This document shows, in pieces, positions 1-64,000 of a DNA stretch of 64,000 nucleotides. The notes under the pieces are model-generated. The model did no database searches, had not been told where the DNA came from, and worked only from the letters and a program-made list of their open reading frames with translations. The DNA is from Methylocapsa acidiphila B2. Its GTDB lineage: Bacteria; Pseudomonadota; Alphaproteobacteria; Rhizobiales; Beijerinckiaceae. A program made the position numbers and the translations under genes. The first letter of the stretch is position 1. Each line of letters opens with the position of its first letter. The stretch covers positions 1,240,001 through 1,304,000 of the forward strand of contig NZ_KE386496.1 of assembly GCF_000427445.1 (NCBI RefSeq). Reading direction: 5' to 3'.

Positions 1-536
1 GATTGAGGCATGCCGGCGCCGCGCCGCAGGGCGTCGACGAGCTTTTCAAGAGCTGCCGCGCCCTCGGGACGCGCGCAGGCCTTGCCGGAGAAAATCGCGC
101 GAACTTGGCCGTTCGCCGCGTCGCCCAATCGTCGCTCGGCCCATTGCGGCACGACCGGCGTCAAACGGTCGGCGAGAAAAGGAACCCCGAACCAGGCGAT
201 CGCCCAAATGGAGACGGCGCCGGCGAGCGACCAAGCGACGATCCTCAGCGTCGATCCCTCGCCAGCTGCGCCCTCGACATCGAGCAATTTGCAGAGGCGC
301 GCAACTTCCGCCTGCGCGGCGGGATCGGCAATCTCGAGCCGGGCGAGCGGCAAGGCCGCAATATTGCGCAGGCGCAAGACCTGTTTCGGACCATCGGCGC
401 GGCGGATGTCGACATAGGCCCAGGCGGCGAGAAAAATCCCCTTCTCGCGAATCTCGAGCGCGGAGGCGAAAGACAGCGCGACGCGATGCTTCGCGTTGCT
501 CTTTCCATCGAAATAGACGGCGGTTATTTCGTCCAT
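1..536 (-). CDS. M48 family metallopeptidase, N-terminal part (runs off the window)
   Basis: The minus-strand frame is open from an ATG at 536 to the window edge, giving 178 codons without a stop. The predicted N-terminus begins MDEITAVYFDGKSN. After a beta-rich, PH-like segment of about 100 residues there is one hydrophobic stretch (about residues 112-128, VAWSLAGAVSIWAIAW) that would be a membrane anchor. This layout, plus the adjoining upstream YjgN/DUF898 gene on the same strand, is typical of membrane-anchored M48 (Ste24/HtpX-like) peptidases. The HExxH zinc site would lie beyond the window, so catalysis cannot be confirmed. It sits 21 bp after the YjgN gene, with a GGGACC-like ribosome site, and is probably co-transcribed with it. 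Confidence 0.72.
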   Translation of the reverse strand, partial: MDEITAVYFDGKSNAKHRVALSFASALEIREKGIFLAAWAYVDIRRADGPKQVLRLRNIAALPLARLEIADPAAQAEVARLCKLLDVEGAAGEGSTLRIVAWSLAGAVSIWAIAWFGVPFLADRLTPVVPQWAERRLGDAANGQVRAIFSGKACARPEGAAALEKLVDALRRGAGMPQ

Positions 537-557
537 GAAGGGTCCCGTGCGGCCGTG

Positions 558-1817
558 TCAGAAGCCCGCGAAATCAAGCCCATCGACAAGGCCCTCGCCC
601 AAGGCGCTGGCCGCTTCGCCCTCCGCCCCGACATGATCGGCGGCGTCAAGCCGATGCAGCGTGATGGAGGAGACGACGAGCTTCCAGACGCGCTGCACGA
701 GATAGATGCGCTGAACGACGCCCAACGCAAGAACCAGCAACAGATAGCAGGCAAGAGTGGCCACAACCGGTAGGGCCTCGCCTTTGCCAGCGTACCGCGC
801 GATCAAATCGGGATGCCGTGTCGCCATGGCGACGGCGACGCCCAGGAAGACGAAGCCAAGGACTAATACCGACCAGACAGCGAACACCAGCAGGCTAACG
901 CCATACAACTTCCAATAGTTGGCGATCAGCGCGCCTAAAGAGAGATTCGAGTCAAAACGAAGCGCGCCGAAACGCAGGCCCTGCACCCACCATCGCCATT
1001 CGATCGCTTTGAAGATCGGATAGAGGAAGCCGAAGATAGAAATCAAGACGATGAAAACCAGGCCGACAATGAGCGCGATCGTTTGAGTAGGCAGCCTCGC
1101 AAGCGGCAATTCGCCGCCTGCTTGCACGATCTTGGCGATTCCGGCGGCGGCGCCGACGACAAGAAAAACTCCGAGCAGCCAGAGCCAGCCGGCGCGCTTG
1201 AAAAAAGTCCAGCCGCGCCCCTGGAACCAACCCGGCAGATCGCCGTAATAGGTATGCCCCATCTTGTAGCGCTCGAACGCAGCCTCTTGCCAGGGATAGG
1301 CGAGGCCGAGAGTGACGCTAACGAGTAGCCACCACGCGAAGGCGCGAAACGCATAGCCGACGCCGGAGCCCGTCATCCAAAAGCGCACGCCGCGCCAGAT
1401 CGTTCGCGTCAGGCGATAGCGCCGCGCGCGATAGACGGCGAATTGCATGAAGCCGAAAAAGAACAGAAAGAGCGGCAGGCTTGCGAAGGCCTTGGCGCGC
1501 TCCGCCTCTATGGCGACGAGGAAATAGGCGAGATAGAGGGGTGCCAGAATGGCCAGCGCGAAAAGAAAGCCGAAAAGCAGCTCGCGGCCCCTGCCGGTAT
1601 ATTCCAGCGCGTCGCCATCGATCGACGTGCTCGTCCATAAGCTCCGGCGTATGTTGGTGACGAGCCAGAATCGGTAGAATCCAAATGTCACGAGCTCGAG
1701 CAAGGCGCCGCGCGTGACGAGACGGCGAAAATCGCCGTCCTGCCCATGGAACCCCACCTGAACCGGCCCGCTGGGTGCGCTCGCCGAGGCAAAGTCAGGC
1801 GCAATCATCTCGTCCAT
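558..1817 (-). CDS. YjgN family (DUF898) polytopic membrane protein
   Basis: This 419-aa protein has repeated blocks of the DUF898/YjgN type: an aromatic-rich FYRFWLVTNIRR block near the N-terminus, GHTYYGDLPGWFQGRGW in the middle and several long hydrophobic helices (about six to seven membrane segments). The function of the family is not established. The start was taken as the ATG at 1817 because GGAG lies six bases upstream (TGACGGAGCTTTTC-ATG); a TTG five codons earlier is open but has no ribosome site. It is followed after 21 bp by the M48 peptidase gene, a pairing that recurs in proteobacteria, which suggests a shared envelope role. Confidence 0.85.
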   Translation of the reverse strand: MDEMIAPDFASASAPSGPVQVGFHGQDGDFRRLVTRGALLELVTFGFYRFWLVTNIRRSLWTSTSIDGDALEYTGRGRELLFGFLFALAILAPLYLAYFLVAIEAERAKAFASLPLFLFFFGFMQFAVYRARRYRLTRTIWRGVRFWMTGSGVGYAFRAFAWWLLVSVTLGLAYPWQEAAFERYKMGHTYYGDLPGWFQGRGWTFFKRAGWLWLLGVFLVVGAAAGIAKIVQAGGELPLARLPTQTIALIVGLVFIVLISIFGFLYPIFKAIEWRWWVQGLRFGALRFDSNLSLGALIANYWKLYGVSLLVFAVWSVLVLGFVFLGVAVAMATRHPDLIARYAGKGEALPVVATLACYLLLVLALGVVQRIYLVQRVWKLVVSSITLHRLDAADHVGAEGEAASALGEGLVDGLDFAGF

Positions 1818-2027
1818 GAAAAGCTCCGTCAAAAAAATTGATCAATTATGCTTCGCGCGAGGGCGCGAGGGCTCGACGCCAAATATCCAATTTACAGAGC
1901 TAAGCTGCAGAGCCGTGACAGTGTCAACCGGACGAAAGGACTTTGGCAGTCGCCCGCCGAGCCGGATGGACTCGGACGCCCGGAACTGCGGCTTGCCCAT
2001 CGCCGCTGCCGGCCCTATGTTATCCAT

Positions 2028-4041
<2,014 letters not shown>

Positions 4042-4164
4042 GGGGAAGGCGGCTTAGTGGGATCGCCGGGTTTCATTCGGCGCCGTCGAAATTTAGTGTA
4101 TAAGCTTGGGCGATGCCGGCCTCCGCCGTCAATCGCCCCCGCCGCGAGTAGCCTGCGAACCGCC

Positions 4165-4653
4165 ATGAGCAAACAAGAGAAATCGCTGTTCATGACCTTT
4201 CTCATGACGCCGGATATGGCCAATTTTTCGGGCCATGTTCATGGCGGCGTCATCTTGAAGCTTCTCGATCAGGTCGCCTATGCTTGCGCCGCGCGCTATT
4301 GCAAGAGCTATGTGGTGACCGCCTCGCTCGACCAGGTCATTTTCAAGGAGCCGATCAAGGTCGGCGAGCTCGTGACATTCAAGGCCAATGTGAATTATGT
4401 CGGCAAGACCTCGATGGAGATCGGGATCAAGGTGATCGCCGAAAGCCTCACCGAATATGATTCCCGCCACACCAATTCCTGCTATTTCACTATGGTCGCC
4501 AAAGGCGAGGACGGCCGCCCCAAGCAAGTGCCGCCGCTCCAGATCGAAACCGAGATCGAGCGCCGGCTCTACGAGGCGGGCAAGATGCGAAAGGAAATGC
4601 GCGAGGAAATCATGGAAAGAAACAAGTCGCTTCACGTCGGCATGCCCGACTGA
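4165..4653 (+). CDS. Acyl-CoA thioesterase, hotdog fold (YciA/BFIT-like)
   Basis: The 162-aa product begins MSKQEKSLFMTFLM and has the hotdog thioesterase signature GHVHGGVILKLLDQVAY, with the HGG turn and the following acidic residue on the central helix. A later DSRHTNSCYFTM strand and a charged helical tail are typical of the YciA/cytosolic acyl-CoA hydrolase group. It should hydrolyse fatty acyl-CoA esters in the cytosol; chain-length preference cannot be read. The frame is open upstream to 4057, but homology begins at the ATG at 4165, so that start was preferred although no strong ribosome site is visible. Confidence 0.85.
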   Translation: MSKQEKSLFMTFLMTPDMANFSGHVHGGVILKLLDQVAYACAARYCKSYVVTASLDQVIFKEPIKVGELVTFKANVNYVGKTSMEIGIKVIAESLTEYDSRHTNSCYFTMVAKGEDGRPKQVPPLQIETEIERRLYEAGKMRKEMREEIMERNKSLHVGMPD

Positions 4654-4904
4654 AGGCAATTAGGCGCATTTCTTGCTTAATCAAAATCGGCGTTTTTAAG
4701 CCGGGGCCGGTCGACCGGGCCTCGATTTGAACGGCGTCACGCACCAAGACGTAAAGCCAATAGCGCCGTCTCAGCCAAGGTCCAATCATTGGCGGGCCGA
4801 GCCCGCTCTTCCCTTCGATCTCGCCAGACCGCGCGCTCGATTTGCCAGGAGAGAACGCGGTTCGACCGAAGACGACGGCGTCTTCACCAGATCGAGGAGC
4901 ATCC

Positions 4905-5444
4905 ATGACCGCCATTACCGACACGCCCTTCGCCAAATTGGAAGCGGAAGGCCGTCTCTTGAAACCCACTTTGAAGGCCGACACCCATGTCGACGGCCGC
5001 TTCGGCTTTCGCGGCGACATTTCCTATGACGGGCCGGAAACCATCCTGAAAGAGGTTTTCACCGTCTCGGAGAGCGGCAAGCCCGCGATCGGCTTCATCG
5101 CCGGCTCGATCAAGGAATATGAGTCGCTCCCGAAATTCGTCGAAACCCTCGGCGCCGCGCTCGACGCGGACAGCAAAATTATCGTCTATGTCGCAGATAT
5201 TCCGCGCGGCAGCCGCTGGTACGTGCCGCTCGGCGCGGTGAAGGTCTTCATCGTCTTCATCGACGACACCTCGGTTTACAACGAGCTGATCGACACCTTC
5301 TATGTCGATAAGGTGAAGCTCAAGAAATACGACACTTCGGCCAAGCTCGACGCGCTCGCCGACGTCGGATTGAAATATGCCGCCGTCTCCGACTACGAGG
5401 AGATCTCGTACGAGGAAGGTCTGAAGCGCAAGAACGCCGGCTGA
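4905..5444 (+). CDS. Conserved-looking hypothetical protein, 179 aa
   Basis: I do not recognise a family. The start is the ATG at 4905 with GAGGAG seven bases upstream; the frame remains open further 5' but without a better start. The protein is soluble, has no signal peptide, and is rich in alternating hydrophobic and charged strands (KVFIVFIDDTSVYNELI) followed by a Lys/Asp-rich stretch and an acidic/basic C-terminus (YEEGLKRKNAG). Codon use matches neighbouring genes, so it is very probably expressed. It stands alone, with gaps of about 250 bp on the 5' side and 230 bp on the 3' side. Formaldehyde-activating enzyme was considered and does not fit. Confidence 0.75.
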   Translation: MTAITDTPFAKLEAEGRLLKPTLKADTHVDGRFGFRGDISYDGPETILKEVFTVSESGKPAIGFIAGSIKEYESLPKFVETLGAALDADSKIIVYVADIPRGSRWYVPLGAVKVFIVFIDDTSVYNELIDTFYVDKVKLKKYDTSAKLDALADVGLKYAAVSDYEEISYEEGLKRKNAG

Positions 5445-5572
5445 CCGAAGCTTCGACACGCCACAGCGGGCGCCGCGCTCGTCGCCGCGCCCTCACCCTG
5501 GAAGGTCTTTGACTGGGAGGCTTGATGGCCGCGCTTCAGAAGGCCTTGACTCGCCTCAATCGATCCTCAAGC

Positions 5573-5625
5573 ATGTTCCGAGAGCGCGTTCTCGTCGATC
5601 GCGATTCCATGCGATCAGAACGCGC
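5573..5625. repeat. Palindromic repeat element in the spy-like gene leader
   Basis: GCGCGTTCT (5584-5592) and AGAACGCGC (5617-5625) are perfect 9-bp inverted arms, with an inner ATCGC/GCGAT pair. Immediately 5' is AGCATGTTCCGAGAGCGCG. Both modules, AGCATGTTCCGA and GAGCGCGTTC, recur at 39850-39917, so this is probably a member of a dispersed REP-like family. It lies in the untranslated leader of the gene at 5678. Confidence 0.6.
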
Positions 5626-5677
5626 GGCGTGCGCTATCGGTCGCATTCGACGATTCTCTCAGAAGGAGCGGCAAGGC

Positions 5678-6157
5678 ATGAAACAGATCGCAATCGGCGT
5701 CCTGACGGCGAGCCTTCTGTTCGGCTTGTCGAGCGTCCCGCCGGCGGAGGCCCGCAGCCGGACCGAGGGCCCATCTGGCACAAATATGACCGCAAGCCAG
5801 ATTTTCGATCAGGAAACGGCGCAAATCGCGGAGCTCAAGGCCAAGCTGCACCTCACGCCCGAGCAGGAAAAAAGTTGGACGGACCTAGAGACGGCTTTGC
5901 GCGACATTGCGAAAAAGCGGGCCGATCGGCAGATCCTCATCCAAAACGCGCTCTCGCAGCAACCCAAGGGCCCTGTCGATCTCGTCGAGCAATGGCGTAA
6001 CATCGCCGATATTTTGAATGAGCGCTCGATCGAGCTGAAGACCCTGGCCGACTCCGCGCAGCCGCTCTATGCGAGCCTCAGCGACGAGCAGAAAAAGCAG
6101 TTTAAAGACCAGATTCAGCGCCTCCAAGGCAAGTTCGCCGAGGGCGCGCTGAAATAG
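5678..6157 (+). CDS. Spy/CpxP-type (LTXXQ motif) periplasmic protein
   Basis: The 159-aa product starts with a signal peptide (MKQIAIGVLTASLLFGLSS, cleavage expected near PAEARS) and contains two LTxxQ-like motifs, LTPEQEKSW and LSDEQKKQF, spaced by helical segments. Spy/CpxP relatives are helical periplasmic chaperones or stress sensors. The start at 5678 has AAGGAG nine bases upstream; an in-frame extension to 5522 would cross the palindromic repeat and is rejected. It converges with phaB. The substrate is unknown. Confidence 0.82.
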   Translation: MKQIAIGVLTASLLFGLSSVPPAEARSRTEGPSGTNMTASQIFDQETAQIAELKAKLHLTPEQEKSWTDLETALRDIAKKRADRQILIQNALSQQPKGPVDLVEQWRNIADILNERSIELKTLADSAQPLYASLSDEQKKQFKDQIQRLQGKFAEGALK

Positions 6158-6178
6158 CCCTCGGCCGAGCGGGACGGG

Positions 6179-6904
6179 TCAAATCATAAATTGCCCGCCA
6201 TTGACGGTCAGCGTCGAGCCGGTGATGAAGCCCGATTCCTCGGCGACGAGAAAGACGACGCAGCGCGCGACTTCTTCCGGTTCGCCAAGCCGCCGCACGG
6301 GAATGAGCGGCAACACGGATTTCTCTAAGACCTCTTGCGGCACCGCCTTGACCATGTCGGTCGCGATATAGCCAGGACACACGGCGTTGACGGTGATCCC
6401 CTTGCCGGCGTTTTCCTGCGCGAGCGATTTCGTGAAGCCGATGTCGCCGGCTTTGGACGCGGTGTAATTCGTCTGCCCCATTTGGCCTTTCTGGCCGTTG
6501 ATGGAGGAGATGTTGACGATCCGACCAAAGCCCCGCGCGCGCATGCCGTCGATGACCGGGCGCGTCATATTGAACAGCGAATTCAGATTCGTGTTGATCA
6601 CTTCGTACCACTGCTCCGGGGTCATCTTGTGGAACATGGTGTCGCGAGTGATTCCCGCATTGTTGACGAGTATGTCGATCGGGCCAAGCTCGTCAGCGAC
6701 CTTCTTCAGACCCTCGGCGCATTGGGCGTAATCGGAAACATCCCATTTATAAACTGGTATGCCAGTTTCGGCATTGAATTTCGACGCTGCCTCATCATTC
6801 CCCGCATAATTCGCAGCGACCTGATAGCCTGCCGCCTTCAACGCCTTGCACGTCGCCGCGCCAATGCCGCGCGTGCCGCCGCTCACCACTGATACCCGAG
6901 CCAT
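6179..6904 (-). CDS. phaB: Acetoacetyl-CoA reductase PhaB
   Basis: This 241-aa short-chain dehydrogenase makes (R)-3-hydroxybutyryl-CoA from acetoacetyl-CoA with NADPH, the second step of polyhydroxybutyrate synthesis. Visible features are the GGTRGIG nucleotide-binding loop near residue 9, NNAG, the catalytic Ser in ISSINGQKGQ, the YTASK active-site Tyr/Lys, and the PhaB-type VCPGYIATDMVKAV. The ATG at 6904 has GAGGGGG eight bases upstream; a GTG three codons earlier is less well placed. It lies downstream of phaA on the same strand but with a 453-bp gap, so it may have its own promoter. Confidence 0.96.
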   Translation of the reverse strand: MARVSVVSGGTRGIGAATCKALKAAGYQVAANYAGNDEAASKFNAETGIPVYKWDVSDYAQCAEGLKKVADELGPIDILVNNAGITRDTMFHKMTPEQWYEVINTNLNSLFNMTRPVIDGMRARGFGRIVNISSINGQKGQMGQTNYTASKAGDIGFTKSLAQENAGKGITVNAVCPGYIATDMVKAVPQEVLEKSVLPLIPVRRLGEPEEVARCVVFLVAEESGFITGSTLTVNGGQFMI

Positions 6905-7357
6905 TCTCGTCACCCCCTCGTAGCCGCAGCAAGTGTTCCATGCGGCAAGTCGAAACCAATTTATTTTTGCTTCGTGGCGCTGCGCCGTTCCGCATAAGAT
7001 TAATGGTCCGCCCGTCAGCGCAACTGAGCCAAATCAATGCGCGCCAGCACATATTCGGAAAAGCCGCCTTTTCGATGCGAACATGCCCCGCGTCTTTGAA
7101 GACGAGCGATTTGTTGACAGTTTCAATGACTCCCTTCGGCCGATAAGCGATTGGAGCGGAATGAAGAAAAGCGGCGACCGGCTTTCTTCATTGTCTTCTG
7201 GTTGATCCCAATCGATCGCTTTCGTGATTTCGATGCAAGATCAACATGTTCAAGGCGGCGGAAATCATAAACGCCGAATTCCGCCATCCAAGATGCGCAG
7301 GATTTCATCTATGTGAAAATCAAGCGCGTCACAGCACAATGCGCAGCGCCTATCGGC
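6905..7357. other. phaA-phaB intergenic region with one hairpin
   Basis: No gene is supportable in these 453 bp. TGAAGAAAAGC (7162-7172) and GCTTTCTTCA (7181-7190) form a hairpin with one bulge. On the plus strand it is followed by a moderately T-rich stretch, on the minus strand it is not, so a terminator role for phaA is doubtful. The region probably carries a separate phaB promoter. Confidence 0.35.
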
Positions 7358-8533
7358 TCAGCGCTCGATCGTAAGCGCTATGCCCATCCCGCCGCCGATG
7401 CAGAGGGTCGCCAAACCCTTTTTGGCGCCGCGGCGCTGCATCTCGTGCAACAGCGTGGTGAGAGCCCGCGCCCCCGAAGCGCCGATCGGGTGTCCGATCG
7501 CGATTGCGCCGCCGTTCACGTTGACGATCGAGGGATCCCAACCGAGATCCTTGTTCACGGCGAGCGCCTGGGCCGCAAAGGCTTCATTGGCCTCGACGAG
7601 ATCGAGATCCTTGACTTTCCAGCCGGCCTTCTCAAGCGCCTTGCGGGAGGCCGGAATCGGGCCCGAGCCCATGAGCGCCGGATCGACGCCGGCGGTCGCC
7701 CAGGAAGCAATGCGGCCAAGGGGCGCAAGGCCCCGCGCCGCCGCGTCCTTGGCGCTCATCAACACCAGCGCAGCGGCGCCGTCATTGATTCCCGAGGCGT
7801 TGCCGGCCGTGACGGTGCCGTCCTTGGCGAAGGCCGGCTTGAGTTTGGCGAGCGCCTCGAGCGTCGCGCCGTGGCGAATATATTCATCCGCATCGACCGT
7901 GACGTCGCCCTTTTTGGTGCTGATCACGAAAGGCGTGATCTCTTCCTTGAATTTGCCTTCCTTCTGAGCCGCCTCGGCCTTGTTTTGCGAGGCCAGCGCG
8001 AAACGATCCTGCTCATCCCGGCTGATTTGCCATTTCGCGGCGACATTCTCGGCGGTCTGGCCCATGTGATAGTTGTTGAAGACGTCGGTCAGGCCGTCGC
8101 GTATCATGGTGTCAACGAACTTGACGTCGCCCATCTTGACGCCGGCGCGGAGAAAGGCGCTGTGGTGCGACTGGGACATGCTCTCTTGGCCGCCGGCCAC
8201 GATGATATTGGCGTCGCCATTGACGATTTGCTGCAGTCCAATGGCCACCGCGCGCAAGCCGGAGCCACACACCTGGTTCAAGCCCCAGGCCGTCTTTTCC
8301 TGCGGAATCCCAGCCTTGATCGCCGCCTGGCGGGCCGGATTTTGACCCTGCCCCGCGCTTAACACCTGACCCAGAATCACTTCGTCGACGTCGGCGGGAT
8401 CAACCTTGGCGCGTTCGAGCGCCGCCTTGACCGCGGCCGCGCCGAGCTCATGCGCCGGCGTCGCGGCGAAGGCCCCGTTGAAAGATCCAACAGCCGTGCG
8501 CGCCGCGCTCACGATTACGATATCACGTGACAT
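7358..8533 (-). CDS. phaA: Acetyl-CoA C-acetyltransferase PhaA (beta-ketothiolase)
   Basis: This 391-aa biosynthetic thiolase condenses two acetyl-CoA to acetoacetyl-CoA, feeding PhaB. The nucleophilic Cys lies in [14 protein letters not shown], the His in [19 protein letters not shown], and the second Cys in [12 protein letters not shown] near the C-terminus; length is standard. The ATG at 8533 has AAGGAG upstream (AAGGAGAATGCCCA-ATG). It is divergent from phaR, whose product typically represses PHB genes in alphaproteobacteria. Confidence 0.97.
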
Positions 8534-9062
8534 TGGGCATTCTCCTTGGGGTTGGCCTTTGCGGGGTGCTCCGTCGGCGCCAGATTGACGTTAGCATATC
8601 GGAAGCGCCGCCCGCGAGTGGAAGGCGGGTCAAATCGAGGCGACAAAATCGGGCTTGAGATCGCTTCGAGGGACGGAACAGGCTTTCACTTTCAGATAAT
8701 GCGCATATTCTAAAAAAAACACATGTCATAGGGAGCAGGCGCACCAAACCCAAAAGAAAAAACGACGCAGCCCCGCTGGGCTGCAGACCCACGCGCAGCG
8801 GCGCCCTAGAATAAAATGGCGTTTGAGAGCGAAATATGAATTTTAAGTGAAACGCCGGAGGGCTCAATTGACTTGGCGCAACGCCGTTTCGATTGTCGCG
8901 GTCATCAGTTAACGTGAGAGAGACGTCTCGAGACGACTCCGAGACTCGTTGGAGACAGTTAGAACGCGGCGATTGCGAATTTGTTTTGAAGCTTATGCGC
9001 GCCGCCGATCTCGTGAGGTCTGCTGGCGTCCAAGACGACTTCCTGTAGGCGAGTGATCGACC
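8534..9062. other. phaA-phaR divergent intergenic region
   Basis: These 529 bp hold no convincing protein gene. They must contain the phaA (minus) and phaR (plus) promoters. TTGACT near 8869 with GATTGT 17 bases further on is a possible plus-strand promoter for phaR. A strong minus-strand hairpin plus T-run lies at 8751-8784 (separate entry). Confidence 0.4.
8751..8784 (-). terminator. Rho-independent terminator on the minus strand upstream of phaA
   Basis: Read on the minus strand, GCAGCCC-AGCG-GGGCTGC (7-bp perfect stem, 4-nt loop) is followed by GTCG and then TTTTTTCTTTT. This is a textbook intrinsic terminator, but no annotated minus-strand gene lies between it and phaR at 9063. It may end a small RNA, or shield phaA from antisense transcription coming through phaR. 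Confidence 0.55.
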
Positions 9063-9674
9063 ATGTCCAGTGAAAAACAACCAATTACGGTCAAGAAATA
9101 TGCGAACCGACGGCTCTACAATACGAGCACGAGTGCATATGTGACGCTCGAGGACCTCGCCACCATGGTCAAAAGCGGAGTCGACTTCGTCGTCTTCGAC
9201 GCCAAGAGCGGCGAGGACATCACGCGATCAGTCCTGACCCAGATCATTTTCGAGCAGGAGGGCAAAGTCGGCCAAAGCCTTTTGCCGATCACATTCTTGC
9301 GCCAGCTGATCCGCTTTTATGGCGACAGCATGCAAATGCTCGTGCCGAGCTATCTCGAATTCACCATCGGCAAGCTGACGAGCGAGCAAAGCAAGTTCCG
9401 CGACCAGGTCGCGGGGGGCTTCGCCGCTCCCGCCGGCGCGCCGCTCTTCGGCTCGCTCGAGGAGCAGGCCCGCAAGAACATGGCGCTTTTTAACCAGGCG
9501 CTCGGCTTGTTCAGTCCGTTCACTGCGCCGCAGGCTGCGGCGGAAAAGCCATGCGAGGGGCCTGCCGAGCCCGCCGCCAAAAGCGACATCGAGGAAATGA
9601 AGCGTCAACTCGAGGAACTGCAAAAGCGGATCGAGGGGATCGGGTCGACAGGGAGCCAGGGAACGCGCGAGTAA
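9063..9674 (+). CDS. phaR: Polyhydroxyalkanoate synthesis repressor PhaR
   Basis: The 203-aa product has the PhaR N-terminal DNA-binding block (ITVKKYANRRLYNTSTSAYV, then LEDLATMVKSG) and the PHB-accumulation regulatory domain (about residues 60-115, SVLTQIIFEQEGK). The C-terminal third is low-complexity, ending in a predicted coiled coil (EEMKRQLEELQKRIEGI). PhaR proteins bind PHB granules and repress phasin and PHB genes when polymer is absent. Its divergent placement next to phaA fits that role. Confidence 0.95.
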   Translation: MSSEKQPITVKKYANRRLYNTSTSAYVTLEDLATMVKSGVDFVVFDAKSGEDITRSVLTQIIFEQEGKVGQSLLPITFLRQLIRFYGDSMQMLVPSYLEFTIGKLTSEQSKFRDQVAGGFAAPAGAPLFGSLEEQARKNMALFNQALGLFSPFTAPQAAAEKPCEGPAEPAAKSDIEEMKRQLEELQKRIEGIGSTGSQGTRE

Positions 9675-9711
9675 GCCCGGCAAGCGGCCGCCCGACGGGA
9701 TGAACCGAAGC

Positions 9712-10170
9712 TCAGCCCCTCGCCGGAGCGGGCGTCCGGGTCGCCGGAGCGAGTTCGAAACCGGAAAACTCAAAACCCGGCGCGACGCTGCATCCAACGA
9801 GCGTCCAGGCGCCGATGCTCTCGGCGCTCTGCCACCAGCCTGCCGGCACCACGAATTGCGGGCGCTCCCCCGCGATAAGATCGGCGCCGAGACGATGCGC
9901 GTGCGGCGCCTCGCCCTCTTGCGAGACCATGAGCAGCAAGGGCGCGCCGGCGTAATAGTGCCAGGCCTCCGCCGCGTCGACCCTGTGCCAGTGCGATCTC
10001 TGGCCTGCATCGAGAAGAAAATAGATCAGGGTCGAGGCCGCGCGCCCCGGCGTCGCTTCGGCCGAGTCGCGAAAAGTCTCTCGAAAGAAGCCGCCCTCCG
10101 GATGCGGCCGAAGATCGAGCAGGCGGATGATTTCGGCGGCCTTTACGGAGGGATCGCCTTGCCTCGACAT
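9712..10170 (-). CDS. Cupin domain protein, DUF985 family
   Basis: The 152-aa protein carries the DUF985 cupin pattern: HPEGGFFRETFR near the N-terminus, SHWHRVDAAEAWHYYAGAPL (metal-site histidines and Glu) and VPAGWWQSAE, followed by VGCSVAPGFEF. The family resembles yeast YML079; its substrate is unknown, with sugar or epimerase-like roles suggested by fold only. It is 27 bp downstream of the glyoxalase II gene on the same strand and may be co-transcribed with it. The tail is Pro/Ala-rich. Confidence 0.88.
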   Translation of the reverse strand: MSRQGDPSVKAAEIIRLLDLRPHPEGGFFRETFRDSAEATPGRAASTLIYFLLDAGQRSHWHRVDAAEAWHYYAGAPLLLMVSQEGEAPHAHRLGADLIAGERPQFVVPAGWWQSAESIGAWTLVGCSVAPGFEFSGFELAPATRTPAPARG

Positions 10171-10197
10171 GAATTTATGTCTCCGAAATTCGCGAGC

Positions 10198-10971
10198 CTA
10201 CGCTCGATTCTTGCGTTCACGCAGCTCGGCGAAGACCGCCGCCGGCTCGGCGCCGCGCAGGCCGACCATAGACTGAATGTCGAGCTCGTCGGCGCGCAAA
10301 AACGGATTGGTCGCAAGCTCGAGCGCGATCGTGGTTGGGAGCGTGAACTCTCCCGCCTCGCGGCGCCGCGAGACCTCCTGCGCGCGCAGGCGCAAATTGG
10401 CGTTGCCCGGATCGACGGCGAGCGCGAAGCGGGCGTTGGCCAGGGTATATTCATGGCCGCAATAGACTTTGGTCTCGATCGGAAGCCCGGCGAGCTTCAT
10501 CAAGGATCGGAACAGAACCGCCGCAGGCTCCTCGAACCCTCGGCCGCATCCCATCGCGAACAAGGTGTCGCCAGCGAAAAGGAGCGCTTCCTCCGGCAGC
10601 CAATAGGCGACATGACCGGATGTGTGGCCCGGCACGTCGAGCGCGGCGATTTCGAGCACGCCGACCGCTACTCTGTCTCCCTCGCCGACGGCGACGTCGA
10701 GGGCCGCGTCGATCTTGTCGGCCTCCCTCAGCGGCCCGATCACGCGCGCACCGGGAAAAGCCGCCTTCAGCCCGCCTATTCCTTGGACATGATCCGCGTG
10801 ATGATGAGTGATAAGAATGTCGCTCAGCCGCCAGCCCTTCTCGGCGAGCGCGGAGAGGATGGGAGCTGAGTCCGGCGCGTCGACGGCCGCCGTCGCGCCT
10901 GTGCGCGGGTCGTGCACGAGGACGCCAAAATTATCCTTGAGGCATAGGAATTGATGGATTATGGCGGTCAT
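10198..10971 (-). CDS. gloB: Hydroxyacylglutathione hydrolase (glyoxalase II)
   Basis: The 257-aa metallo-beta-lactamase-fold enzyme hydrolyses S-D-lactoylglutathione. The binuclear metal motif THHHADHVQGIGG, the VPGHTSGH block, FAGDTLFAMGCGR and VYCGHEYT are all present, and the C-terminal helical HAGH domain is complete. The start was placed at 10971, where GGAG lies upstream; an in-frame extension to 11133 is Arg/Ala/Pro-rich without homology. It is divergent from the methyltransferase gene, an arrangement seen in several Hyphomicrobiales. Confidence 0.94.
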   Translation of the reverse strand: MTAIIHQFLCLKDNFGVLVHDPRTGATAAVDAPDSAPILSALAEKGWRLSDILITHHHADHVQGIGGLKAAFPGARVIGPLREADKIDAALDVAVGEGDRVAVGVLEIAALDVPGHTSGHVAYWLPEEALLFAGDTLFAMGCGRGFEEPAAVLFRSLMKLAGLPIETKVYCGHEYTLANARFALAVDPGNANLRLRAQEVSRRREAGEFTLPTTIALELATNPFLRADELDIQSMVGLRGAEPAAVFAELRERKNRA

Positions 10972-11225
10972 CGATTCTCTCCATCGGCGTCGCAAGTGGC
11001 GACGAAGCCGAGCCTGGATAAGGAGCGCGCGCGCTTCGCAAGGCGGAGGCGCAGGCCATGCGCCCGAACGCGCGCCAGCATAAATAGGCGCCGTAGCGGG
11101 CGCGCAAGGCCCGGGATCGCGACGAAGCTTCAATAATTTCTCACTGGACGAGGATCGAAGTGCCGCTAATCCTGCCAGATCGGCAAATGCGCCGCCCCTT
11201 CCCGCGTAAGGCCCAAGACGCCAAG

Positions 11226-11960
11226 ATGCCGCTCGACGTCGTCGATCTTCGCACCTTCTACGCCTCGCCTCTCGGGGAGCTGGCCCGGCGCCGCATTGGC
11301 CGGATCGTGCGGCAGCGCTTTTCCAATTGCGCTGGCTATTCAGTCCTGGGCGTCGGCTATGCGACGCCCTATCTCGGCGTCTTTCGCGACGAGGCCGTGC
11401 GCGTGCTCGCCTTCATGCCGGCCGAGCAAGGCGTGGTGCACTGGCCCTCTTCCGGCGAATCCGCCTCCTCCTTGGTCGAGACGACCATGATGCCTCTGCC
11501 CGATTCCTCGATCGACAGGGCGATCTTGGTGCATTCTCTCGAAATCACTGAGCGGCCACATGATCTCCTCGCCGAGATCTGGCGGGTCTTGACGCCCGGC
11601 GGCCGCATTCTCGTCGTCGCGCCGAGCCGGGGCGGCCTTTGGGCGCGGATCGACGCGACGCCTTTTGGGCACGGCCAGCCTTATTCTCTCGGCCAGCTGC
11701 GCCACATGATGCGCGAGACCCTGTTCTCGCCGACCCATTGGACCGAGGCGCTATACACGCCGCCCTTCAAAAGACGATCGGCGCTGCACGCCGCCGCCAT
11801 GCTGGAGCAGGTTGGCGCCTATTTGTCGCTTCCGGGCGCCGGCGTGCTGATCGTCGAGGCGACGAAGCAGCTTTATCGGCCCGTTGGCGTGCGCAGCACG
11901 GCGGAGCGCGCCCTATCCGGCTTCGAGCCGGCCCTGGCGCCCGAGGGGCTGTGCGCCTAA
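11226..11960 (+). CDS. Class I SAM-dependent methyltransferase
   Basis: The product is about 244 aa. It begins MPLDVVDLRTFYASPLGELA and shows a degenerate SAM-binding glycine loop (SVLGVGYATPYL), an acidic-loop region, LPDSSIDRAILVHSLE (motif II-like) and LTPGGRILVVAPSRGGLWAR (post-II). It is close to the UbiE/SmtA-type families but the substrate is not readable. The start is uncertain: a GTG at 11160 has GAGGATCGAA upstream and would add 22 residues, while the ATG at 11226 fits family N-termini better. The gene is divergent from gloB. Confidence 0.82.
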   Translation: MPLDVVDLRTFYASPLGELARRRIGRIVRQRFSNCAGYSVLGVGYATPYLGVFRDEAVRVLAFMPAEQGVVHWPSSGESASSLVETTMMPLPDSSIDRAILVHSLEITERPHDLLAEIWRVLTPGGRILVVAPSRGGLWARIDATPFGHGQPYSLGQLRHMMRETLFSPTHWTEALYTPPFKRRSALHAAAMLEQVGAYLSLPGAGVLIVEATKQLYRPVGVRSTAERALSGFEPALAPEGLCA

Positions 11961-12000
11961 CGCGAGACGCAACTGCGCAACTCTCGGCGGGCGCGATCGG

Positions 12001-12690
12001 TCAAGGCCTCGGCTTAGACTCCAGCCCAAGCTTCAGCTTGAAGCATTTGGCGACGAATATGCCGCCCTGCATGAGTCCGGGGCCGTCTATGCCATGCCCA
12101 ATTCCCCGTGAAAGATGCCATTGGCTCGGAATTCCAGCTTTGGCCAAGGCTTCCACCGAAAGAAAGAGCGCCTCAGTCGGGATCACGTCGTCCTCATCGC
12201 CATGGACGAGAAAGATCGGCGGAGCCGCTGCCGGGCGCGCGAACTCGCCGAGATGCTCGGGTCCGACGAGAACGCCCGAATAGCCGAGGATTCCAGCCGG
12301 CGGCCGCGCACGGCGAAGCCCGACATGAAGGGCGAGCATGGTCCCTTGGCTGAAGCCGACGAGCGTCAGTTTCGAATCGTCGAGGCGGAGGCGCTGAAGC
12401 TCGGAGTCGAGAAAAGCGTCGAGGATCGGCGCGGCTTTATTCACACCGGTCCAGCGCTCGTTCTCGTCGCGCATGGTCAAGGGGAACCATTGCCGTCCGC
12501 TCGGCGCCTGCACGCAAGGCTCCGGCGCATGCGGCGACACGAAAGCCGCGTCCGGCATCAAGTTCTGCCATTGCTGGGCGATCCCGATCAGGTCGTTTCC
12601 ATCAGCGCCGTAGCCGTGCAGGAAAACGACGAGCTGTTTCGCCGCGCGCGACTTCGGCGGGACGCGCGGGCCGTCGATCAGAAACGCCAT
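12001..12690 (-). CDS. Alpha/beta hydrolase, phospholipase/carboxylesterase family
   Basis: The 229-aa protein has the full catalytic triad of the YpfH/carboxylesterase family: VVFLHGYGADGNDLI (oxyanion loop), the nucleophile elbow GFSQG, Asp in LVHGDEDDVIP and His in SRGIGHGID. No signal peptide is present, so it is cytosolic. It should hydrolyse short-chain esters; the physiological substrate is unknown. It converges with the methyltransferase gene 40 bp away. Confidence 0.9.
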   Translation of the reverse strand: MAFLIDGPRVPPKSRAAKQLVVFLHGYGADGNDLIGIAQQWQNLMPDAAFVSPHAPEPCVQAPSGRQWFPLTMRDENERWTGVNKAAPILDAFLDSELQRLRLDDSKLTLVGFSQGTMLALHVGLRRARPPAGILGYSGVLVGPEHLGEFARPAAAPPIFLVHGDEDDVIPTEALFLSVEALAKAGIPSQWHLSRGIGHGIDGPGLMQGGIFVAKCFKLKLGLESKPRP

Positions 12691-12928
12691 GAAACTGTCC
12701 GCTCTCAGGAATTTTCGCTCTCCCTCGCGATCTAGAATATTTTAACGCAAAGGGAAACCGTCTCGCTTCCGGGCTTTGGCCGAACTTTTCAGGTTCCAGC
12801 CCTCCCTGCGCCTCAGAACGGCGCATTTTTGCGCAGATTGGCGTTTACGGGAGAAGCACGTCGGATCTATGCTTTCCTCGACGACGCGCCACCCTTCGCG
12901 CGTCACGAGCGTTCCGGGGGCTTTGACC

Positions 12929-13144
12929 ATGTATATCATCGCCCGCAACATCACTGGGCCCCGCCTGCGCTGCGAAGCCCTGATGGTGGACAAGAAAAGC
13001 TTTACGCCCTGGCCTCCGGTCAGCGAGGACGGCTGGCGGCGCGCCTATAAATTCCGCGACAGACTCATGGCCGAAGTCGTGCGGTTGGAGGCCGACCCTA
13101 TGGGCGAGCAGCTCAAGGTGATCGAGGCGGTCTATATTCCTTGA
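12929..13144 (+). CDS. Small hypothetical protein, 71 aa
   Basis: The frame begins MYIIARNITGPRLRCEAL, with GGGGG about ten bases before the ATG, and encodes a compact charged protein without membrane segments, ending EQLKVIEAVYIP. Codon use is like the surrounding genes. I do not recognise the family. Upstream in-frame sequence to 12776 is of lower coding quality and was left out. Confidence 0.5.
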   Translation: MYIIARNITGPRLRCEALMVDKKSFTPWPPVSEDGWRRAYKFRDRLMAEVVRLEADPMGEQLKVIEAVYIP

Positions 13145-13849
13145 GGGCCCAGGCAGCCTCTCAGCAGGACGCCATCCCGCCGCGCCTCATCTTTTGCAAA
13201 AGCTTCTCGCCGTCAGGCGTCCAGCCCTTGTCTGCCTAAAGGCCTGACTTCAATTGCAGCCAGCCTCGGTGAGCTTGCATTCGAGATCCTTGCGCGAGCC
13301 GTATTTGCGATGCGTGAGCGGGCGAAATCCTCCGGCGCCCTTTGGTCGCAGTGTCTACAGTACGCAGGCGCCGCGCGACTCGGCCCCGCTCACTGTCGGA
13401 TTCTGAAGAGACACACGTCCAACATGGCGCTCTTCGCCTATTCCTCGGCGACTTCTCGGGCAAGGGCCAGGCGCGCGCAGAATCTGGCGGCGTCACAATC
13501 GCATGGTTGCGGGCGCTCGCAGGCTACCGCAGCGCAAGGCCTGCGCGAGGCCATGTCATGTTGCGCGTAAATGGCGTGTTGAGCTCAATATTGGAAGAGT
13601 CCAGCTAAAGCTGGGGGCAAGTTAGAGACTACGGAGACGAATCGCGTTCGAGCCGCAGTCCAATCCGAGTTTGGCCTTTAAGGTCAAACGCCTCACGATA
13701 AAAAATCGCCGACTCATTAAACTTCAGCATGTTTGAGCATTATTAATAACGCTAACTTCTTGCAGGGGCCCTATTCAAGGCTAGCAAAAGGTGCTACGAA
13801 AAAGAAAAACATTTCCTGCATTGATGCGAGGTTGAGGAGGAACTCTGCT
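13145..13849. other. Non-coding stretch upstream of the azole-peptide cluster
   Basis: Seven hundred bases carry only short, low-quality open frames on both strands. GTCAGGC (13212-13218) and GCCTGAC (13242-13248) form a weak inverted repeat. From about 13690 the DNA becomes AT-richer (GAGCATTATTAATAACGC near 13735), which probably marks the promoter and leader of the precursor gene. Confidence 0.4.
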
Positions 13850-14332
13850 ATGTCCGAACCGAAGCGCGCTTCAAAGAGGAATCGTCGAAGCCAGGCTGCA
13901 TCCGTGCTGGGAATCGCCGGGGCGTCATTGGCTGCATCGACGGGCGGTTCAGTAGCGGATATCCCGCCTCAGACGTCGCAGGAAATTACGCCATTCCAAT
14001 TCCTCATGTTCGGCGAGGAGGAAATCTCCGATGTCAGCTTGGCGACGTTCCGCTTCGTCGACAAGGACATTCCCGGCGCGCCGATTTCAGGCGTGCAACT
14101 TGCCCGAGGAGGCTGCGGCTGTGGACATGGCTGCGGGCATGGTTGTGGTGGGCGCGGCTGTAGAGGATGCGGTGGAGCTAGAGCCTGCGCCGGCTGCGCG
14201 CATGGCGGCTGCAGGGGCTGTGGACGCGCCTGCGGCAGAGGCTGCGGCTGGGGTGGCTGCGGTGGCTGCGGCGGCGGTTGCGGCTTAGGAGGCTGTTGTT
14301 TGTCTTGGGGAGGTTGCTCGCCTTTCTGCTAG
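13850..14332 (+). CDS. Gly/Cys-rich precursor peptide of an azole-modified (TOMM/LAP) natural product
   Basis: The 160-aa product has two clearly different parts. Residues 1-87 are a leader: a basic start (KRASKRNRR), a hydrophobic Ala/Ser/Gly run (about 17-35) and an acidic block (FGEEEISDVSLATFRFVDKD). Residues 88-160 are the putative core: 19 cysteines, mostly separated by one to four Gly/His/Arg/Ala residues (CGCGHGCGHGCGGRGCRGCG at its start), two serines and no threonine, ending in a Cys. Microcin B17 and other LAP precursors have similar Gly/Cys runs. The next two genes encode exactly the enzymes that would convert Cys to thiazole. The ATG has GAGGAGG nine bases upstream. Activity of the product is unknown. 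Confidence 0.85.
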   Translation: MSEPKRASKRNRRSQAASVLGIAGASLAASTGGSVADIPPQTSQEITPFQFLMFGEEEISDVSLATFRFVDKDIPGAPISGVQLARGGCGCGHGCGHGCGGRGCRGCGGARACAGCAHGGCRGCGRACGRGCGWGGCGGCGGGCGLGGCCLSWGGCSPFC

Positions 14333-14377
14333 GGTGGAGCGCATCCGCAAGCGCAAGCTTTTGTCGCCCGCTGTGAG

Positions 14378-14433
14378 TGAAGCGTCTATCGGCTCTATCG
14401 GTTGTTGCGCGAGCATAGACAGGCGACGCTTCA
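14378..14433 (+). promoter_or_regulatory. Large stem-loop between precursor and YcaO genes
   Basis: TGAAGCGTCTAT (14378-14389) pairs with ATAGAC (14415-14420) and, across a 7-nt bulge, GCTTCA (14428-14433). There is no T-run, so it is more likely a processing or attenuation element than a terminator. In precursor/enzyme operons such a structure would keep precursor mRNA in excess over enzyme mRNA; this role is inferred. Confidence 0.5.
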
Positions 14434-14581
14434 GTCTGGCCAAGGTTTATCAAGGGTGAAACACGGAAACGCTGGCCTGCCGATTCTCTGCGGCTTCCGG
14501 GCCGCAGATTTCGAGCTATCCTACGCTTGGCTGCGAATTCGGCCTTGCCGCCGGAGCTTCAGCATCCGGAAAATATCCCCC

Positions 14582-14609
14582 TACATTGACGTTTGTCTTA
14601 CATTGACGT
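14582..14609 (+). repeat. Tandem 11-bp direct repeat just upstream of the YcaO gene
   Basis: TACATTGACGT occurs twice (14582-14592 and 14599-14609) with a 17-bp period, about 35 bases before the YcaO start codon. The spacing and location suggest a regulator binding site or a second promoter for the enzyme genes; no regulator gene is recognisable in the cluster. Confidence 0.5.
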
Positions 14610-14642
14610 CCGGTTTGTGGCCAAGGCGCGCGTACTGATCTC

Positions 14643-16904
14643 ATGATAGACGAACACGGAAACAGAGTTGCGCGGCGCAATAGCCGAGACGTTTTGCAAT
14701 TCGCACCGAATTTCACCGTCTATGTGCTGCCTCCCGATGTCGTGTGCCTTTATTCTGAGGACCGCAAGTTCTTGCTTCACGGCGAGCTCTATTGCGCGCT
14801 TGCCGAAGCAATAGGAGAAGGCGGAAGGAGCATTGGTCAGCTCATTTCCAAGCTGGAGCGGGAGTTTCCTTCGGACAAAATCGAAGAAGCCCTGAAACGG
14901 CTGATCGACCGCCGCTATGTGCTTAAAGCATCGCGCGCTGCCAACGGCGCGGTAGCGGCCTATTGGGCGAGCCTCGGCTTGTCGCCCGAGACCGCAGAGC
15001 AAAATCTCCAAAAATGCCGCGTCCGCATTCAATCAATCGACGTAGAGGGGGCGACGGAGCTTGCCGCCGCCTTGACCGAACTGGGCGTTCGCGTCGTCAA
15101 GCGCGCCGGGGACCTGACGGTCACACTGGCGAATGATTATCTCGATGCGCGACTGGCCGAATTAAATGCGCAGCATTTGGCGGACCGCACGCCTTGGGCG
15201 CTCGTGCAACCCTCCGGCATTTTTCCGTTGGTTGGGCCCGTGTTCAGACCCGGAAGCGGCGCCTGCTGGGCATGCGTCGCCGAGCGGATGAAAAGAAATC
15301 GAGAGATCAAGGCGCTTCTCGATCGCAGGGAGGCCCGCTGCGTCGCCGTTTCGCCTCTCGGCCGGCAGACGGTCGGACAAAGCGCCGTTCAGTTTGGCGC
15401 CATCGAGCTCGCGAAAGCGATCGCCACTGATTTTCACACCCCATTGAGCGATCATATTCTCAGCCTTGATCTCTTGGGCTCGACCATCGTGAAGCATTAT
15501 GTGGCCGGTCGCCCACAATGTCCGAGTTGCGGCCGCAAAAAGCTGCGCGATCCTCGCCGCGCACCAGCGCCGATCGAACTTGGCGCAGGCGGCAAAGTTG
15601 TTATGACGAGCGGCGGATATCGCAGCGTTTCCTCATCGGCCACGGTTGCGAATTTCCGCCGGCACGTGAGTCCGCTTACCGGCGTCGTCTCGCGTCTTGA
15701 GCGGATCCAGGCCGACCTGCCCTTGAACACCAATTACCATGCAGCGCATAATTTTGCGGGGCCTTCAGAAACGATCAATGAGCTCCGAGCGGGGCTGAGC
15801 AGCGGAAGCTTTGGCAAGGGCAGCACCGCCGAACAAGGAGAAGCCAGCGCGCTCATGGAGGCGATCGAGCGCTATTCCGGCATTTTTCAGGGCGATGAGA
15901 TCCGCTCCAAACGGCGGTTCGCCGATTTTGCGGCCGGCGAGGCCATAGCTCCGAATAAGGTCCTGCTGTTCAGCGAAGAGCAGTTGCGGCAAGGCCGAGA
16001 ACCAACGTCGGCGTCGGACCAGTGGGAGGCCGTTCCAGCGCTATTCGATCCATCGGCGAAAATCGAATGGTCGCCGGTCTGGTCTCTGCGCGACGAGCGC
16101 TTCAAATATCTGCCAACCAGCCTGATGTATTTCTTTTACAGGGGCCCTGCCGCTTTTGCTGCGGATTCGAATGGCTGCGCGGCCGGCAACACGCGCGAGG
16201 AGGCAATCGTCCAGGGATTTCTCGAGCTGGTGGAAAGGGACGCTTATGCAATTTGGTGGTATAATCGATTGCAACAGCCGATATTGGATCTTGACCAGTT
16301 CGACGATGCCTATATTCGCGAATTGAGAAGGCAGTTGGCCCAAACAGGCCGCCAACTCTGGGTGCTCGACGTCACCAGCGATCTCGGAATTCCGACATTT
16401 GTTGCGATCACGCACTGGATGCAAAACGGGCTGGAAAATATCGAATTCGGCTCCGGCGCGCATTTCGATCCGCGAATCGCCTTGCTGCGGGCGCTGACGG
16501 AATTGAACCAGTTTTTATCCTTGGGCCTCATGGGCGGCGGGACCGGAGAAAAGTCGAGCCTCGACGGCGTCGCTCCGCTGCGCCTGGAGGAGCATCCTTT
16601 TTTGACGCCGCATGGAAACTCGCCGATCCGATCGGACTTAGGCTCGAAATTCGGACATCTCGACACGCGCGAGCAGGTGATGGCCTGCGTCTCCCTGGCT
16701 AAGCAAGCGGGCCTTGATTTCCTTGTCCTCGATCAAACGCGTCCCGACATCGAGGTCCCTGTGGTGCGAGTGATCGTTCCGGAATTGCGGCATTTCTATC
16801 GACGCTTCGCGCCTGGTCGGCTTTACGATGTGCCAGTAAAGCTCGGACTGCGTGAGCGGCCGCTCGACGAAAGCGAGCTCAATCCGGCTCACCCCCATAC
16901 CTGA
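14643..16904 (+). CDS. TOMM leader-binding domain fused to YcaO cyclodehydratase
   Basis: The 753-aa protein combines the two halves of an azoline-forming cyclodehydratase. The N-terminal ~330 residues are the Ocin-ThiF/SagC-like leader-peptide-binding part, with a structural zinc site made of C208-x-x-C211 (CWAC) and C293-x-x-C296 (CPSC). The C-terminal ~390 residues are a YcaO domain with the ATP-binding signatures SALMEAIER (S402, E406, E409, R410) and QGFLELVERDA (Q524, E528, E531, R532). YcaO enzymes use ATP to cyclise Cys or Ser onto the preceding carbonyl. The C-terminus is NPAHPHT, only a partial match to the PxPxP tail seen in many YcaO cyclodehydratases. It lies 310 bp after the precursor and 12 bp before the dehydrogenase. 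Confidence 0.93.
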   Translation: MIDEHGNRVARRNSRDVLQFAPNFTVYVLPPDVVCLYSEDRKFLLHGELYCALAEAIGEGGRSIGQLISKLEREFPSDKIEEALKRLIDRRYVLKASRAANGAVAAYWASLGLSPETAEQNLQKCRVRIQSIDVEGATELAAALTELGVRVVKRAGDLTVTLANDYLDARLAELNAQHLADRTPWALVQPSGIFPLVGPVFRPGSGACWACVAERMKRNREIKALLDRREARCVAVSPLGRQTVGQSAVQFGAIELAKAIATDFHTPLSDHILSLDLLGSTIVKHYVAGRPQCPSCGRKKLRDPRRAPAPIELGAGGKVVMTSGGYRSVSSSATVANFRRHVSPLTGVVSRLERIQADLPLNTNYHAAHNFAGPSETINELRAGLSSGSFGKGSTAEQGEASALMEAIERYSGIFQGDEIRSKRRFADFAAGEAIAPNKVLLFSEEQLRQGREPTSASDQWEAVPALFDPSAKIEWSPVWSLRDERFKYLPTSLMYFFYRGPAAFAADSNGCAAGNTREEAIVQGFLELVERDAYAIWWYNRLQQPILDLDQFDDAYIRELRRQLAQTGRQLWVLDVTSDLGIPTFVAITHWMQNGLENIEFGSGAHFDPRIALLRALTELNQFLSLGLMGGGTGEKSSLDGVAPLRLEEHPFLTPHGNSPIRSDLGSKFGHLDTREQVMACVSLAKQAGLDFLVLDQTRPDIEVPVVRVIVPELRHFYRRFAPGRLYDVPVKLGLRERPLDESELNPAHPHT

Positions 16905-16916
16905 AGCGACTTCGGA

Positions 16917-18368
16917 TTGCGCGCTCCCGAACCGAAAAGAGTGCGACGGGCCGAGCCGGCCGCTGTTTCCATCCGGCTCGGGCGCCGGGTTGCGCTGGAC
17001 CTACGCGCGAACGGAGAGATCCTTGCCGGCCTCGACGGCTATTCGATCAGCTTCGGCGTCTTTAGCGCGGCGGCAGTCCGTCGCGCGCAGAATCTCTACT
17101 CTGGGCTGCCTCTCGCCTCTCTCGCGTCCGAAAGCCGAAGCACCGGCAAGGAGATCAATCTCCTCGTTCGTCGATTAGCAAGGCTCGGTCTGTTGGAATA
17201 TCGGCTCGGGCGCTCCCCGGTCGACCAAGACCTTGTGGTCATAGAACCGCAGAGCCCCGATTATTGGCCGCAAACGCCGCGCCTCGGCGACGCGGATGCT
17301 CTTGTACTGTCGCGATTCGCCTATATGCGGCGGCGCGGCGACGAGATGGTGTTGGAATCGCCGCGCGCCGGCGCATTGTTCAAGATTTGCGATCCGACGA
17401 TCGCCGCCGCCATCACGACTCTCGCCACCCCTACGCAAATCAAGCAACTCCGCGGTCATGCCGGATTTCCGGGAATCGCTTTTCTCGCCTTACTGGTTGA
17501 TTGCCAAATTATTTTCAAAACCGACGGCTCCAGCGATGGGGGTCGTCGCGCCGCCGAGGGCGACCACAACCTCGTTCTATGGGACTTTCACGACCTTCTA
17601 TTCCATGCGCGCAGCACCGAAGGCCGGCACGCCAATCCGCTCGGCGGCGTCTATCCCTATGCCGGCGTCATTCCTCCGCTGCCGGCCGTGCGGCCCAGTT
17701 GGCCTGGAAAGAAAATCGATTTGCGCAAGTTCTCGTCCGAGGCGATCTCGCCAATCGCAACGCTCCTGCGAGAACGTCATTCGACACGCAGCTTCGACGA
17801 TCAGCGTCCCGTCACGCTCGCGGAGCTTTCACGATTTCTCGACGGCGCCGCGCGCGTCCTGTCGCGATCTCGCAGCAAGCCCGACCTCGATGACGGCGGT
17901 TATGCGGTCAGGCCGTACCCGTCCGCGGGCGCGGGCTACGAACTCGAGCTCTATCTGTCAGTCGGTAAATGCGACGGCCTTGCAAAGGGATTCTACCATT
18001 ACGACGCCGGCGCCCACATGCTTGCGCCTGTCAGCGTTCCGACCAATGAAATCGAGACATTGTTGACGAGCGCCGCCGGCGCAATGGGGTCACTCGCCGC
18101 GCCCCAGATTCTGATCACGATCGCTGCGCGCTTTGGCAGAATTTCATGGAAATACAGCTCGATTGCATATTCACTCATTCTCAAGGACGTCGGAGTCCTC
18201 ACTCAAACGCTCTACCTAATGGCGGCCGACATAGGACTCGGCGGATGTGCGATTGGAATCGCGAATATTGACCAATTCGCAAAAATTACGGGACTCGAAT
18301 TCCACATAGAGGGCCCGGTGGGTCAGTTTGCGATCGGCCGCCCCGCAAATTCCGAGGCCTCCGACTGA
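16917..18368 (+). CDS. SagB-type FMN-dependent azoline dehydrogenase
   Basis: The 483-aa protein has a variable N-terminal domain (about 1-270) and a C-terminal nitroreductase-fold SagB domain beginning near ISPIATLLRERHSTRSF. FMN-site features include RHSTRSF, RPYPSAGAGYELELYLSV, KGFYHYD and the late DVGVLTQTLYLMAADIGLGG. Such enzymes oxidise azolines to azoles, completing thiazole formation after the YcaO enzyme. The start codon read is TTG at 16917, 12 bp after the YcaO stop; a GTG at 16941 is an alternative. No transporter, protease or immunity gene adjoins it; the next plus-strand gene is cyoA, 414 bp downstream. Confidence 0.92.
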   Translation: MRAPEPKRVRRAEPAAVSIRLGRRVALDLRANGEILAGLDGYSISFGVFSAAAVRRAQNLYSGLPLASLASESRSTGKEINLLVRRLARLGLLEYRLGRSPVDQDLVVIEPQSPDYWPQTPRLGDADALVLSRFAYMRRRGDEMVLESPRAGALFKICDPTIAAAITTLATPTQIKQLRGHAGFPGIAFLALLVDCQIIFKTDGSSDGGRRAAEGDHNLVLWDFHDLLFHARSTEGRHANPLGGVYPYAGVIPPLPAVRPSWPGKKIDLRKFSSEAISPIATLLRERHSTRSFDDQRPVTLAELSRFLDGAARVLSRSRSKPDLDDGGYAVRPYPSAGAGYELELYLSVGKCDGLAKGFYHYDAGAHMLAPVSVPTNEIETLLTSAAGAMGSLAAPQILITIAARFGRISWKYSSIAYSLILKDVGVLTQTLYLMAADIGLGGCAIGIANIDQFAKITGLEFHIEGPVGQFAIGRPANSEASD

Positions 18369-18782
18369 TAATCGCCCGGTCTCCACGCGCATGGGACGAA
18401 CAAAACCAACCGCACGCGTCAATAGCGAGCAATGTCCAAGTTCGTCAGCTCGTTCGGCAATGTGAGCATCTAGCATAGACCGGCGCCCCCGTCAGGCGTT
18501 CCGCCGACCTGTTGATCGTCTGGCATCCATCGTAAAATCCTGCGCAACTGCGACACCTGCACAACGGCGACGTGGGCGAGGTCATATCGAAGATTTATCG
18601 TTGCCAAAATTTCAGAGAAGCGGCACCTTTGTTTTCGCCAAGGGACGTCGTCAAACGCCTGCATGCCTGAAATCCAGCGTGGCGGGAGCCAAGCGACCGT
18701 GCGAGGGTCTTAGCCGGCCGCCGTCATCGTTCGAGCCACCGTCGCGCGCAGATTCAACGGCGAGCCAAAAGGAAATGAACCG
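18369..18782. other. Gap between the azole-peptide cluster and the quinol oxidase operon
   Basis: No gene can be supported in these 414 bp. A 64-codon minus-strand frame (18470-18664) has no homology I can see and no good ribosome site. A promoter for the oxidase operon is expected near the 3' end. No strong terminator for the preceding cluster is visible. Confidence 0.4.
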
Positions 18783-19691
18783 TTGCGCCGACTTCATTTG
18801 GTACCCGCCCGCCCCCGGCGCTGCGCGATCCTTCTTGCGCCCATCCTCCTGACAGGATGTCAACCAGCGGTCCTCGATCCGCAAGGAGTCGTTGGGCGAG
18901 CCGAGAAGATGATTTTAATCGACTCCGTCGCAGTCATGCTCGCTATCGTCCTGCCGACAATTGCCGCCACCTTTGCCTTCGCGTGGTGGTTTCGCGCCTC
19001 CAATGAGAAGGCGCGCCGTCTGCCAGATTGGGATTATTCCGGCCGCATCGAGCTCATCGTCTGGGGCATTCCCCTGCTTGTCATCATGCTGCTTGGCGGC
19101 GTCGCCTGGATCGGATCGCATGACCTCGACCCTGCAAAGCCTTTGACGTCGAACACGCCGCCAATCGAAGTCCAGGCCGTTTCGCTGGATTGGAAGTGGC
19201 TCTTCATCTATCCGAAGCAGGGCGTTGCGAGCGTGAACCGGCTTGTGATTCCCGCAGGCGCGCCGGTTCATTTCTCTCTAACTTCGGCGAGCGTCATGAA
19301 CGCCTTCTTTATACCGCAGCTCGGCAGCATGATCTACACGATGAACGGCATGACAACGCAGTTAAACCTGCAGGCGGACGCGCCTGGCGTCTTCCGCGGC
19401 ATTTCAAGCCATTACAGCGGCGACGGCTTCTCGGACATGCATTTCGACGTTGTGGCGACGCCGGCGGCGGAGTTCGAAGCCTGGATTAAAGCTACGCGCA
19501 ACGTCGGCCCTACCCTTAATTCCGCGAGCTACGCCGAGCTCGCTAGGCAAAGCATAAATGCGCATCCATTCAGCTTTGGCGCGGCCGATCCGGACTTATT
19601 CCAACAGATCGTATCACAGAAATTACCGCCAGGGCCTGGGCCGAGCAGCGGTCGGCCTGATGTGAGCGTATCCCCGCGGACGGAGCATTGA
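18783..19691 (+). CDS. cyoA: Cytochrome bo-type ubiquinol oxidase subunit II (CyoA)
   Basis: The 302-aa protein begins with a lipoprotein signal (lipobox LLTGC), then two transmembrane helices and a periplasmic cupredoxin domain. In place of the CuA ligands of cytochrome c oxidases it reads [14 protein letters not shown] and RGISSHYSG, without the Cys pair, so it is a quinol oxidase subunit. The start is a TTG at 18783 with AAGGAA upstream. The cyoB gene follows immediately. There is no cyoE (haem O synthase) in the cluster. Confidence 0.93.
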
Positions 19692-19693
19692 AC

Positions 19694-21697
19694 ATGTGGG
19701 GCAAACTCAGCTGGGCCGCCATTCCGTTCGACCAGCCGATCCCATTGATCGCGTCGGGCGTCGTCGGGTTCGCGCTCGTCGCCGTGCTCGCCCTGATCGC
19801 TTTGAAGGGATGGCTTCCCTACCTCTGGAGGGAATGGATCACCAGCGTAGACCATAAGAGGATCGGAATCATGTACGTCGTGCTCGCGATGGTCATGCTT
19901 CTGCGCGGTTTCACTGACGCGATCATGATGCGCTCGCAACAAGCCCTCGCTTTTCGGTCGCCGGGCTACCTGCCGCCCGAGCATTACGATCAGATCTTCT
20001 CGGCCCATGGCACGCTAATGATTTTCTTCGTTGCGATGCCCTTTGTGATTGGGCTCATGAATTTCGTGACGCCGCTCCAGCTGGGCGTCCGCGACGTCGC
20101 GTTTCCTACCCTCAACTCGGTCGGATTCTGGCTTACGGCCACCGGCGCCCTGCTCGTCAATATTTCGCTGCTCGTCGGCGAATTCGCGCGCACCGGATGG
20201 CTGCCGTTTCCTCCGCTCTCCGAACTGACCTACTCCCCCGGCGTCGGCGTCGATTATTATCTCTGGTCGCTCCAAATTTCCGGGGTGGGCGCCTTGCTGG
20301 CAGGCGTCAACCTTCTGACGACTGTCCTCAAGCTTCGCGCCCCCGGCATGACCTATATGCGCATGCCGATGTTCTGCTGGACGACGCTCGCCTCCAACCT
20401 ACTGATCGTCGCCGCATTCCCCGTTCTCACGGCGACTCTGGCCATGTTGTTGCTGGACCGTTACCTCGGCTTTCACTTTTTTACGAACGAAGCCGGCGGC
20501 AACGTGATGATGTTCATGAACCTCATCTGGGTGTGGGGACATCCCGAGGTCTATATTCTCATCCTGCCTGCGTTCGGCATATTCTCCGAAGTGGTCTCGA
20601 CTTTCTCAGGCAAGCCGCTGTTCGGCTATCGATCAATGGTCGCCGCGACAATGGTCATCTGCGTGCTCTCTTTCACGGTCTGGCTACACCATTTCTTTAC
20701 GATGGGCACCGGCGCGGACGTCAATGCGCTTTTCGGAATCGCCTCTATGATCATCGCCGTGCCCACAGGCGTTAAGGTCTTCAACTGGCTTTTCACGATG
20801 TATGGCGGCCGGATCGTCTATTCCACGCCGCTATTATGGGCGCTCGGCTTTATGGTCACATTCGTGATTGGCGGAATGAGCGGCGTTCTTCTGGCGAATC
20901 CGCCGGCCGACTTCGTGCTTCATAACAGTCTCTTTCTCGTTGCGCACTTCCATAATGTCATCATCGGAGGCGTGCTATTTGGCGCGTTCGCCGGCTACAC
21001 CTATTGGTTCCCGAAGGCGTTCGGCTTCCGGCTGCACGAAGGACTTGGCAAAGCGTCGTTCTGGTGCTGGATCGTGGGCTTCTACGTCACCTTTATGCCT
21101 CTATATGTCCTCGGCCTCATGGGGATGACCCGCCGCATGCAGCACTATGACGTTGCGGCGTGGCGTCCATGGCTTTTGGTCGCGGCCGGCGGCGCGGCGA
21201 TCATCCTGATAGGGATCATTTTGCAGACCGCGCAGCTCGTCGTGAGCATTCGCCGCCGCGCCGACCTTCGCGACGAAACCGGCGACCCCTGGAATGGGCG
21301 TTCCCTGGAATGGGCGACGGCGTCCCCGCCTCCAGTCTTCAATTTCGCGGCGACGCCCAGAATAAAAAATGACGACGCCTATTGGGGAGCGAAGCAGCGG
21401 GCCCTACAGGAGTCGAGGCTGGGCGAAGAGCCGGCCTACACGGATATCGAGATGCCAAGGAATACCCCAACCGGTTTCGTCTGCGCCTTCTTCGCGACCA
21501 TCATGGGTTTTGCGTTAATCTGGCACATCTGGTGGATAGCGGGCCTCGCGCTTTTCGGCTCCTATGCGACATTCGTCGTCTTTGCTTGGCGGGACAAGGA
21601 CGAGTATGTCATTCCGGCCGAAACAGTCGCGCGCATAGATCGCGCCAATCGGAGCGCGCGCAACGCCGCTCTCGCTCGACGTCCGGCGGCGCCATGA
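19694..21697 (+). CDS. cyoB: Cytochrome bo-type ubiquinol oxidase subunit I (CyoB)
   Basis: The 667-aa haem-copper oxidase core reduces oxygen and pumps protons. The quinone-site residues of the E. coli enzyme are preserved in [15 protein letters not shown] and the nearby [11 protein letters not shown]. The CuB site is seen in [16 protein letters not shown] (His and the cross-linked Tyr) and LHHFFTMG, and the haem ligands in [11 protein letters not shown]. The ATG at 19694 was chosen because GGAG lies eight bases before it; a TTG at 19688 overlaps the cyoA stop. It overlaps cyoC by ATGA. Confidence 0.97.
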
Positions 21698-22335
21698 CCG
21701 CCTTTGAGGCGGCCGCCGGCCGCGAAAATCCGAGCCGCCCAACCACGTTGGGACACGCTGCCGCCGCGCTGGCGTCGAAGCGCATCGTCACCAGTTACGG
21801 CTTCTGGATTTTTCTGCTCAGCGACATCATTATGTTCTCCTGCTTGTTCGCCGCCTATGCGGTGCTGATGGGCGACACGGCTGGAGGACCGACCGGGCGG
21901 GAACTATTCAACCTGCGCAACGTCGAGCTTGAAACGGCGTGCCTTCTCCTGTCAAGCTTCACTTGCGGCCTCGCAGGCGTTGGCGCGAGGGCCCATCGCG
22001 GATCCCTGTTTTACGGCGCGATGACGACGACCCTGATGCTTGGCGCAGGGTTCCTCAGTCTCGAGACGCGAGAGTTTGCGGGCATGATCGCGAGCGGGGC
22101 CGGCCCGACGCGAAGCGCCTTCCTATCGGCCTTCTTTACGCTAGTTGGATGCCACGGCCTTCACGTCTCCGTTGGGCTGCTATGGCTGCTAACGATGATG
22201 GCGCAGGTATTCGCCAAAGGCTACAGGGAGGATATTCTCCGGCGCATGCTCTGCTTCGGCCTATTCTGGCATGCGCTGGACATTATTTGGGTTGCGTTAT
22301 TCACCGTGGTGTACCTGATTGGAGCGAGGCAATGA
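21694..22335 (+). CDS. cyoC: Cytochrome bo-type ubiquinol oxidase subunit III (CyoC)
   Basis: The 213-aa protein has five predicted membrane helices and the subunit III signatures [33 protein letters not shown] and [18 protein letters not shown]. It starts at the ATG overlapping the cyoB stop (ATGA) and itself overlaps the next gene by ATGA, so the four oxidase genes are translationally coupled. Confidence 0.95.
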
Positions 22336-23510
22336 CCTATTCCGAGCCGTCGAACAGCCCCAATCCGATGGGCGCCGCGCCGGGCGATCCGAGCATCGAC
22401 GAAACGGAGATCTTCGAGGGAGTCAAATCCTACCTTATCGGGCTCGGGCTCGCGACGCTGCTCACGATCATTTCCTTCTTTATCGCGGGCACTACGCTCG
22501 TCTGGGCTCCAAGCATTCCGGTCGCCCTAGTTGTTCTCGCAATCGCACAGATGGGCGTTCATCTCGTCTTCTTTCTCCACATCACGACCGGTCCAGACAA
22601 TGTCAACAATGTCATGGCGCTCGCGTTCGGCCTGTTGGTCGTCCTGCTGATTCTTTCCGGTTCCCTTTGGATCATGGCGCATTTGAATCACGATATGGGG
22701 CATGTCGATAATGCAATGCAGGCGCCGCCCGAACGCGGCGGAGCGAACCGCATCGTGACCGCGACGGGCGTCGTCGGTCCCGCGGCGACCGAGGCAGTGG
22801 CCGCGCGCGCTTCGGGCGAAATTCAGGCGCTCAATTGCGACGCAAACATGCGCGTGAAAGCAGGCCAGCTCTGCGCAAAAATCGATCCGGCCCCCTATCA
22901 GATCGCCATAGATCGCTATAGGGCTGAGCTGACCGCAGCCAACGCTCAGTTCGAAAAGGACAAGGCGGATCTCGCGCAAGCGAAAGCGGCCTTCCAGAAG
23001 AAAGAGGGCCGATCGAAGCATTCAGACATGCGGCTGGCGGTCGACAAGCTGCGCAGCGCTTTTGAGAGGGCGCAGGCGCAGACGGAGCAGGACGAAACCG
23101 CAGTCGCAGAACTCCGGGCGACTCTTCACGCCGCCGAGACCAACCTCGGCTATACCGACATTGTTGCGCCGATTGATGGAACTGTGGTCTCCCGCAACGT
23201 CGAGAAGGGTCAGAGGGTCACGGCCGGATCGGAAAAGCCGCTTTTCGTCTTTGCCGCCGATCTCACATCCGCTCGCATCGACGCAATGGTCAGCGCCAAG
23301 GGTCGCGCGGACATCAAGCTCGGCGACCAAGTCACCTTCACCGTCGAGGCACTCCCTAACCATTCATTTACTGGCGCAGTAACGCAAATCCATCCCATAT
23401 TTGAGGCGTCTGAACATGCCGCTGCATATGACGTCGTCATCACCGCGCCTAACGAGGATCTGTTGTTGAAGCCGGGTATGGCGGCGACGACAATGATTGT
23501 GATCGAGTGA
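22332..23510 (+). CDS. CyoD (quinol oxidase subunit IV) fused to a HlyD/MacA-type periplasmic adaptor
   Basis: One uninterrupted 392-aa frame joins two families. Residues 1-122 are CyoD: three helices (about 33-53, 62-83, 93-116) with VKSYLIGLGLATLLTIISFF, MGVHLVFFLHI and SGSLWIMAHLNHDMGH, the usual CyoD end. After a short linker, residues 140-392 are a membrane fusion protein: TATGVVGP strand, first lipoyl half ending GQLCAKIDPAPYQ, a Glu/Lys/Ala-rich coiled-coil hairpin (about 190-268), second lipoyl half NLGYTDIVAPIDGTVVSRNV, and a beta barrel closing LLLKPGMAATTMIV. E. coli CyoD has a periplasmic C-terminus, so the adaptor would be correctly placed. The usual MFP signal/anchor is missing, replaced by CyoD. 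No MacB/RND pump or TolC gene follows. Start overlaps cyoC by ATGA. Confidence 0.93.
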   Translation: MTYSEPSNSPNPMGAAPGDPSIDETEIFEGVKSYLIGLGLATLLTIISFFIAGTTLVWAPSIPVALVVLAIAQMGVHLVFFLHITTGPDNVNNVMALAFGLLVVLLILSGSLWIMAHLNHDMGHVDNAMQAPPERGGANRIVTATGVVGPAATEAVAARASGEIQALNCDANMRVKAGQLCAKIDPAPYQIAIDRYRAELTAANAQFEKDKADLAQAKAAFQKKEGRSKHSDMRLAVDKLRSAFERAQAQTEQDETAVAELRATLHAAETNLGYTDIVAPIDGTVVSRNVEKGQRVTAGSEKPLFVFAADLTSARIDAMVSAKGRADIKLGDQVTFTVEALPNHSFTGAVTQIHPIFEASEHAAAYDVVITAPNEDLLLKPGMAATTMIVIE

Positions 23511-23618
23511 CATATTTTGCGCTGATTGTCCCACCAAACAGCTTGACCGTGCATCCGACGCTTTTCGCATTCGCTATCGCTTCGATCTTAGCATGCCTGA
23601 AGGCACTGGGAGGCAGAC

Positions 23619-24419
23619 ATGGTCAATATGCATGGCCAATTCGTTTGGTACGAGCTGTTGACGACGGACATTGACGCCGCCGGCGCCTTCTACGCCGACG
23701 TCGTGGGCTGGGCCGTGCGGAAGGCCTCGATGCCCGGTAGGGCCTATAGCCTGTTAACAGTCGGAGATGCGGCGGTCGCTGGGCTGATGAGCCTGCCGGA
23801 AGATGCGGCGCAGGCGGGCGCGGCGCCGCAATGGATTGGATATGTCGCGGTCAATGACCTGGACCGCGCCGCCGAAAGGATCACGCTGCGCGGCGGAACT
23901 TTGCGCGTGCCGCCTACGGATCTCCCCGGCATAAGCCGCTTCTCGGTCGTCGGGGACCCACAAAAAGCGACGCTCGCCTTGGTCAAGGGCCTGAAAGAGC
24001 GGCAGGAGCAGCCGGCCACGCCGGAAGCGCCGGGGCGTATCGGCTGGCATGAGCTGCTCGCCGAAGATTGGGAGAAGGCTTTGGCCTTCTATTCCGAGCT
24101 TTTTGGCTGGCGAAAGGCGGATGCGCTTCTCGGCGAGATGGGGGTCTATCAACAGTTCTCCGTCGAAGGAGAGACAATCGGGGGGATGTTCAACAAGCCT
24201 CCGACCTTACCGCTGCCGTTCTGGCTATACTATTTCAACATCAGTGACGTGGAAGCGGCGGCGATTCGCGTGGAAGCCTCCGGCGGCGAAATCCTCTACG
24301 GCCCGACTGCTGTGCCAGGCGGCGCTTGGATCGTCCATTGTTTGGATCCTCAAGGCGCTATATTCGGGCTGTTGGATAGGAGCAGCCGCAAGCCCGTCGG
24401 ATATTTTGTGGCGCCCTAG
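23619..24419 (+). CDS. VOC (glyoxalase/bleomycin-resistance fold) family protein, two domains
   Basis: The 266-aa protein is a tandem of two VOC modules. The first begins GQFVWYELLTTDIDAAGAFY, the second GRIGWHELLAEDWEKALAFY, each followed by the G-W core strand and a closing GDPQKATLALV or DPQGAIFGLL strand. This resembles the 27-kDa antigen Cfp30B/hydroxylase-like VOC group, whose substrates are unknown. The ATG has GGGAGG six bases upstream. It stands alone, 108 bp after the CyoD-HlyD fusion. Confidence 0.88.
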   Translation: MVNMHGQFVWYELLTTDIDAAGAFYADVVGWAVRKASMPGRAYSLLTVGDAAVAGLMSLPEDAAQAGAAPQWIGYVAVNDLDRAAERITLRGGTLRVPPTDLPGISRFSVVGDPQKATLALVKGLKERQEQPATPEAPGRIGWHELLAEDWEKALAFYSELFGWRKADALLGEMGVYQQFSVEGETIGGMFNKPPTLPLPFWLYYFNISDVEAAAIRVEASGGEILYGPTAVPGGAWIVHCLDPQGAIFGLLDRSSRKPVGYFVAP

Positions 24420-24740
24420 CACTACAGTTGCAGTTTCATCCGCTTTCTGAATCCGAGATCGTCAAGGCGCCCGCGGTCGAGACGATGCGCCAGCGAACCC
24501 TCCATGTTGGCGCATGATCGGAGCAGCCGGTTCTGAGCGCCGATCCCTCGGCGGCCCCACCATCGGCTCAGTCGATCGTGGTCTGCGGCCGTGCGGCGCT
24601 CGGCCGAGCTAATCGGCCTCCCCTTCAGAATTCATCTTAGCCTTGAATCAGGCTAGCCGCGCCGCGCGAAACTCGCTCCGCATCGCGATTTTCTGCTGGG
24701 GTAGAGCGCGGCGACGCCGGACTTAACGAGCAGCGAACGC

Positions 24741-25115
24741 CTGAAGCGTCTCCTCGCGGAACGCAGGGTCAAGGCAACCCGGCGACGCTGCGGGGGACTC
24801 GTCCGTCGCGGCCTGACGTTCAAAAGAACGTCCATCGAGCAAGCAGAACCACCCGAACATAAAGGAAAAACGCGAAGCCCGATTTGAGAGCCGGCTCGAT
24901 TTCGATCTGGAAAAGCTCGCCTTCATCGACGAGACCCGAACCACGACAAATGCGGCCGCGCGCCGGCGCCGCTCATGGACATTGGAAGACGACGAGTTTT
25001 ATCGCCGCTCTGCGCTTTGCCGGCATGACGGCCCCGATGCTCTTCGACGGGCCGATCAACGGTCAATGGGTTCCAAAGCCTATGTCGATCGTCGCTGCCT
25101 CGCGGCCGAGCGCCC
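24741..25115 (+). pseudogene. IS630-family transposase remnant, multiply frameshifted
   Basis: No intact gene lies between 24420 and 25193, but three pieces of an IS630 (Tc1/mariner-like) transposase can be read in order on the plus strand. From about 24741: LKRLLAERRVKATRRRCGG then LVRRGLTFKRTS. After a frameshift near 24870: FESRLDFDLEKLAFIDETRT, which includes the FIDET catalytic-Asp motif. After another shift near 24970: GHWKTTSFIAALRFAGMTAP then MLFDGPINGQWV, and finally a possible KAYVDRR. These match the canonical IS630 order. Inverted ends were not identified, and the DDE domain is incomplete, so the element is dead. The flanks, 24420-24740 and 25116-25193, show nothing else I can support. 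Confidence 0.8.
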
Positions 25116-25193
25116 CAGGCTTCGCGAGGAAATAGCCCGACACGGCCCCCCCCGCGCTGACCGGCTTTTTCACTTCATTTTAGAGTGAAACAG

Positions 25194-25727
25194 CTAGATC
25201 GCCTTATATTTGCGATGGACATAGGCGAGCCCTTCGCCCTCCGGGCCGAATTCCACCGCCTCAACGGCGCCAATGACGATGAGATGCGTCGTGACTTCGT
25301 TCGTCTCGACCAGCCGGCAATCAAAGCTCGCGACCGCCCCTTTGAGCGCCGGCGCGCCGGTCGCGAGCTTCGCCCATTCGCCTGTCGTAAATCTTTCCTC
25401 AAGCCGCTGATCCGTGCGCCCGGCGAAGACATTGGAAAGCGCTTCATGCGCCGGCGCCAGCGCATTGATGCAGAACACGCCGTTCTCAATCAGACGAGCC
25501 GCCGACGGCGAGGTCTTGTTGATGCAAAACAGCATCATCGGCGGCTCGACGGTAATCGACGTGACTGCCGTCGCCGTGATTCCGCCGAGACCGGCGGCGC
25601 CGTCCGTCGTGACGATATGGACGGCGGCCGCGACGCGGCTCATCGCCTCGCGAAACCGCGCCGGATCGACGCCTGCGGCCTGAGAAGCCGCGGAACTTCC
25701 GACAGCTTGGTCTGCGGATTGGGTCAT
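25194..25727 (-). CDS. Flavin reductase family protein (FMN-binding split barrel)
   Basis: The 177-aa protein has the flavin reductase (HpaC/RutF-like) pattern: FREAMSRVAAAVHIVTTDG, GITATAVTSITVEPPMMLFC, INKTSPSAARLIENG then FCINAL, and the closing FDCRLVETNEVTTH. It reduces FMN or FAD with NAD(P)H, normally to supply a monooxygenase, but no two-component monooxygenase lies nearby. The ATG at 25727 opens the gene; it is divergent from the liv operon across a 247-bp region. Confidence 0.9.
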   Translation of the reverse strand: MTQSADQAVGSSAASQAAGVDPARFREAMSRVAAAVHIVTTDGAAGLGGITATAVTSITVEPPMMLFCINKTSPSAARLIENGVFCINALAPAHEALSNVFAGRTDQRLEERFTTGEWAKLATGAPALKGAVASFDCRLVETNEVTTHLIVIGAVEAVEFGPEGEGLAYVHRKYKAI

Positions 25728-25974
25728 ATCGCTGCGTTGCTCCTTGATCGACGCCTCGCGGCGCGCGCGGCGCCCTTGATAGCAAAGGCGCTCCCATAAA
25801 CATAGGGCCGCCCCGGACAGCGTTTGCTCAGGGCGCTGCTTGAGCCGCTAAAGGAGCGGTCAAGCAAGATGCTTTCCAGGTCGTAAAAATCAGCCTAGAT
25901 CAATCGTCGAGCCGCCCGCGCCCGCGAACGACGTTCAACGGATCGAGCTCGCCCCGCGCCGACTGGGACGCCGC

Positions 25975-26892
25975 ATGGAGATCTTTCTTCAGCAATTGAT
26001 CAATGGCGTGACGCTCGGCTCGATCTATGGGCTGATCGCCATAGGCTATACCATGGTCTTCGGCATCATCGGCATGGTGAATTTCGCCCATGGCGACATA
26101 TTCATGCTGTCGACCTTCATCGCGCTCATCCTTTTCCTTGCGCTGACGCAGATCTTGGGCGTGAGTTCAGTCGCGCTCAGCTTCGTCCTGGCGATGGTCG
26201 CCGCCATGGCCCTGACCTCGCTCTGGAGCTATATGCTCGAACGCCTCGCCTATCGTCGCCTGCGCAAGTCCTTTCGCCTTGCGCCGCTCATTTCGGCCAT
26301 CGGCGCATCAATTTTCCTGTCCAATCTGGTTTATGTGCTGCAAGGCCCGCGCAATAGGCCCGCACCGTCCCTGTTCGACGCGGTCATCAAGGTGACCCAT
26401 GGCGGCGGATATGACGTCACCCTGTCGGCGAAGCAAATCCTGATCGTTCTCGTCACGGCGTTGCTGCTCGCCGCCTTCTGGGTCGTGGTGCAAAAGACCC
26501 CGCTTGGCCGGGCGCAACGCGCCTGCGCGCAGGATATGCGCATGGCCGCCCTCCTGGGGATCGACGTCGATCGCACGATTTCCTTCACTTTCGTCATTGG
26601 CGGCGCGCTCGCGGCGGTCGCCGGCGTTCTCTACATTCTTTATTATGGCGTGGTGAATTCGGGCGATGGTTTTATCCCCGGCGTCAAGGCGTTCACGGCC
26701 GCGGTTCTGGGCGGCATAGGCTCTCTTCCAGGCGCCGTCGTCGGCGGCCTGCTGATCGGCCTGATCGAAACCTTTTGGGCCGCCTATATTTCGAGCGACT
26801 ACAAGGACGTCGCGGCTTTCTCGATCCTCGCTGCGACGCTGGTCTTCATGCCCTCGGGCCTTTTCGGTCGACCTGATGTCGAAAAGGTGTGA
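25975..26892 (+). CDS. livH: Branched-chain amino acid-type ABC transporter permease (LivH)
   Basis: The 305-aa inner-membrane protein has LivH features: [20 protein letters not shown] at the N-terminus, [19 protein letters not shown], about eight membrane helices and the EAA-like [19 protein letters not shown] then [11 protein letters not shown]. It is the first gene of a six-gene operon with livM, livG, livF, DUF6867 and livJ homologues. The substrate could be branched-chain amino acids, amides or another small molecule; the family does not decide this. Confidence 0.93.
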
Positions 26893-28282
26893 ACCGCCGG
26901 CAACTTTTGCGCCCGCGCCCGAAGCCTCGCCCCTACGCGACCGGCTGCGCTCGGCGTTGATCGGCGCCGCGAAAGCCGCAGGCGTAGCATTAGGCCTCGC
27001 ATTTCCCCTCCTCGCCTATCGCACCGAAACGGATTTTTCCAATGCGCTTGTCCTGCAGGAGCGATGGGCGGCCGTCGCCGCCATAGCGCTCGCCGCTTTT
27101 GTCGTCCGTTTGATCTGCCTGCTCATTCCTGGCCGGACAAAAGCGGCGTCTTCGCCGCGCCGGCGCCGCGCGGAATTCGCCGCCATCGTCGCAAGATCGC
27201 GCCGCCTGATCTCAGCCGCCGGCCTCGCCAGCCTCATCGCTTTTCCGCTCGTCGTCTTGGTCCTGCTTGGACCCGCCCGCTCTCTCAAATGGATCGACAG
27301 TTACGGCATCCAAATTCTAATCTACATGACGCTCGGATGGGGCCTCAACATTGTGGTCGGGCTCGCCGGGCTTCTCGATCTCGGCTATGTGGCCTTCTAC
27401 GCGGTCGGCGCCTATTCCTACGCTTTGCTATCGACGAATTTCGGCTGGTCCTTCTGGGCCAGCCTGCCGATCGCCGGCCTGCTCGCCGCGCTCTGGGGCG
27501 TGGCGTTGGGTTTCCCGGTGCTGCGCCTGCGCGGCGATTATCTCGCCATCGTCACCCTGGCTTTCGGCGAGATCATTCGCATCGTGCTCACCAACTGGAC
27601 CGATCTGACCAATGGCGAGGCCGGCGTCAGCTCGATTCCCCGGGTCAGCTTTTTCGGCTTGCCCTTCATCGCCGGCCCCGAGGGATTCGCCGCGCATTTC
27701 GGCCTGGCCTATTCGCCGATCTATCGGGTGATCTTCCTTTTCTATCTCGCGCTCGCCCTCGCGCTTCTGACCAATTTCGTCACTTTGCGGCTGCGAAGAA
27801 TGCCGCTCGGCCGCGCCTGGGAGGCCCTGCGCGAGGACGAGATCGCGTGTCGCTCGCTCGGCATAAACACGGTCGCCGTGAAGCTCGCCGCCTTCGCGCT
27901 CGGCGCGCTGGTCGGCGGCCTCGCCGGAGCGGTCTTCGCCGCGCGGCAAGGCTTCGTCTCGCCGTCGAGCTTCACCTTCATCGAATCGGCGACAATTCTC
28001 GCCATTGTCGTGCTCGGCGGCGCCGGCTCGCAGCTCGGCGTCGCGCTCGCCGCCCTCTTCATCATTGGCGGCTCGGAGCTCCTGCGCGAGCTCGATTGGC
28101 TCCAGCACATTGTCGGGGAAGGATTTGATCCGACCCAATATCGCATGCTCATCATCGGCTTCGCGCTGATCGTCATCATGAATTGGAAGCCGCGCGGCCT
28201 TATCGCCAACCGCACGCCTTCGGTTTTCCTGGCCGAGCCGCGCCTCGCCGCGCCCGCGTTGGCCGAGGAAGGCCGGGTCTGA
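26876..28282 (+). CDS. livM: Branched-chain amino acid-type ABC transporter permease (LivM)
   Basis: The 468-aa permease partners LivH. It has an N-terminal extension with two extra helices, then the LivM core: [57 protein letters not shown] then IIRIVLTNW, and [16 protein letters not shown] near the end. The long N-terminus is typical of alphaproteobacterial LivM. It overlaps livH by 17 bp and livG by one base (TGATG), so translation is coupled. Confidence 0.94.
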
Positions 28283-29193
28283 TGCGCGCGCCGCACACGG
28301 CCCTGCTGTCCGTCGAACATTTGACCATGCGCTTCGGCGGCGTCATCGCAATCGACGACCTCAGCTTCACCGCCGCACGCGGCGAGATCACCGCCCTGAT
28401 CGGACCCAATGGCGCGGGCAAGACGACCGTCTTCAATTGCGTCACCGGCTTCTATAAGCCGAGCGCCGGCCGTTTGGCGCTCACACCTAGCGGAGCCGCA
28501 GCGCCCGAAGACCTCCTCGCCCTGACGCAGAGCGGAAGACGCTTCAGCGAGACAGCATCAGGCGAGATTTACTTGCTCGAGCGCATGGCCGATTTCGAGA
28601 TCGCGCAGCGCGGCCGCGTCGCCCGCACCTTTCAAAACATCCGCCTCTTCGCCGGCATGACCGCGCTCGAAAATCTGATTGTCGCGCAGCACAATGCGCT
28701 CATGGCGGCGTCCGGCCCCGGGCTTTGGGGCCTTTTCGGCCTGCCTTCTCATCGGGCGAGACAAAAAGCGGCGATCGAGACGGCGAAATACTGGCTGGAG
28801 CAGATCGATCTCATCGGCCGCGCCGACGATCCAGCCGGCGCGCTGCCTTATGGCGCCCAGCGTCGGCTGGAGATCGCCCGCGCCATGTGCGCGCGCCCGG
28901 CTCTGCTTTGCCTCGACGAGCCCGCCGCCGGTTTGAACCCGAGGGAATCAGCCGAGCTCGCCGCGCTCTTGCGGGCCATCCGCGACGAGCATGCGGCGTC
29001 TATCCTCCTCATCGAGCATGACATGTCAGTGGTGATGGAGATTTCCGATCATATCGTCGTCCTGGATTACGGCGAGAAAATCGCGGACGGAGCTCCGTCC
29101 GCGATTCGCAAAGATCCGAAAGTCATCAAAGCCTATCTGGGCGTCGACGACGAAGACGAAGTGGACCTGGCCGCATCCGGAACTCGCGCATGA
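28282..29193 (+). CDS. livG: Branched-chain amino acid-type ABC transporter ATPase (LivG)
   Basis: The 303-aa ATPase has Walker A GPNGAGKTTVFN, the LivG-typical FQNIRLF Q-loop, a signature motif reading LPYGAQRRLEIARAM, Walker B ALLCLDEPAAGLNP and the switch His in LIEHDMSVVM. The segment between Walker A and Q-loop is longer than in E. coli LivG (contains EIYLLERMADFEIAQRGRVA), as usual in alphaproteobacteria. A Glu/Asp-rich tail ends the protein. It overlaps livF by ATGA. Confidence 0.95.
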   Translation: MRAPHTALLSVEHLTMRFGGVIAIDDLSFTAARGEITALIGPNGAGKTTVFNCVTGFYKPSAGRLALTPSGAAAPEDLLALTQSGRRFSETASGEIYLLERMADFEIAQRGRVARTFQNIRLFAGMTALENLIVAQHNALMAASGPGLWGLFGLPSHRARQKAAIETAKYWLEQIDLIGRADDPAGALPYGAQRRLEIARAMCARPALLCLDEPAAGLNPRESAELAALLRAIRDEHAASILLIEHDMSVVMEISDHIVVLDYGEKIADGAPSAIRKDPKVIKAYLGVDDEDEVDLAASGTRA

Positions 29194-29924
29194 TCGCGAC
29201 GGACTCGAAGGTTTTATTGTCTCTTCGCGGCGTCAAGGCGTTCTACGGAAATATCGCCGCGCTCAAAGGGGTCGATCTCGACATTCGCGAGGGAGAGATC
29301 GCGGCCTTGATCGGCTCTAATGGCGCCGGCAAATCCACGCTGATGATGACAATTTTCGGCGATCCGCGCGCGCGCGAAGGTGTTATTTCTTTCGATGGCC
29401 GCGACATAACGTCCATGCCGACGCACGCCATAGCCAGGCTCGGCCTCGCCCAATCGCCGGAAGGCCGCCGGATCTTTCCGCGCATGACCGTTTTCGAGAA
29501 CCTTCAGATTGGCGCCGCGATCGGCGATCCGCGTTATTTCGACGCGAGCCTCGAGCGCGTCTATGCGATCTTCCCGCGCCTGAAGGAGCGATCGGGCCAA
29601 AGCGGCGGCGCCTTGTCGGGAGGCGAGCAGCAGATGCTCGCCATCGCCCGCGCCTTGATGAACCGCCCAAGGCTCCTGATGCTCGACGAGCCTTCGCTCG
29701 GGCTCGCGCCTCTCGTCGTCAAGCAAATCTTCGAGGCGATCGCCGATCTGAATCGGCGCGAGGGGCTTACCGTCTTCCTGGTCGAGCAGAACGCCTATCA
29801 CGCGCTCAAGCTCGCCGACCGCGCCTATGTGATGGTCAATGGACTGATTACGCTATCTGGACCGGGCCGCGATCTTCTGGCGATGCCGGAGATCCGCGCC
29901 GCCTATCTCGAAGGCGGCCGATGA
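29190..29924 (+). CDS. livF: Branched-chain amino acid-type ABC transporter ATPase (LivF)
   Basis: The 244-aa ATPase has Walker A GSNGAGKSTLMMTIFG, Q-loop region LAQSPEGRRIFPRMTV, signature LSGGEQQMLAIARAL, Walker B LLMLDEPSLGLAP and switch His-position residue in FLVEQNAYHAL (Gln-Asn, as normal for LivF). Starts with an ATG overlapping the livG stop and overlaps the following small gene by ATGA. Confidence 0.95.
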   Translation: MIATDSKVLLSLRGVKAFYGNIAALKGVDLDIREGEIAALIGSNGAGKSTLMMTIFGDPRAREGVISFDGRDITSMPTHAIARLGLAQSPEGRRIFPRMTVFENLQIGAAIGDPRYFDASLERVYAIFPRLKERSGQSGGALSGGEQQMLAIARALMNRPRLLMLDEPSLGLAPLVVKQIFEAIADLNRREGLTVFLVEQNAYHALKLADRAYVMVNGLITLSGPGRDLLAMPEIRAAYLEGGR

Positions 29925-30277
29925 CCCCCGGCTTTGGCGCCCTTTTCGACGTTGAAGCGCCGCTCGCCTTTCTGGGGCTCAGCGTCATTCTCGGCGGCGC
30001 GGCCGCGGCGAGCATCGGTCGCGCGCTCGCCTCAACATGGCGCCCGCTTTGGGTCGCGCCGGCCTCTTGCCTCGGCGTCGCCGCGGCGGTTCGCTTTCTC
30101 CATTTCGCACTAATCGGCGCGCCACTTTTGTCATGGCCCGCCTATACGCTCGACTTCATGGTCTCGGCGGGAGTCGCTTGCATCGCCTTCAAGCGCACGC
30201 GGGCGAGACAGATGAAGCAAATTTACGGCTGGATCGACGCCGCTCCAAAGACCGGGCGACAGGTACGAGGGTCATGA
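29921..30277 (+). CDS. DUF6867 small membrane protein of the liv operon
   Basis: The 118-aa protein has three predicted membrane helices (about 15-35, 47-66, 76-92) and a basic C-terminus ending in TRARQMKQIYGWIDAAP. It is embedded between livF and the binding-protein gene with ATGA overlaps on both sides. Proteins of this kind are found in alphaproteobacterial liv operons; I infer an accessory role in the transporter, but none is demonstrated. Confidence 0.8.
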   Translation: MTPGFGALFDVEAPLAFLGLSVILGGAAAASIGRALASTWRPLWVAPASCLGVAAAVRFLHFALIGAPLLSWPAYTLDFMVSAGVACIAFKRTRARQMKQIYGWIDAAPKTGRQVRGS

Positions 30278-31383
30278 AAAATCTGGTCGCTGTTCTTGGC
30301 CTCGCCGCGCTCCTCGCGGTCCCTGCGCGGGCGGACGTCAAGATCGGCGTCGGCGGGCCGATCACTGGCCCCGACGCCGCCTTCGGCGCACAGCTTCGCA
30401 ATGGCGTAGCGCAAGCCGTCGAAGACGTGAATGCGGAAGGCGGCATTCTCGGCCAGAAGCTCACGATCGTGATCGGCGACGACGCCGCCGATCCCAAGCA
30501 AGGCCTTTCGGTCGCCAATCGATTTGTCGGAGACGAGATTGGCTTCGTCGTCGGCCATTTCAATTCGAGCGTGACCATTCCCGCTTCGGAAACCTATGCT
30601 GAATACAACATCCTGATGATCACGCCGGGCTCGACCAATCCGAAGATCACCGATCGCGGCCTCGACATGATCTTCCGGACTTGCGGCCGCGACGACCAAC
30701 AGGCCGAGGTCGCAGCCAAATTCCTCGAAACCCGGGCGGGCGCGGTCATCGCCATCGTCCATGACAAGACCACCTATGGGAAAGGCCTCGCCGACGAGAC
30801 CCGCAAGAGGCTCTCGGCGGCGGGCGTCAGCGACGTCCTCTATGAAGGCGTCAACAAGGGAGAAAAAGACTTCTCGGCGATCGTCTCCAAGATCAAGGCT
30901 TCAGGCGCGACGTTCGTCTATTGGGGCGGCCTTCATACCGAGGCAGCCCTGCTCCTGCGCCAGATGCGCGATCAAGGGGCGACCGCGACCTTCATGGCTG
31001 GAGACGGGATCGCCTCGAATGAATTCGCGGCGATCGCCGGTCCCGCCGCCGAAGGCGCCATCATGACCTTCCCACCTGACCCGCGGCTTAGGCCGGAAGC
31101 GGCCGCCGTCGTGCGGAAGCTCGAGGAAAAGAAGTTCAACCCCGAGACCTACACGCTCTATTCCTACGCCGCGGTCGAGGTCATAAAGCAGGCGGCGGAA
31201 GCAGCGAAATCGACCGAGCCCGCGAAGGTCGCCAAGGCGATCCATTCCGGCGCGCCCTTCAAGACGGTGATCGGCGAACTCAGCTATGACGACAAGGGCG
31301 ACGTGAAGCGCGCCGATTACATCGTCTATGTTTGGCGCAAAGGCCCGGACGGACGGATCAGCTATTACGAGCTGGAGAAATAG
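30274..31383 (+). CDS. livJ: Branched-chain amino acid-type ABC transporter substrate-binding protein (LivJ-like)
   Basis: The 369-aa periplasmic protein has a signal peptide (MKNLVAVLGLAALLAVPARA) and a type I periplasmic binding fold: VKIGVGGPITGPDAAFGAQL, AVEDVNAEGGILGQKL, FVVGHFNSSVTIPASETYAE, and MITPGSTNPKITDRG. The hinge and ligand-pocket regions follow LivJ/LivK, but the pocket residues do not let me name the ligand. It closes the operon, starting inside the previous gene's stop (ATGA). Confidence 0.93.
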   Translation: MKNLVAVLGLAALLAVPARADVKIGVGGPITGPDAAFGAQLRNGVAQAVEDVNAEGGILGQKLTIVIGDDAADPKQGLSVANRFVGDEIGFVVGHFNSSVTIPASETYAEYNILMITPGSTNPKITDRGLDMIFRTCGRDDQQAEVAAKFLETRAGAVIAIVHDKTTYGKGLADETRKRLSAAGVSDVLYEGVNKGEKDFSAIVSKIKASGATFVYWGGLHTEAALLLRQMRDQGATATFMAGDGIASNEFAAIAGPAAEGAIMTFPPDPRLRPEAAAVVRKLEEKKFNPETYTLYSYAAVEVIKQAAEAAKSTEPAKVAKAIHSGAPFKTVIGELSYDDKGDVKRADYIVYVWRKGPDGRISYYELEK

Positions 31384-31640
31384 GCGGCGGAAGGCGATTT
31401 GGATGGCGGATGGTTGTCATTGTAAACTTCTGCTGTGCGCCAGGAACCTGCGTTTGAACGTGTCACCGGAACGCCCGGATCGGGCTGAAAGGGGAATGGC
31501 GGGTGTCTGGCGCGGATCGTGGAAACCGGACGTTGCAGCTGGACACGAGCTTCTGCGGTCGCGGCCCCAAACCGGTGGCGACCAGACGGCCTGTAATGCC
31601 TGCTAAATCGGCGCTACCCCGCGACGACAAATAATTCGCT

Positions 31641-32705
31641 TTAATTTTCCAATATGCTTTGAAGATAGGCTTGTAATTCGTTTTCAATTCGATTTTTTCC
31701 GCCGATGCTATTCTCGTAGAAAATTGTTCGGTAAGCCCTTACGTCGAATGGTTTTATTCCATCTCTTCTATCTGAAATAAGTATTATTGGCTTTCTTAGT
31801 GCATCCGCATACCCAACTTCGTAATATACATTTGGATTTGCCGGCGTTATTTCTGCAATTACAACGCGAGATTCCATTATATGCTTCTTAATGTCTTCAA
31901 TGACCAAGCCTGGCATATAGGTAAAATCGGCACGATATGCTTGTAGGTCTAAAGATTGGCAAATTGGCTCAATAACATCATGAAATAGCGCCTCAAATTC
32001 AGGCGTATTGAATTGCATTACAACGAATGCTTTTGGTGGAGTTGTCTCGACGGAAATATTGCGAAAATGCACGCGACCTCTATCAAGGCAAAATATTCCA
32101 CAAGAATGGCCTGGAAGTGACGGAATAGCGAGGCTGTGTTTTCCGATCTCAACGTCGTCCACGAGTAGTGTTACAGCAGAGCCACGGACAACAACCTCCA
32201 AGTCATAGCGCTGTTTTGCTATGAGATTGGTCCCAATACCAGTTTGGAATAGTGGGGTCCAAACCTTCGACAGCGCCGGTCCCGAGCCTTGCTGAGTTTG
32301 CGCGTGACCTAGAGGAGGAGCAGCCCACAATTGCAATTTGTACATAAAGCCAACCACGCCAGGAGCAGGTCTTAATTGCCCCCCAGTAAGGTCGAAGGTC
32401 AGCATGTCTTTGCTTTCAACATCATATTGAAGCAAGATTGAAGCTCTTGACCTGTGGTCAGGCTGTTCAAACTCTACTTGCATTTTCATTCGGCCTTCAC
32501 GGAAGCGTTGGCCGAATATAATTGTTCCGCCGTTTACAAATTTGGATGGGTGTTCTTGTTGTTGGTTTGCCTCTTGTGGAGGCGCCTCTTGTGGAGCAGG
32601 CGGGTCATATTCCCCGCCTATAAACGTGATTTCCCCTCCGTCGCCGCTCTCCCATTGTCCGTCGATAGGTACCCAACGAAAATCATTAAGAGTATTCCGG
32701 GCCAT
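31641..32705 (-). CDS. Jelly-roll (DUF1080-like) plus nucleoside deoxyribosyltransferase/TIR-like protein
   Basis: The 354-aa protein has two parts. Residues ~50-220 look like a concanavalin-type jelly roll (RFREGRMKMQVEFEQPDHRS, RYDLEVVVRGSAVTLLVDDV, GRVHFRNISVE). Residues ~225-354 are a Rossmann-like domain of the nucleoside 2-deoxyribosyltransferase/TIR-like clan: KAFVVMQFNTPEFEALFHDV, then MESRVVIAEITPANPNVYYE with the family Glu, VGYADALRKPIILISDRRDG. Such domains act as NAD+ or nucleotide hydrolases in several anti-phage systems, but function here is inferred. The gene is clearly more AT-rich than its neighbours, uses codons such as ATA and AAT freely, and stands alone between gene-poor flanks, all signs of transfer. 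Start is the ATG at 32705. Confidence 0.78.
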   Translation of the reverse strand: MARNTLNDFRWVPIDGQWESGDGGEITFIGGEYDPPAPQEAPPQEANQQQEHPSKFVNGGTIIFGQRFREGRMKMQVEFEQPDHRSRASILLQYDVESKDMLTFDLTGGQLRPAPGVVGFMYKLQLWAAPPLGHAQTQQGSGPALSKVWTPLFQTGIGTNLIAKQRYDLEVVVRGSAVTLLVDDVEIGKHSLAIPSLPGHSCGIFCLDRGRVHFRNISVETTPPKAFVVMQFNTPEFEALFHDVIEPICQSLDLQAYRADFTYMPGLVIEDIKKHIMESRVVIAEITPANPNVYYEVGYADALRKPIILISDRRDGIKPFDVRAYRTIFYENSIGGKNRIENELQAYLQSILEN

Positions 32706-33167
32706 TCTCAGAATTCCCCAATTTAAATCATATAGAAGAACAATTTAGGGCGGATACCACCTTACTAAAAATATTCGATACTATTCGAACAAATGTAATG
32801 CACATGAATATCTCCTTTAACCGCTACCTCCCCGTCTTGTCGACCAGTGCATCGACACCAATATAACGATCCCGGCTGCCCCGGGGAAGAAACCAACAAT
32901 TTGGGTGCACGGCCGGTCATAGCCCACAACCGCCGGTGCACGATGTAGGGAGAGGTCCGCTATTGGAAACCGGCACTGGCCTGCGGATCGACCGGGATGG
33001 GCGCAAAGCGGTCATCAGTTGCGCGTGGCTGAATTTGCCCGCAGTCAAAATGAGACTCTGCCGGATGGCGATGATTTCGGATTGAATTGCTTCAAATTCA
33101 GAAAATCGACGCCTTTGGATGAGAGCGGCATTTATACGAAATCCAATCGCCGCTCTCCTCATCCCGC
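32706..33167. other. Gene-poor flank of the AT-rich gene
   Basis: No gene is supportable in these 462 bp. The first ~110 bp continue the AT-rich composition and should contain the promoter of the minus-strand gene at 32705. From about 32830 the composition returns to the chromosomal average, so one edge of the probable transferred segment lies here. No direct repeats or inverted ends were found by eye. Confidence 0.4.
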
Positions 33168-33899
33168 TCACCCGAAATTGGCGAGGCCCGGGAACATTTG
33201 CAGAAGCCAGAACGAAAAATCCTGGATCCCGCCGGTCAGAAAGGCGACGCCCGTCAAGACCAGGAGAACGCCGACGACCTTTTCGAGCGCGCCGAAATAG
33301 CGCCTGAAGCGCTTGATCAGGTGAATAAAGGGCTCGATCGCGAGCGCCGCCGCGAAAAACGGTAGGCCAAGCCCGGTCGAATAGGCGGCGAGCAGCGCCG
33401 CGCCCTTGCCGACAGTCTCCTGCGAGGCCGCCACGGCGAGAATGGCGGCGAGGATCGGCCCGATGCAGGGCGTCCAGCCGAAGGCGAAGGCGAGCCCCAT
33501 GACATAGGCGCCCCAGGTCCCGACCGGCTTTTGCACGTCGAGCCGCGCTTCCCGATAAAGCAGGGCGAAGCGAAACACGCCGAGGAAGTGGAAGCCCATG
33601 AGAATGATCGCGCCCCCGGCGAGGAACGAGAGTTGGGCGAGATGCTGACGCAGGACCTGGCCAAAAGCGGAGGCCGTCGCGCCGAGGCCGATGAAAACAG
33701 TGGAAAAGCCGGCAATGAACAGGGCCGCGGCGATGAGAATATCCCGCCTCGCCCGGCTCTCCCGCCTTGTCGCGACCTCCTCGATCGTCGTTCCTGCGAT
33801 GAAGGTCAGATAAGGCGGCACCAAAGGCAGAACGCAAGGGCTCAAAAAGGATAGGAGACCTGCGAGCGCAGCCGCGGGAAAGGTGACGTCTTGAGTCAT
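33168..33899 (-). CDS. ccdA: Cytochrome c biogenesis protein CcdA
   Basis: The 243-aa membrane protein has six predicted helices and the two redox cysteines of the CcdA/DsbD core: FLSPCVLPLVPPYLTFIAG in the first helix and FGWTPCIGPILAAIL in the fourth. It passes reductant from cytosolic thioredoxin to periplasmic apocytochrome c maturation partners. The start is the ATG at 33899 (MTQDVTFPAAALAG); the frame extends upstream to 34136, but that part has no homology. Confidence 0.94.
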   Translation of the reverse strand: MTQDVTFPAAALAGLLSFLSPCVLPLVPPYLTFIAGTTIEEVATRRESRARRDILIAAALFIAGFSTVFIGLGATASAFGQVLRQHLAQLSFLAGGAIILMGFHFLGVFRFALLYREARLDVQKPVGTWGAYVMGLAFAFGWTPCIGPILAAILAVAASQETVGKGAALLAAYSTGLGLPFFAAALAIEPFIHLIKRFRRYFGALEKVVGVLLVLTGVAFLTGGIQDFSFWLLQMFPGLANFG

Positions 33900-34294
33900 G
33901 CGCGCTTCTAGAGCGCGGCGCGGAAAAGGAAAAGCGGCTTTTCCACGCACGGCCGGCTCCGCCGCGCCAGATATGATCACGATCTCGTTTTCGGGGCAGC
34001 GGCTCGAACCGCCCGTGTTTCGTCGAATTGGGCGCATAGGCTCCGCCTGCCTCAGCGCAACGCTCCGCTCGTCCGCGGAAAAATTGTATAAATGAGCCTC
34101 CCAGGCTCGGCCTCCACGAAGGGTGGCGTGAGGCAATTTGAAAGGCTTATGCGCTTGCCTTTAAGAACTGGCTCAAAGGGCTTCGACGCTGCGGCTTCGA
34201 GTAGGGTCGCGCCGGACCGCGTCGCTTGCGCAGCGGCCTCGCGCTCACATTTTGTGGCCTGCGTTGGCGCAAGACATGCGAGCGCAATCGCGAA
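33900..34294. other. ccdA-flippase divergent intergenic region
   Basis: About 395 bp without a supportable gene. The plus-strand frame of the flippase remains open back to a TTG at 34226, so the functional start of that gene might lie in this region. Promoters for both divergent genes are expected here. Confidence 0.35.
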
Positions 34295-35731
34295 ATGACC
34301 GTCTTTTTCGCCTTTCTCGGCAATATCCTCTTCAATTTCGCGATCGGCCTGCTCGTCGCGAAATTTCTCGGGCCGGAAGAATATGGCCGCTTCGCGCTGG
34401 CTCACGCCACCGCAATCGCCGTCCAGACAGGCTTTTTCGACTGGATCAGGCTTGGCGCGACGCGCTTCTATTCGGAGCGGATCCGAAACGAGGAGCCCGC
34501 ATTGCGGGCGACCCTCGACTATGGCTTCGCCGTCATCACGGTCGGGCTCGCCGCCGGCGCCGCTTTGCTGATTTTATCGGGCGTGAGCTTCACGCTTTCC
34601 AATGAGTTGATCGGCCTTGCGCTGGGGGTGGCGGTCGTCAATGGGCTCTTCGATTATAATATGGCGCTGGTTCGCGCGCGCTTCCACGACCCGCTCTTCG
34701 CCCGCCTCGCCCTGGTCAAGAACGTGCTGGGCCTCGGGCTCATGGGGGGCGGCGCCTTCTGGTTCGGCTCGGCGACCATGACCCTGCTCGGCGGCATCGT
34801 CAGCCTCGGCGGCGCCGTGGTCACCGCGCGCGCCGCGCTTCATGACCCAGCCTCGGAGCCGCGGCTCGCGCAAATCTCGATCGCGCGGGCCCTCATGGCC
34901 TATAGCCTCCCCATCGTCGGCGCCAATCTTCTCTATCTGTCAATCCCTCTCGCCAATCGCTCGGTCGTCGCCATCCTCTACGGATTTTCGGAAACCGGGC
35001 AATTTTCCCTCGCCTATGATTTCGGCTCCAAAGCGATCCAGGCCATCGGCTCGGCGCTCGACATCGTCTTGTTCCAGATTGCGGTCGCCCTGCACGAACT
35101 GCAGGGCGCGGCCTTTTCGCGGCGGCAACTTTCGCGCAACATGACCATCGTCATCGCCATGGTGCTGCCGGCCTGCACCGGACTCTGGCTGACCCTACCC
35201 TCGGTCGAGCAATTGATCGTGCCTTACGAGTTCCGCGGCCATTTCGGCCTGCTGCTGCCTCTGATGATGACAGGGCTTTTTTGCACGGCGATCATCCAAT
35301 ACGCCATCAATCCGATTTTTCAGATCGAAAAGAAGACCACTCCGCTGATCGTGGCCGCATTGATCGCGGTCGTCGTCGATCCGCTCCTCGTTCTCGTCTT
35401 GCCGCGCAGCGCCGACGCCTCGAGCTTCGCCATCGCGCAAGCGGGCGCCATGCTGGCGGCGCTTGTCGCGCTCGTGGGTTTCGCGAGTTTTTCGCGGCCG
35501 CAATGGCCGCGGCTCCGCGACCTCGTGGTCATCGTTCTAGGCAATGCGGCCATGTCGGCGGCGCTGCTGCCCATGCGCGAGAACGAGCCCGGATTTCTGA
35601 CGCTCGCCTTGCAGATTGCGGCCGGCGTCGCGGTCTATGCGGTCTTCGTGATGGGTTTCGACGTCGCGGGGCTGCGCGAGATCACGCTGGCGCGGCTGCG
35701 CCTCAAAGCGGCGAAAATGACGATTCTCTAG
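34295..35731 (+). CDS. Oligosaccharide flippase family (Wzx/MOP superfamily) membrane protein
   Basis: The 478-aa protein has about 12-14 hydrophobic helices and the polysaccharide-flippase start [20 protein letters not shown] then [13 protein letters not shown]. Wzx/PST proteins move lipid-linked sugars across the inner membrane. No glycosyltransferase or polymerase is adjacent, so it is an orphan. The ATG at 34295 lacks a clear ribosome site; an upstream TTG at 34226 would add 23 basic residues. The gene ends four bases inside the stop of convergent prmA. Confidence 0.86.
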
Positions 35732-36642
35732 GCGCTTCTCATCAGCAAGGTCGCCCAGCCTTCAATATCCAGCCGGCGCATGAAGGCGACGCCTTGCGCC
35801 CGATAAGCCGCGATGACCCCGGGCACGTCGCGCGCGAGAAGCCCCGACAAAATAATATCCGCGCGCGGGGCGCTGAGACTTGCGACGGCGGGAGCGAGAT
35901 CGCGCAAGGGCTTGGCGAGAATATTGGCGAAGATCAAATCATAAGGCGCGCCTTGGCGCAGCGCATTGTGATCCGCGCCGCGCGCGCGCGCCGGACGGAT
36001 GAAGGCGCCGACGCCATTGCGCCTCGCGTTGGAGGCCGCCGCCGCAACCGAGATCGGATCGATGTCACCGGCTTCGATTCGTCGCCTGAACAACTTCGCC
36101 GCGGCGATCGCCAGGACGCCGGAGCCCGTGCCGAGATCGAGAATGGCGCGCGGATTCCGCCGCCGCGCGACCCGGTCCAACATCAAGAGACAGCCGCGGG
36201 TCGAGCCGTGGTGGCCGGTGCCGAAAGCGAGCGCCGCCTCGATTTCGATCGGGACGTCATTTTTCCGCACTTCGCCTCGTCCATGCGCGCCATGCACGAT
36301 AAAGCGGCCGGCGCGCACGCCCTTCAGACCTTCAAGGGAAGCTGCGACCCAATCGCGCTCGTCGACGCGGCCAAAGCTCACGGCTTGCGCCGCCTCGCGC
36401 CCGGCCGCAACCTCGATGAGAGCGCGAAGATTTTCCTCATCCGGCCCGGCGCCGAAATAAGCCTCGACGATCCAGGGCCGCCCGCCGCCATCCGCGCTCG
36501 GCGTCTCCTCGAAAGCGGCCGCCGCCGTCTCCGCCGGATCGAAAGTCTCGACGATAATATCGGCGATCCGGCGCGCGGTCGCCTCGTCGCAGGTCAGGCG
36601 CATCAGATGCGCGGCATTATTGGGCGGCAGGCCTTCGAGCAT
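35728..36642 (-). CDS. prmA: Ribosomal protein L11 methyltransferase PrmA
   Basis: The 304-aa SAM-dependent enzyme trimethylates ribosomal protein L11. The methyltransferase core is evident: [38 protein letters not shown] (motif I), [20 protein letters not shown] (motif II), and [13 protein letters not shown], the post-II block that carries the NPPY-equivalent. N-terminal substrate-recognition domain is shorter than in E. coli, as usual for alphaproteobacteria. [16 protein letters not shown] at 36642 fits family N-termini; a TTG 12 codons earlier is possible. Confidence 0.93.
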
Positions 36643-36710
36643 AACCGCGCGGGTAACACGCCCGGTGCAAAACGGCAATGCGCCGGCTTGCCCTCGAAGC
36701 GCGGCGCCTT

Positions 36711-37013
36711 ATGCTGCCCGCCATGCTTCAAGCTGCGTCGATCCTGAACTTCCCCCTTGTCTTCGCGGTCGTCGCTCTCGCCGGCGCTTCGGCCTCGGCG
36801 GACGAGTCTTCCGCCGAGCCTCGATCCGCGATCATGCAGGCCTATGGCGAACACGACGCCGACTGCCTCGAATGGACGGATTTCTGCGCGACCTGCCGCA
36901 GGCTCGAAAGCGGCGAGCCCGCCTGTTCCACCCCCGGCGTCGCCTGTGAGCCAAGCGAGATCGTTTGTCGCGAGAAACGAGAAACAGCCGCGTCGCCGCC
37001 GTCCACCAAATGA
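36711..37013 (+). CDS. Small Cys-rich exported hypothetical protein
   Basis: The ~100-aa product has a signal peptide (hydrophobic LNFPLVFAVVALAGASASA, cleavage before DESS) and a mature part of about 65 residues with six cysteines in DADCLEWTDFCATC and SGEPACSTPGVACEP then IVC. An even number of cysteines in a periplasmic protein suggests disulfides. I do not recognise the family. Divergent from prmA and 58 bp ahead of the HAD phosphatase gene. Confidence 0.6.
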   Translation: MLPAMLQAASILNFPLVFAVVALAGASASADESSAEPRSAIMQAYGEHDADCLEWTDFCATCRRLESGEPACSTPGVACEPSEIVCREKRETAASPPSTK

Positions 37014-37071
37014 AGCGGCGAAGCGAAGCGCCATCCAACGCCGGCACGGGCGCAAGCCGAAAGGTCGAGGC

Positions 37072-37725
37072 GTGAAGCTCGTTATTTTCGACATTGACGG
37101 CACCTTGGTCGACAGCCAGGAGCTTCTGCTGGAGGCGCAACGCCGCGCCTTCGAGGCCCATCGTCTCGAGGCGCCGAGCCGCGCAAAATCACTCTCGATC
37201 GTCGGTCTTTCCTTGCGCGAGGCCTTCACCACGCTCGCTGGCGAACACGGCCCGGTCGAAAGCCTCGCACAGGCCTATCGGGACGCCTGGACGGCGATGC
37301 GCGCCGAGCCAGGCGTCGAGGCGCCGCTCTACCCCGGCGCCGCCGAAACCATCGCCGCGCTCGCGAAACGGGACGACCTCATGCTTGGAATCGCCACCGG
37401 CAAGGCGCGTCGGGGCGTCGATTATTTGCTCGATCGCCACGGCTGGCGCGCCTGTTTCTCAACCGTGCAGACGGCCGACGAGCATCCGTCTAAACCGGCC
37501 CCCGACATGATTCTGTCTGCTCTGGCCGATGTCGGCGCGGCGCCCGAGGCGACCTATATGATCGGCGACACGACCTATGACATGGAGATGGCCCGCGCGG
37601 CCGAGGTCCATCCGATCGGCGTCGCCTGGGGCTACCACACGACCGACGAGCTGCGTGCGGCCGGCGCCGAACGCATCGTTGCAGATTTCGGCGAATTGTT
37701 GCATCTCATCAAGGGAAGAGCTTGA
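37072..37725 (+). CDS. HAD-IA family phosphatase (phosphoglycolate phosphatase-like)
   Basis: The 217-aa enzyme has HAD motif I FDIDGTLVDS at its start, motif II in LMLGIATGKARRGVDYLL, the Lys of motif III in SKPAPDMIL and motif IV GDTTYDMEMARAA. It resembles Gph/YfdR-type phosphatases; substrate is unknown. The start is GTG at 37072, giving VKLVIFDIDGTL. Its stop overlaps the ATP12 gene start, so the two are coupled. Confidence 0.9.
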   Translation: MKLVIFDIDGTLVDSQELLLEAQRRAFEAHRLEAPSRAKSLSIVGLSLREAFTTLAGEHGPVESLAQAYRDAWTAMRAEPGVEAPLYPGAAETIAALAKRDDLMLGIATGKARRGVDYLLDRHGWRACFSTVQTADEHPSKPAPDMILSALADVGAAPEATYMIGDTTYDMEMARAAEVHPIGVAWGYHTTDELRAAGAERIVADFGELLHLIKGRA

Positions 37726-38621
37726 AGCTCGGACGGCCGATGGGCCAGGAATCTCAAATAGGCGCGCCTATGCCGGAAGAACGCGTGGACGGCCTCTCGA
37801 ACGCAATGGCGCCGACGGCGGGCGAAGCGATCGACCCCGTCGCCATGGCCCGGCGCGACCTCCAGAAAAGCCTGCCGAAACGATTTTACGCGGAAGCGAA
37901 GGCCGTGGCGCAAGACGGAGCCTTCGTCGTGCTGCTCGACGGCCGCGTCACGAGGACCCCGGCGCGGAACAAATTGGCTCTGCCGAGCTTGGCCGCGGCG
38001 GAGGCGATCGCAGCCGAATGGGCGCGCCAGGAGGCAGTCATTGACCCGGCCGTAATGCCATTGACCCGGCTCTCCAATTCGGCGATCGACGGCGTCGTGG
38101 GCGCGCTCGAGGCCACGGCTGAAGAAATCGTCAAATATGCCGAATCCGACCTCGTCTGCTATCGAGCCGGCGAGCCGGACGCTCTCACGCAAGCTCAAGC
38201 TGAAGCTTGGGACCCTGTCCTCGCCTTCGCCCGCGATCAATTGGGCGCGCGCTTCATCTGCGCCGAAGGCGTGATCTTCGTCGCCCAGCCGGAGTCCGCG
38301 CGCCGCGCCGTGCAGGACGCGGTCGCGGGCGTCGTGAATTCTGGTGCGGCCGCGCCTTTCGCGCTCGCCGCGCTCAACGTTATGACGACCCTCACCGGCT
38401 CCGCCCTGCTTGCGCTTGCGGTCGCGCATGGCGAATTGACCCCGGCGCGAGCCTGGGCCGCGGCGCATGTCGATGAGGATTTCCAGATGCAAATCTGGGG
38501 CGCCGACGAAGAGGCGATGCGACGCCGCGCGCGGCGATGGGATGAGATGGAGGCGGCGGCTAAGCTCTGGGAGTTCGTTCGCCAAAGCTTCGGCCAGGCC
38601 GTCGACGAACGGCCTCTTTGA
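37722..38621 (+). CDS. ATP12 family F1-ATPase assembly chaperone
   Basis: The 299-aa protein matches the ATP12 family: SLPKRFYAEAKAVAQDGAFV, VVLLDGRVTRTPARNKLALP, AAEWARQEAVIDPAVMPLTR and the C-terminal QMQIWGADEEAMRRRARRWD. Mitochondrial ATP12 assists assembly of the F1 alpha subunit; the alphaproteobacterial protein is presumed to do the same. TTG at 37722 overlaps the HAD stop and has AAGGGAAG upstream; ATG at 37740 is an alternative. HAD-ATP12 is a common alphaproteobacterial pair. Confidence 0.9.
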   Translation: MKLGRPMGQESQIGAPMPEERVDGLSNAMAPTAGEAIDPVAMARRDLQKSLPKRFYAEAKAVAQDGAFVVLLDGRVTRTPARNKLALPSLAAAEAIAAEWARQEAVIDPAVMPLTRLSNSAIDGVVGALEATAEEIVKYAESDLVCYRAGEPDALTQAQAEAWDPVLAFARDQLGARFICAEGVIFVAQPESARRAVQDAVAGVVNSGAAAPFALAALNVMTTLTGSALLALAVAHGELTPARAWAAAHVDEDFQMQIWGADEEAMRRRARRWDEMEAAAKLWEFVRQSFGQAVDERPL

Positions 38622-38669
38622 TAAAGAACGCGTCAGAAATTAGAAAAATCGGCAAACGGGGGACACGCC

Positions 38670-39236
38670 ATGCAAAGGCAATTCGATATTTTCGTCGCGC
38701 AAGCGCCGGCCGGCGTCGGGACTCACTGGGGCTGGATCGTCGCGCTCGGCGTCGCCCTTTCGATTCTCGGCGTCGTGGCGATCTGGCGCGCCCGAACCGC
38801 GACTTTGATCTATGTCGTGTTTCTCGGCGCGCTGTTTCTCGCAATCGCCTTAGCCGTGCTCGTCCTCGCCTTTTCCGTCACCGGCTATTGGACCGAGTTT
38901 TTCATTCATGTCCTTTGGGCGGTCCTGCTCGCGTTCATCGGGTTCATCCTCGTGACGCGGCCGGCTGTCAGCGCCGAAGCCATCACGCTGCTCGTCGCCT
39001 TCTATTTTCTGGCGACCGGCGCCGTCGCCATCGGCTTCGCGTTGTCGACCCACATCCACGGACAATGGACATATGTCTTCGACGGCGTGGTGAGCCTGGC
39101 CCTCGGCCTGCTCCTCGTCGCCGGTTGGCCGGTCACTGGCCTCTTCGCAATCGGCCTCTTCGTAGGGATCGACCTTCTGCTGCGAGGCGGCGCGATCGTC
39201 GCCTTGGGTCTGAGCCTCCGCGGCTTGGCGCAATAG
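38670..39236 (+). CDS. HdeD family (DUF308) membrane protein
   Basis: The 188-aa protein has six predicted helices arranged as DUF308 repeats: GWIVALGVALSILGVVAIWR, then TRPAVSAEAITLLVAFYFLA and FDGVVSLALGLLLVAGWPV. HdeD of E. coli is linked to acid resistance, but most family members are uncharacterised. The ATG has GGGGGA nine bases upstream. Downstream is a convergent DUF4260 gene. Confidence 0.88.
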   Translation: MQRQFDIFVAQAPAGVGTHWGWIVALGVALSILGVVAIWRARTATLIYVVFLGALFLAIALAVLVLAFSVTGYWTEFFIHVLWAVLLAFIGFILVTRPAVSAEAITLLVAFYFLATGAVAIGFALSTHIHGQWTYVFDGVVSLALGLLLVAGWPVTGLFAIGLFVGIDLLLRGGAIVALGLSLRGLAQ

Positions 39237-39257
39237 GCCTGCGCAGCGCTAGGCGCG

Positions 39258-39656
39258 TTAGCCCGGCGCTTGGCGACCGACGCGCCCGAGATGGGTGAAA
39301 CCGAAGCCCTCGCTATATTTCAAGCCGAAGCCGAGCGCGCGATCTATGCCGATATGCGCGCTCCAGATTAGCGCAACGGCCGTTCCAGCCGGCGCTCCGA
39401 ACGCCGCCGAGGCGGCGAAAAGGAGAGCAGGACCGACATAGGTGTGAACGGCGTTATAGGCGGCGGCGCCGCTGCGCGGTCCCAAAAGATAGAACAGCAT
39501 CGACAAATCGGGCGCCAAGATCAGCGCGGCGAATAGCGGCCAGGATGCGCCGCTCCCGGAGAAAGCAGCGATCGAGGCGAGCGCGATGGCGAGCCCTTCC
39601 GCTCGGAGAAGCAAGAGCGGCGCGCCATTCACGAAGCCGGGCGTCTGAACGAGCAT
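39258..39656 (-). CDS. DUF4260 family membrane protein
   Basis: The 132-aa protein has about four hydrophobic segments and the DUF4260 pattern: LLRAEGLAIALASIAAFS, PDLSMLFYLLGPRSGAAAYN, HTYVGPALL and IWSAHIGIDRALGFGLKYSE followed by GFGFTHLG. Function unknown. The ATG at 39656 is used; an upstream in-frame extension to 39773 is Ser/Arg-rich and unlikely. Confidence 0.87.
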   Translation of the reverse strand: MLVQTPGFVNGAPLLLLRAEGLAIALASIAAFSGSGASWPLFAALILAPDLSMLFYLLGPRSGAAAYNAVHTYVGPALLFAASAAFGAPAGTAVALIWSAHIGIDRALGFGLKYSEGFGFTHLGRVGRQAPG

Positions 39657-39848
39657 GTGACGATCCTTTTTTGATCGAGCAAACGAGCGGCCTTCTCGGC
39701 CGTCCAGCCCTACCGCAGCGCTAGAATGCGCCCCCATTATTGATTTGGAGCCGGGCGCGCTTGCGGATCTCAAATGACTCGCTCGGTTTCAAGGCGGCTC
39801 GCTTGCGCTCGCCGAGAAACTCGGTCAACTTTTCGAGAGCCGGCGACA

Positions 39849-39896
39849 GAGCATGTTCCGAACAAGTTGATCGGCTTTTTCGATCGGAACATGCTC
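39849..39896. repeat. Long perfect palindromic repeat upstream of pccB
   Basis: GAGCATGTTCCGA (39849-39861) and TCGGAACATGCTC (39884-39896) are 13-bp perfect inverted arms around a 22-nt loop with a GATCGGCTTTTTCGATC centre. GGAGCGCGTTCG follows at about 39911. The same two modules occur at 5572-5590, so this is a dispersed family like the GCATGATCC palindromes of Rhizobiales. It occupies most of the 306-bp gap between the DUF4260 gene and pccB. Confidence 0.72.
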
Positions 39897-39962
39897 CAAC
39901 TTATCGATCTGGAGCGCGTTCGTGATCACAGGCTTCTCAACCGGCGCCGCGGAACGGAAACG

Positions 39963-41495
39963 ATGAAACCCAGTCCCGACGAGCTCCAAAGACGCCGCGC
40001 CGAGGCGCTTCGCGGCGGCGGCGCGGCGCGAATAGAAGCCCAACATAAACGCGGCAAGCTCACCGCGCGCGAACGCCTCGATCTGCTGCTCGACCACGGC
40101 TCGTTCGAAGAATTCGACATGTTCGTGCAGCATCGCGCGACCGATTTCGGAATGGACAAGCAGCACGCGCCGGGCGACGGCGTCGTGACCGGCTGGGGAA
40201 CTGTGAACGGCCGGGCGGTCTTCGTCTATGCGAAAGACTTCACAGTCTTCGGCGGCTCGCTCTCCGAGACGCACGCGCGCAAAATCGCCAAGGTGCAAGA
40301 CATGGCGTTGCGCAACAGGGCACCCATTATCGGACTCTTCGATTCGGGCGGCGCCCGCATTCAGGAAGGCGTCGCGGCGCTCGCCGGCTATGGCGAGGTC
40401 TTTCAGCGCAATGTTCTCGCCTCCGGCGTGATCCCACAGATTTCCGTGATCATGGGGCCTTGCGCCGGAGGCGACGTCTATTCGCCCGCCATGACCGACT
40501 TCATCCTCATGGTGCGCGACACGAGCTATATGTTCGTGACGGGCCCGGATGTGGTCAAGACCGTCACCAACGAGGCAGTCACCGCCGAGGAGCTGGGCGG
40601 CGCCGCGATCCACACGGCCAAGAGCGCCGTAGCCGATTGCGCCTACGCCAATGACGTCGAAGCGCTGTTGCAGACGCGTCGCTTGCTCGATTTCCTTCCG
40701 TCCAGCAACAGGGACGAACTCCCGGAATGGCCGAGCTTCGACGACTCCGATCAGACCTGTGCCGCGCTCGACACATTGGCCCCGGAAAATCCCAACAAGC
40801 CTTACGACGTCAAGGAGCTGATCCTGAAGACGGCCGACGAAGGCGATTTCTTTGAAATCCAGGAGGCCTTCGCGCGCAACATCGTCACCGGCTTCGGCCG
40901 CATGGCCGGTCGCCCCGTCGGCTTCGTCGCTAATCAGCCCCTGGCGCTCGCCGGCGTCCTCGATTCGGACGCCTCGCGCAAGGCCGCGCGCTTCGTGCGC
41001 TTCTGCGATTGCTTCAACATTCCGATCGTCACCTTCGTCGACGTGCCGGGCTTTCTTCCCGGCGTCGCGCAGGAATATGGCGGCCTCATCAAGCATGGCG
41101 CCAAGCTGCTCTTCGCCTATGGCGAGGCGACGACGCCGAAAGTGACGATCATCACGCGAAAGGCCTATGGCGGCGCCTATGACGTGATGGCCTCGAAACA
41201 TTTGCGCGGCGACGTCAATTTGGCCTGGCCGACGGCGCAGATCGCCGTGATGGGCGCCAAGGGGGCGGTCGAGATCATCTTTCGCCAGGACATGGACGAT
41301 CCGGCGAAAATCGCCGCGCGCACGCGCGAATATGAAACGCGCTTCCTTTCGCCCTTCATCGCGGCGGAGCGCGGCTATATCGACGAGATCATCTTGCCGC
41401 GCGACACGCGCAGGCGCATCATCCGCGCGCTCTCCATGCTTCGACACAAAGAACTCGAGAATCCCTGGAAGAAGCACGACAATATTCCGCTTTGA
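39963..41495 (+). CDS. pccB: Propionyl-CoA carboxylase carboxyltransferase (beta) subunit
   Basis: The 510-aa protein transfers carboxyl from biotin to propionyl-CoA. It has family length and both crotonase-fold halves: [70 protein letters not shown], then [38 protein letters not shown] and a KKHDNIPL C-terminus typical of PccB. The product feeds methylmalonyl-CoA, useful in the ethylmalonyl-CoA pathway. It is not adjacent to pccA: a TonB-dependent receptor gene on the other strand intervenes. Confidence 0.95.
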
Positions 41496-41511
41496 GATCG
41501 GCTTTCCGCTT

Positions 41512-43704
41512 TCAGAATTTCTGCGCAATTCCCACGTAGAATCCACGAAGCGGCCCATATTGCGGCGCGAACACGCCAATGCCCGAGCCGTCTCTCACTT
41601 CATAAACTCGGTCGAAGAGATTGATCACGTCGAAGCGCAATGTGAGCGGTCCCACGCCGACCTCTTGTATCGGAAATTCATGCGAGACGCCGAGATTGAC
41701 CTGAGCATAGGGAGAAACATGCTCGGTGTTGGCGAAGCCGCTGCGCAGGCCGCTCCCATAGATGAGATCGGCGCTGATCCTCGTTCCATTCCATAGATAG
41801 GAAACGCCGCCCGATCCCGTCAGGGTTTGCGCATGATCGGTGTAGACATAATGGCTTGAAATATAGGCGTATTCGTCCGCACCGAACAAATATTGATTTG
41901 ACGATGGCGAGGTGGCGCGCTGCCGCGCCCAGGCGAAATTGGCGTAGGCGCGGAAATTTTCGTTCTGAAAATTCAATGTGAACTCGACGCCTGTGTTGTA
42001 GGCGCGGTCATAATTGAATGCGGTCAACACGAGCGCCTGGCCGAACTGGCCGTCATCGAGAAGGTTTTTCGCGCGCTTGTAATAAGCATCGACCGCGGCT
42101 TCGAGGCCCGGAAGAATCTTTTGCGCATATCCGGCGTCGATATAGCTCGAGCGTTCGGGTCGCGCCGCGCTGTTCAACGTGACTTCCGGCTGCAGGGTCG
42201 TATTCGCGTAAGGCGCGACACTGACCGGAGCGGCGAGGCTTTGCGGAGGGGGCGTGAAATAGCGGGCAAATCCGGCATGCAGCGTCCCGCCTTGAATCGG
42301 ATGATAGACGAGGCTGATGCGCGGACTGAGTTGATTGGCGTTCACATATTGAACCATCTGGTCAAAGCGAAGCCCCGCATTCAATGTCAGTCGATCGGCG
42401 ATCCTCCATTCATCGCTCGCATAGAGGGAGCCAAGCCAACCGACTTTCTGGACTGCCTGCGTAATGTTAAAAGGCGCGTCGATCGGATTGCCGAGAGCGT
42501 CGAGAGGCAGCACCACATTCGAATCCGACGCATCCGATTTTTCTGCGCTTGCAAGAAACCCGAACCGCAATGTGTGTGGTCCGAGACGAGCGGCGGCGTC
42601 GCCCTGGAGGCCGTTCACAAAGCTCTCCCGCGCGACGTCCGACGCGACGCCGTTGAAGACCAGATCTCCGATGGGATCGGGCGTGAAATGGAGATTGCTG
42701 ATGCGCGAAAAGAAGGCCAGCTGCGCATCGAGATTGTCGACGGATCGCTGCACGGCAAGAACATTGTAGAAGGTCTGCTCGAGCTGATTCTCGTTCAACA
42801 GCGATGAATTGAAATTGTCGTGGCCATAGGCTGTAAATTGCGGCGGTTGGCCCGGAGAGTTCGGAATCTGATATTTGTTGATGGCCATGCCGGAGATGAA
42901 GCTCACGCGCGTCGCGTCGTCCAGAATAGTGGAGACATATCCGAAATATTTGCCCTGCCGCGTCAAATCGTGAATCGCGTCATAGCTCGCGGTCGGGTTC
43001 TCCACGCCCATGTCATTGCTGAAATATCGGCCCGTCATGAAAAACTGGGTTCGCCCGATCGCGCCGCCATATTCCATATAGGGGCTGAACGTCGCCTGCG
43101 CGCCGCCATAGACGCCGACGAGCCCGCCCGGTGCCGACACGCCGCTGCGCGTCAAGACATCCACGAGCCCCGCCGTCCTTAGGCCATATTGCGCCGGAAG
43201 AACGCCGGTGATCAAAGACAGGCTTTGCACGAAGCTCGTTTCCAGAACCTGTCCAAATCCCGAGACGCCATCGGGCAAGAGAATGCCGTTGATTCGGTAT
43301 TGAACATTGGCGTGCTCGTTGCGGACATGGAGCCCGCCGCTCGCCGCCGAATCCTGCGTCACGCCGGGCGCCTGCAAAAGAACCTTGTTGAACGGCGTGT
43401 TATCGCCTTGCGGCGTCGCCTCGATCGCCTGACGGTCGATTTTGTAGGCGTTCGCGCCGACCGGCGCATAAATATCGCTTCGCGCTTTGTCGAATTTTTC
43501 GGTCTCGAGCACGAATGCCGGATCAGGAACCAGACTCGGCGCGAGCGGAGATGGGCCGGCTTGCGAAGCCGACGGCGCCGCAGCGGAGACGACGTCAATC
43601 GGCGCCAACTGCACTTGCGCTTCGGCCGCTGGAGCCAATGGCGGAACGACCGACGCAAAGATCAAAAGCCCACCCCAGATTTTCTTCTTCTGTCCGCCAG
43701 ACAT
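41512..43704 (-). CDS. TonB-dependent receptor, probably zinc-regulated
   Basis: The 730-aa outer-membrane protein has a signal peptide (KKKIWGGLLIFASVVPPLA, cleaved near AEAQ), a TonB-box-like IDVVSA, a plug domain with GDNTPFNKVLLQAPGVTQDS and NVQYRINGILLPDGVSGFG, and a 22-strand-type barrel ending in the outer-membrane signature VGIAQKF. Ligand cannot be read from the sequence. A Zur-like palindrome lies 28 bp before the start codon (AAGGGA ribosome site), so zinc or a zinc-chelate is the first guess. It ends 16 bp from the pccB stop, convergent, and is divergent from pccA. Confidence 0.88.
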   Translation of the reverse strand: MSGGQKKKIWGGLLIFASVVPPLAPAAEAQVQLAPIDVVSAAAPSASQAGPSPLAPSLVPDPAFVLETEKFDKARSDIYAPVGANAYKIDRQAIEATPQGDNTPFNKVLLQAPGVTQDSAASGGLHVRNEHANVQYRINGILLPDGVSGFGQVLETSFVQSLSLITGVLPAQYGLRTAGLVDVLTRSGVSAPGGLVGVYGGAQATFSPYMEYGGAIGRTQFFMTGRYFSNDMGVENPTASYDAIHDLTRQGKYFGYVSTILDDATRVSFISGMAINKYQIPNSPGQPPQFTAYGHDNFNSSLLNENQLEQTFYNVLAVQRSVDNLDAQLAFFSRISNLHFTPDPIGDLVFNGVASDVARESFVNGLQGDAAARLGPHTLRFGFLASAEKSDASDSNVVLPLDALGNPIDAPFNITQAVQKVGWLGSLYASDEWRIADRLTLNAGLRFDQMVQYVNANQLSPRISLVYHPIQGGTLHAGFARYFTPPPQSLAAPVSVAPYANTTLQPEVTLNSAARPERSSYIDAGYAQKILPGLEAAVDAYYKRAKNLLDDGQFGQALVLTAFNYDRAYNTGVEFTLNFQNENFRAYANFAWARQRATSPSSNQYLFGADEYAYISSHYVYTDHAQTLTGSGGVSYLWNGTRISADLIYGSGLRSGFANTEHVSPYAQVNLGVSHEFPIQEVGVGPLTLRFDVINLFDRVYEVRDGSGIGVFAPQYGPLRGFYVGIAQKF

Positions 43705-43732
43705 TTCAGCATTCCCTTACGCGCCAGATACG

Positions 43733-43744
43733 ATGTTATAACAT
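43733..43744 (-). promoter_or_regulatory. Zur-like operator in the TonB-dependent receptor promoter
   Basis: ATGTTATAACAT is a 12-bp perfect palindrome. In minus-strand context it reads GTAATGTTATAACATCG, close to alphaproteobacterial Zur sites (GTAATGTTATAACAT core). It ends 28 bp upstream of the receptor start codon, in a position to overlap the -10 region. No zur gene is in the window, so regulation is inferred from the motif alone. Confidence 0.6.
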
Positions 43745-43989
43745 TACATCATTCGCGGCGGTCAAGCGGGCTGGCGGGCGCGCCTCCGCGATCCAGGGAG
43801 ACCGTTGCACAAAGGCGACAAGCATAGGGCGCGGACGCAGGGGGCGAAATCGGCCGCAGCGCCTCAATTCGATTATCCAGCGTCACAACCTTCAAGCTTT
43901 CGTCGATAGACGCAGCCGAGCGGCTTGCCGTAGGATTCATCTTCGCGCCTCTTTTTCGCGGCGCGCGCGGCCCTAAATTCGAGGCGCAT

Positions 43990-45996
43990 ATGTTCAAGAA
44001 GCTGCTCATCGCGAATCGCGGCGAGATCGCCTGCCGGGTGATCAGAACGGCGCGACGCATGGGCATAGCGACTGTCGCCGTCTATTCGGAGGCCGACAAA
44101 CATGCTCAGCATGTCGCGCTCGCCGACGAGGCTCTGCCTATAGGCCCCGCTCCCGCGGCCCATTCCTATCTCGCAATCGAGAAGATCCTGGAGGCCTGCA
44201 AGCAAAGCGGCGCGGAGGCAGTTCATCCAGGCTATGGATTTTTGTCAGAGCGCGCCGATTTCGCCCAGGCGCTCTGCGACATGGGCGTCGCCTTCGTCGG
44301 CCCGCATCCGCGCGCGATCGAGGCGATGGGCGACAAGATCGCCTCGAAAAAGCTCGCGCGGGCCGCCAATGTCTCAACCGTTCCCGGCTTCGTCGGCGCA
44401 ATCGAGGATGAAGCCCATGCGCGCGCGATCGCCGAGGAGATCGGCTATCCGGTCATGATCAAGGCCTCCGCGGGGGGCGGCGGAAAGGGGATGCGCATCG
44501 CCCATTCCGGCGACGAGATCACCGATTGCCTCGCCCGCGCGGCGTCGGAGGCAAAGGCCTCGTTCGGCGACGAAAGACTCCTCATCGAAAAATTCATCGC
44601 CGACCCACGCCATATCGAAATTCAGGTCTTGGGCGACAAGTATGGCGGGCTCATCCATCTCGGCGAGCGCGAATGCTCGATCCAGCGGCGGCACCAGAAG
44701 GTGGTGGAGGAGGCGCCCTCGCCTTTCGTGGACGAAGCCATGCGCCGCGAGATGGGCGAGCAGGCGATCGCGCTCGCCGCAGCCGTCAATTATGACTCCG
44801 CCGGCACGGTCGAATTCGTCGTCGCTCAGGACAAGAGCTTTTATTTTCTCGAAATGAACACGCGGCTTCAGGTCGAGCATCCAGTGACCGAACTCGTGAC
44901 CGGGGTCGATCTCGTCGAGGAAATGATCAAGGTCGCGGCGGGCGCGCCGCTGTCGATCAGCCAGAGAGACGTGCATCTGCGCGGCGCGGCAATCGAAAGC
45001 CGCATCTACGCCGAAGATCCGGCGCGCAATTTTCTGCCCTCGGTCGGCCGTCTCACGACCTACCGCCCCCCAGCCCAAGGCCATGAGGACGGGATCACGC
45101 TCCGGCTCGACGGCGGCGTCCTGGAGGGCGACGAAATCTCAATTCATTATGATCCGATGGTCGCGAAACTCGTGACACATGCCGGCGACCGGGCGGCGGC
45201 GATCGACGCGCAGGCGCGCGCGCTCGACCAATTCGCGATCGAGGGCGTGGGCCATAACATTCCGTTTCTCGCCGCCTTGATGGCGCATCCGCGCTTCAAG
45301 GCGGGAGATCTCTCGACCGCGTTCATCGCGCGCGAATATCCTGGAGGGTTCGCCCCGCTTGCGCCAGAAGGCGAGGCCGCGCATCTGTTCGTCGTCGTCG
45401 CGGCCGCGATGGATCACTTGTTGAATGAGCGCAAACGGTTGATCTCCGGCCAGATGCGCGCCTCGGTCCCCGTCGCGTTTGAACGCGACCGATCCGTCAT
45501 ACTCGGGAAGACCCGCCATGACGTGAAGCTCGAGGAGGCAGACGACGGCCTGCAGATCCGCTTCGAGGCGACCGGCCATCTTCATCAATGCGCGTCGGAT
45601 TGGGCGCCCGGACGCCCGATCTGGACCGGCGTCGTCGACGGCGAGGAGGTCGGCTTCCGCATCCGCTCCCTGCTCAACGGCTGGAGTTTGGCTCACGGCC
45701 CTTATGCCGCGCAGGCCTATGTCTACACGCGCCGAGAAGCCGAGCTCGCCGCGCTGATGCCCGACAAGCGCCCCGCCGACCGCACAAAGCTGCTACTCTG
45801 CCCTATGCCGGGCTTGATCAAGGCGATCAATGTGTCCGCTGGGCAGCAGGTCAAGGCCGGCGAGACCCTCTGCGTCGTCGAGGCCATGAAAATGGAGAAC
45901 GCGCTGCAGGCGGCGCAGGACGGGACCGTCAAGAAAATCTTCGCCCGCGAAGGCGAATCGCTGGCCGTCGACGCCGCGATCATGGAGTTCACGTAG
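43990..45996 (+). CDS. pccA: Propionyl-CoA carboxylase biotin carboxylase/carrier (alpha) subunit
   Basis: The 668-aa protein has a biotin carboxylase domain (MFKKLLIANRGEIACRVIRT, HPGYGFLSERADFA, the ATP-grasp loop KASAGGGGKGMRIA, ECSIQRRHQKVVEEAPSP, FLEMNTRLQVEHPVTE), the PccA BT domain and a C-terminal biotinyl domain with VVEAMKMENALQA, where the central Lys carries biotin. It carboxylates biotin with bicarbonate and ATP and works with PccB. Start ATG at 43990; divergent from the TonB receptor across 285 bp that hold both promoters. Confidence 0.96.
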   Translation: MFKKLLIANRGEIACRVIRTARRMGIATVAVYSEADKHAQHVALADEALPIGPAPAAHSYLAIEKILEACKQSGAEAVHPGYGFLSERADFAQALCDMGVAFVGPHPRAIEAMGDKIASKKLARAANVSTVPGFVGAIEDEAHARAIAEEIGYPVMIKASAGGGGKGMRIAHSGDEITDCLARAASEAKASFGDERLLIEKFIADPRHIEIQVLGDKYGGLIHLGERECSIQRRHQKVVEEAPSPFVDEAMRREMGEQAIALAAAVNYDSAGTVEFVVAQDKSFYFLEMNTRLQVEHPVTELVTGVDLVEEMIKVAAGAPLSISQRDVHLRGAAIESRIYAEDPARNFLPSVGRLTTYRPPAQGHEDGITLRLDGGVLEGDEISIHYDPMVAKLVTHAGDRAAAIDAQARALDQFAIEGVGHNIPFLAALMAHPRFKAGDLSTAFIAREYPGGFAPLAPEGEAAHLFVVVAAAMDHLLNERKRLISGQMRASVPVAFERDRSVILGKTRHDVKLEEADDGLQIRFEATGHLHQCASDWAPGRPIWTGVVDGEEVGFRIRSLLNGWSLAHGPYAAQAYVYTRREAELAALMPDKRPADRTKLLLCPMPGLIKAINVSAGQQVKAGETLCVVEAMKMENALQAAQDGTVKKIFAREGESLAVDAAIMEFT

Positions 45997-46011
45997 AAGA
46001 TCATGGGGTTC

Positions 46012-46045
46012 GCATGGAGCATGTCTTGATGGGCTTGCTCCATGC
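46012..46045. terminator. Inverted repeat between convergent pccA and hsp20
   Basis: GCATGGAGCA (46012-46021) and TGCTCCATGC (46036-46045) are 10-bp perfect arms around a 14-nt loop, 16 bp after the pccA stop and 33 bp from the hsp20 stop. No T-run follows on either strand, so a bidirectional termination or mRNA-stabilising role is possible but not certain. Confidence 0.45.
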
Positions 46046-46078
46046 GAGGGCGCCGCAATTCGCGAGGCCGCGCTTGCG

Positions 46079-46597
46079 TCAATGCTTGGTCGGGTTGTTG
46101 ATGGCGATCCGCCTCGCTTTTGTCATGGCCGGCTCGGTTTTCGGCAACATGACCTTGAGCACGCCATTTTTGAACGAGGCTTCGATCTTGTCCTCGGCAA
46201 CATCGGCGCCGACCGGGATCTGGCGCTCGAAACGGCCGTAGAAGCATTCGCTGAACTGGCGGTCCTTGTCCTCGATCTCCGATTTCCGCTCGCCGCGAAT
46301 GACGAGATTGCCGTCGCTCAGCAGAAGCTCGACGTCTTTTTCCTCAAGGCCGGGAATTTCGGCGGTGACGGTGATGTCTTTTTCCGTTTCGGCGACGTCG
46401 ATCCGCGGCCAGCCCATATGGGCGAAGCCCATCCTACGGCCGACAGGCGCCGGCGCGTCGAACCCGCGAAAAGCTTCGTCGAACAGCCGGTTCATCTCCC
46501 GCTGCAGCATAAAGAACGGGCTCGACCTTTCGCCGCGGAATAGATCCGGCGCGGACTCGGAGCCCCTCGTCCAAGGAATGAGATCACGCATATTCAT
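46079..46597 (-). CDS. Hsp20/alpha-crystallin small heat-shock protein
   Basis: The 172-aa chaperone has an N-terminal region with FFMLQREMNRLFDEAFRGF, then the alpha-crystallin domain (PRIDVAETEKDITVTAEIPG, EKDVELLLSDGNLVIRGERK, FKNGVLKVMLPKTE) and the C-terminal I-x-I-type ARRIAINNP. It binds unfolding proteins without ATP. The ATG at 46597 has GGAGGAG eight bases upstream. It converges with pccA; no CIRCE or ROSE-like thermometer is obvious in its short leader. Confidence 0.94.
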   Translation of the reverse strand: MNMRDLIPWTRGSESAPDLFRGERSSPFFMLQREMNRLFDEAFRGFDAPAPVGRRMGFAHMGWPRIDVAETEKDITVTAEIPGLEEKDVELLLSDGNLVIRGERKSEIEDKDRQFSECFYGRFERQIPVGADVAEDKIEASFKNGVLKVMLPKTEPAMTKARRIAINNPTKH

Positions 46598-46882
46598 GGC
46601 TTCTCCTCCTGATCTGCGGACGCGCGGACGGCAAAGCCAAGCCGTCGCTCTTCCCATTCGCAGATGGGAACCCGTCCGGCAGCTAGAAGCTGGTGAGGAG
46701 TCACTCCCTTTCAAGAGGCCGGCGTCGATGAAATCCCCGGCTGCGATATTTGGTCCTAGTCGCTTCGTCGGGCTCGTTAATTAACCTCTTGCGCCATAGC
46801 TCGGGCCGCGCCATTCTTTCCGGCCTAGCCGCCCGACGCCCGCGGCGATCAACCGGCGTTCGGCCTCGACCGGAGAAGGGCC

Positions 46883-47188
46883 ATGACCATCATCGAGCAT
46901 GATTTCGGCAAGAAGGATCGCGACAGCGTGCGGCGCTTCGCCAGGCTCACGAGCCTCGAGGCTCAGCATGAAGCCAAGGTTCTGGCCAATCCCCTGCCCT
47001 ATCTCGACCGCGCCAATGAACGGATCTCGCAGCTCGAAATGGCGCTTCAGGACGCCGGCGCCGCCGCGAATTTCACGCTCGGCGCCGATCCCGCGGCGGA
47101 GCCCGAGATGGTCCTTGTCGACAAGGCCGAATATGCCCGCCTTCTGCGCTGCAAGGAAATCGTCGAGGCCGCGATCGCCAAATTATAA
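46883..47188 (+). CDS. Hypothetical protein, 101 aa
   Basis: I do not recognise a family. The protein begins MTIIEHDFGKKDRDSVRRFA and has a helical, charged central part (YLDRANERISQLEMALQDAG) that could form a short coiled coil, then an acidic stretch and AEYARLLRCKEIVEAAIAKL. GAGAAGG lies six bases before the ATG and codon use is normal, so it is likely real. It is a single gene convergent with ribE. Confidence 0.7.
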   Translation: MTIIEHDFGKKDRDSVRRFARLTSLEAQHEAKVLANPLPYLDRANERISQLEMALQDAGAAANFTLGADPAAEPEMVLVDKAEYARLLRCKEIVEAAIAKL

Positions 47189-47211
47189 GGGCGAGCGCTG
47201 CACGTCTTGGG

Positions 47212-47817
47212 CTATGGCTGCGTCTCCGCCAGCCGCGCCGCGTAGCGCGCCATCAGGTCGACTTCGAGATTGACCTCATCGCCGACGCGCCGCTCGCCCC
47301 AGGTCGTGACCTTTAACGTATGCGGGATGAGCAGGACGGAAAAAAGATCGCCCTCGACGCTATTCACCGTGAGCGATGTGCCATCGAGCGAAACCGAGCC
47401 TTTTTCGGCGATGAACCGCGCCAGCGCCTTCGGCGCGCGGAATTGGATGCGCCGCATCTCGTCGAAATCATCGATAGCGACAATCACGGCGAGCCCATCG
47501 ACATGGCCGGTCACGATATGGCCGCCGAGTTCGTCGCCAATTTTCAAGGAACGTTCGAGATTGATTCGGCGTCCCGGCTTCCATTCAAGCGCATTGGTCC
47601 GCGCCAGCGTCTCCGCCGCGACATCGACCTCGAACCAGCTCCGCCCGTCGCTCGCGCCACTGTCGACCACAGTCAGGCAAGGCCCGCCGCAGGCGATCGA
47701 GGCGCCGAGCGCGATCGTCTCCGCCGGATAGCGACAAAGGATCCGGACGCGGATAAGTTCGCCGCGCGGTTCGACCGAGGCGACCTCGCCGACATCGCTC
47801 ACAAGACCGGTGAACAT
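47212..47817 (-). CDS. ribE: Riboflavin synthase alpha chain
   Basis: The 201-aa enzyme dismutates two lumazines to riboflavin. Its two lumazine-binding repeats are visible: MFTGLVSDVGEVASV with GASIACGGPCLTVVDSG, and the second starting GGHIVTGHVDGLAVIVAID with SVSLDGTSLTVNSVEGDLFS. The operon order is glyA, nrdR, ribD, ribE on the minus strand; ribE starts two bases after the ribD stop. Confidence 0.95.
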   Translation of the reverse strand: MFTGLVSDVGEVASVEPRGELIRVRILCRYPAETIALGASIACGGPCLTVVDSGASDGRSWFEVDVAAETLARTNALEWKPGRRINLERSLKIGDELGGHIVTGHVDGLAVIVAIDDFDEMRRIQFRAPKALARFIAEKGSVSLDGTSLTVNSVEGDLFSVLLIPHTLKVTTWGERRVGDEVNLEVDLMARYAARLAETQP

Positions 47818-47819
47818 GG

Positions 47820-48932
47820 TTAGAGCACCCTTTCATAGCGCGTGAGGCGATCCTCGCCGATCTGCCGCTGCTCGACCTTGACATAGCGCGTCGGATCGCA
47901 GAGCGCGGCCAATGCCCTCGGATCGAGGCCGGCGAGGCCGGCGCGCCCCAGCGATTTCGCAGCGGAGAAAATCATCACCTCGTCGGCGAGGCCTTGCGCG
48001 ATGAGGCTCGAGGCGACGCGCGGTCCACCCTCGCTGAAGACGCGCGTAACGCCGCGTTCGCCGAGATGCTCCAGGGCTGCGGCGAGATCAATCCGTCGCG
48101 CTGGATCGCGGCGCACATGAGCGATCTCGATTTTTTTCTCGCGCAGACGCGACGCCAGACTCTCGGAGGCGCCCTCCCCGGCGATGATCAGCGTCGGATG
48201 CGCCTCGGCGGTCGCGGCAAGCCGCGAGGCCGAAGAAAGGCGAAGATCGCTGTCGAGCGCCACGCGCAAGGGTTTGCGCGACTCAAGGCCGGGAAGCCGC
48301 ACGTTCAGCAAAGGATCATCGGCGGCGACGGTCCCGCCGCCGACCATGATGGCGTCATGCAGGGAACGCAGGACATGCACGAGCCCATTCGCATACGCGC
48401 CGGTTATCGCCAGGCGGGGGTCATGGCTTCCTCCGGCGGCATAGCCGTCCGCCGTCAAGGCGAGCTTCAAAGCAACCATCGGGCGGCGGTTAGAGACGCG
48501 CAGAATATGGCCGAGATTGGCGCGCCGTGCTTCCCCGGCGAGCACGCCTTTCGTCACTTCCAGCCCGGCGTCGGCCAGGATTTTATGGCCGCGGCCGGCG
48601 ACGCGCGGATCTGGATCGCAAAGGGCGTAGACGACGCGTGCGACGCCCGCCTCGACGATCGCCTCGGCGCAAGGCGGCGTCGCGCCATGATGGCTGCAGG
48701 GCTCTAGGGTGACATAGATCGTAGCCCCGCGCGCGCGCTCACCAGCCGCGCGCAACGCTTCGGTTTCAGCGTGAGGGCGCCCGCCGGGCTTGGTCCAGCC
48801 ACGCGCTAGAATGACCCCATCCTTGACGATGAGCGCGCCGACAGCCGGGTTGGGCGAAGTGAGGCCGAGGCCGCGTCGGCCAAGGGCGATCGCCGCCGCC
48901 ATAAAGCGCGCGTCGGTCTCCGTTTCGTTCAT
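47820..48932 (-). CDS. ribD: Bifunctional riboflavin biosynthesis deaminase/reductase RibD
   Basis: The 370-aa protein has an N-terminal zinc deaminase domain ([28 protein letters not shown] with the catalytic Glu, [15 protein letters not shown]) and a C-terminal DHFR-like reductase ([48 protein letters not shown]). It catalyses two successive steps of flavin synthesis. The ATG at 48932 overlaps the nrdR stop (ATGA), showing translational coupling; upstream in-frame sequence lies inside nrdR. Confidence 0.96.
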
Positions 48933-49447
48933 GCCCGGCTCGGCGAGCGCGCCCGCGTCGCCGGCGGCTCCGGTTCCTCTTCCGGCGCCGCCGGCGCGCC
49001 ATTCGCCAATTCGTCGATCAAAGTATTGAAGTCGCGCGCTTCGCGGAAATTGCGATAGACCGAAGCGAAGCGCACATAGGCGACGCTGTCGAGCGCGCGC
49101 AGGCCTTCCATGACGAGCTCGCCGATCCGCTCGCTCGGAATTTCGCTTTCGCCCTGGCTTTCGAGCTGGCGCACGATCCCATTGACCATGCGCTCCACCC
49201 TTTCGGGATCGACCGGGCGCTTGCGCAAGGCGACTTCGAGCGAGCGCATCAGCTTTTCCCGCTCGAAGGGAACTCGCCGGCCGGATTTCTTCAGGACCGT
49301 CAATTCGCGCAATTGCACGCGCTCGAAAGTGGTGAAGCGTCCGCCGCAATCCGGACAGACCCGCCGCCGGCGGATGGATGACGAATCATCCGTCGGCCGC
49401 GAGTCCTTCACTTGAGTTTCAAGACTGCTGCAATAGGGGCACCGCAT
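48929..49447 (-). CDS. nrdR: Transcriptional repressor NrdR
   Basis: The 172-aa repressor of ribonucleotide reductase genes has the zinc ribbon [20 protein letters not shown] with the second CxxC in [13 protein letters not shown], and an ATP-cone domain ([20 protein letters not shown]). The C-terminal ~25 residues are an acidic/Pro-rich extension. NrdR senses ATP/dATP. It lies 31 bp downstream of glyA, as in many alphaproteobacteria. Confidence 0.97.
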
Positions 49448-49478
49448 GGCGGCCCTGCCTCAATGTGTCGACGCCGCC

Positions 49479-50783
49479 TCAATAAATGGGGAAGCGATGG
49501 GTCAATTCGATAGCTTCGGCCTTGACCTTGGCCTCGACCGCGCCATTGCCGGCGTCGCCGTTCTTGGCGAGCCCATCGAGCGTCTCGGCGATCAATTCGC
49601 CGACCTTCTTGAACTCAGCGACGCCGAAGCCGCGCGAGGTCGCGGCCGGAGCGCCGAGCCTGATGCCGGAGGTCACCATCGGGCTCGCCGTGTCGAAGGG
49701 CACGCCATTCTTGTTGCACGTGATCGAGGCGCGCCCGAGCGAGGCTTCCGCCGCCTTGCCGGTGAGCTGCTTCGGCCGCAAATCGACGAGCATCAAATGA
49801 TTGTCGGTGCCGCCGGAGGCGAGATCGAAGCCCGCGTCCTTGATCGTGGTGGCGAGAACCTTGGCGTTATCGACCACTTGACGCGCGTAAACCTTGAATT
49901 CCGGGCGCAGCGCCTCGCCGAAAGCGACAGCCTTGGCGGCGATGACATGCATGAGCGGACCGCCCTGCAGGCCCGGGAAGACCGCTGAATTGATCTTCTT
50001 CGCGATCGCCTCGTCATTGGTCAGGACCATGCCGCCGCGCGGACCGCGCAACGTCTTGTGGGTCGTCGTCGTGACGACATGCGCGTGGGGGAACGGCGAC
50101 GGATGGACGCCGCCAGCGACCAACCCGGCGAAATGCGCCATATCGACAAAGAAATAAGCGCCGACCGAATCGGCGATCGCGCGGAAGGCGGCGAAATCCC
50201 AATGCCGCGGATAGCCGGAACCGCCGGCGAGGATCAGCTTCGGCTTATGTTCTTCCGCCAAACGCGCCACAGCGTCGATGTCGATCAAATGATCGTCGCG
50301 GCGCACGCCATAGGCGACGGGCTTGAACCAGCGGCCGGACAGATTGACCGGCGAGCCATGGGTCAAATGGCCGCCCGCCGCGAGATCAAGGCCGAGGAAC
50401 GTGTCGCCCGGCTGAAGCAGAGCCAGAAAGACCGCCTGATTCGCCTGGCTGCCGGAGTTCGGCTGGACATTGGCGAAGCCGCAATCAAACAGCCGCTTCG
50501 CGCGCTCAATCGCCAGAGTCTCGGCGATGTCGACGAATTGGCAGCCGCCGTAATAGCGACGCCCCGGATAGCCCTCGGCATATTTATTGGTGAGGACCGA
50601 GCCTTGCGCCTCGAGCACGGCGCGAGAGACGATATTCTCCGAAGCGATCAGCTCGATTTCGTGCTGCTGCCGGCCAAGCTCCAGCTCGACGGCCTTGGCG
50701 ATCTCCGGGTCGCTGTCGGCGAGACGCGCGGCGAAAAAGGAATTGGGGGCGGGCCCGCCCGCTGCGGCGTTGGACTGGCTCAT
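49479..50783 (-). CDS. glyA: Serine hydroxymethyltransferase
   Basis: The 434-aa PLP enzyme interconverts serine and glycine with tetrahydrofolate. Family blocks are [40 protein letters not shown], and [20 protein letters not shown], in which the Lys after THK-type TTTTH holds PLP. It supplies one-carbon units and, if the host is a serine-cycle methylotroph, would be the entry enzyme of that cycle; this is inference. First gene of the glyA-nrdR-ribD-ribE operon. Confidence 0.97.
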
Positions 50784-50988
50784 GGCTTGCGAGCTCCTGT
50801 GGAAAGAGCCGGGCTCAAGCTTCGCCGTGGGATCGGAGAAGCGCCCGACTTGCGAGGCTTGTGAATGGCATTGGCCTTAGCATGACGAATCGCGGGAGTG
50901 AAGGCCGCTCGGCGCCTCCATTCCCGCAAGATTTCCGTCCAAATGCGGCCTGCGTTAAAGATCCCGGCGAGGATGCCGGGCGCCGGCG

Positions 50989-52368
50989 CTATTCGTCGTC
51001 GCTCAAGGGTTCGAGAGCCTGGTTGCGCGCGCTGCTCGCCGTTTGCGGCAGCGGCACGGGCTGTATGATCTGCGGGCTCGCGGCCGCCGAGGTCGTCGGC
51101 CCGGCGGCGGCGCCGACGGGGCCGAAGCCGTCGCGTTGATAAATGTCTTCGCGGAACTGGGCCAGTCCTTCGGGCGTGGACCAAGCCGTGACATAGACCC
51201 AATAGACCGGCACGGGGGTCGCCAGCTTGGCGTCGATGCGCTGCCCCGAGCGGATCGCCTCGTCTATATGCTCGCGGTCCCAGCCGGGGGTGTCCTTGAG
51301 CAACCAAGCCACATAGTCGCGCACATTCTGAACGCGGATGCAGCCGGACGACACAAAACGGTCGTCGTCGCCAAAAATGCCCTTCTCCGGCGTGTCGTGC
51401 ATATAGACGCCATAGGGATTATTGATATTGATGCGCACAACGCCGAGCGAGTTCAGGTCGCCGCCCGGATCTTGGCGAAATTTGTAATTGATCGCCTCCA
51501 GCGAATTCCAATTGACCTGATCCGACTGCAGCTCCTGGCCATCCTTGTTGAAGATGCGGATCTTGTGGTCGTTCAGATAATTCGCGTCCTTCTGCATCCG
51601 CGGGATCAAATCCTTGCGAATGATCGAGGCCGGCACCGTCCAGTAAGGGTTGAAGTTGATGTCGATCGCCTTGGTCATCATGACCGGGGATTGCCGGTCG
51701 ATCTTGCCGACGCCCGCGTTATGGCGCGTCGCGACCACGCCGTTCTCGACCGTCTCGACCGCCATCGCCGGGATGTTCGCCATGACGAAACGTTCGCCGA
51801 GATTGCCGGAATAAGAACGCAGGCGAACGAGATTGATCTCAAGCTGGCGCAGCCTCACGTCGGCCGGCACATTGAGCGCGGCGAAGGTTTCCTTGGAGAC
51901 GACCCCGGTCTCGCTGAGGCCATGGCGGGCCTGGAAATGCTTGACGCCGGCGTCGACATAGGAGTCGAAGATCGGCGAGGCGCCGACCGAGGGATCGAGA
52001 TCGCCGGAGGCGGCGAGCCTGCGCCGCAGCGCGACCACGGCCGGTCCATTGGCCCCGAGCTTCAGAACATGGCTGGCCGGAACCATGTTCCAGCCGCCGT
52101 TCGCGACGATCTGGCGATAGCTCTCGATGGCCTGCTCGGTCGCCGAGAAAGTCTGCAAGGAGAGGACCGGCGTGTTCGAGCGCGAGATCGCGAGGCGCGG
52201 ATCGGCGTCGTAGCGCTGCGCCCATTCGGCTTGCTCGCCGAAAAGACCTCCGCCTTGCGCGGCGAGCGCGCCTGACGCCGGAGCCAGCGCAACACCGGCG
52301 AGCAAAGCAGCAAAGATCGATCCGCGCGCCATATCCCGACGCGCACTGCCGAGCAAATCTGTCGTCAC
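50989..52368 (-). CDS. L,D-transpeptidase (YcbB/LdtP-type) with peptidoglycan-binding domain
   Basis: The 459-aa periplasmic enzyme has a signal peptide (GSIFAALLAGVALAPASGA), a peptidoglycan-binding repeat (LKLGANGPAVVALRRRLAAS, FQARHGLSETGVVSKETF) and a YkuD catalytic domain with GVYMHDTPEKGIF and FVSSGCIRVQNVRDY, carrying the His and nucleophilic Cys. It makes 3-3 crosslinks or attaches proteins to peptidoglycan. The GTG at 52368 has GGAG six bases upstream (GGAGTTGAAA-GTG). The MarR-type regulator LdtR lies just upstream on the same strand. Confidence 0.92.
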   Translation of the reverse strand: MTTDLLGSARRDMARGSIFAALLAGVALAPASGALAAQGGGLFGEQAEWAQRYDADPRLAISRSNTPVLSLQTFSATEQAIESYRQIVANGGWNMVPASHVLKLGANGPAVVALRRRLAASGDLDPSVGASPIFDSYVDAGVKHFQARHGLSETGVVSKETFAALNVPADVRLRQLEINLVRLRSYSGNLGERFVMANIPAMAVETVENGVVATRHNAGVGKIDRQSPVMMTKAIDINFNPYWTVPASIIRKDLIPRMQKDANYLNDHKIRIFNKDGQELQSDQVNWNSLEAINYKFRQDPGGDLNSLGVVRININNPYGVYMHDTPEKGIFGDDDRFVSSGCIRVQNVRDYVAWLLKDTPGWDREHIDEAIRSGQRIDAKLATPVPVYWVYVTAWSTPEGLAQFREDIYQRDGFGPVGAAAGPTTSAAASPQIIQPVPLPQTASSARNQALEPLSDDE

Positions 52369-52738
52369 TTTCAACTCCACCTTTGGACAACGCCGCCCGG
52401 GGGAGCCGAGCGATGCGCCGTCGCCTGCGCTCGTCTCGACTTCAGGTCGTCGCCGTCTTGCGCGTTCCGCAATTAAATCGGTTGCGGAGGTCCGCACGAA
52501 AGACTCAAGGCTGCGCCGCCAATCGCTACGCTCTCGGAAGAGCATTTCGAGGGCTCCGCCGCAAGTCAAAGCGGTGTGACCGCCTTCCCTCACGTTAGCG
52601 CCGCGATGGTTAACAAGACAGAAACAGGGCGGCGATTCTATGGCGAACACGGATCATTTGCGTCAAAGGCGATCAAGCAATGTCAAAACAATGGCGTCGG
52701 CAGGACGTCGGCGCGGGCGGGGCCATGTTCAGAAAGGA
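52369..52738. other. ldtR-ldtP intergenic region
   Basis: These 370 bp hold no supportable gene. They are the likely promoter region of the L,D-transpeptidase and a probable target of the LdtR-like protein encoded just upstream. I could not single out an operator by eye. Confidence 0.35.
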
Positions 52739-53251
52739 TCAAAGCCTGAACCGAATTTGATCGGTCCAAAACCGCTCCAGCCGAACCAAAGCTTGGTTCA
52801 AGCGTGCGAACTCGTCGGAGTTGATGCCGCCGATCTGCTCGACCGTGACGACATGCTTGTCATAAAGGCCAGCGACGATCTCATGCACCTCGCGGCCCTT
52901 CTCGGTGAGGCTGATGCGGACCGCGCGGCGATCGATGCGCGAGCGGGCGTGATGAAGATAGCCGGTCTCGACGAGCTTCTTGACATTATAGGACACATTC
53001 GAGCCGAGATAATATCCGCGCGTGCGCAATTCGCCGGCAGTCAGCTCATTGTCGCCGATATTGTAGAGAAGAAGGGCCTGTACGGAGTTCACGTCGCTGC
53101 GGCCGCGGCGATCGAATTCGTCTTTGATCACGTCGAGCAAGCGGCGGTGCAACCGTTCGACGAGGGTCAAGGCTTCGAGATAGACCGGACGGACCTCGGC
53201 GATCTTCTCCGCCCGGGCCTGCGACGCTTCGGTCTTCAGCGCATTGATCAT
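52739..53251 (-). CDS. ldtR: MarR-family winged-helix regulator, LdtR-like
   Basis: The 170-aa regulator has a MarR wHTH: LTLVERLHRRLLDVIKDEFD dimer helix, NSVQALLLYNIGDNELTAGE with LRTRGYYLGSNVSYNVKKLV (recognition helix) and wing YLHHARSRIDRRAVRISLTE. The YYLGSNVSYNVKKL sequence and its position beside an L,D-transpeptidase gene match LdtR of Liberibacter and Sinorhizobium, which activates an ldt gene and affects osmotic tolerance. The symbol is given by this analogy. A 620-bp gene-poor region lies upstream. Confidence 0.85.
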   Translation of the reverse strand: MINALKTEASQARAEKIAEVRPVYLEALTLVERLHRRLLDVIKDEFDRRGRSDVNSVQALLLYNIGDNELTAGELRTRGYYLGSNVSYNVKKLVETGYLHHARSRIDRRAVRISLTEKGREVHEIVAGLYDKHVVTVEQIGGINSDEFARLNQALVRLERFWTDQIRFRL

Positions 53252-53880
53252 GACTCAATTCCCTAGTTTTTTCGAATCGCGGCGCGATTGCATTTGCGCC
53301 TCTATGAGATGAAAAATAATAGGGGCCGGTGAAAGCCAGTTTAAGTAATAAGCTGAATCCAGCGTTTACATGGGCCGATAAATCAAGCATGAAATAAAGG
53401 ATAAATTTACGATTCAGCGACTTTTAACCTCACACTACGTCGTTAATTCTAGGTTATTTGTAATTATAAAGCTAAATTCAAAGTAAATATGCAGTATAAT
53501 GCTTCATGCTGCATCAGACAAAGGCCAGTTTCGTGACCAGTAATTTTCGTTGTCCAGATCCGCGAAGACGCTCACGTTCGGCGCGCCCGCCAAGCTTTCC
53601 GGCGACATGATATTCCAGCACGGAGCGCTCGACTTCTCCATATGCGGTCAAAGTCGAGCGCATCTGCTTAGGCGCCAGGGTTTCACACGCGGAAGCCCGG
53701 CCGCCGGCGACGCGGGCGCCGGCGCCCCATCGGCCTGTTGCAGCCGCGCACCACGCGTCGAGCTTTATGCGCGCGCTTTCGAAAAAGGCGGGAAGGAACG
53801 GCCGAGGCGATTTCCGATTCGACGGAATCGGAAACGGCGCCAGCCGGCGCGCATAGGCGCGCGCGTCACGGCCGCCGGTC
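53252..53880. other. Gene-poor, partly AT-rich region upstream of ldtR
   Basis: From about 53300 to 53510 the DNA is markedly AT-rich, unlike the surroundings; it likely holds the ldtR promoter. Open frames at 53514-53903 (minus) and 53550-53960 (plus) are Arg/Gly/Ala-rich without recognisable domains and without good ribosome sites, so no gene is called. Confidence 0.4.
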
Positions 53881-54447
53881 CTAAAGCAAATGATGCTTCC
53901 CAATCAAACGAACCGTCGTCGCCTGCGGGCCCTTCTCGCCGATTTCCTCGACGAACCTGACCTCCGCGCCGACCGTCAGGCGGTCGAAGGCGCCGTCGAG
54001 AACGCTGTGGCGGTGGAAATAGATCTCCCGGCTGTCGGAGGTCTCGATGAATCCATAATCCTCGCCGGCGAGAAATTTCGACACTCGCCCATGGTCCTCG
54101 ACCTCGTGAGGCTTGACCTGGCCCCGCATCTCGCGCACGGCGTCCTCGACCTGCCGTTGAGCCGCGGCGAAGGCGTCCTTGATCGCGACGGCGTAATGCT
54201 CGTGCTCAGGAGCGTCGCCATGGGTCTTGGCGACAATAACGTCCTTATGCTGCGGCATGGCGATGCGTATGTCGACCTTATAGAGATCGCCCTTCTTATG
54301 CCGGGTCTGCGGGGAGATAACCGCCACATTGCAACTGGTGATGCGGTCGGTGAATTTCTCGAGCCTCTGGGCCTGTTTTTCGACCTCGGCGCGAATCTCC
54401 TCCGACGGCTCCGAATTCTGGAAAGTGATTTCGAGAGGAACTTGCAT
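53881..54447 (-). CDS. HPF/RaiA ribosome-hibernation domain fused to a cold-shock domain
   Basis: The 188-aa protein has an HPF/RaiA N-terminal half (QVPLEITFQNSEPSEEIRAE, LEKFTDRITSCNVAV, VEDAVREMRG) and a C-terminal cold-shock domain (GRVSKFLAGEDYGFIETSDS, REIYFHRHSVL, VGAEVRFVEEIGEKGPQA) with RNP1-like YGFIE and RNP2-like IYFHRH. The fusion combines ribosome and RNA binding. The ATG at 54447 has GGAGG five bases upstream; another ATG four codons earlier overlaps that site. Confidence 0.9.
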   Translation of the reverse strand: MQVPLEITFQNSEPSEEIRAEVEKQAQRLEKFTDRITSCNVAVISPQTRHKKGDLYKVDIRIAMPQHKDVIVAKTHGDAPEHEHYAVAIKDAFAAAQRQVEDAVREMRGQVKPHEVEDHGRVSKFLAGEDYGFIETSDSREIYFHRHSVLDGAFDRLTVGAEVRFVEEIGEKGPQATTVRLIGKHHLL

Positions 54448-54489
54448 TCGAGCCTCCATTTTTCCGGCGCACGGCGCGCTGGCCCGCGC

Positions 54490-54891
54490 TCAGAGGCGAC
54501 CGATTTCGAAGCCTTCGCAGGATAGGTCGAATCTCGAGAGGCCTTCTTCGAGATAATCAGACACCAATGGGATGCCGATCAAATAATCCGCGGTCGAGCC
54601 CTCGCGCCGGCTTCGCGCCTCGGCGACTGCGATCTTCCATTCCTCCGGCGAGAAATCCCCGCGGCCGATCCAGCAGAGCGCGACGAGCTCGCTTTGCTCG
54701 TCCTCGTCCATGCCGTCGATGAATCCTTTCAGCTCCTTGCGGACGCTGTCGTCCTTCCCCGAGGCGTAGACGCTCACAAATTGATCGTCGCTGGCGTTCG
54801 AATCATCGGCCTCCAGACCTTCGTCCTGAATGTCGAACTCGCGCGCCTTGACGATGACGAAACAGACCTTATCGGGGTTGATGTCGGGCAT
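54490..54891 (-). CDS. DUF3775 family protein
   Basis: The 133-aa acidic protein matches DUF3775: MPDINPDKVCFVIVKAREFD, KELKGFIDGMDEDEQSELVA, LCWIGRGDFSPEEWKIAVAE and GIPLVSDYLEEGLSRF. It is soluble, without signal peptide; function unknown. It lies 74 bp downstream of pqqC on the same strand and 42 bp upstream of the HPF-cold-shock gene, so might share their transcript. Confidence 0.88.
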   Translation of the reverse strand: MPDINPDKVCFVIVKAREFDIQDEGLEADDSNASDDQFVSVYASGKDDSVRKELKGFIDGMDEDEQSELVALCWIGRGDFSPEEWKIAVAEARSRREGSTADYLIGIPLVSDYLEEGLSRFDLSCEGFEIGRL

Positions 54892-54965
54892 GGACGTCTC
54901 CCCGCCGCGCCTCGGCGGCAGGAGCTTTTTCTAATCCCGCCCCCTCCCCTGCGTCTTGCGGCAGA

Positions 54966-55736
54966 TCAATTCGACGTCGCGCCGGCCGGGCGGAAAGCGC
55001 CGGGCGGAATCAGGGCCGGCGTCACATAGGCATGATGCAGCGCATCGAGCTGCGCCCAGAGCACGTCGCATTTGAAGCGCACAGCGCCGACGCAGGCCTC
55101 CTGCTCCGCCCTCGTCTTTGCATTCGCCTTGACATAGGCCAGGGCGAAATCGGAATCGCGCGGGGCCTGCGCCAATCGGCGCTTGAAATAAGCCATCACG
55201 CTATCGTCGATGAAGCTGTAATTCTCGAGCATGCCGGCGATCCGCTCGCGATGAATGGTCGGCGCGAAAAGCTCGGTGAGGGAGGAGGCCACCGCGACGA
55301 CGAGCGGCTGCTCGCGCACGAAGCGCACATAGGATTCGACAATATGCCGCGTCGCCGGCAACGCGCCTCGGAACGAGGTCACATAATCGCGGTCGAGGCC
55401 GAGGCCATCGGTCAAGATCAGCCAGCGCTCAATGCCGCCCGGCTCGTCGCCGAGGCCATCGTGGTCATGGATGCGGCGAATCCATTCGCGCCGCAATTCG
55501 CGGTCATGCACGCGGCTGATGAAGGACGCGTCCTTGCGCGGCACGGCTTCCTGATAGCAATAGCGGTTGAGCGCCCAGGCCTGGACCTGGCCCTTGTCCA
55601 GCTTGCCGCCATGGAGAAGCTTATGGAAGGCGTGCTTGTCATGGTAGCGCTCAGCCCCGACGGCGCGGATCGCCGCGTCAAACTCCTCAGGGGACCAAAG
55701 TTCGGCGACTCCGGCTTGCGATTGCGCCTCGCTCAT
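54966..55736 (-). CDS. pqqC: Pyrroloquinoline-quinone synthase PqqC
   Basis: The 256-aa cofactorless oxidase performs the last ring closure and oxidation of PQQ synthesis. Conserved blocks: YHDKHAFHKLLHGGKLDKGQ, ALNRYCYQEAVPRKDA, RRIHDHDG and ELFAPTIHRERI. It is not fused to PqqD, unlike the PqqCD of some methylotrophs; the protein ends soon after PPGAFRPAGATSN. The ATG overlaps the pqqB stop (ATGA). The next gene downstream is DUF3775, not pqqD or pqqE. Confidence 0.96.
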   Translation of the reverse strand: MSEAQSQAGVAELWSPEEFDAAIRAVGAERYHDKHAFHKLLHGGKLDKGQVQAWALNRYCYQEAVPRKDASFISRVHDRELRREWIRRIHDHDGLGDEPGGIERWLILTDGLGLDRDYVTSFRGALPATRHIVESYVRFVREQPLVVAVASSLTELFAPTIHRERIAGMLENYSFIDDSVMAYFKRRLAQAPRDSDFALAYVKANAKTRAEQEACVGAVRFKCDVLWAQLDALHHAYVTPALIPPGAFRPAGATSN

Positions 55737-56665
55737 AGGGACAGCTCCATTCCGTCGTAACCAATCTCCCAGCCCGCCGCCTCCGCCGCCTTGCGCTCAG
55801 GCGAAAATTCGTTGAGCACGGGGTTGGAATTATTGATGTGAATATAGACTTTGCGCGCGACGCCGAGCGGCGCGAAGCTAGCGATCGAGCCCTCCGGCCC
55901 GGACATATTCACATGGCCCATGCGCGCGCCGGTTTTGCCGAGAAGGCCCTGCTCGATCATCTCGTCGTCATGCCAAAGCGTGCCGTCGAAGAAGGCGAGC
56001 TTCGCCCCGCGCAGGCGCCGGGCCAAGGTCTCATCGATCTTGGCGCAGCCTGGAACATAGAAAAATTCGTCGCCGGTCGCGGGATCGCTGATGCGTAGGC
56101 CGAGCGTGTCGCCGATCTGCGTGCCGAAATTCGGCCCCGCCGCCGCATCCTCAAGATAAAGGGCGATCTTACCCTCGACAGGAAAGGCCTCGACCGTGAG
56201 GCCGAGATCGACGCCGCCGCCTGCGAGCTTCGTCGGCGTCTCGATCGCCAGGACGCGCCTTTCGACGCGTTCGGGCGCGAGCACGTCGAAGAGCGCATTG
56301 CGGGCGAGCACGTCGAGCACGCGCTGCGCGCCATAGACCGCGAAGGGCTGGGCCTCGCGCAGGGTCAAAAGCCCGGCGACATGATCGACGTCGCCATTGG
56401 TGAGGATGACCGCCTTGATCGGGCTATTGCGCGCGGGTCCATCGGCCCGCGCCGCGAGCGCGGGGTTTTGCACGAGCTGCGCGCCGAGATCGGGCGAGGC
56501 GTTGAGCAAGACCCAATCCCGCCCGTCGCGGCTGACGGCGAGGGAAGATTGCGTGCGCGGCCGAAACCCCGGCGCGCCGGCGCGCGCGGCGGCGCAATTG
56601 CGGCAATTGCAATTCCATTGCGGAAAGCCGCCGCCGGCGGAGGACCCGAGAATTCTGATCTGCAT
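55733..56665 (-). CDS. pqqB: PQQ biosynthesis protein PqqB
   Basis: The 310-aa metallo-beta-lactamase-fold protein has the PqqB signatures LGSSAGGGFPQWNCNCRNC, TNGDVDHVAGLL, CAKIDETLARRLRGAKLAFF, GHVNMSGPEG and IHINNSNPVLNEFSPER. It is thought to hydroxylate the PqqA-derived Glu-Tyr dipeptide. PQQ serves periplasmic methanol and alcohol dehydrogenases. No pqqA precursor gene is visible within 200 bp upstream, which is unusual. Confidence 0.96.
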   Translation of the reverse strand: MQIRILGSSAGGGFPQWNCNCRNCAAARAGAPGFRPRTQSSLAVSRDGRDWVLLNASPDLGAQLVQNPALAARADGPARNSPIKAVILTNGDVDHVAGLLTLREAQPFAVYGAQRVLDVLARNALFDVLAPERVERRVLAIETPTKLAGGGVDLGLTVEAFPVEGKIALYLEDAAAGPNFGTQIGDTLGLRISDPATGDEFFYVPGCAKIDETLARRLRGAKLAFFDGTLWHDDEMIEQGLLGKTGARMGHVNMSGPEGSIASFAPLGVARKVYIHINNSNPVLNEFSPERKAAEAAGWEIGYDGMELSL

Positions 56666-56874
56666 GAGCGCCCTGACCCTGAAGCGCGAGCGCGGCTCGC
56701 CATTGCGGCGGCGCGCCTTCGGCCGCTCCTTTTATTGTCTTTCGCGCCAAAGAAAAAGCCAGAGGACGAATGGCCGCTCCGGCGTCGGCCGGCAGCATGG
56801 GGCGCGGCGGCCATGTCGTATGCCGGGCCTCGGCTTGTCAATGCGACCGAAGGGCCGCAGCGCAATGCCAAAGG

Positions 56875-57270
56875 CTATCTCGCATCGTGTTTTGATTGCG
56901 CTTCCCTGACCTGCTCCCAATTTGCCTTGGCCCAATCGACCAGCCCTTGCGTGGGGCGCAGCAGGCTCTTTCCAAGGGCAGTAATCTCGTACTCGACGCG
57001 GGGCGGCACTTCGGGAAACAACTCGCGGATAACCAACCCATCGCGATCGAGATTCTTCAGAGTTGAAGACAGCATCCGTTGTGAAATCCCAGGAACCGCA
57101 CGTTCGAGTTCGGAAAATCGAGCGCGCCCGCCGAGAAGGTCGAGCGAAAGAATGACCAAGATCGTCCACTTGTCGCCGATCTTGGTCAACAGTTCCCGTA
57201 CGGCCATTGGATCTGAGCTCCTGCAAATTGCTGCGGGGTCCAGGTGGCCGGCCTTGCTTGGCTTCTTCAT
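56875..57270 (-). CDS. HxlR family winged-helix regulator
   Basis: The 131-aa protein has the HxlR wHTH: LTKIGDKWTILVILSLDLLG, RFSELERAVPGISQRMLSST, LKNLDRDGLVIRELFPEVPP, VEYEITALGKSLL. HxlR/YodB proteins often sense quinones, aldehydes or diamide through Cys residues; this one has a single early Cys (AAICRSS). It is divergent from NTF2-like and azoreductase genes, its likely targets. A CTTAC-N6-GTAAG palindrome overlaps its ribosome site. Confidence 0.92.
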   Translation of the reverse strand: MKKPSKAGHLDPAAICRSSDPMAVRELLTKIGDKWTILVILSLDLLGGRARFSELERAVPGISQRMLSSTLKNLDRDGLVIRELFPEVPPRVEYEITALGKSLLRPTQGLVDWAKANWEQVREAQSKHDAR

Positions 57271-57272
57271 AA

Positions 57273-57288
57273 CTTACCTCGACGTAAG
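57273..57288. promoter_or_regulatory. Candidate HxlR operator overlapping the regulator's ribosome site
   Basis: CTTACCTCGACGTAAG is an inverted repeat (CTTAC-N6-GTAAG) beginning two bases upstream of the hxlR-type start codon. On the minus strand it contains the GAGG Shine-Dalgarno sequence. A further GTAAG occurs near 57355 in TTTTGTAAGC. The position fits autoregulation and control of the divergent operon. Confidence 0.5.
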
Positions 57289-57387
57289 CGACTGATCTGA
57301 AAGTGCCTTCTTTTGCGAATTAAGCTTCCGCTTTATATGTAGCTCCCCTTTTGTAAGCAACCTTGCGGAGCGCATGGAGAGTCCAGG

Positions 57388-57822
57388 ATGCCGAATCCGA
57401 ATTACGCCGCCTTCGAGGCCGCCAGGCCCTACTTCGACCTGGTCCGGGGGGCGCTGGGCGATGTTGTCGACGGCGAGCACTTCTTCGACGTCGTCACCGA
57501 CAACGTCGTCTACGAGGTCCTCTACGACATCCCCGGCTGGCCTCGCGTCATCCAGGGACGAACCGACCTATTGGCCGCCTTCAAGGGCTATGTCGACAAC
57601 ATCGCGCTTCAATCCGCCGATAAGTTGATCGCCCACAAGGCGGACGACGGCCGCGTCCTCGTCATCGAATACGAGGTCCACGGGACCATCCTCGCGACCG
57701 GCGTGAAGTACGACAATCGATTTTGCTCGATCATGAAGATTGAAAACCGGAAAATCGCGCGCTGGAGAGACTACATGGACTCTCTTGCAGCCTGGAACGC
57801 ATTGACGGCGCTTGCTCGCTAA
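57388..57822 (+). CDS. NTF2-like (SnoaL-type) protein
   Basis: The 144-aa protein has the NTF2-like cone fold pattern: a helical start (PYFDLVRGALGDVV), FFDVVTDNVVYEVLYDIPGW, GRTDLLAAFKGYVDNI and a final strand-rich half ending WRDYMDSLAAWNALTAL. Function is unknown; relatives are isomerases or binding proteins. GGAGAG lies upstream of the ATG. It is the first gene of a two-gene unit with azoR, divergent from the HxlR regulator. Confidence 0.87.
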   Translation: MPNPNYAAFEAARPYFDLVRGALGDVVDGEHFFDVVTDNVVYEVLYDIPGWPRVIQGRTDLLAAFKGYVDNIALQSADKLIAHKADDGRVLVIEYEVHGTILATGVKYDNRFCSIMKIENRKIARWRDYMDSLAAWNALTALAR

Positions 57823-57858
57823 AAGACCCGCATCTCGAGAAGATTAAGAGACACCGCC

Positions 57859-58455
57859 ATGAAGCAAATCCTTATGATTGAAGCGAGCCCTAGGGGGAAG
57901 AACTCGGCGAGTCGATCGGTCGCCAACGCGCTCGCCGACCTCTATCCATCAGCAAAGCTCATGCGCCGCGACCTAGCCGCCGAGCATCTGCCCCATCTGG
58001 ACGAAATCACGCTCCAGGCAATCTCGACAAAGGACCTGGCCGAGGCGGAAAGGTTGAAAGACGCGGCCCGTCAGTCGGATCAACTGACCGACGAGCTTCT
58101 GGCGTCCGATCTTCTGGTGATCGCAACGCCGATGTGGAATTTCGGCATTCCCTCCGCGGTCAAAGCTTGGATCGATCTGGTCGTGCGGCCAGACAGGACC
58201 TTCCGATACGCCGATAGCGGCGTCCTCGGTCTGGCGAACGACAAGAAAGCCATCCTGGTTCTGGCTTCGGGTGGCGTTTTTACAGAGGGCCCATGGCGCC
58301 CGTGGGATTTTGTCGAGCCTTACCTGCGTCAAATCCTAGGTTTCATCGGCATCGTGGATGTCCAGACCGTTCGAGTCGAGGGGATGAACATCCCCCTGTT
58401 GGCGGCCGATGCCGTGCCAAAGGCGATTGAAGCCGTCGAGGAGCTTGCTCTATAA
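57859..58455 (+). CDS. azoR: FMN-dependent NADH-azoreductase
   Basis: The 198-aa flavodoxin-fold enzyme has AzoR features: MIEASPRGKNSASRSVANAL (FMN phosphate loop), TPMWNFGIPSAVKAWIDLVV, RYADSGVLGLANDKKAILVL and ASGGVFTEGPWRPWDF. It reduces quinones and azo compounds with NADH. An HxlR regulator controlling an azoreductase is a known theme (YodB-azoR1 in Bacillus), supporting a quinone- or electrophile-response unit here. Confidence 0.93.
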   Translation: MKQILMIEASPRGKNSASRSVANALADLYPSAKLMRRDLAAEHLPHLDEITLQAISTKDLAEAERLKDAARQSDQLTDELLASDLLVIATPMWNFGIPSAVKAWIDLVVRPDRTFRYADSGVLGLANDKKAILVLASGGVFTEGPWRPWDFVEPYLRQILGFIGIVDVQTVRVEGMNIPLLAADAVPKAIEAVEELAL

Positions 58456-58812
58456 GGACCGGCACCGGCCAAAGGAAACGGACAGCCTACAGAACCTTTT
58501 AGCCATTTCCGAGCCTTCACCCAAGGCTCTCAAAATCATGCCAATCCCTCCGAGGAGCGACGCCGGCCGCTGGGAATGCCCCGCAATTGACCGCGCGGCG
58601 CCGCACTCAGCGCGAGCGGGGCTTATTCACGCACGCGCAAGCTCGCGACCGAGGCCCGCGCCCAAATCTAAACGCTGTCCAAACGATGGCGCGGAATTGC
58701 TCGAGCTTGGCCGCCCGCGCCCGCTTGCGCCCTATTTTGGCCAAAAACGCAACCGGAAGTAGACGCTAGACTCATGCCCGTCGCCACAGACCGACGGCCT
58801 TTAGGGACAGCT
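58456..58812. other. Gap between azoR and the second L,D-transpeptidase
   Basis: No gene is supportable in these 357 bp; short frames here are Arg/Pro/Ser-rich shadows. A promoter for the L,D-transpeptidase is expected near the 3' end. Confidence 0.35.
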
Positions 58813-59412
58813 ATGCTTCGGATTTTCACGCGCGCGGGCGTTGTTCTGGCGCTTCTCGGCGCGAGCCCGGCTTTCGCCTTCGACAATCCGCTGGACCATG
58901 TTCAGCTGGCCGATCTCAACCCGCTCAGCCACGGGCCGATCGCGGATTTTCTCACCCTCTTCCGCCAACAGGCGATCCCGCGCGAGGTCGTGCCGTTCAA
59001 TCATGACTATAAGCCTGGGACGGTGGTCGTCTCGACCAGCGAGCGGCGGCTCTATTATGTGCTCGGCGACGGCCAGGCGATCCGCTACGGCGTCGGCGTC
59101 GGACGCGAGGGCTTCACCTGGTCCGGCGTTAAGACGGTCTCGATGAAGCGCGAATGGCCGGATTGGACGCCGCCGCCGCAAATGCTCAAGCGGCGCCCCG
59201 ACCTGCCCCGCCATATGCCCGGCGGAATCGACAATCCGCTCGGCGCGCGCGCGATCTATCTCGGCTCGAGCCTTTATCGCATTCACGGCTCAAACGAGCC
59301 CGACACGATCGGCGCGGCCGTCTCCTCAGGCTGCATCCGCATGACCAATCAGGACGTCGTCGATCTGTCCGACCGGGTGAAGATCGGAACCAAGGTCGTC
59401 GTCCTGCGATAG
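58813..59412 (+). CDS. L,D-transpeptidase (ErfK/YbiS type)
   Basis: The 199-aa periplasmic enzyme has a signal peptide (MLRIFTRAGVVLALLGASP, cleaved near AFAF) and a single YkuD domain: VVVSTSERRLYYVLGDGQAI, GREGFTWSGV, LYRIHGSNEPDTIGAAVSSG then CIRM with the catalytic Cys, and VKIGTKVVVL at the end. It would crosslink peptidoglycan or anchor proteins. It is distinct from the larger enzyme at 50989. The ATG at 58813 has AGGGA upstream. Confidence 0.93.
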   Translation: MLRIFTRAGVVLALLGASPAFAFDNPLDHVQLADLNPLSHGPIADFLTLFRQQAIPREVVPFNHDYKPGTVVVSTSERRLYYVLGDGQAIRYGVGVGREGFTWSGVKTVSMKREWPDWTPPPQMLKRRPDLPRHMPGGIDNPLGARAIYLGSSLYRIHGSNEPDTIGAAVSSGCIRMTNQDVVDLSDRVKIGTKVVVLR

Positions 59413-59425
59413 AGCCGGCGGTCCT

Positions 59426-61819
59426 CTAGTAGGGCCAGACCCAATCGCGGATCTCCGGCACGTCGTCTCCCGTCCGGCAGATATGCTCCTTATGGGCGAT
59501 GAGACGGTCGCGGAATCGCTGAATCACATGAGCCGCCGGCGTCGCGAGGCCCGGCGCGCGCTCTATGGTGCTGATCGCAAGATGAAAGCGGTCGAGCCCG
59601 TTCAAGACCGCCATGTCGAAGGGCGTCGTCGTCGTGCCCTCCTCAATGTAGCCGCGGACATGGAAATTCGCATGGTTCGTGCGGCGGTAGATGAGCCGAT
59701 GGACCAGGTGCGGATAGCCATGAAAGGCAAAAATGACCGGCTTGTCCTTGGTGAAGAGGGCGTCGAATTCGCGATTGGTGAGCCCGTGCGGATGCGCCTC
59801 CTTCGGCTGCAGGGTCATGAGATCGACCACGTTCACGAAACGGATCCTGAGCTCCGGCAAGTTGTCACGCAGTAGATTGACGGCGGCGAGCGTCTCCAGC
59901 GTCGGCACGTCGCCGGCGCAGGCCATGACCACATCAGGCTCGCCGCCTTGATCATTGCTGGCGAAATCCCAAATGCCGACGCCGGCGCGGCAATGAGCCA
60001 GCGCCGCCTCGATCGCAAGCCATTGCGGCGCGGGCTGCTTGCCGGCGACGATCACATTGATCCGATTATAGGTGCGCAGGCAATGATCGACGGTCCAAAG
60101 GAGGCAGTTCGCGTCCGGCGGCAGATAGACGCGGACGATGTCGGCCTTTTTGTTGACGACATGGTCGATGAAGCCCGGGTCTTGATGGCTGAAGCCATTA
60201 TGGTCCTGGCGCCAGACATGGGAGGTCAAGAGATAGTTGAGCGAGGCGATCGGGCGCCGCCATCTGAGCTCGCGCGCGACCTTCAGCCATTTGGCATGCT
60301 GATTGACCATCGAATCCACAATATGGATGAAGGCCTCGTAGCATGAGAAAAAGCCGTGCCGGCCGGTGAGAAGATAGCCTTCGAGCCAGCCCTGGCACAG
60401 ATGCTCGCTCAAGACCTCCATGACCCGGCCCTCATGCGCGAGATGGACGTCCTCGGGCAGGATCGGCTCCATCCACACGCGCTCGGTCGCCTCGAAGACG
60501 GCGTCGAGGCGGTTCGAGGCGGTTTCGTCTGGCCCCATCAGGCGGAAATTGCGGGTCTCGGCGTTCAGACGCATCACGTCGCGCAAATATTCGCCCATGG
60601 CCCGCGTCGCCTCGGCCTGGACCCCGCCCGGCCTTTCGACCTCGACGGCGTACTGACGGAGATCCGGCAAATGCAGGCGGCGCATGAGAAGGCCGCCATT
60701 GGCGTGCGGATTGGCGCCCATGCGGCGCAGGCCCCGCGGCGCCAGCGCGGCGAGATCCGGGGCGAGCCGGCCCGCGGAATCGAAGAGGGCCTCGGGCGCA
60801 TAGCTCCGCAGCCAGGCCTCGAGCTGGGCGAGATGCGCCGGATTGCCGCGAACATTAGACAAGGGCACCTGATGCGATCGCCAGAACCCTTCCGTCTTGA
60901 GGCCGTCGACCTCCTTCGGGCCGGTCCATCCTTTCGGCGTTCGCAAGACGATCATGGGCCAGCGCGGCGGCAGGTCCATCTTGCCGGAGCCCCTCGCCTC
61001 AGCCTGAATCAGCGCGATCCGATCGAGCGCCGCGTCGAGCGCCGAAGCCATTTTCTGGTGGACCTCGCTTGGATCGGAGCCCTCGACGAAGAAAGGCTCA
61101 TGGCCATAGCCTCTGAGAAGGTCGGAGAGCGCCTCATGGGACATGCGCGCGAGGATGGTCGGATTGGCGATCTTATAGCCATTGAGATGAAGGATCGGCA
61201 GAACCGCGCCGTCATGAATCGGATCGAGAAACTTGTTCGAATGCCAGGAGGCCGCGAGCGCGCCCGTCTCGGCCTCGCCGTCGCCGATCACGCAGGCGAC
61301 AAGCAGATCGGGATTGTCGAAGGCCGCGCCATAGGCGTGAACCAGCGCATAGCCGAGCTCGCCGCCTTCATGGATCGAGCCGGGAGTCTCAGGCGCCGCA
61401 TGGCTCGGGATGCCGCCCGGAAAGGAGAATTGGCGAAACAGCCGCCGCATGCCCTCTTCGTCTTGCGAGACGTCCGGATAGATCTCGCTATAAGTCCCCT
61501 CGAGATAGGTGTTGGCGACGACCGCCGGCCCGCCATGGCCCGGCCCGCAGATGAAGAGGGCGTCGAGATCGCGCGCATTGATCGCACGGTTTAGATGGGC
61601 GTAAACGAAATTAAGCCCAGGGGTCGTTCCCCAATGGCCGAGAAGGCGCGCCTTGACATGTTCCGGCCGAAGCGGCTCGCGCAAAAGCGGATTGTCGAGG
61701 AGGTAGATCTGCCCGACCGCCAAATAATTCGCCGCGCGCCAATATCCGTCGATCTTGCGCAATTCGTCGGCGCCGAGGGGCGAGCCTGCCTTTGTCTCGA
61801 ATTCGCTTGGTTCCGACAT
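59426..61819 (-). CDS. xfp: Phosphoketolase (xylulose 5-phosphate/fructose 6-phosphate)
   Basis: The 797-aa thiamine-diphosphate enzyme cleaves xylulose 5-phosphate (and often fructose 6-phosphate) to acetyl phosphate. Typical length and blocks: [40 protein letters not shown], the ThDP motif [59 protein letters not shown] and the C-terminal EIRDWVWPY. Whether F6P is used cannot be read. The start at 61819 has GAGG eight bases upstream. In methanotrophs this gives a route from sugar phosphates to acetyl units; its ThDP cofactor is made by the thiC pathway. Confidence 0.96.
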
Positions 61820-62371
61820 ATCGTTCGCCTCGCATGATTGATCTGGTCCGGCGCCGGCGGAGAGATCGCTCTCCGGCGCGATCGCCATAGCCGCCGACAG
61901 CATTTCACGTGTACCAACTGGCGCGTCAACTTTCCGGCGCGCGGCTGCGGCGGATGGGCGCGCGCCCCTGAACCCGATCCAAGACGGCGAGCGACAAGCT
62001 TGACCCAGCGGCATGGTCAATGCGAAAAGCGCATCGGATCGAAAGCTTTGAGTCAAGAGCCGACTCGATTCCACAGTGCTATTGAGATTTATTCGACGCG
62101 GCGAGCAAGAATTCGCCGGCTTATCGGCGGCCTCGTCCTAATCCCTGGCTATGAGGGGACGCTCATTGACAAAGCCATTATTCAATATCGACACAACTCA
62201 TGTTTGCTAAGTTGCGCCTTCAGCCTACGCGCTTCTTTGTCATCCAGATTAGATCGCCAAACTCTGAATTTCGATGAGTTCTCGGCACATCGCCGACTGA
62301 AGGTAAAATCAAACGGACACTTGCGCCGGATCTGGGCCTGCACCCGGGCCAACACTTGAAACGTGGTCGCG
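61820..62371. other. Gap between phosphoketolase and acyltransferase genes
   Basis: These 552 bp hold divergent promoters but no supportable gene; a plus-strand frame (61838-62359) is mixed in composition and has no recognisable domain. From about 62050 the DNA is AT-richer, continuing into the acyltransferase 5' end. Confidence 0.4.
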
Positions 62372-64000
62372 ATGACGAAGTTTAGACATGATATCAATGC
62401 CTTGCGCGCGCTCGCGGTATCCGCGGTCGTGCTCTACCATTTCAAGGCCGGTTTTATTTTTGGCGGCTATGTCGGAGTGGACATATTTTTTGTTATCTCC
62501 GGCTATCTAATGACAAACATTATTGTTGGAAGGCTGGACAAAGGGTCGTTTAACCTCTTCGATTTCTACTATGACCGCGCGAAGCGCATCGTTCCCGGCT
62601 TGCTCGGTCTCTGTAGCTTTCTCATTGTCATCGGATATTTTTTCATTGATCCGATGACCTATAACTATCTCGCCTACACTAGTATGTCGGCAATTTTCTT
62701 CTTTTCAAATATTCGCTTTGCCGAAGCAGTTGGATATTTCGACCCGCAAAGCGAAGTCAAATGGCTTCTCCATACATGGAGCCTATCTGTAGAATGGCAG
62801 TTCTACATGATTTATCCGATATTGCTCCTCGCCCTCACCAAGATCGGCATAGCGAGGCGCTATCTTGGTTCGATTCTGTTGGCGTTGGCGGCGGTCTCGC
62901 TCTATTTATCGATCATCTATTCGACGCGCGAACCCGCCGTCGCCTTCTATCTTCTGCCCCAGCGGGCTTGGGAGCTTCTGGCGGGCGGAATCGTTGCGCT
63001 TCATTTCAAGGGCCGGCCGGGAAAATATTCGGCGAGGGCGCTGCTCGTCGCCGGCTTCACGCTCATCGCCGCCTCGATGTATTTCTTCAACAGCAACACG
63101 CCCTGGCCCTATTATTGGGCCCTGTTTCCTGTTGTGGGAACCTGTTGCATCATCGCCGCCAATCGATTTGACGCATCGCCTTTCAAAAATCAGTTCGTCC
63201 AGCTCATCGGCAAATGGTCCTATTCGATCTATCTCTGGCATTGGCCGATCGCCGTGACCGCTTTGTATCTCGATTTCAACGAGATCACCGCATTGAAGAT
63301 TATCGTCGAGATCGTCATTCTCGCGGCGCTCTTGGCCTGTGGCGGACTTTTGTTGTCCTTTTGGAAAAACTATCTGGAACCGCTCGTCACGACGAATTCG
63401 AAGCTGCTGCGCTGGGCGCCGATCGCCGGCATGCTGGCCCTCTCCGTCGGACTGGCGGTCACGGTCATTTCGCACAAAGGTTTTGTGGATCGGCGCGCCG
63501 ACAGCGCCAAGCAGCTCGAGATCTATCGCATGGTCGTCGCGGACTGGGACTTTCCCCTGACTTGCGACGGGATGGATCCCGAGGGAAATTTGAAACCCTG
63601 CCGGATAGGCCAGCGCGATAGCCAAGATAGTTTGGTCATCGGCGACTCCTTCGCCATGCAGGCCTTCAACCGCTTCGCCAAAGTCGATGAAGCGAATCTC
63701 GGCAAATCGATCACTTTCCTCGCGTCGTCGGGCTGTCCGCCGGTGCCCGGCATCAAAATGATCATTGACCGCTTTCGCTGCAATGGCTTCGCCGAGAAGG
63801 CCCTGCAATTCGCAGAAGCCGGCAAATTCAAGCGCATCGCTTTCATCTCGAACTGGTACGGCTATTTCGGGCCTGAAAACAGTTCGCTATGCTTCGTCGA
63901 GGCGGAGTCCTGCGCCCTCAAGAGCGATCCGACATGGTATTTCGCCCATATCGACGCGGTTCTCGCGGCGCTCGGCAAGCGCCTGATGGAATTCCGCGAT
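62372..64000 (+). CDS. Acyltransferase-3/SGNH (OafA-type) membrane protein, C-terminus beyond window
   Basis: The frame is open for 543 codons from ATG at 62372 to the window end. The N-terminal acyltransferase-3 domain has the catalytic RALAVSAVVLYHFKAGFI, GGYVGVDIFFVISGYLMT and FYYDRAKRIVPGLL and HTWSLSVEWQFYMIYPILL, with about ten to eleven membrane helices. After about residue 380 a periplasmic SGNH domain starts, with SLVIGDSFAMQAFNRF (block I). Such OafA-like proteins acetylate surface polysaccharides. The first ~400 bp are more AT-rich than the rest of the window. End not seen. Confidence 0.92.
   Translation, partial: MTKFRHDINALRALAVSAVVLYHFKAGFIFGGYVGVDIFFVISGYLMTNIIVGRLDKGSFNLFDFYYDRAKRIVPGLLGLCSFLIVIGYFFIDPMTYNYLAYTSMSAIFFFSNIRFAEAVGYFDPQSEVKWLLHTWSLSVEWQFYMIYPILLLALTKIGIARRYLGSILLALAAVSLYLSIIYSTREPAVAFYLLPQRAWELLAGGIVALHFKGRPGKYSARALLVAGFTLIAASMYFFNSNTPWPYYWALFPVVGTCCIIAANRFDASPFKNQFVQLIGKWSYSIYLWHWPIAVTALYLDFNEITALKIIVEIVILAALLACGGLLLSFWKNYLEPLVTTNSKLLRWAPIAGMLALSVGLAVTVISHKGFVDRRADSAKQLEIYRMVVADWDFPLTCDGMDPEGNLKPCRIGQRDSQDSLVIGDSFAMQAFNRFAKVDEANLGKSITFLASSGCPPVPGIKMIIDRFRCNGFAEKALQFAEAGKFKRIAFISNWYGYFGPENSSLCFVEAESCALKSDPTWYFAHIDAVLAALGKRLMEFRD

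Follow-up and report, generated by a model that had tools for sequence, protein, structure and literature searches.

Periplasmic adaptors of the MacA and AcrA type are parts of three-component export pumps, and the adaptor family tends to form rings. CyoD, subunit IV of the cytochrome bo3 quinol oxidase (TIGR02847; PDB 6wti chain D), is a three-helix protein encoded by the last gene of cyoABCD, and in E. coli its C-terminus is periplasmic. According to a published study and a review, the sequence RxxxLxxxxxxS (the RLS motif) at the tip of the adaptor hairpin forms the interface with TolC, where single changes alter binding and efflux (PMC3391258; PMC4446572), and such adaptors probably function as a trimer of dimers (PMC4446572). 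In Methylocapsa acidiphila B2 a CyoD and a MacA-like adaptor share one reading frame. Both halves are known domains, and their combination, which the earlier note had taken to be of an undescribed kind, is likewise not found described in the open-access literature searched (subscription papers and preprints lie outside that scope).

The fusion lies on the forward strand of a 64,000-nucleotide stretch of the genome (hereafter, the window), at the end of a cyoABCD operon. The genes cyoA (quinol oxidase subunit II, 18783..19691; TIGR01433, 296.4 bits against a cut-off of 266.2) and cyoB (subunit I, 19688..21697; TIGR02843, 1053.8 bits against 1020.35) are followed by cyoC (subunit III), whose frame as listed, 21382..22335, is COX3 in Pfam and scores 221.0 bits, just below the TIGR02842 cut-off of 223.75. 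Because the CyoC match begins at residue 138, the real cyoC start is placed downstream of the listed one. The last gene of the operon, 22332..23510, has its start codon within an ATGA shared with the stop codon of cyoC and is followed by a glyoxalase-type gene. Its stop-free translation of 392 residues matches the CyoD profile TIGR02847 over residues 31-122 (94.2 bits, cut-off 81.45) and the adaptor profile TIGR01730 (RND_mfp) over residues 141-389 (123.2 bits, cut-off 94.9), and this confirms the single in-frame protein that was first proposed from the letters alone; the arrangement is also kept in other genomes. Directly upstream of cyoA (14643-18368) are a YcaO protein of 753 residues and then a ThcOx/nitroreductase-type oxidase, a pair that resembles azole-peptide (TOMM) gene clusters. 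These neighbours were considered as a reason for the adaptor and dropped, as none were recognised by eye in five other loci of the Methylocapsa line (L048-L052).

An AlphaFold2 model of the 392-residue protein (36 rows; mean pLDDT 79.7) orders the chain as three membrane helices, a floppy linker around residues 126-137, a lipoyl domain, a hairpin and a terminal beta-barrel. The CyoD part (residues 1-126; 22332..22709) has predicted helices at 24-55, 62-86 and 88-126, modelled with modest confidence (pLDDT about 50-78) and in agreement with three hydrophobic stretches in the sequence. The linker (residues 127-139; 22710..22748) has pLDDT mostly below 50. The adaptor part (22749..23507), mostly at 80-98, consists of lipoyl halves, an alpha-hairpin at residues 187-273 and a beta-barrel that runs to the end of the chain. 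The top Foldseek matches of the model are MacA structures, the adaptor fold being lipoyl, hairpin and beta-barrel, and a sequence search against solved structures returns MacA and bo3 subunit IV. MacA of the MacAB-TolC pump (PDB 3fpp, 5nik, 9qgy) is thus the best match to the adaptor among solved structures in both fold and sequence. It differs in that the window protein lacks an anchor of its own, the membrane-proximal stretch, the RLS motif and an adjoining macB, and it reaches 112.4 bits against the MacA equivalog, far below the cut-off of 342. The three-helix CyoD of the earlier note therefore stands, as does the missing N-terminal anchor; its description of the adaptor as near-complete was too generous, since the chain goes no further than the beta-barrel and the C-terminal membrane-proximal stretch is absent too.

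The same architecture, which the earlier note had suggested looking for elsewhere, is present in 11 full CyoD-adaptor genes in 10 genomes, the window gene included. Five full-length copies with 61-67% identity occur in four genomes of the same genus, two of them in G001 (from a search of 60 genomes, 59 relatives and the window genome itself), and five further genes occur in two further genera (G278, G179, G205, G284 at L241, and G243 at L305). The genera are most likely the Methylocapsa, Methylocystis and Methylosinus lines. The relatives from the contig search are the best 80 of 229; the family-wide adaptor search was run at E <= 1e-40, and the fused CyoD of G243 was found only from the CyoD side. 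A search of 385 genomes of the class, scoring up to 4 candidates in each, found both halves in one match at E <= 1e-22 in the window genome only. Among the 40 pmoA-negative family genomes with an inspected CyoD frame, 39 have a chain that stops no more than 34 residues past CyoD, whereas the window protein continues for about 270 residues, which form the adaptor. One pmoA-negative genome of genus g18 (G196, L314) encodes a CyoD with a tail of about 90 residues that matches the adaptor profile, perhaps a decaying fusion.

A singleton or an assembly error was rejected, as the same fusion is found in separate assemblies. More broadly, we regard it as very improbable that the fusion is an artefact, whether by misassembly or because one frame gives two separate products. 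Apart from a mixed history of recombination in the adaptor part, nothing favours such an artefact, and the agreement between assemblies extends to a plasmid of Methylocystis rosea GW6, on which a fusion of the adaptor to a P2A ATPase is annotated as a single CDS, named as a P-type ATPase only. An adaptor started separately from within the CyoD gene, lacking helix or signal, would have no route to the periplasm, and the internal ATG at residue 129 has no clear ribosome site upstream, as judged by eye.

The nearest relatives of the adaptor outside the CyoD fusions are mostly C-terminal parts of long frames rather than free adaptors. Their partners, by Pfam and NCBIfam, include a P1B heavy-metal ATPase with hemerythrin, a P2A ATPase (calcium-type by best match, under the equivalog cut-offs), a P3A proton ATPase and a four-helix protein that has no Pfam match. 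Family-wide typing adds F1 ATPase subunits (L195, L202) and AHSA1 proteins (L211, L215, L216), as well as P2A-like partners about 40% identical to the L054 kind, which were typed by BLAST alone. The adaptor module is therefore carried by seven partner types, which represent five unrelated families. The oxidase, the P-type ATPases and the F-type ATPase are cation movers; the AHSA1 and four-helix proteins are not, to our knowledge, ion pumps. The P1B-hemerythrin and other P-type ATPases are the closest parallel to the window gene, in that they bear the same adaptor subfamily at the C-terminus in related organisms, one of them in the window genome itself (L063); they differ in being other enzymes and in having an extra hydrophobic anchor before the adaptor.

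For comparison, 57 fused rows were set against 82 standalone rows (76 distinct, after 6 duplicates). The fused rows comprise 25 P2A, 12 P1B, 9 CyoD, 4 P3A, 3 AHSA1, 2 four-helix and 2 F1 fusions. They omit genes cut by contig ends (L057, L100, L103), the short contigs of G006, repeats under other locus identifiers (L098, L099, L101, L104, L110, L116, L165, L083-L091, L093-L096) and genes found later (L240, L241, L305). Three long N-terminal frames with no Pfam partner (L147, L150, L172) are counted as standalone.

The second copy of the module in the window genome (L063:6593-9904, minus strand) encodes P1B ATPase, hemerythrin, hydrophobic anchor and adaptor in one frame of 1103 residues. Two F1 fusions (L225:9291-11864, minus strand; L226:12233-14746, plus strand) consist of a subunit (alpha by eye, in an N-type operon), a proline-rich linker, a hydrophobic stretch and the adaptor; read by eye, the operons of the F1 fusions are of the N-type F-ATPase, with the fused gene alpha and then gamma. 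A single frame of 1628 residues (L183:617-5503, minus strand) joins an AI-2E transporter, a P2A ATPase and the adaptor. In L056:1211-2659 (plus strand) and L058:5383-6933 (plus strand) the partner is the Pfam-less four-helix membrane protein, and the adaptor tip, unlike that of most others, is not basic. On plasmid pRX1 of Methylocapsa polymorpha (L274) a P1B-adaptor gene is apparently frame-broken, and the public annotation covers the adaptor part alone.

The fusions obey a simple rule of membrane anchoring. The 45 residues ahead of the adaptor include a hydrophobic stretch in each of the 48 non-CyoD fusions; in several it takes the form AFGGGWLTWSL and resembles the former anchor of MacA. 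For each of the 9 CyoD rows the third helix of CyoD is the last helix, with the same gap of 28 residues to the adaptor domain, and the window adaptor has no N-terminal anchor of its own. ATPase partners end in the cytoplasm and CyoD in the periplasm, so each of the two designs would put the adaptor outside. By analogy with E. coli, the C-terminus of the window CyoD would place its adaptor in the periplasm, which supports the earlier judgement that the arrangement is topologically sensible. The anchor rule also speaks in favour of the fused proteins being produced and inserted.

Most of the fused adaptors have lost parts that tripartite efflux requires. Of the fused rows, 4 of 57 have the complete RLS motif, compared with 70 of 82 standalone rows; its R and L are present in all 82 of the latter. 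The motif is absent from the hairpin tip of the window gene, and the rows that keep it are L052, the only one of the 9 CyoD rows to do so, and three P2A fusions (L178, L181, L210). After the barrel or aligned domain, every standalone row continues for 79-118 residues, while 47 of the 57 fused rows have only 1-37 and the remaining 10 have 74-118. The 9 CyoD rows have 1 or 7 residues after the adaptor domain; the membrane-proximal domain is judged absent from them by length, and none is seen in the window model. The tip is more basic in the fused rows (median net charge +3, against 0 in standalone rows; Mann-Whitney p = 8e-21, with related rows treated as independent), and a charge of +2 or more is found in 49 of 57 fused rows and 1 of 82 standalone rows; the two four-helix rows have -1 and 0. 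Hairpin length is the same in both sets (median 84).

These losses bear on the suggestion, made in the earlier note, that an oxidase subunit anchors an efflux adaptor and so links respiration with export. On such a reading the fused adaptor meets an outer-membrane channel and exports ions or substrates, or it holds an RND or ABC pump near a source of proton motive force. The MacA-like fold, the unchanged hairpin and the fact that most known partners move cations agree with it, as do the 4 rows with RLS and the 10 with a long C-terminal stretch, some of which could still dock normally. Against it stand the near-complete loss of RLS relative to the standalone rows and the missing C-terminal stretch in 47 of 57 rows; in addition, a proton conduit at the oxidase would waste the gradient.

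The gene neighbourhoods point in both directions. We take the parent family as macAB because a MacB-type ABC gene follows two standalone relatives (L236, L245; Pfam), whereas reading 8 CyoD-fusion loci by eye (the window, L048-L052, L232, L233) revealed no recognisable macB. That the window adaptor belongs to a local macAB operon was rejected, as no macB was seen beside the gene and a glyoxalase-type gene follows it. The search for efflux partners is nevertheless not wholly negative. By Pfam, the fusion in L048 has an outer-membrane efflux gene some 8 kb away, and HlyD-like and outer-membrane efflux genes adjoin, on the other strand, the L052 fusion, which belongs to the second copy in G001. 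Around the ATPase or F1 fusions Pfam finds RND pumps (L226, L228), outer-membrane efflux genes (L228, L230) and HlyD-type genes (L227, L230), and a lipoyl-type gene lies in the stretch around the L229 fusion. These nearby genes support a role in efflux, above all for L052, because its adaptor keeps RLS. For the window gene, with its RLS tip and membrane-proximal stretch gone and no macB recognised in the 8 loci, a working efflux adaptor is not supported, and for the fusions as a whole we consider it rather unlikely.

The reading that we prefer, and hold tentatively, is that the adaptor is a lineage-specific periplasmic tether or clustering module that has moved among ion pumps and mostly no longer serves efflux. 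The loss of RLS and of the membrane-proximal parts in most fused rows favours such a tether; the 10 of 57 rows with a long C-terminal stretch and the 4 of 57 with RLS are to be set against it, since some of these could dock normally.

The history of the module is one of inheritance as well as exchange. In a maximum-likelihood tree of 133 rows, in which several fused rows are long branches of uncertain place, one branch (96/92) splits the 76 standalone from the 57 fused rows, a single change. Among the fused rows the partner type requires at least 13 changes, compared with 24-32 when shuffled, and genus requires 7; among 18 rows of the Methylocapsa line, partner requires 6 changes and genome 11. 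The adaptors do not group more strongly by genus than they do by partner. These counts suggest that the fusions are largely inherited with their partner, yet with at least a dozen partner switches or conversions between paralogues. Copying is visible directly in two genomes. In G011 the P1B and P2A fusion genes have 1162 bp in common at 98.2% identity, to near the gene ends. In G001 the DNA of the two cyo operons (L051, L052) is identical from early cyoB to the adaptor start and only 61-74% identical thereafter, a tract that, from its sequence, appears to be a sign of recent gene conversion.

Such mobility is also what would be expected of a near-neutral or selfish C-terminal module, in which recombining adaptor repeats add or swap tails on tolerant genes, selection asking only for an open frame and a harmless tail. 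The near-identical copy on two pumps in G011 fits this explanation, as do the conversion tract of G001, which ends inside the adaptor, the truncated adaptor-like tail of the G196 CyoD and the adaptor-less CyoD of G013, a genome that bears pmoA. The rates of substitution can be read both ways. Adaptor dN/dS is 0.26-0.78, below 1 in 17 of 17 hand-picked pairs; values for both adaptor and partner are available for 16 pairs, and the adaptor has the higher one in 14, so that the constraint is modest; on these sequences the module appears constrained, but loosely. Against a neutral tail, the 57 compared rows retain open frames of about 250 codons, the fold is kept in the window model, 49 of 57 rows have a tip charge of at least +2 and none of the 48 non-CyoD fusions breaks the anchor rule. 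The alternative of a neutral gene fusion, raised in the earlier note, is weakened by these dN/dS values and by recurrence on seven partner types, and we judge it rather unlikely.

The distribution of the fusions suggests a link with methanotrophy. The pmoA gene (PF02461) is found in 40 of 298 family genomes and typed fusions in 29, hits in shorter frames having been typed in part; 28 of these 29 carry pmoA (G260 is the exception), and typed fusions are lacking from the other 12 pmoA genomes. Of the 298 genomes, 112 have CyoD. Where it occurs together with pmoA, the full fusion is found in 10 of 11 genomes, all but G013; the other 101 are pmoA-negative, and the 40 inspected frames come from these. 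Shared ancestry may explain part of the link between pmoA and the fusions. The basic tip and this link had suggested a spacer for internal membranes as a general rule. A phylum-wide draw for pmoA (299 genomes) gave one AMO genome outside the family, G786, whose relatives are presumably ammonia oxidisers with internal membranes. In 120 genomes of the G786 family (AMO tested in G786 alone) adaptor hits occur only in frames of 210-550 residues, and the spacer as a general rule is weakened.

The tether reading builds on features established at the level of sequence, namely the architecture and its recurrence, the anchor rule, the loss of the TolC-docking and membrane-proximal parts in most fused rows, the copying of the module, and open frames under a degree of constraint. 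The window gene encodes a quinol-oxidase subunit IV that bears on its C-terminus a shortened MacA-type adaptor of lipoyl, alpha-hairpin and beta-barrel. More generally, in methanotrophic Beijerinckiaceae one macAB-derived module has moved onto the C-termini of several, mostly ion-pumping, inner-membrane proteins, and in most of these fusions it has probably left its efflux role. A ring or partial ring formed by tails from different complexes would bring those complexes together. With each arm some 40 residues long and a tip that is basic, the hairpin could reach another anionic surface on the far side of the periplasm, or of the internal-membrane lumen, and hold the pumps against it. A bolder version, which we regard as conceivable but doubtful, is that type II methanotrophs have turned an efflux adaptor into an exchangeable periplasmic docking tail, so that the oxidase, the F-type and the P-type ATPases are co-assembled or pinned through a common basic-tipped ring, a shared bioenergetic scaffold.

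The fusions also expose an annotation gap, as one of them is publicly named by its ATPase half only, and they amount to naturally occurring domain swaps governed by one simple rule of anchoring. One adaptor subfamily seems to have left efflux to serve as a tail of respiratory and ATP-driven ion pumps, and some genomes hold several genes of this kind. The fusions give a testable lead on the possible arrangement of ion pumps in methanotroph membranes.
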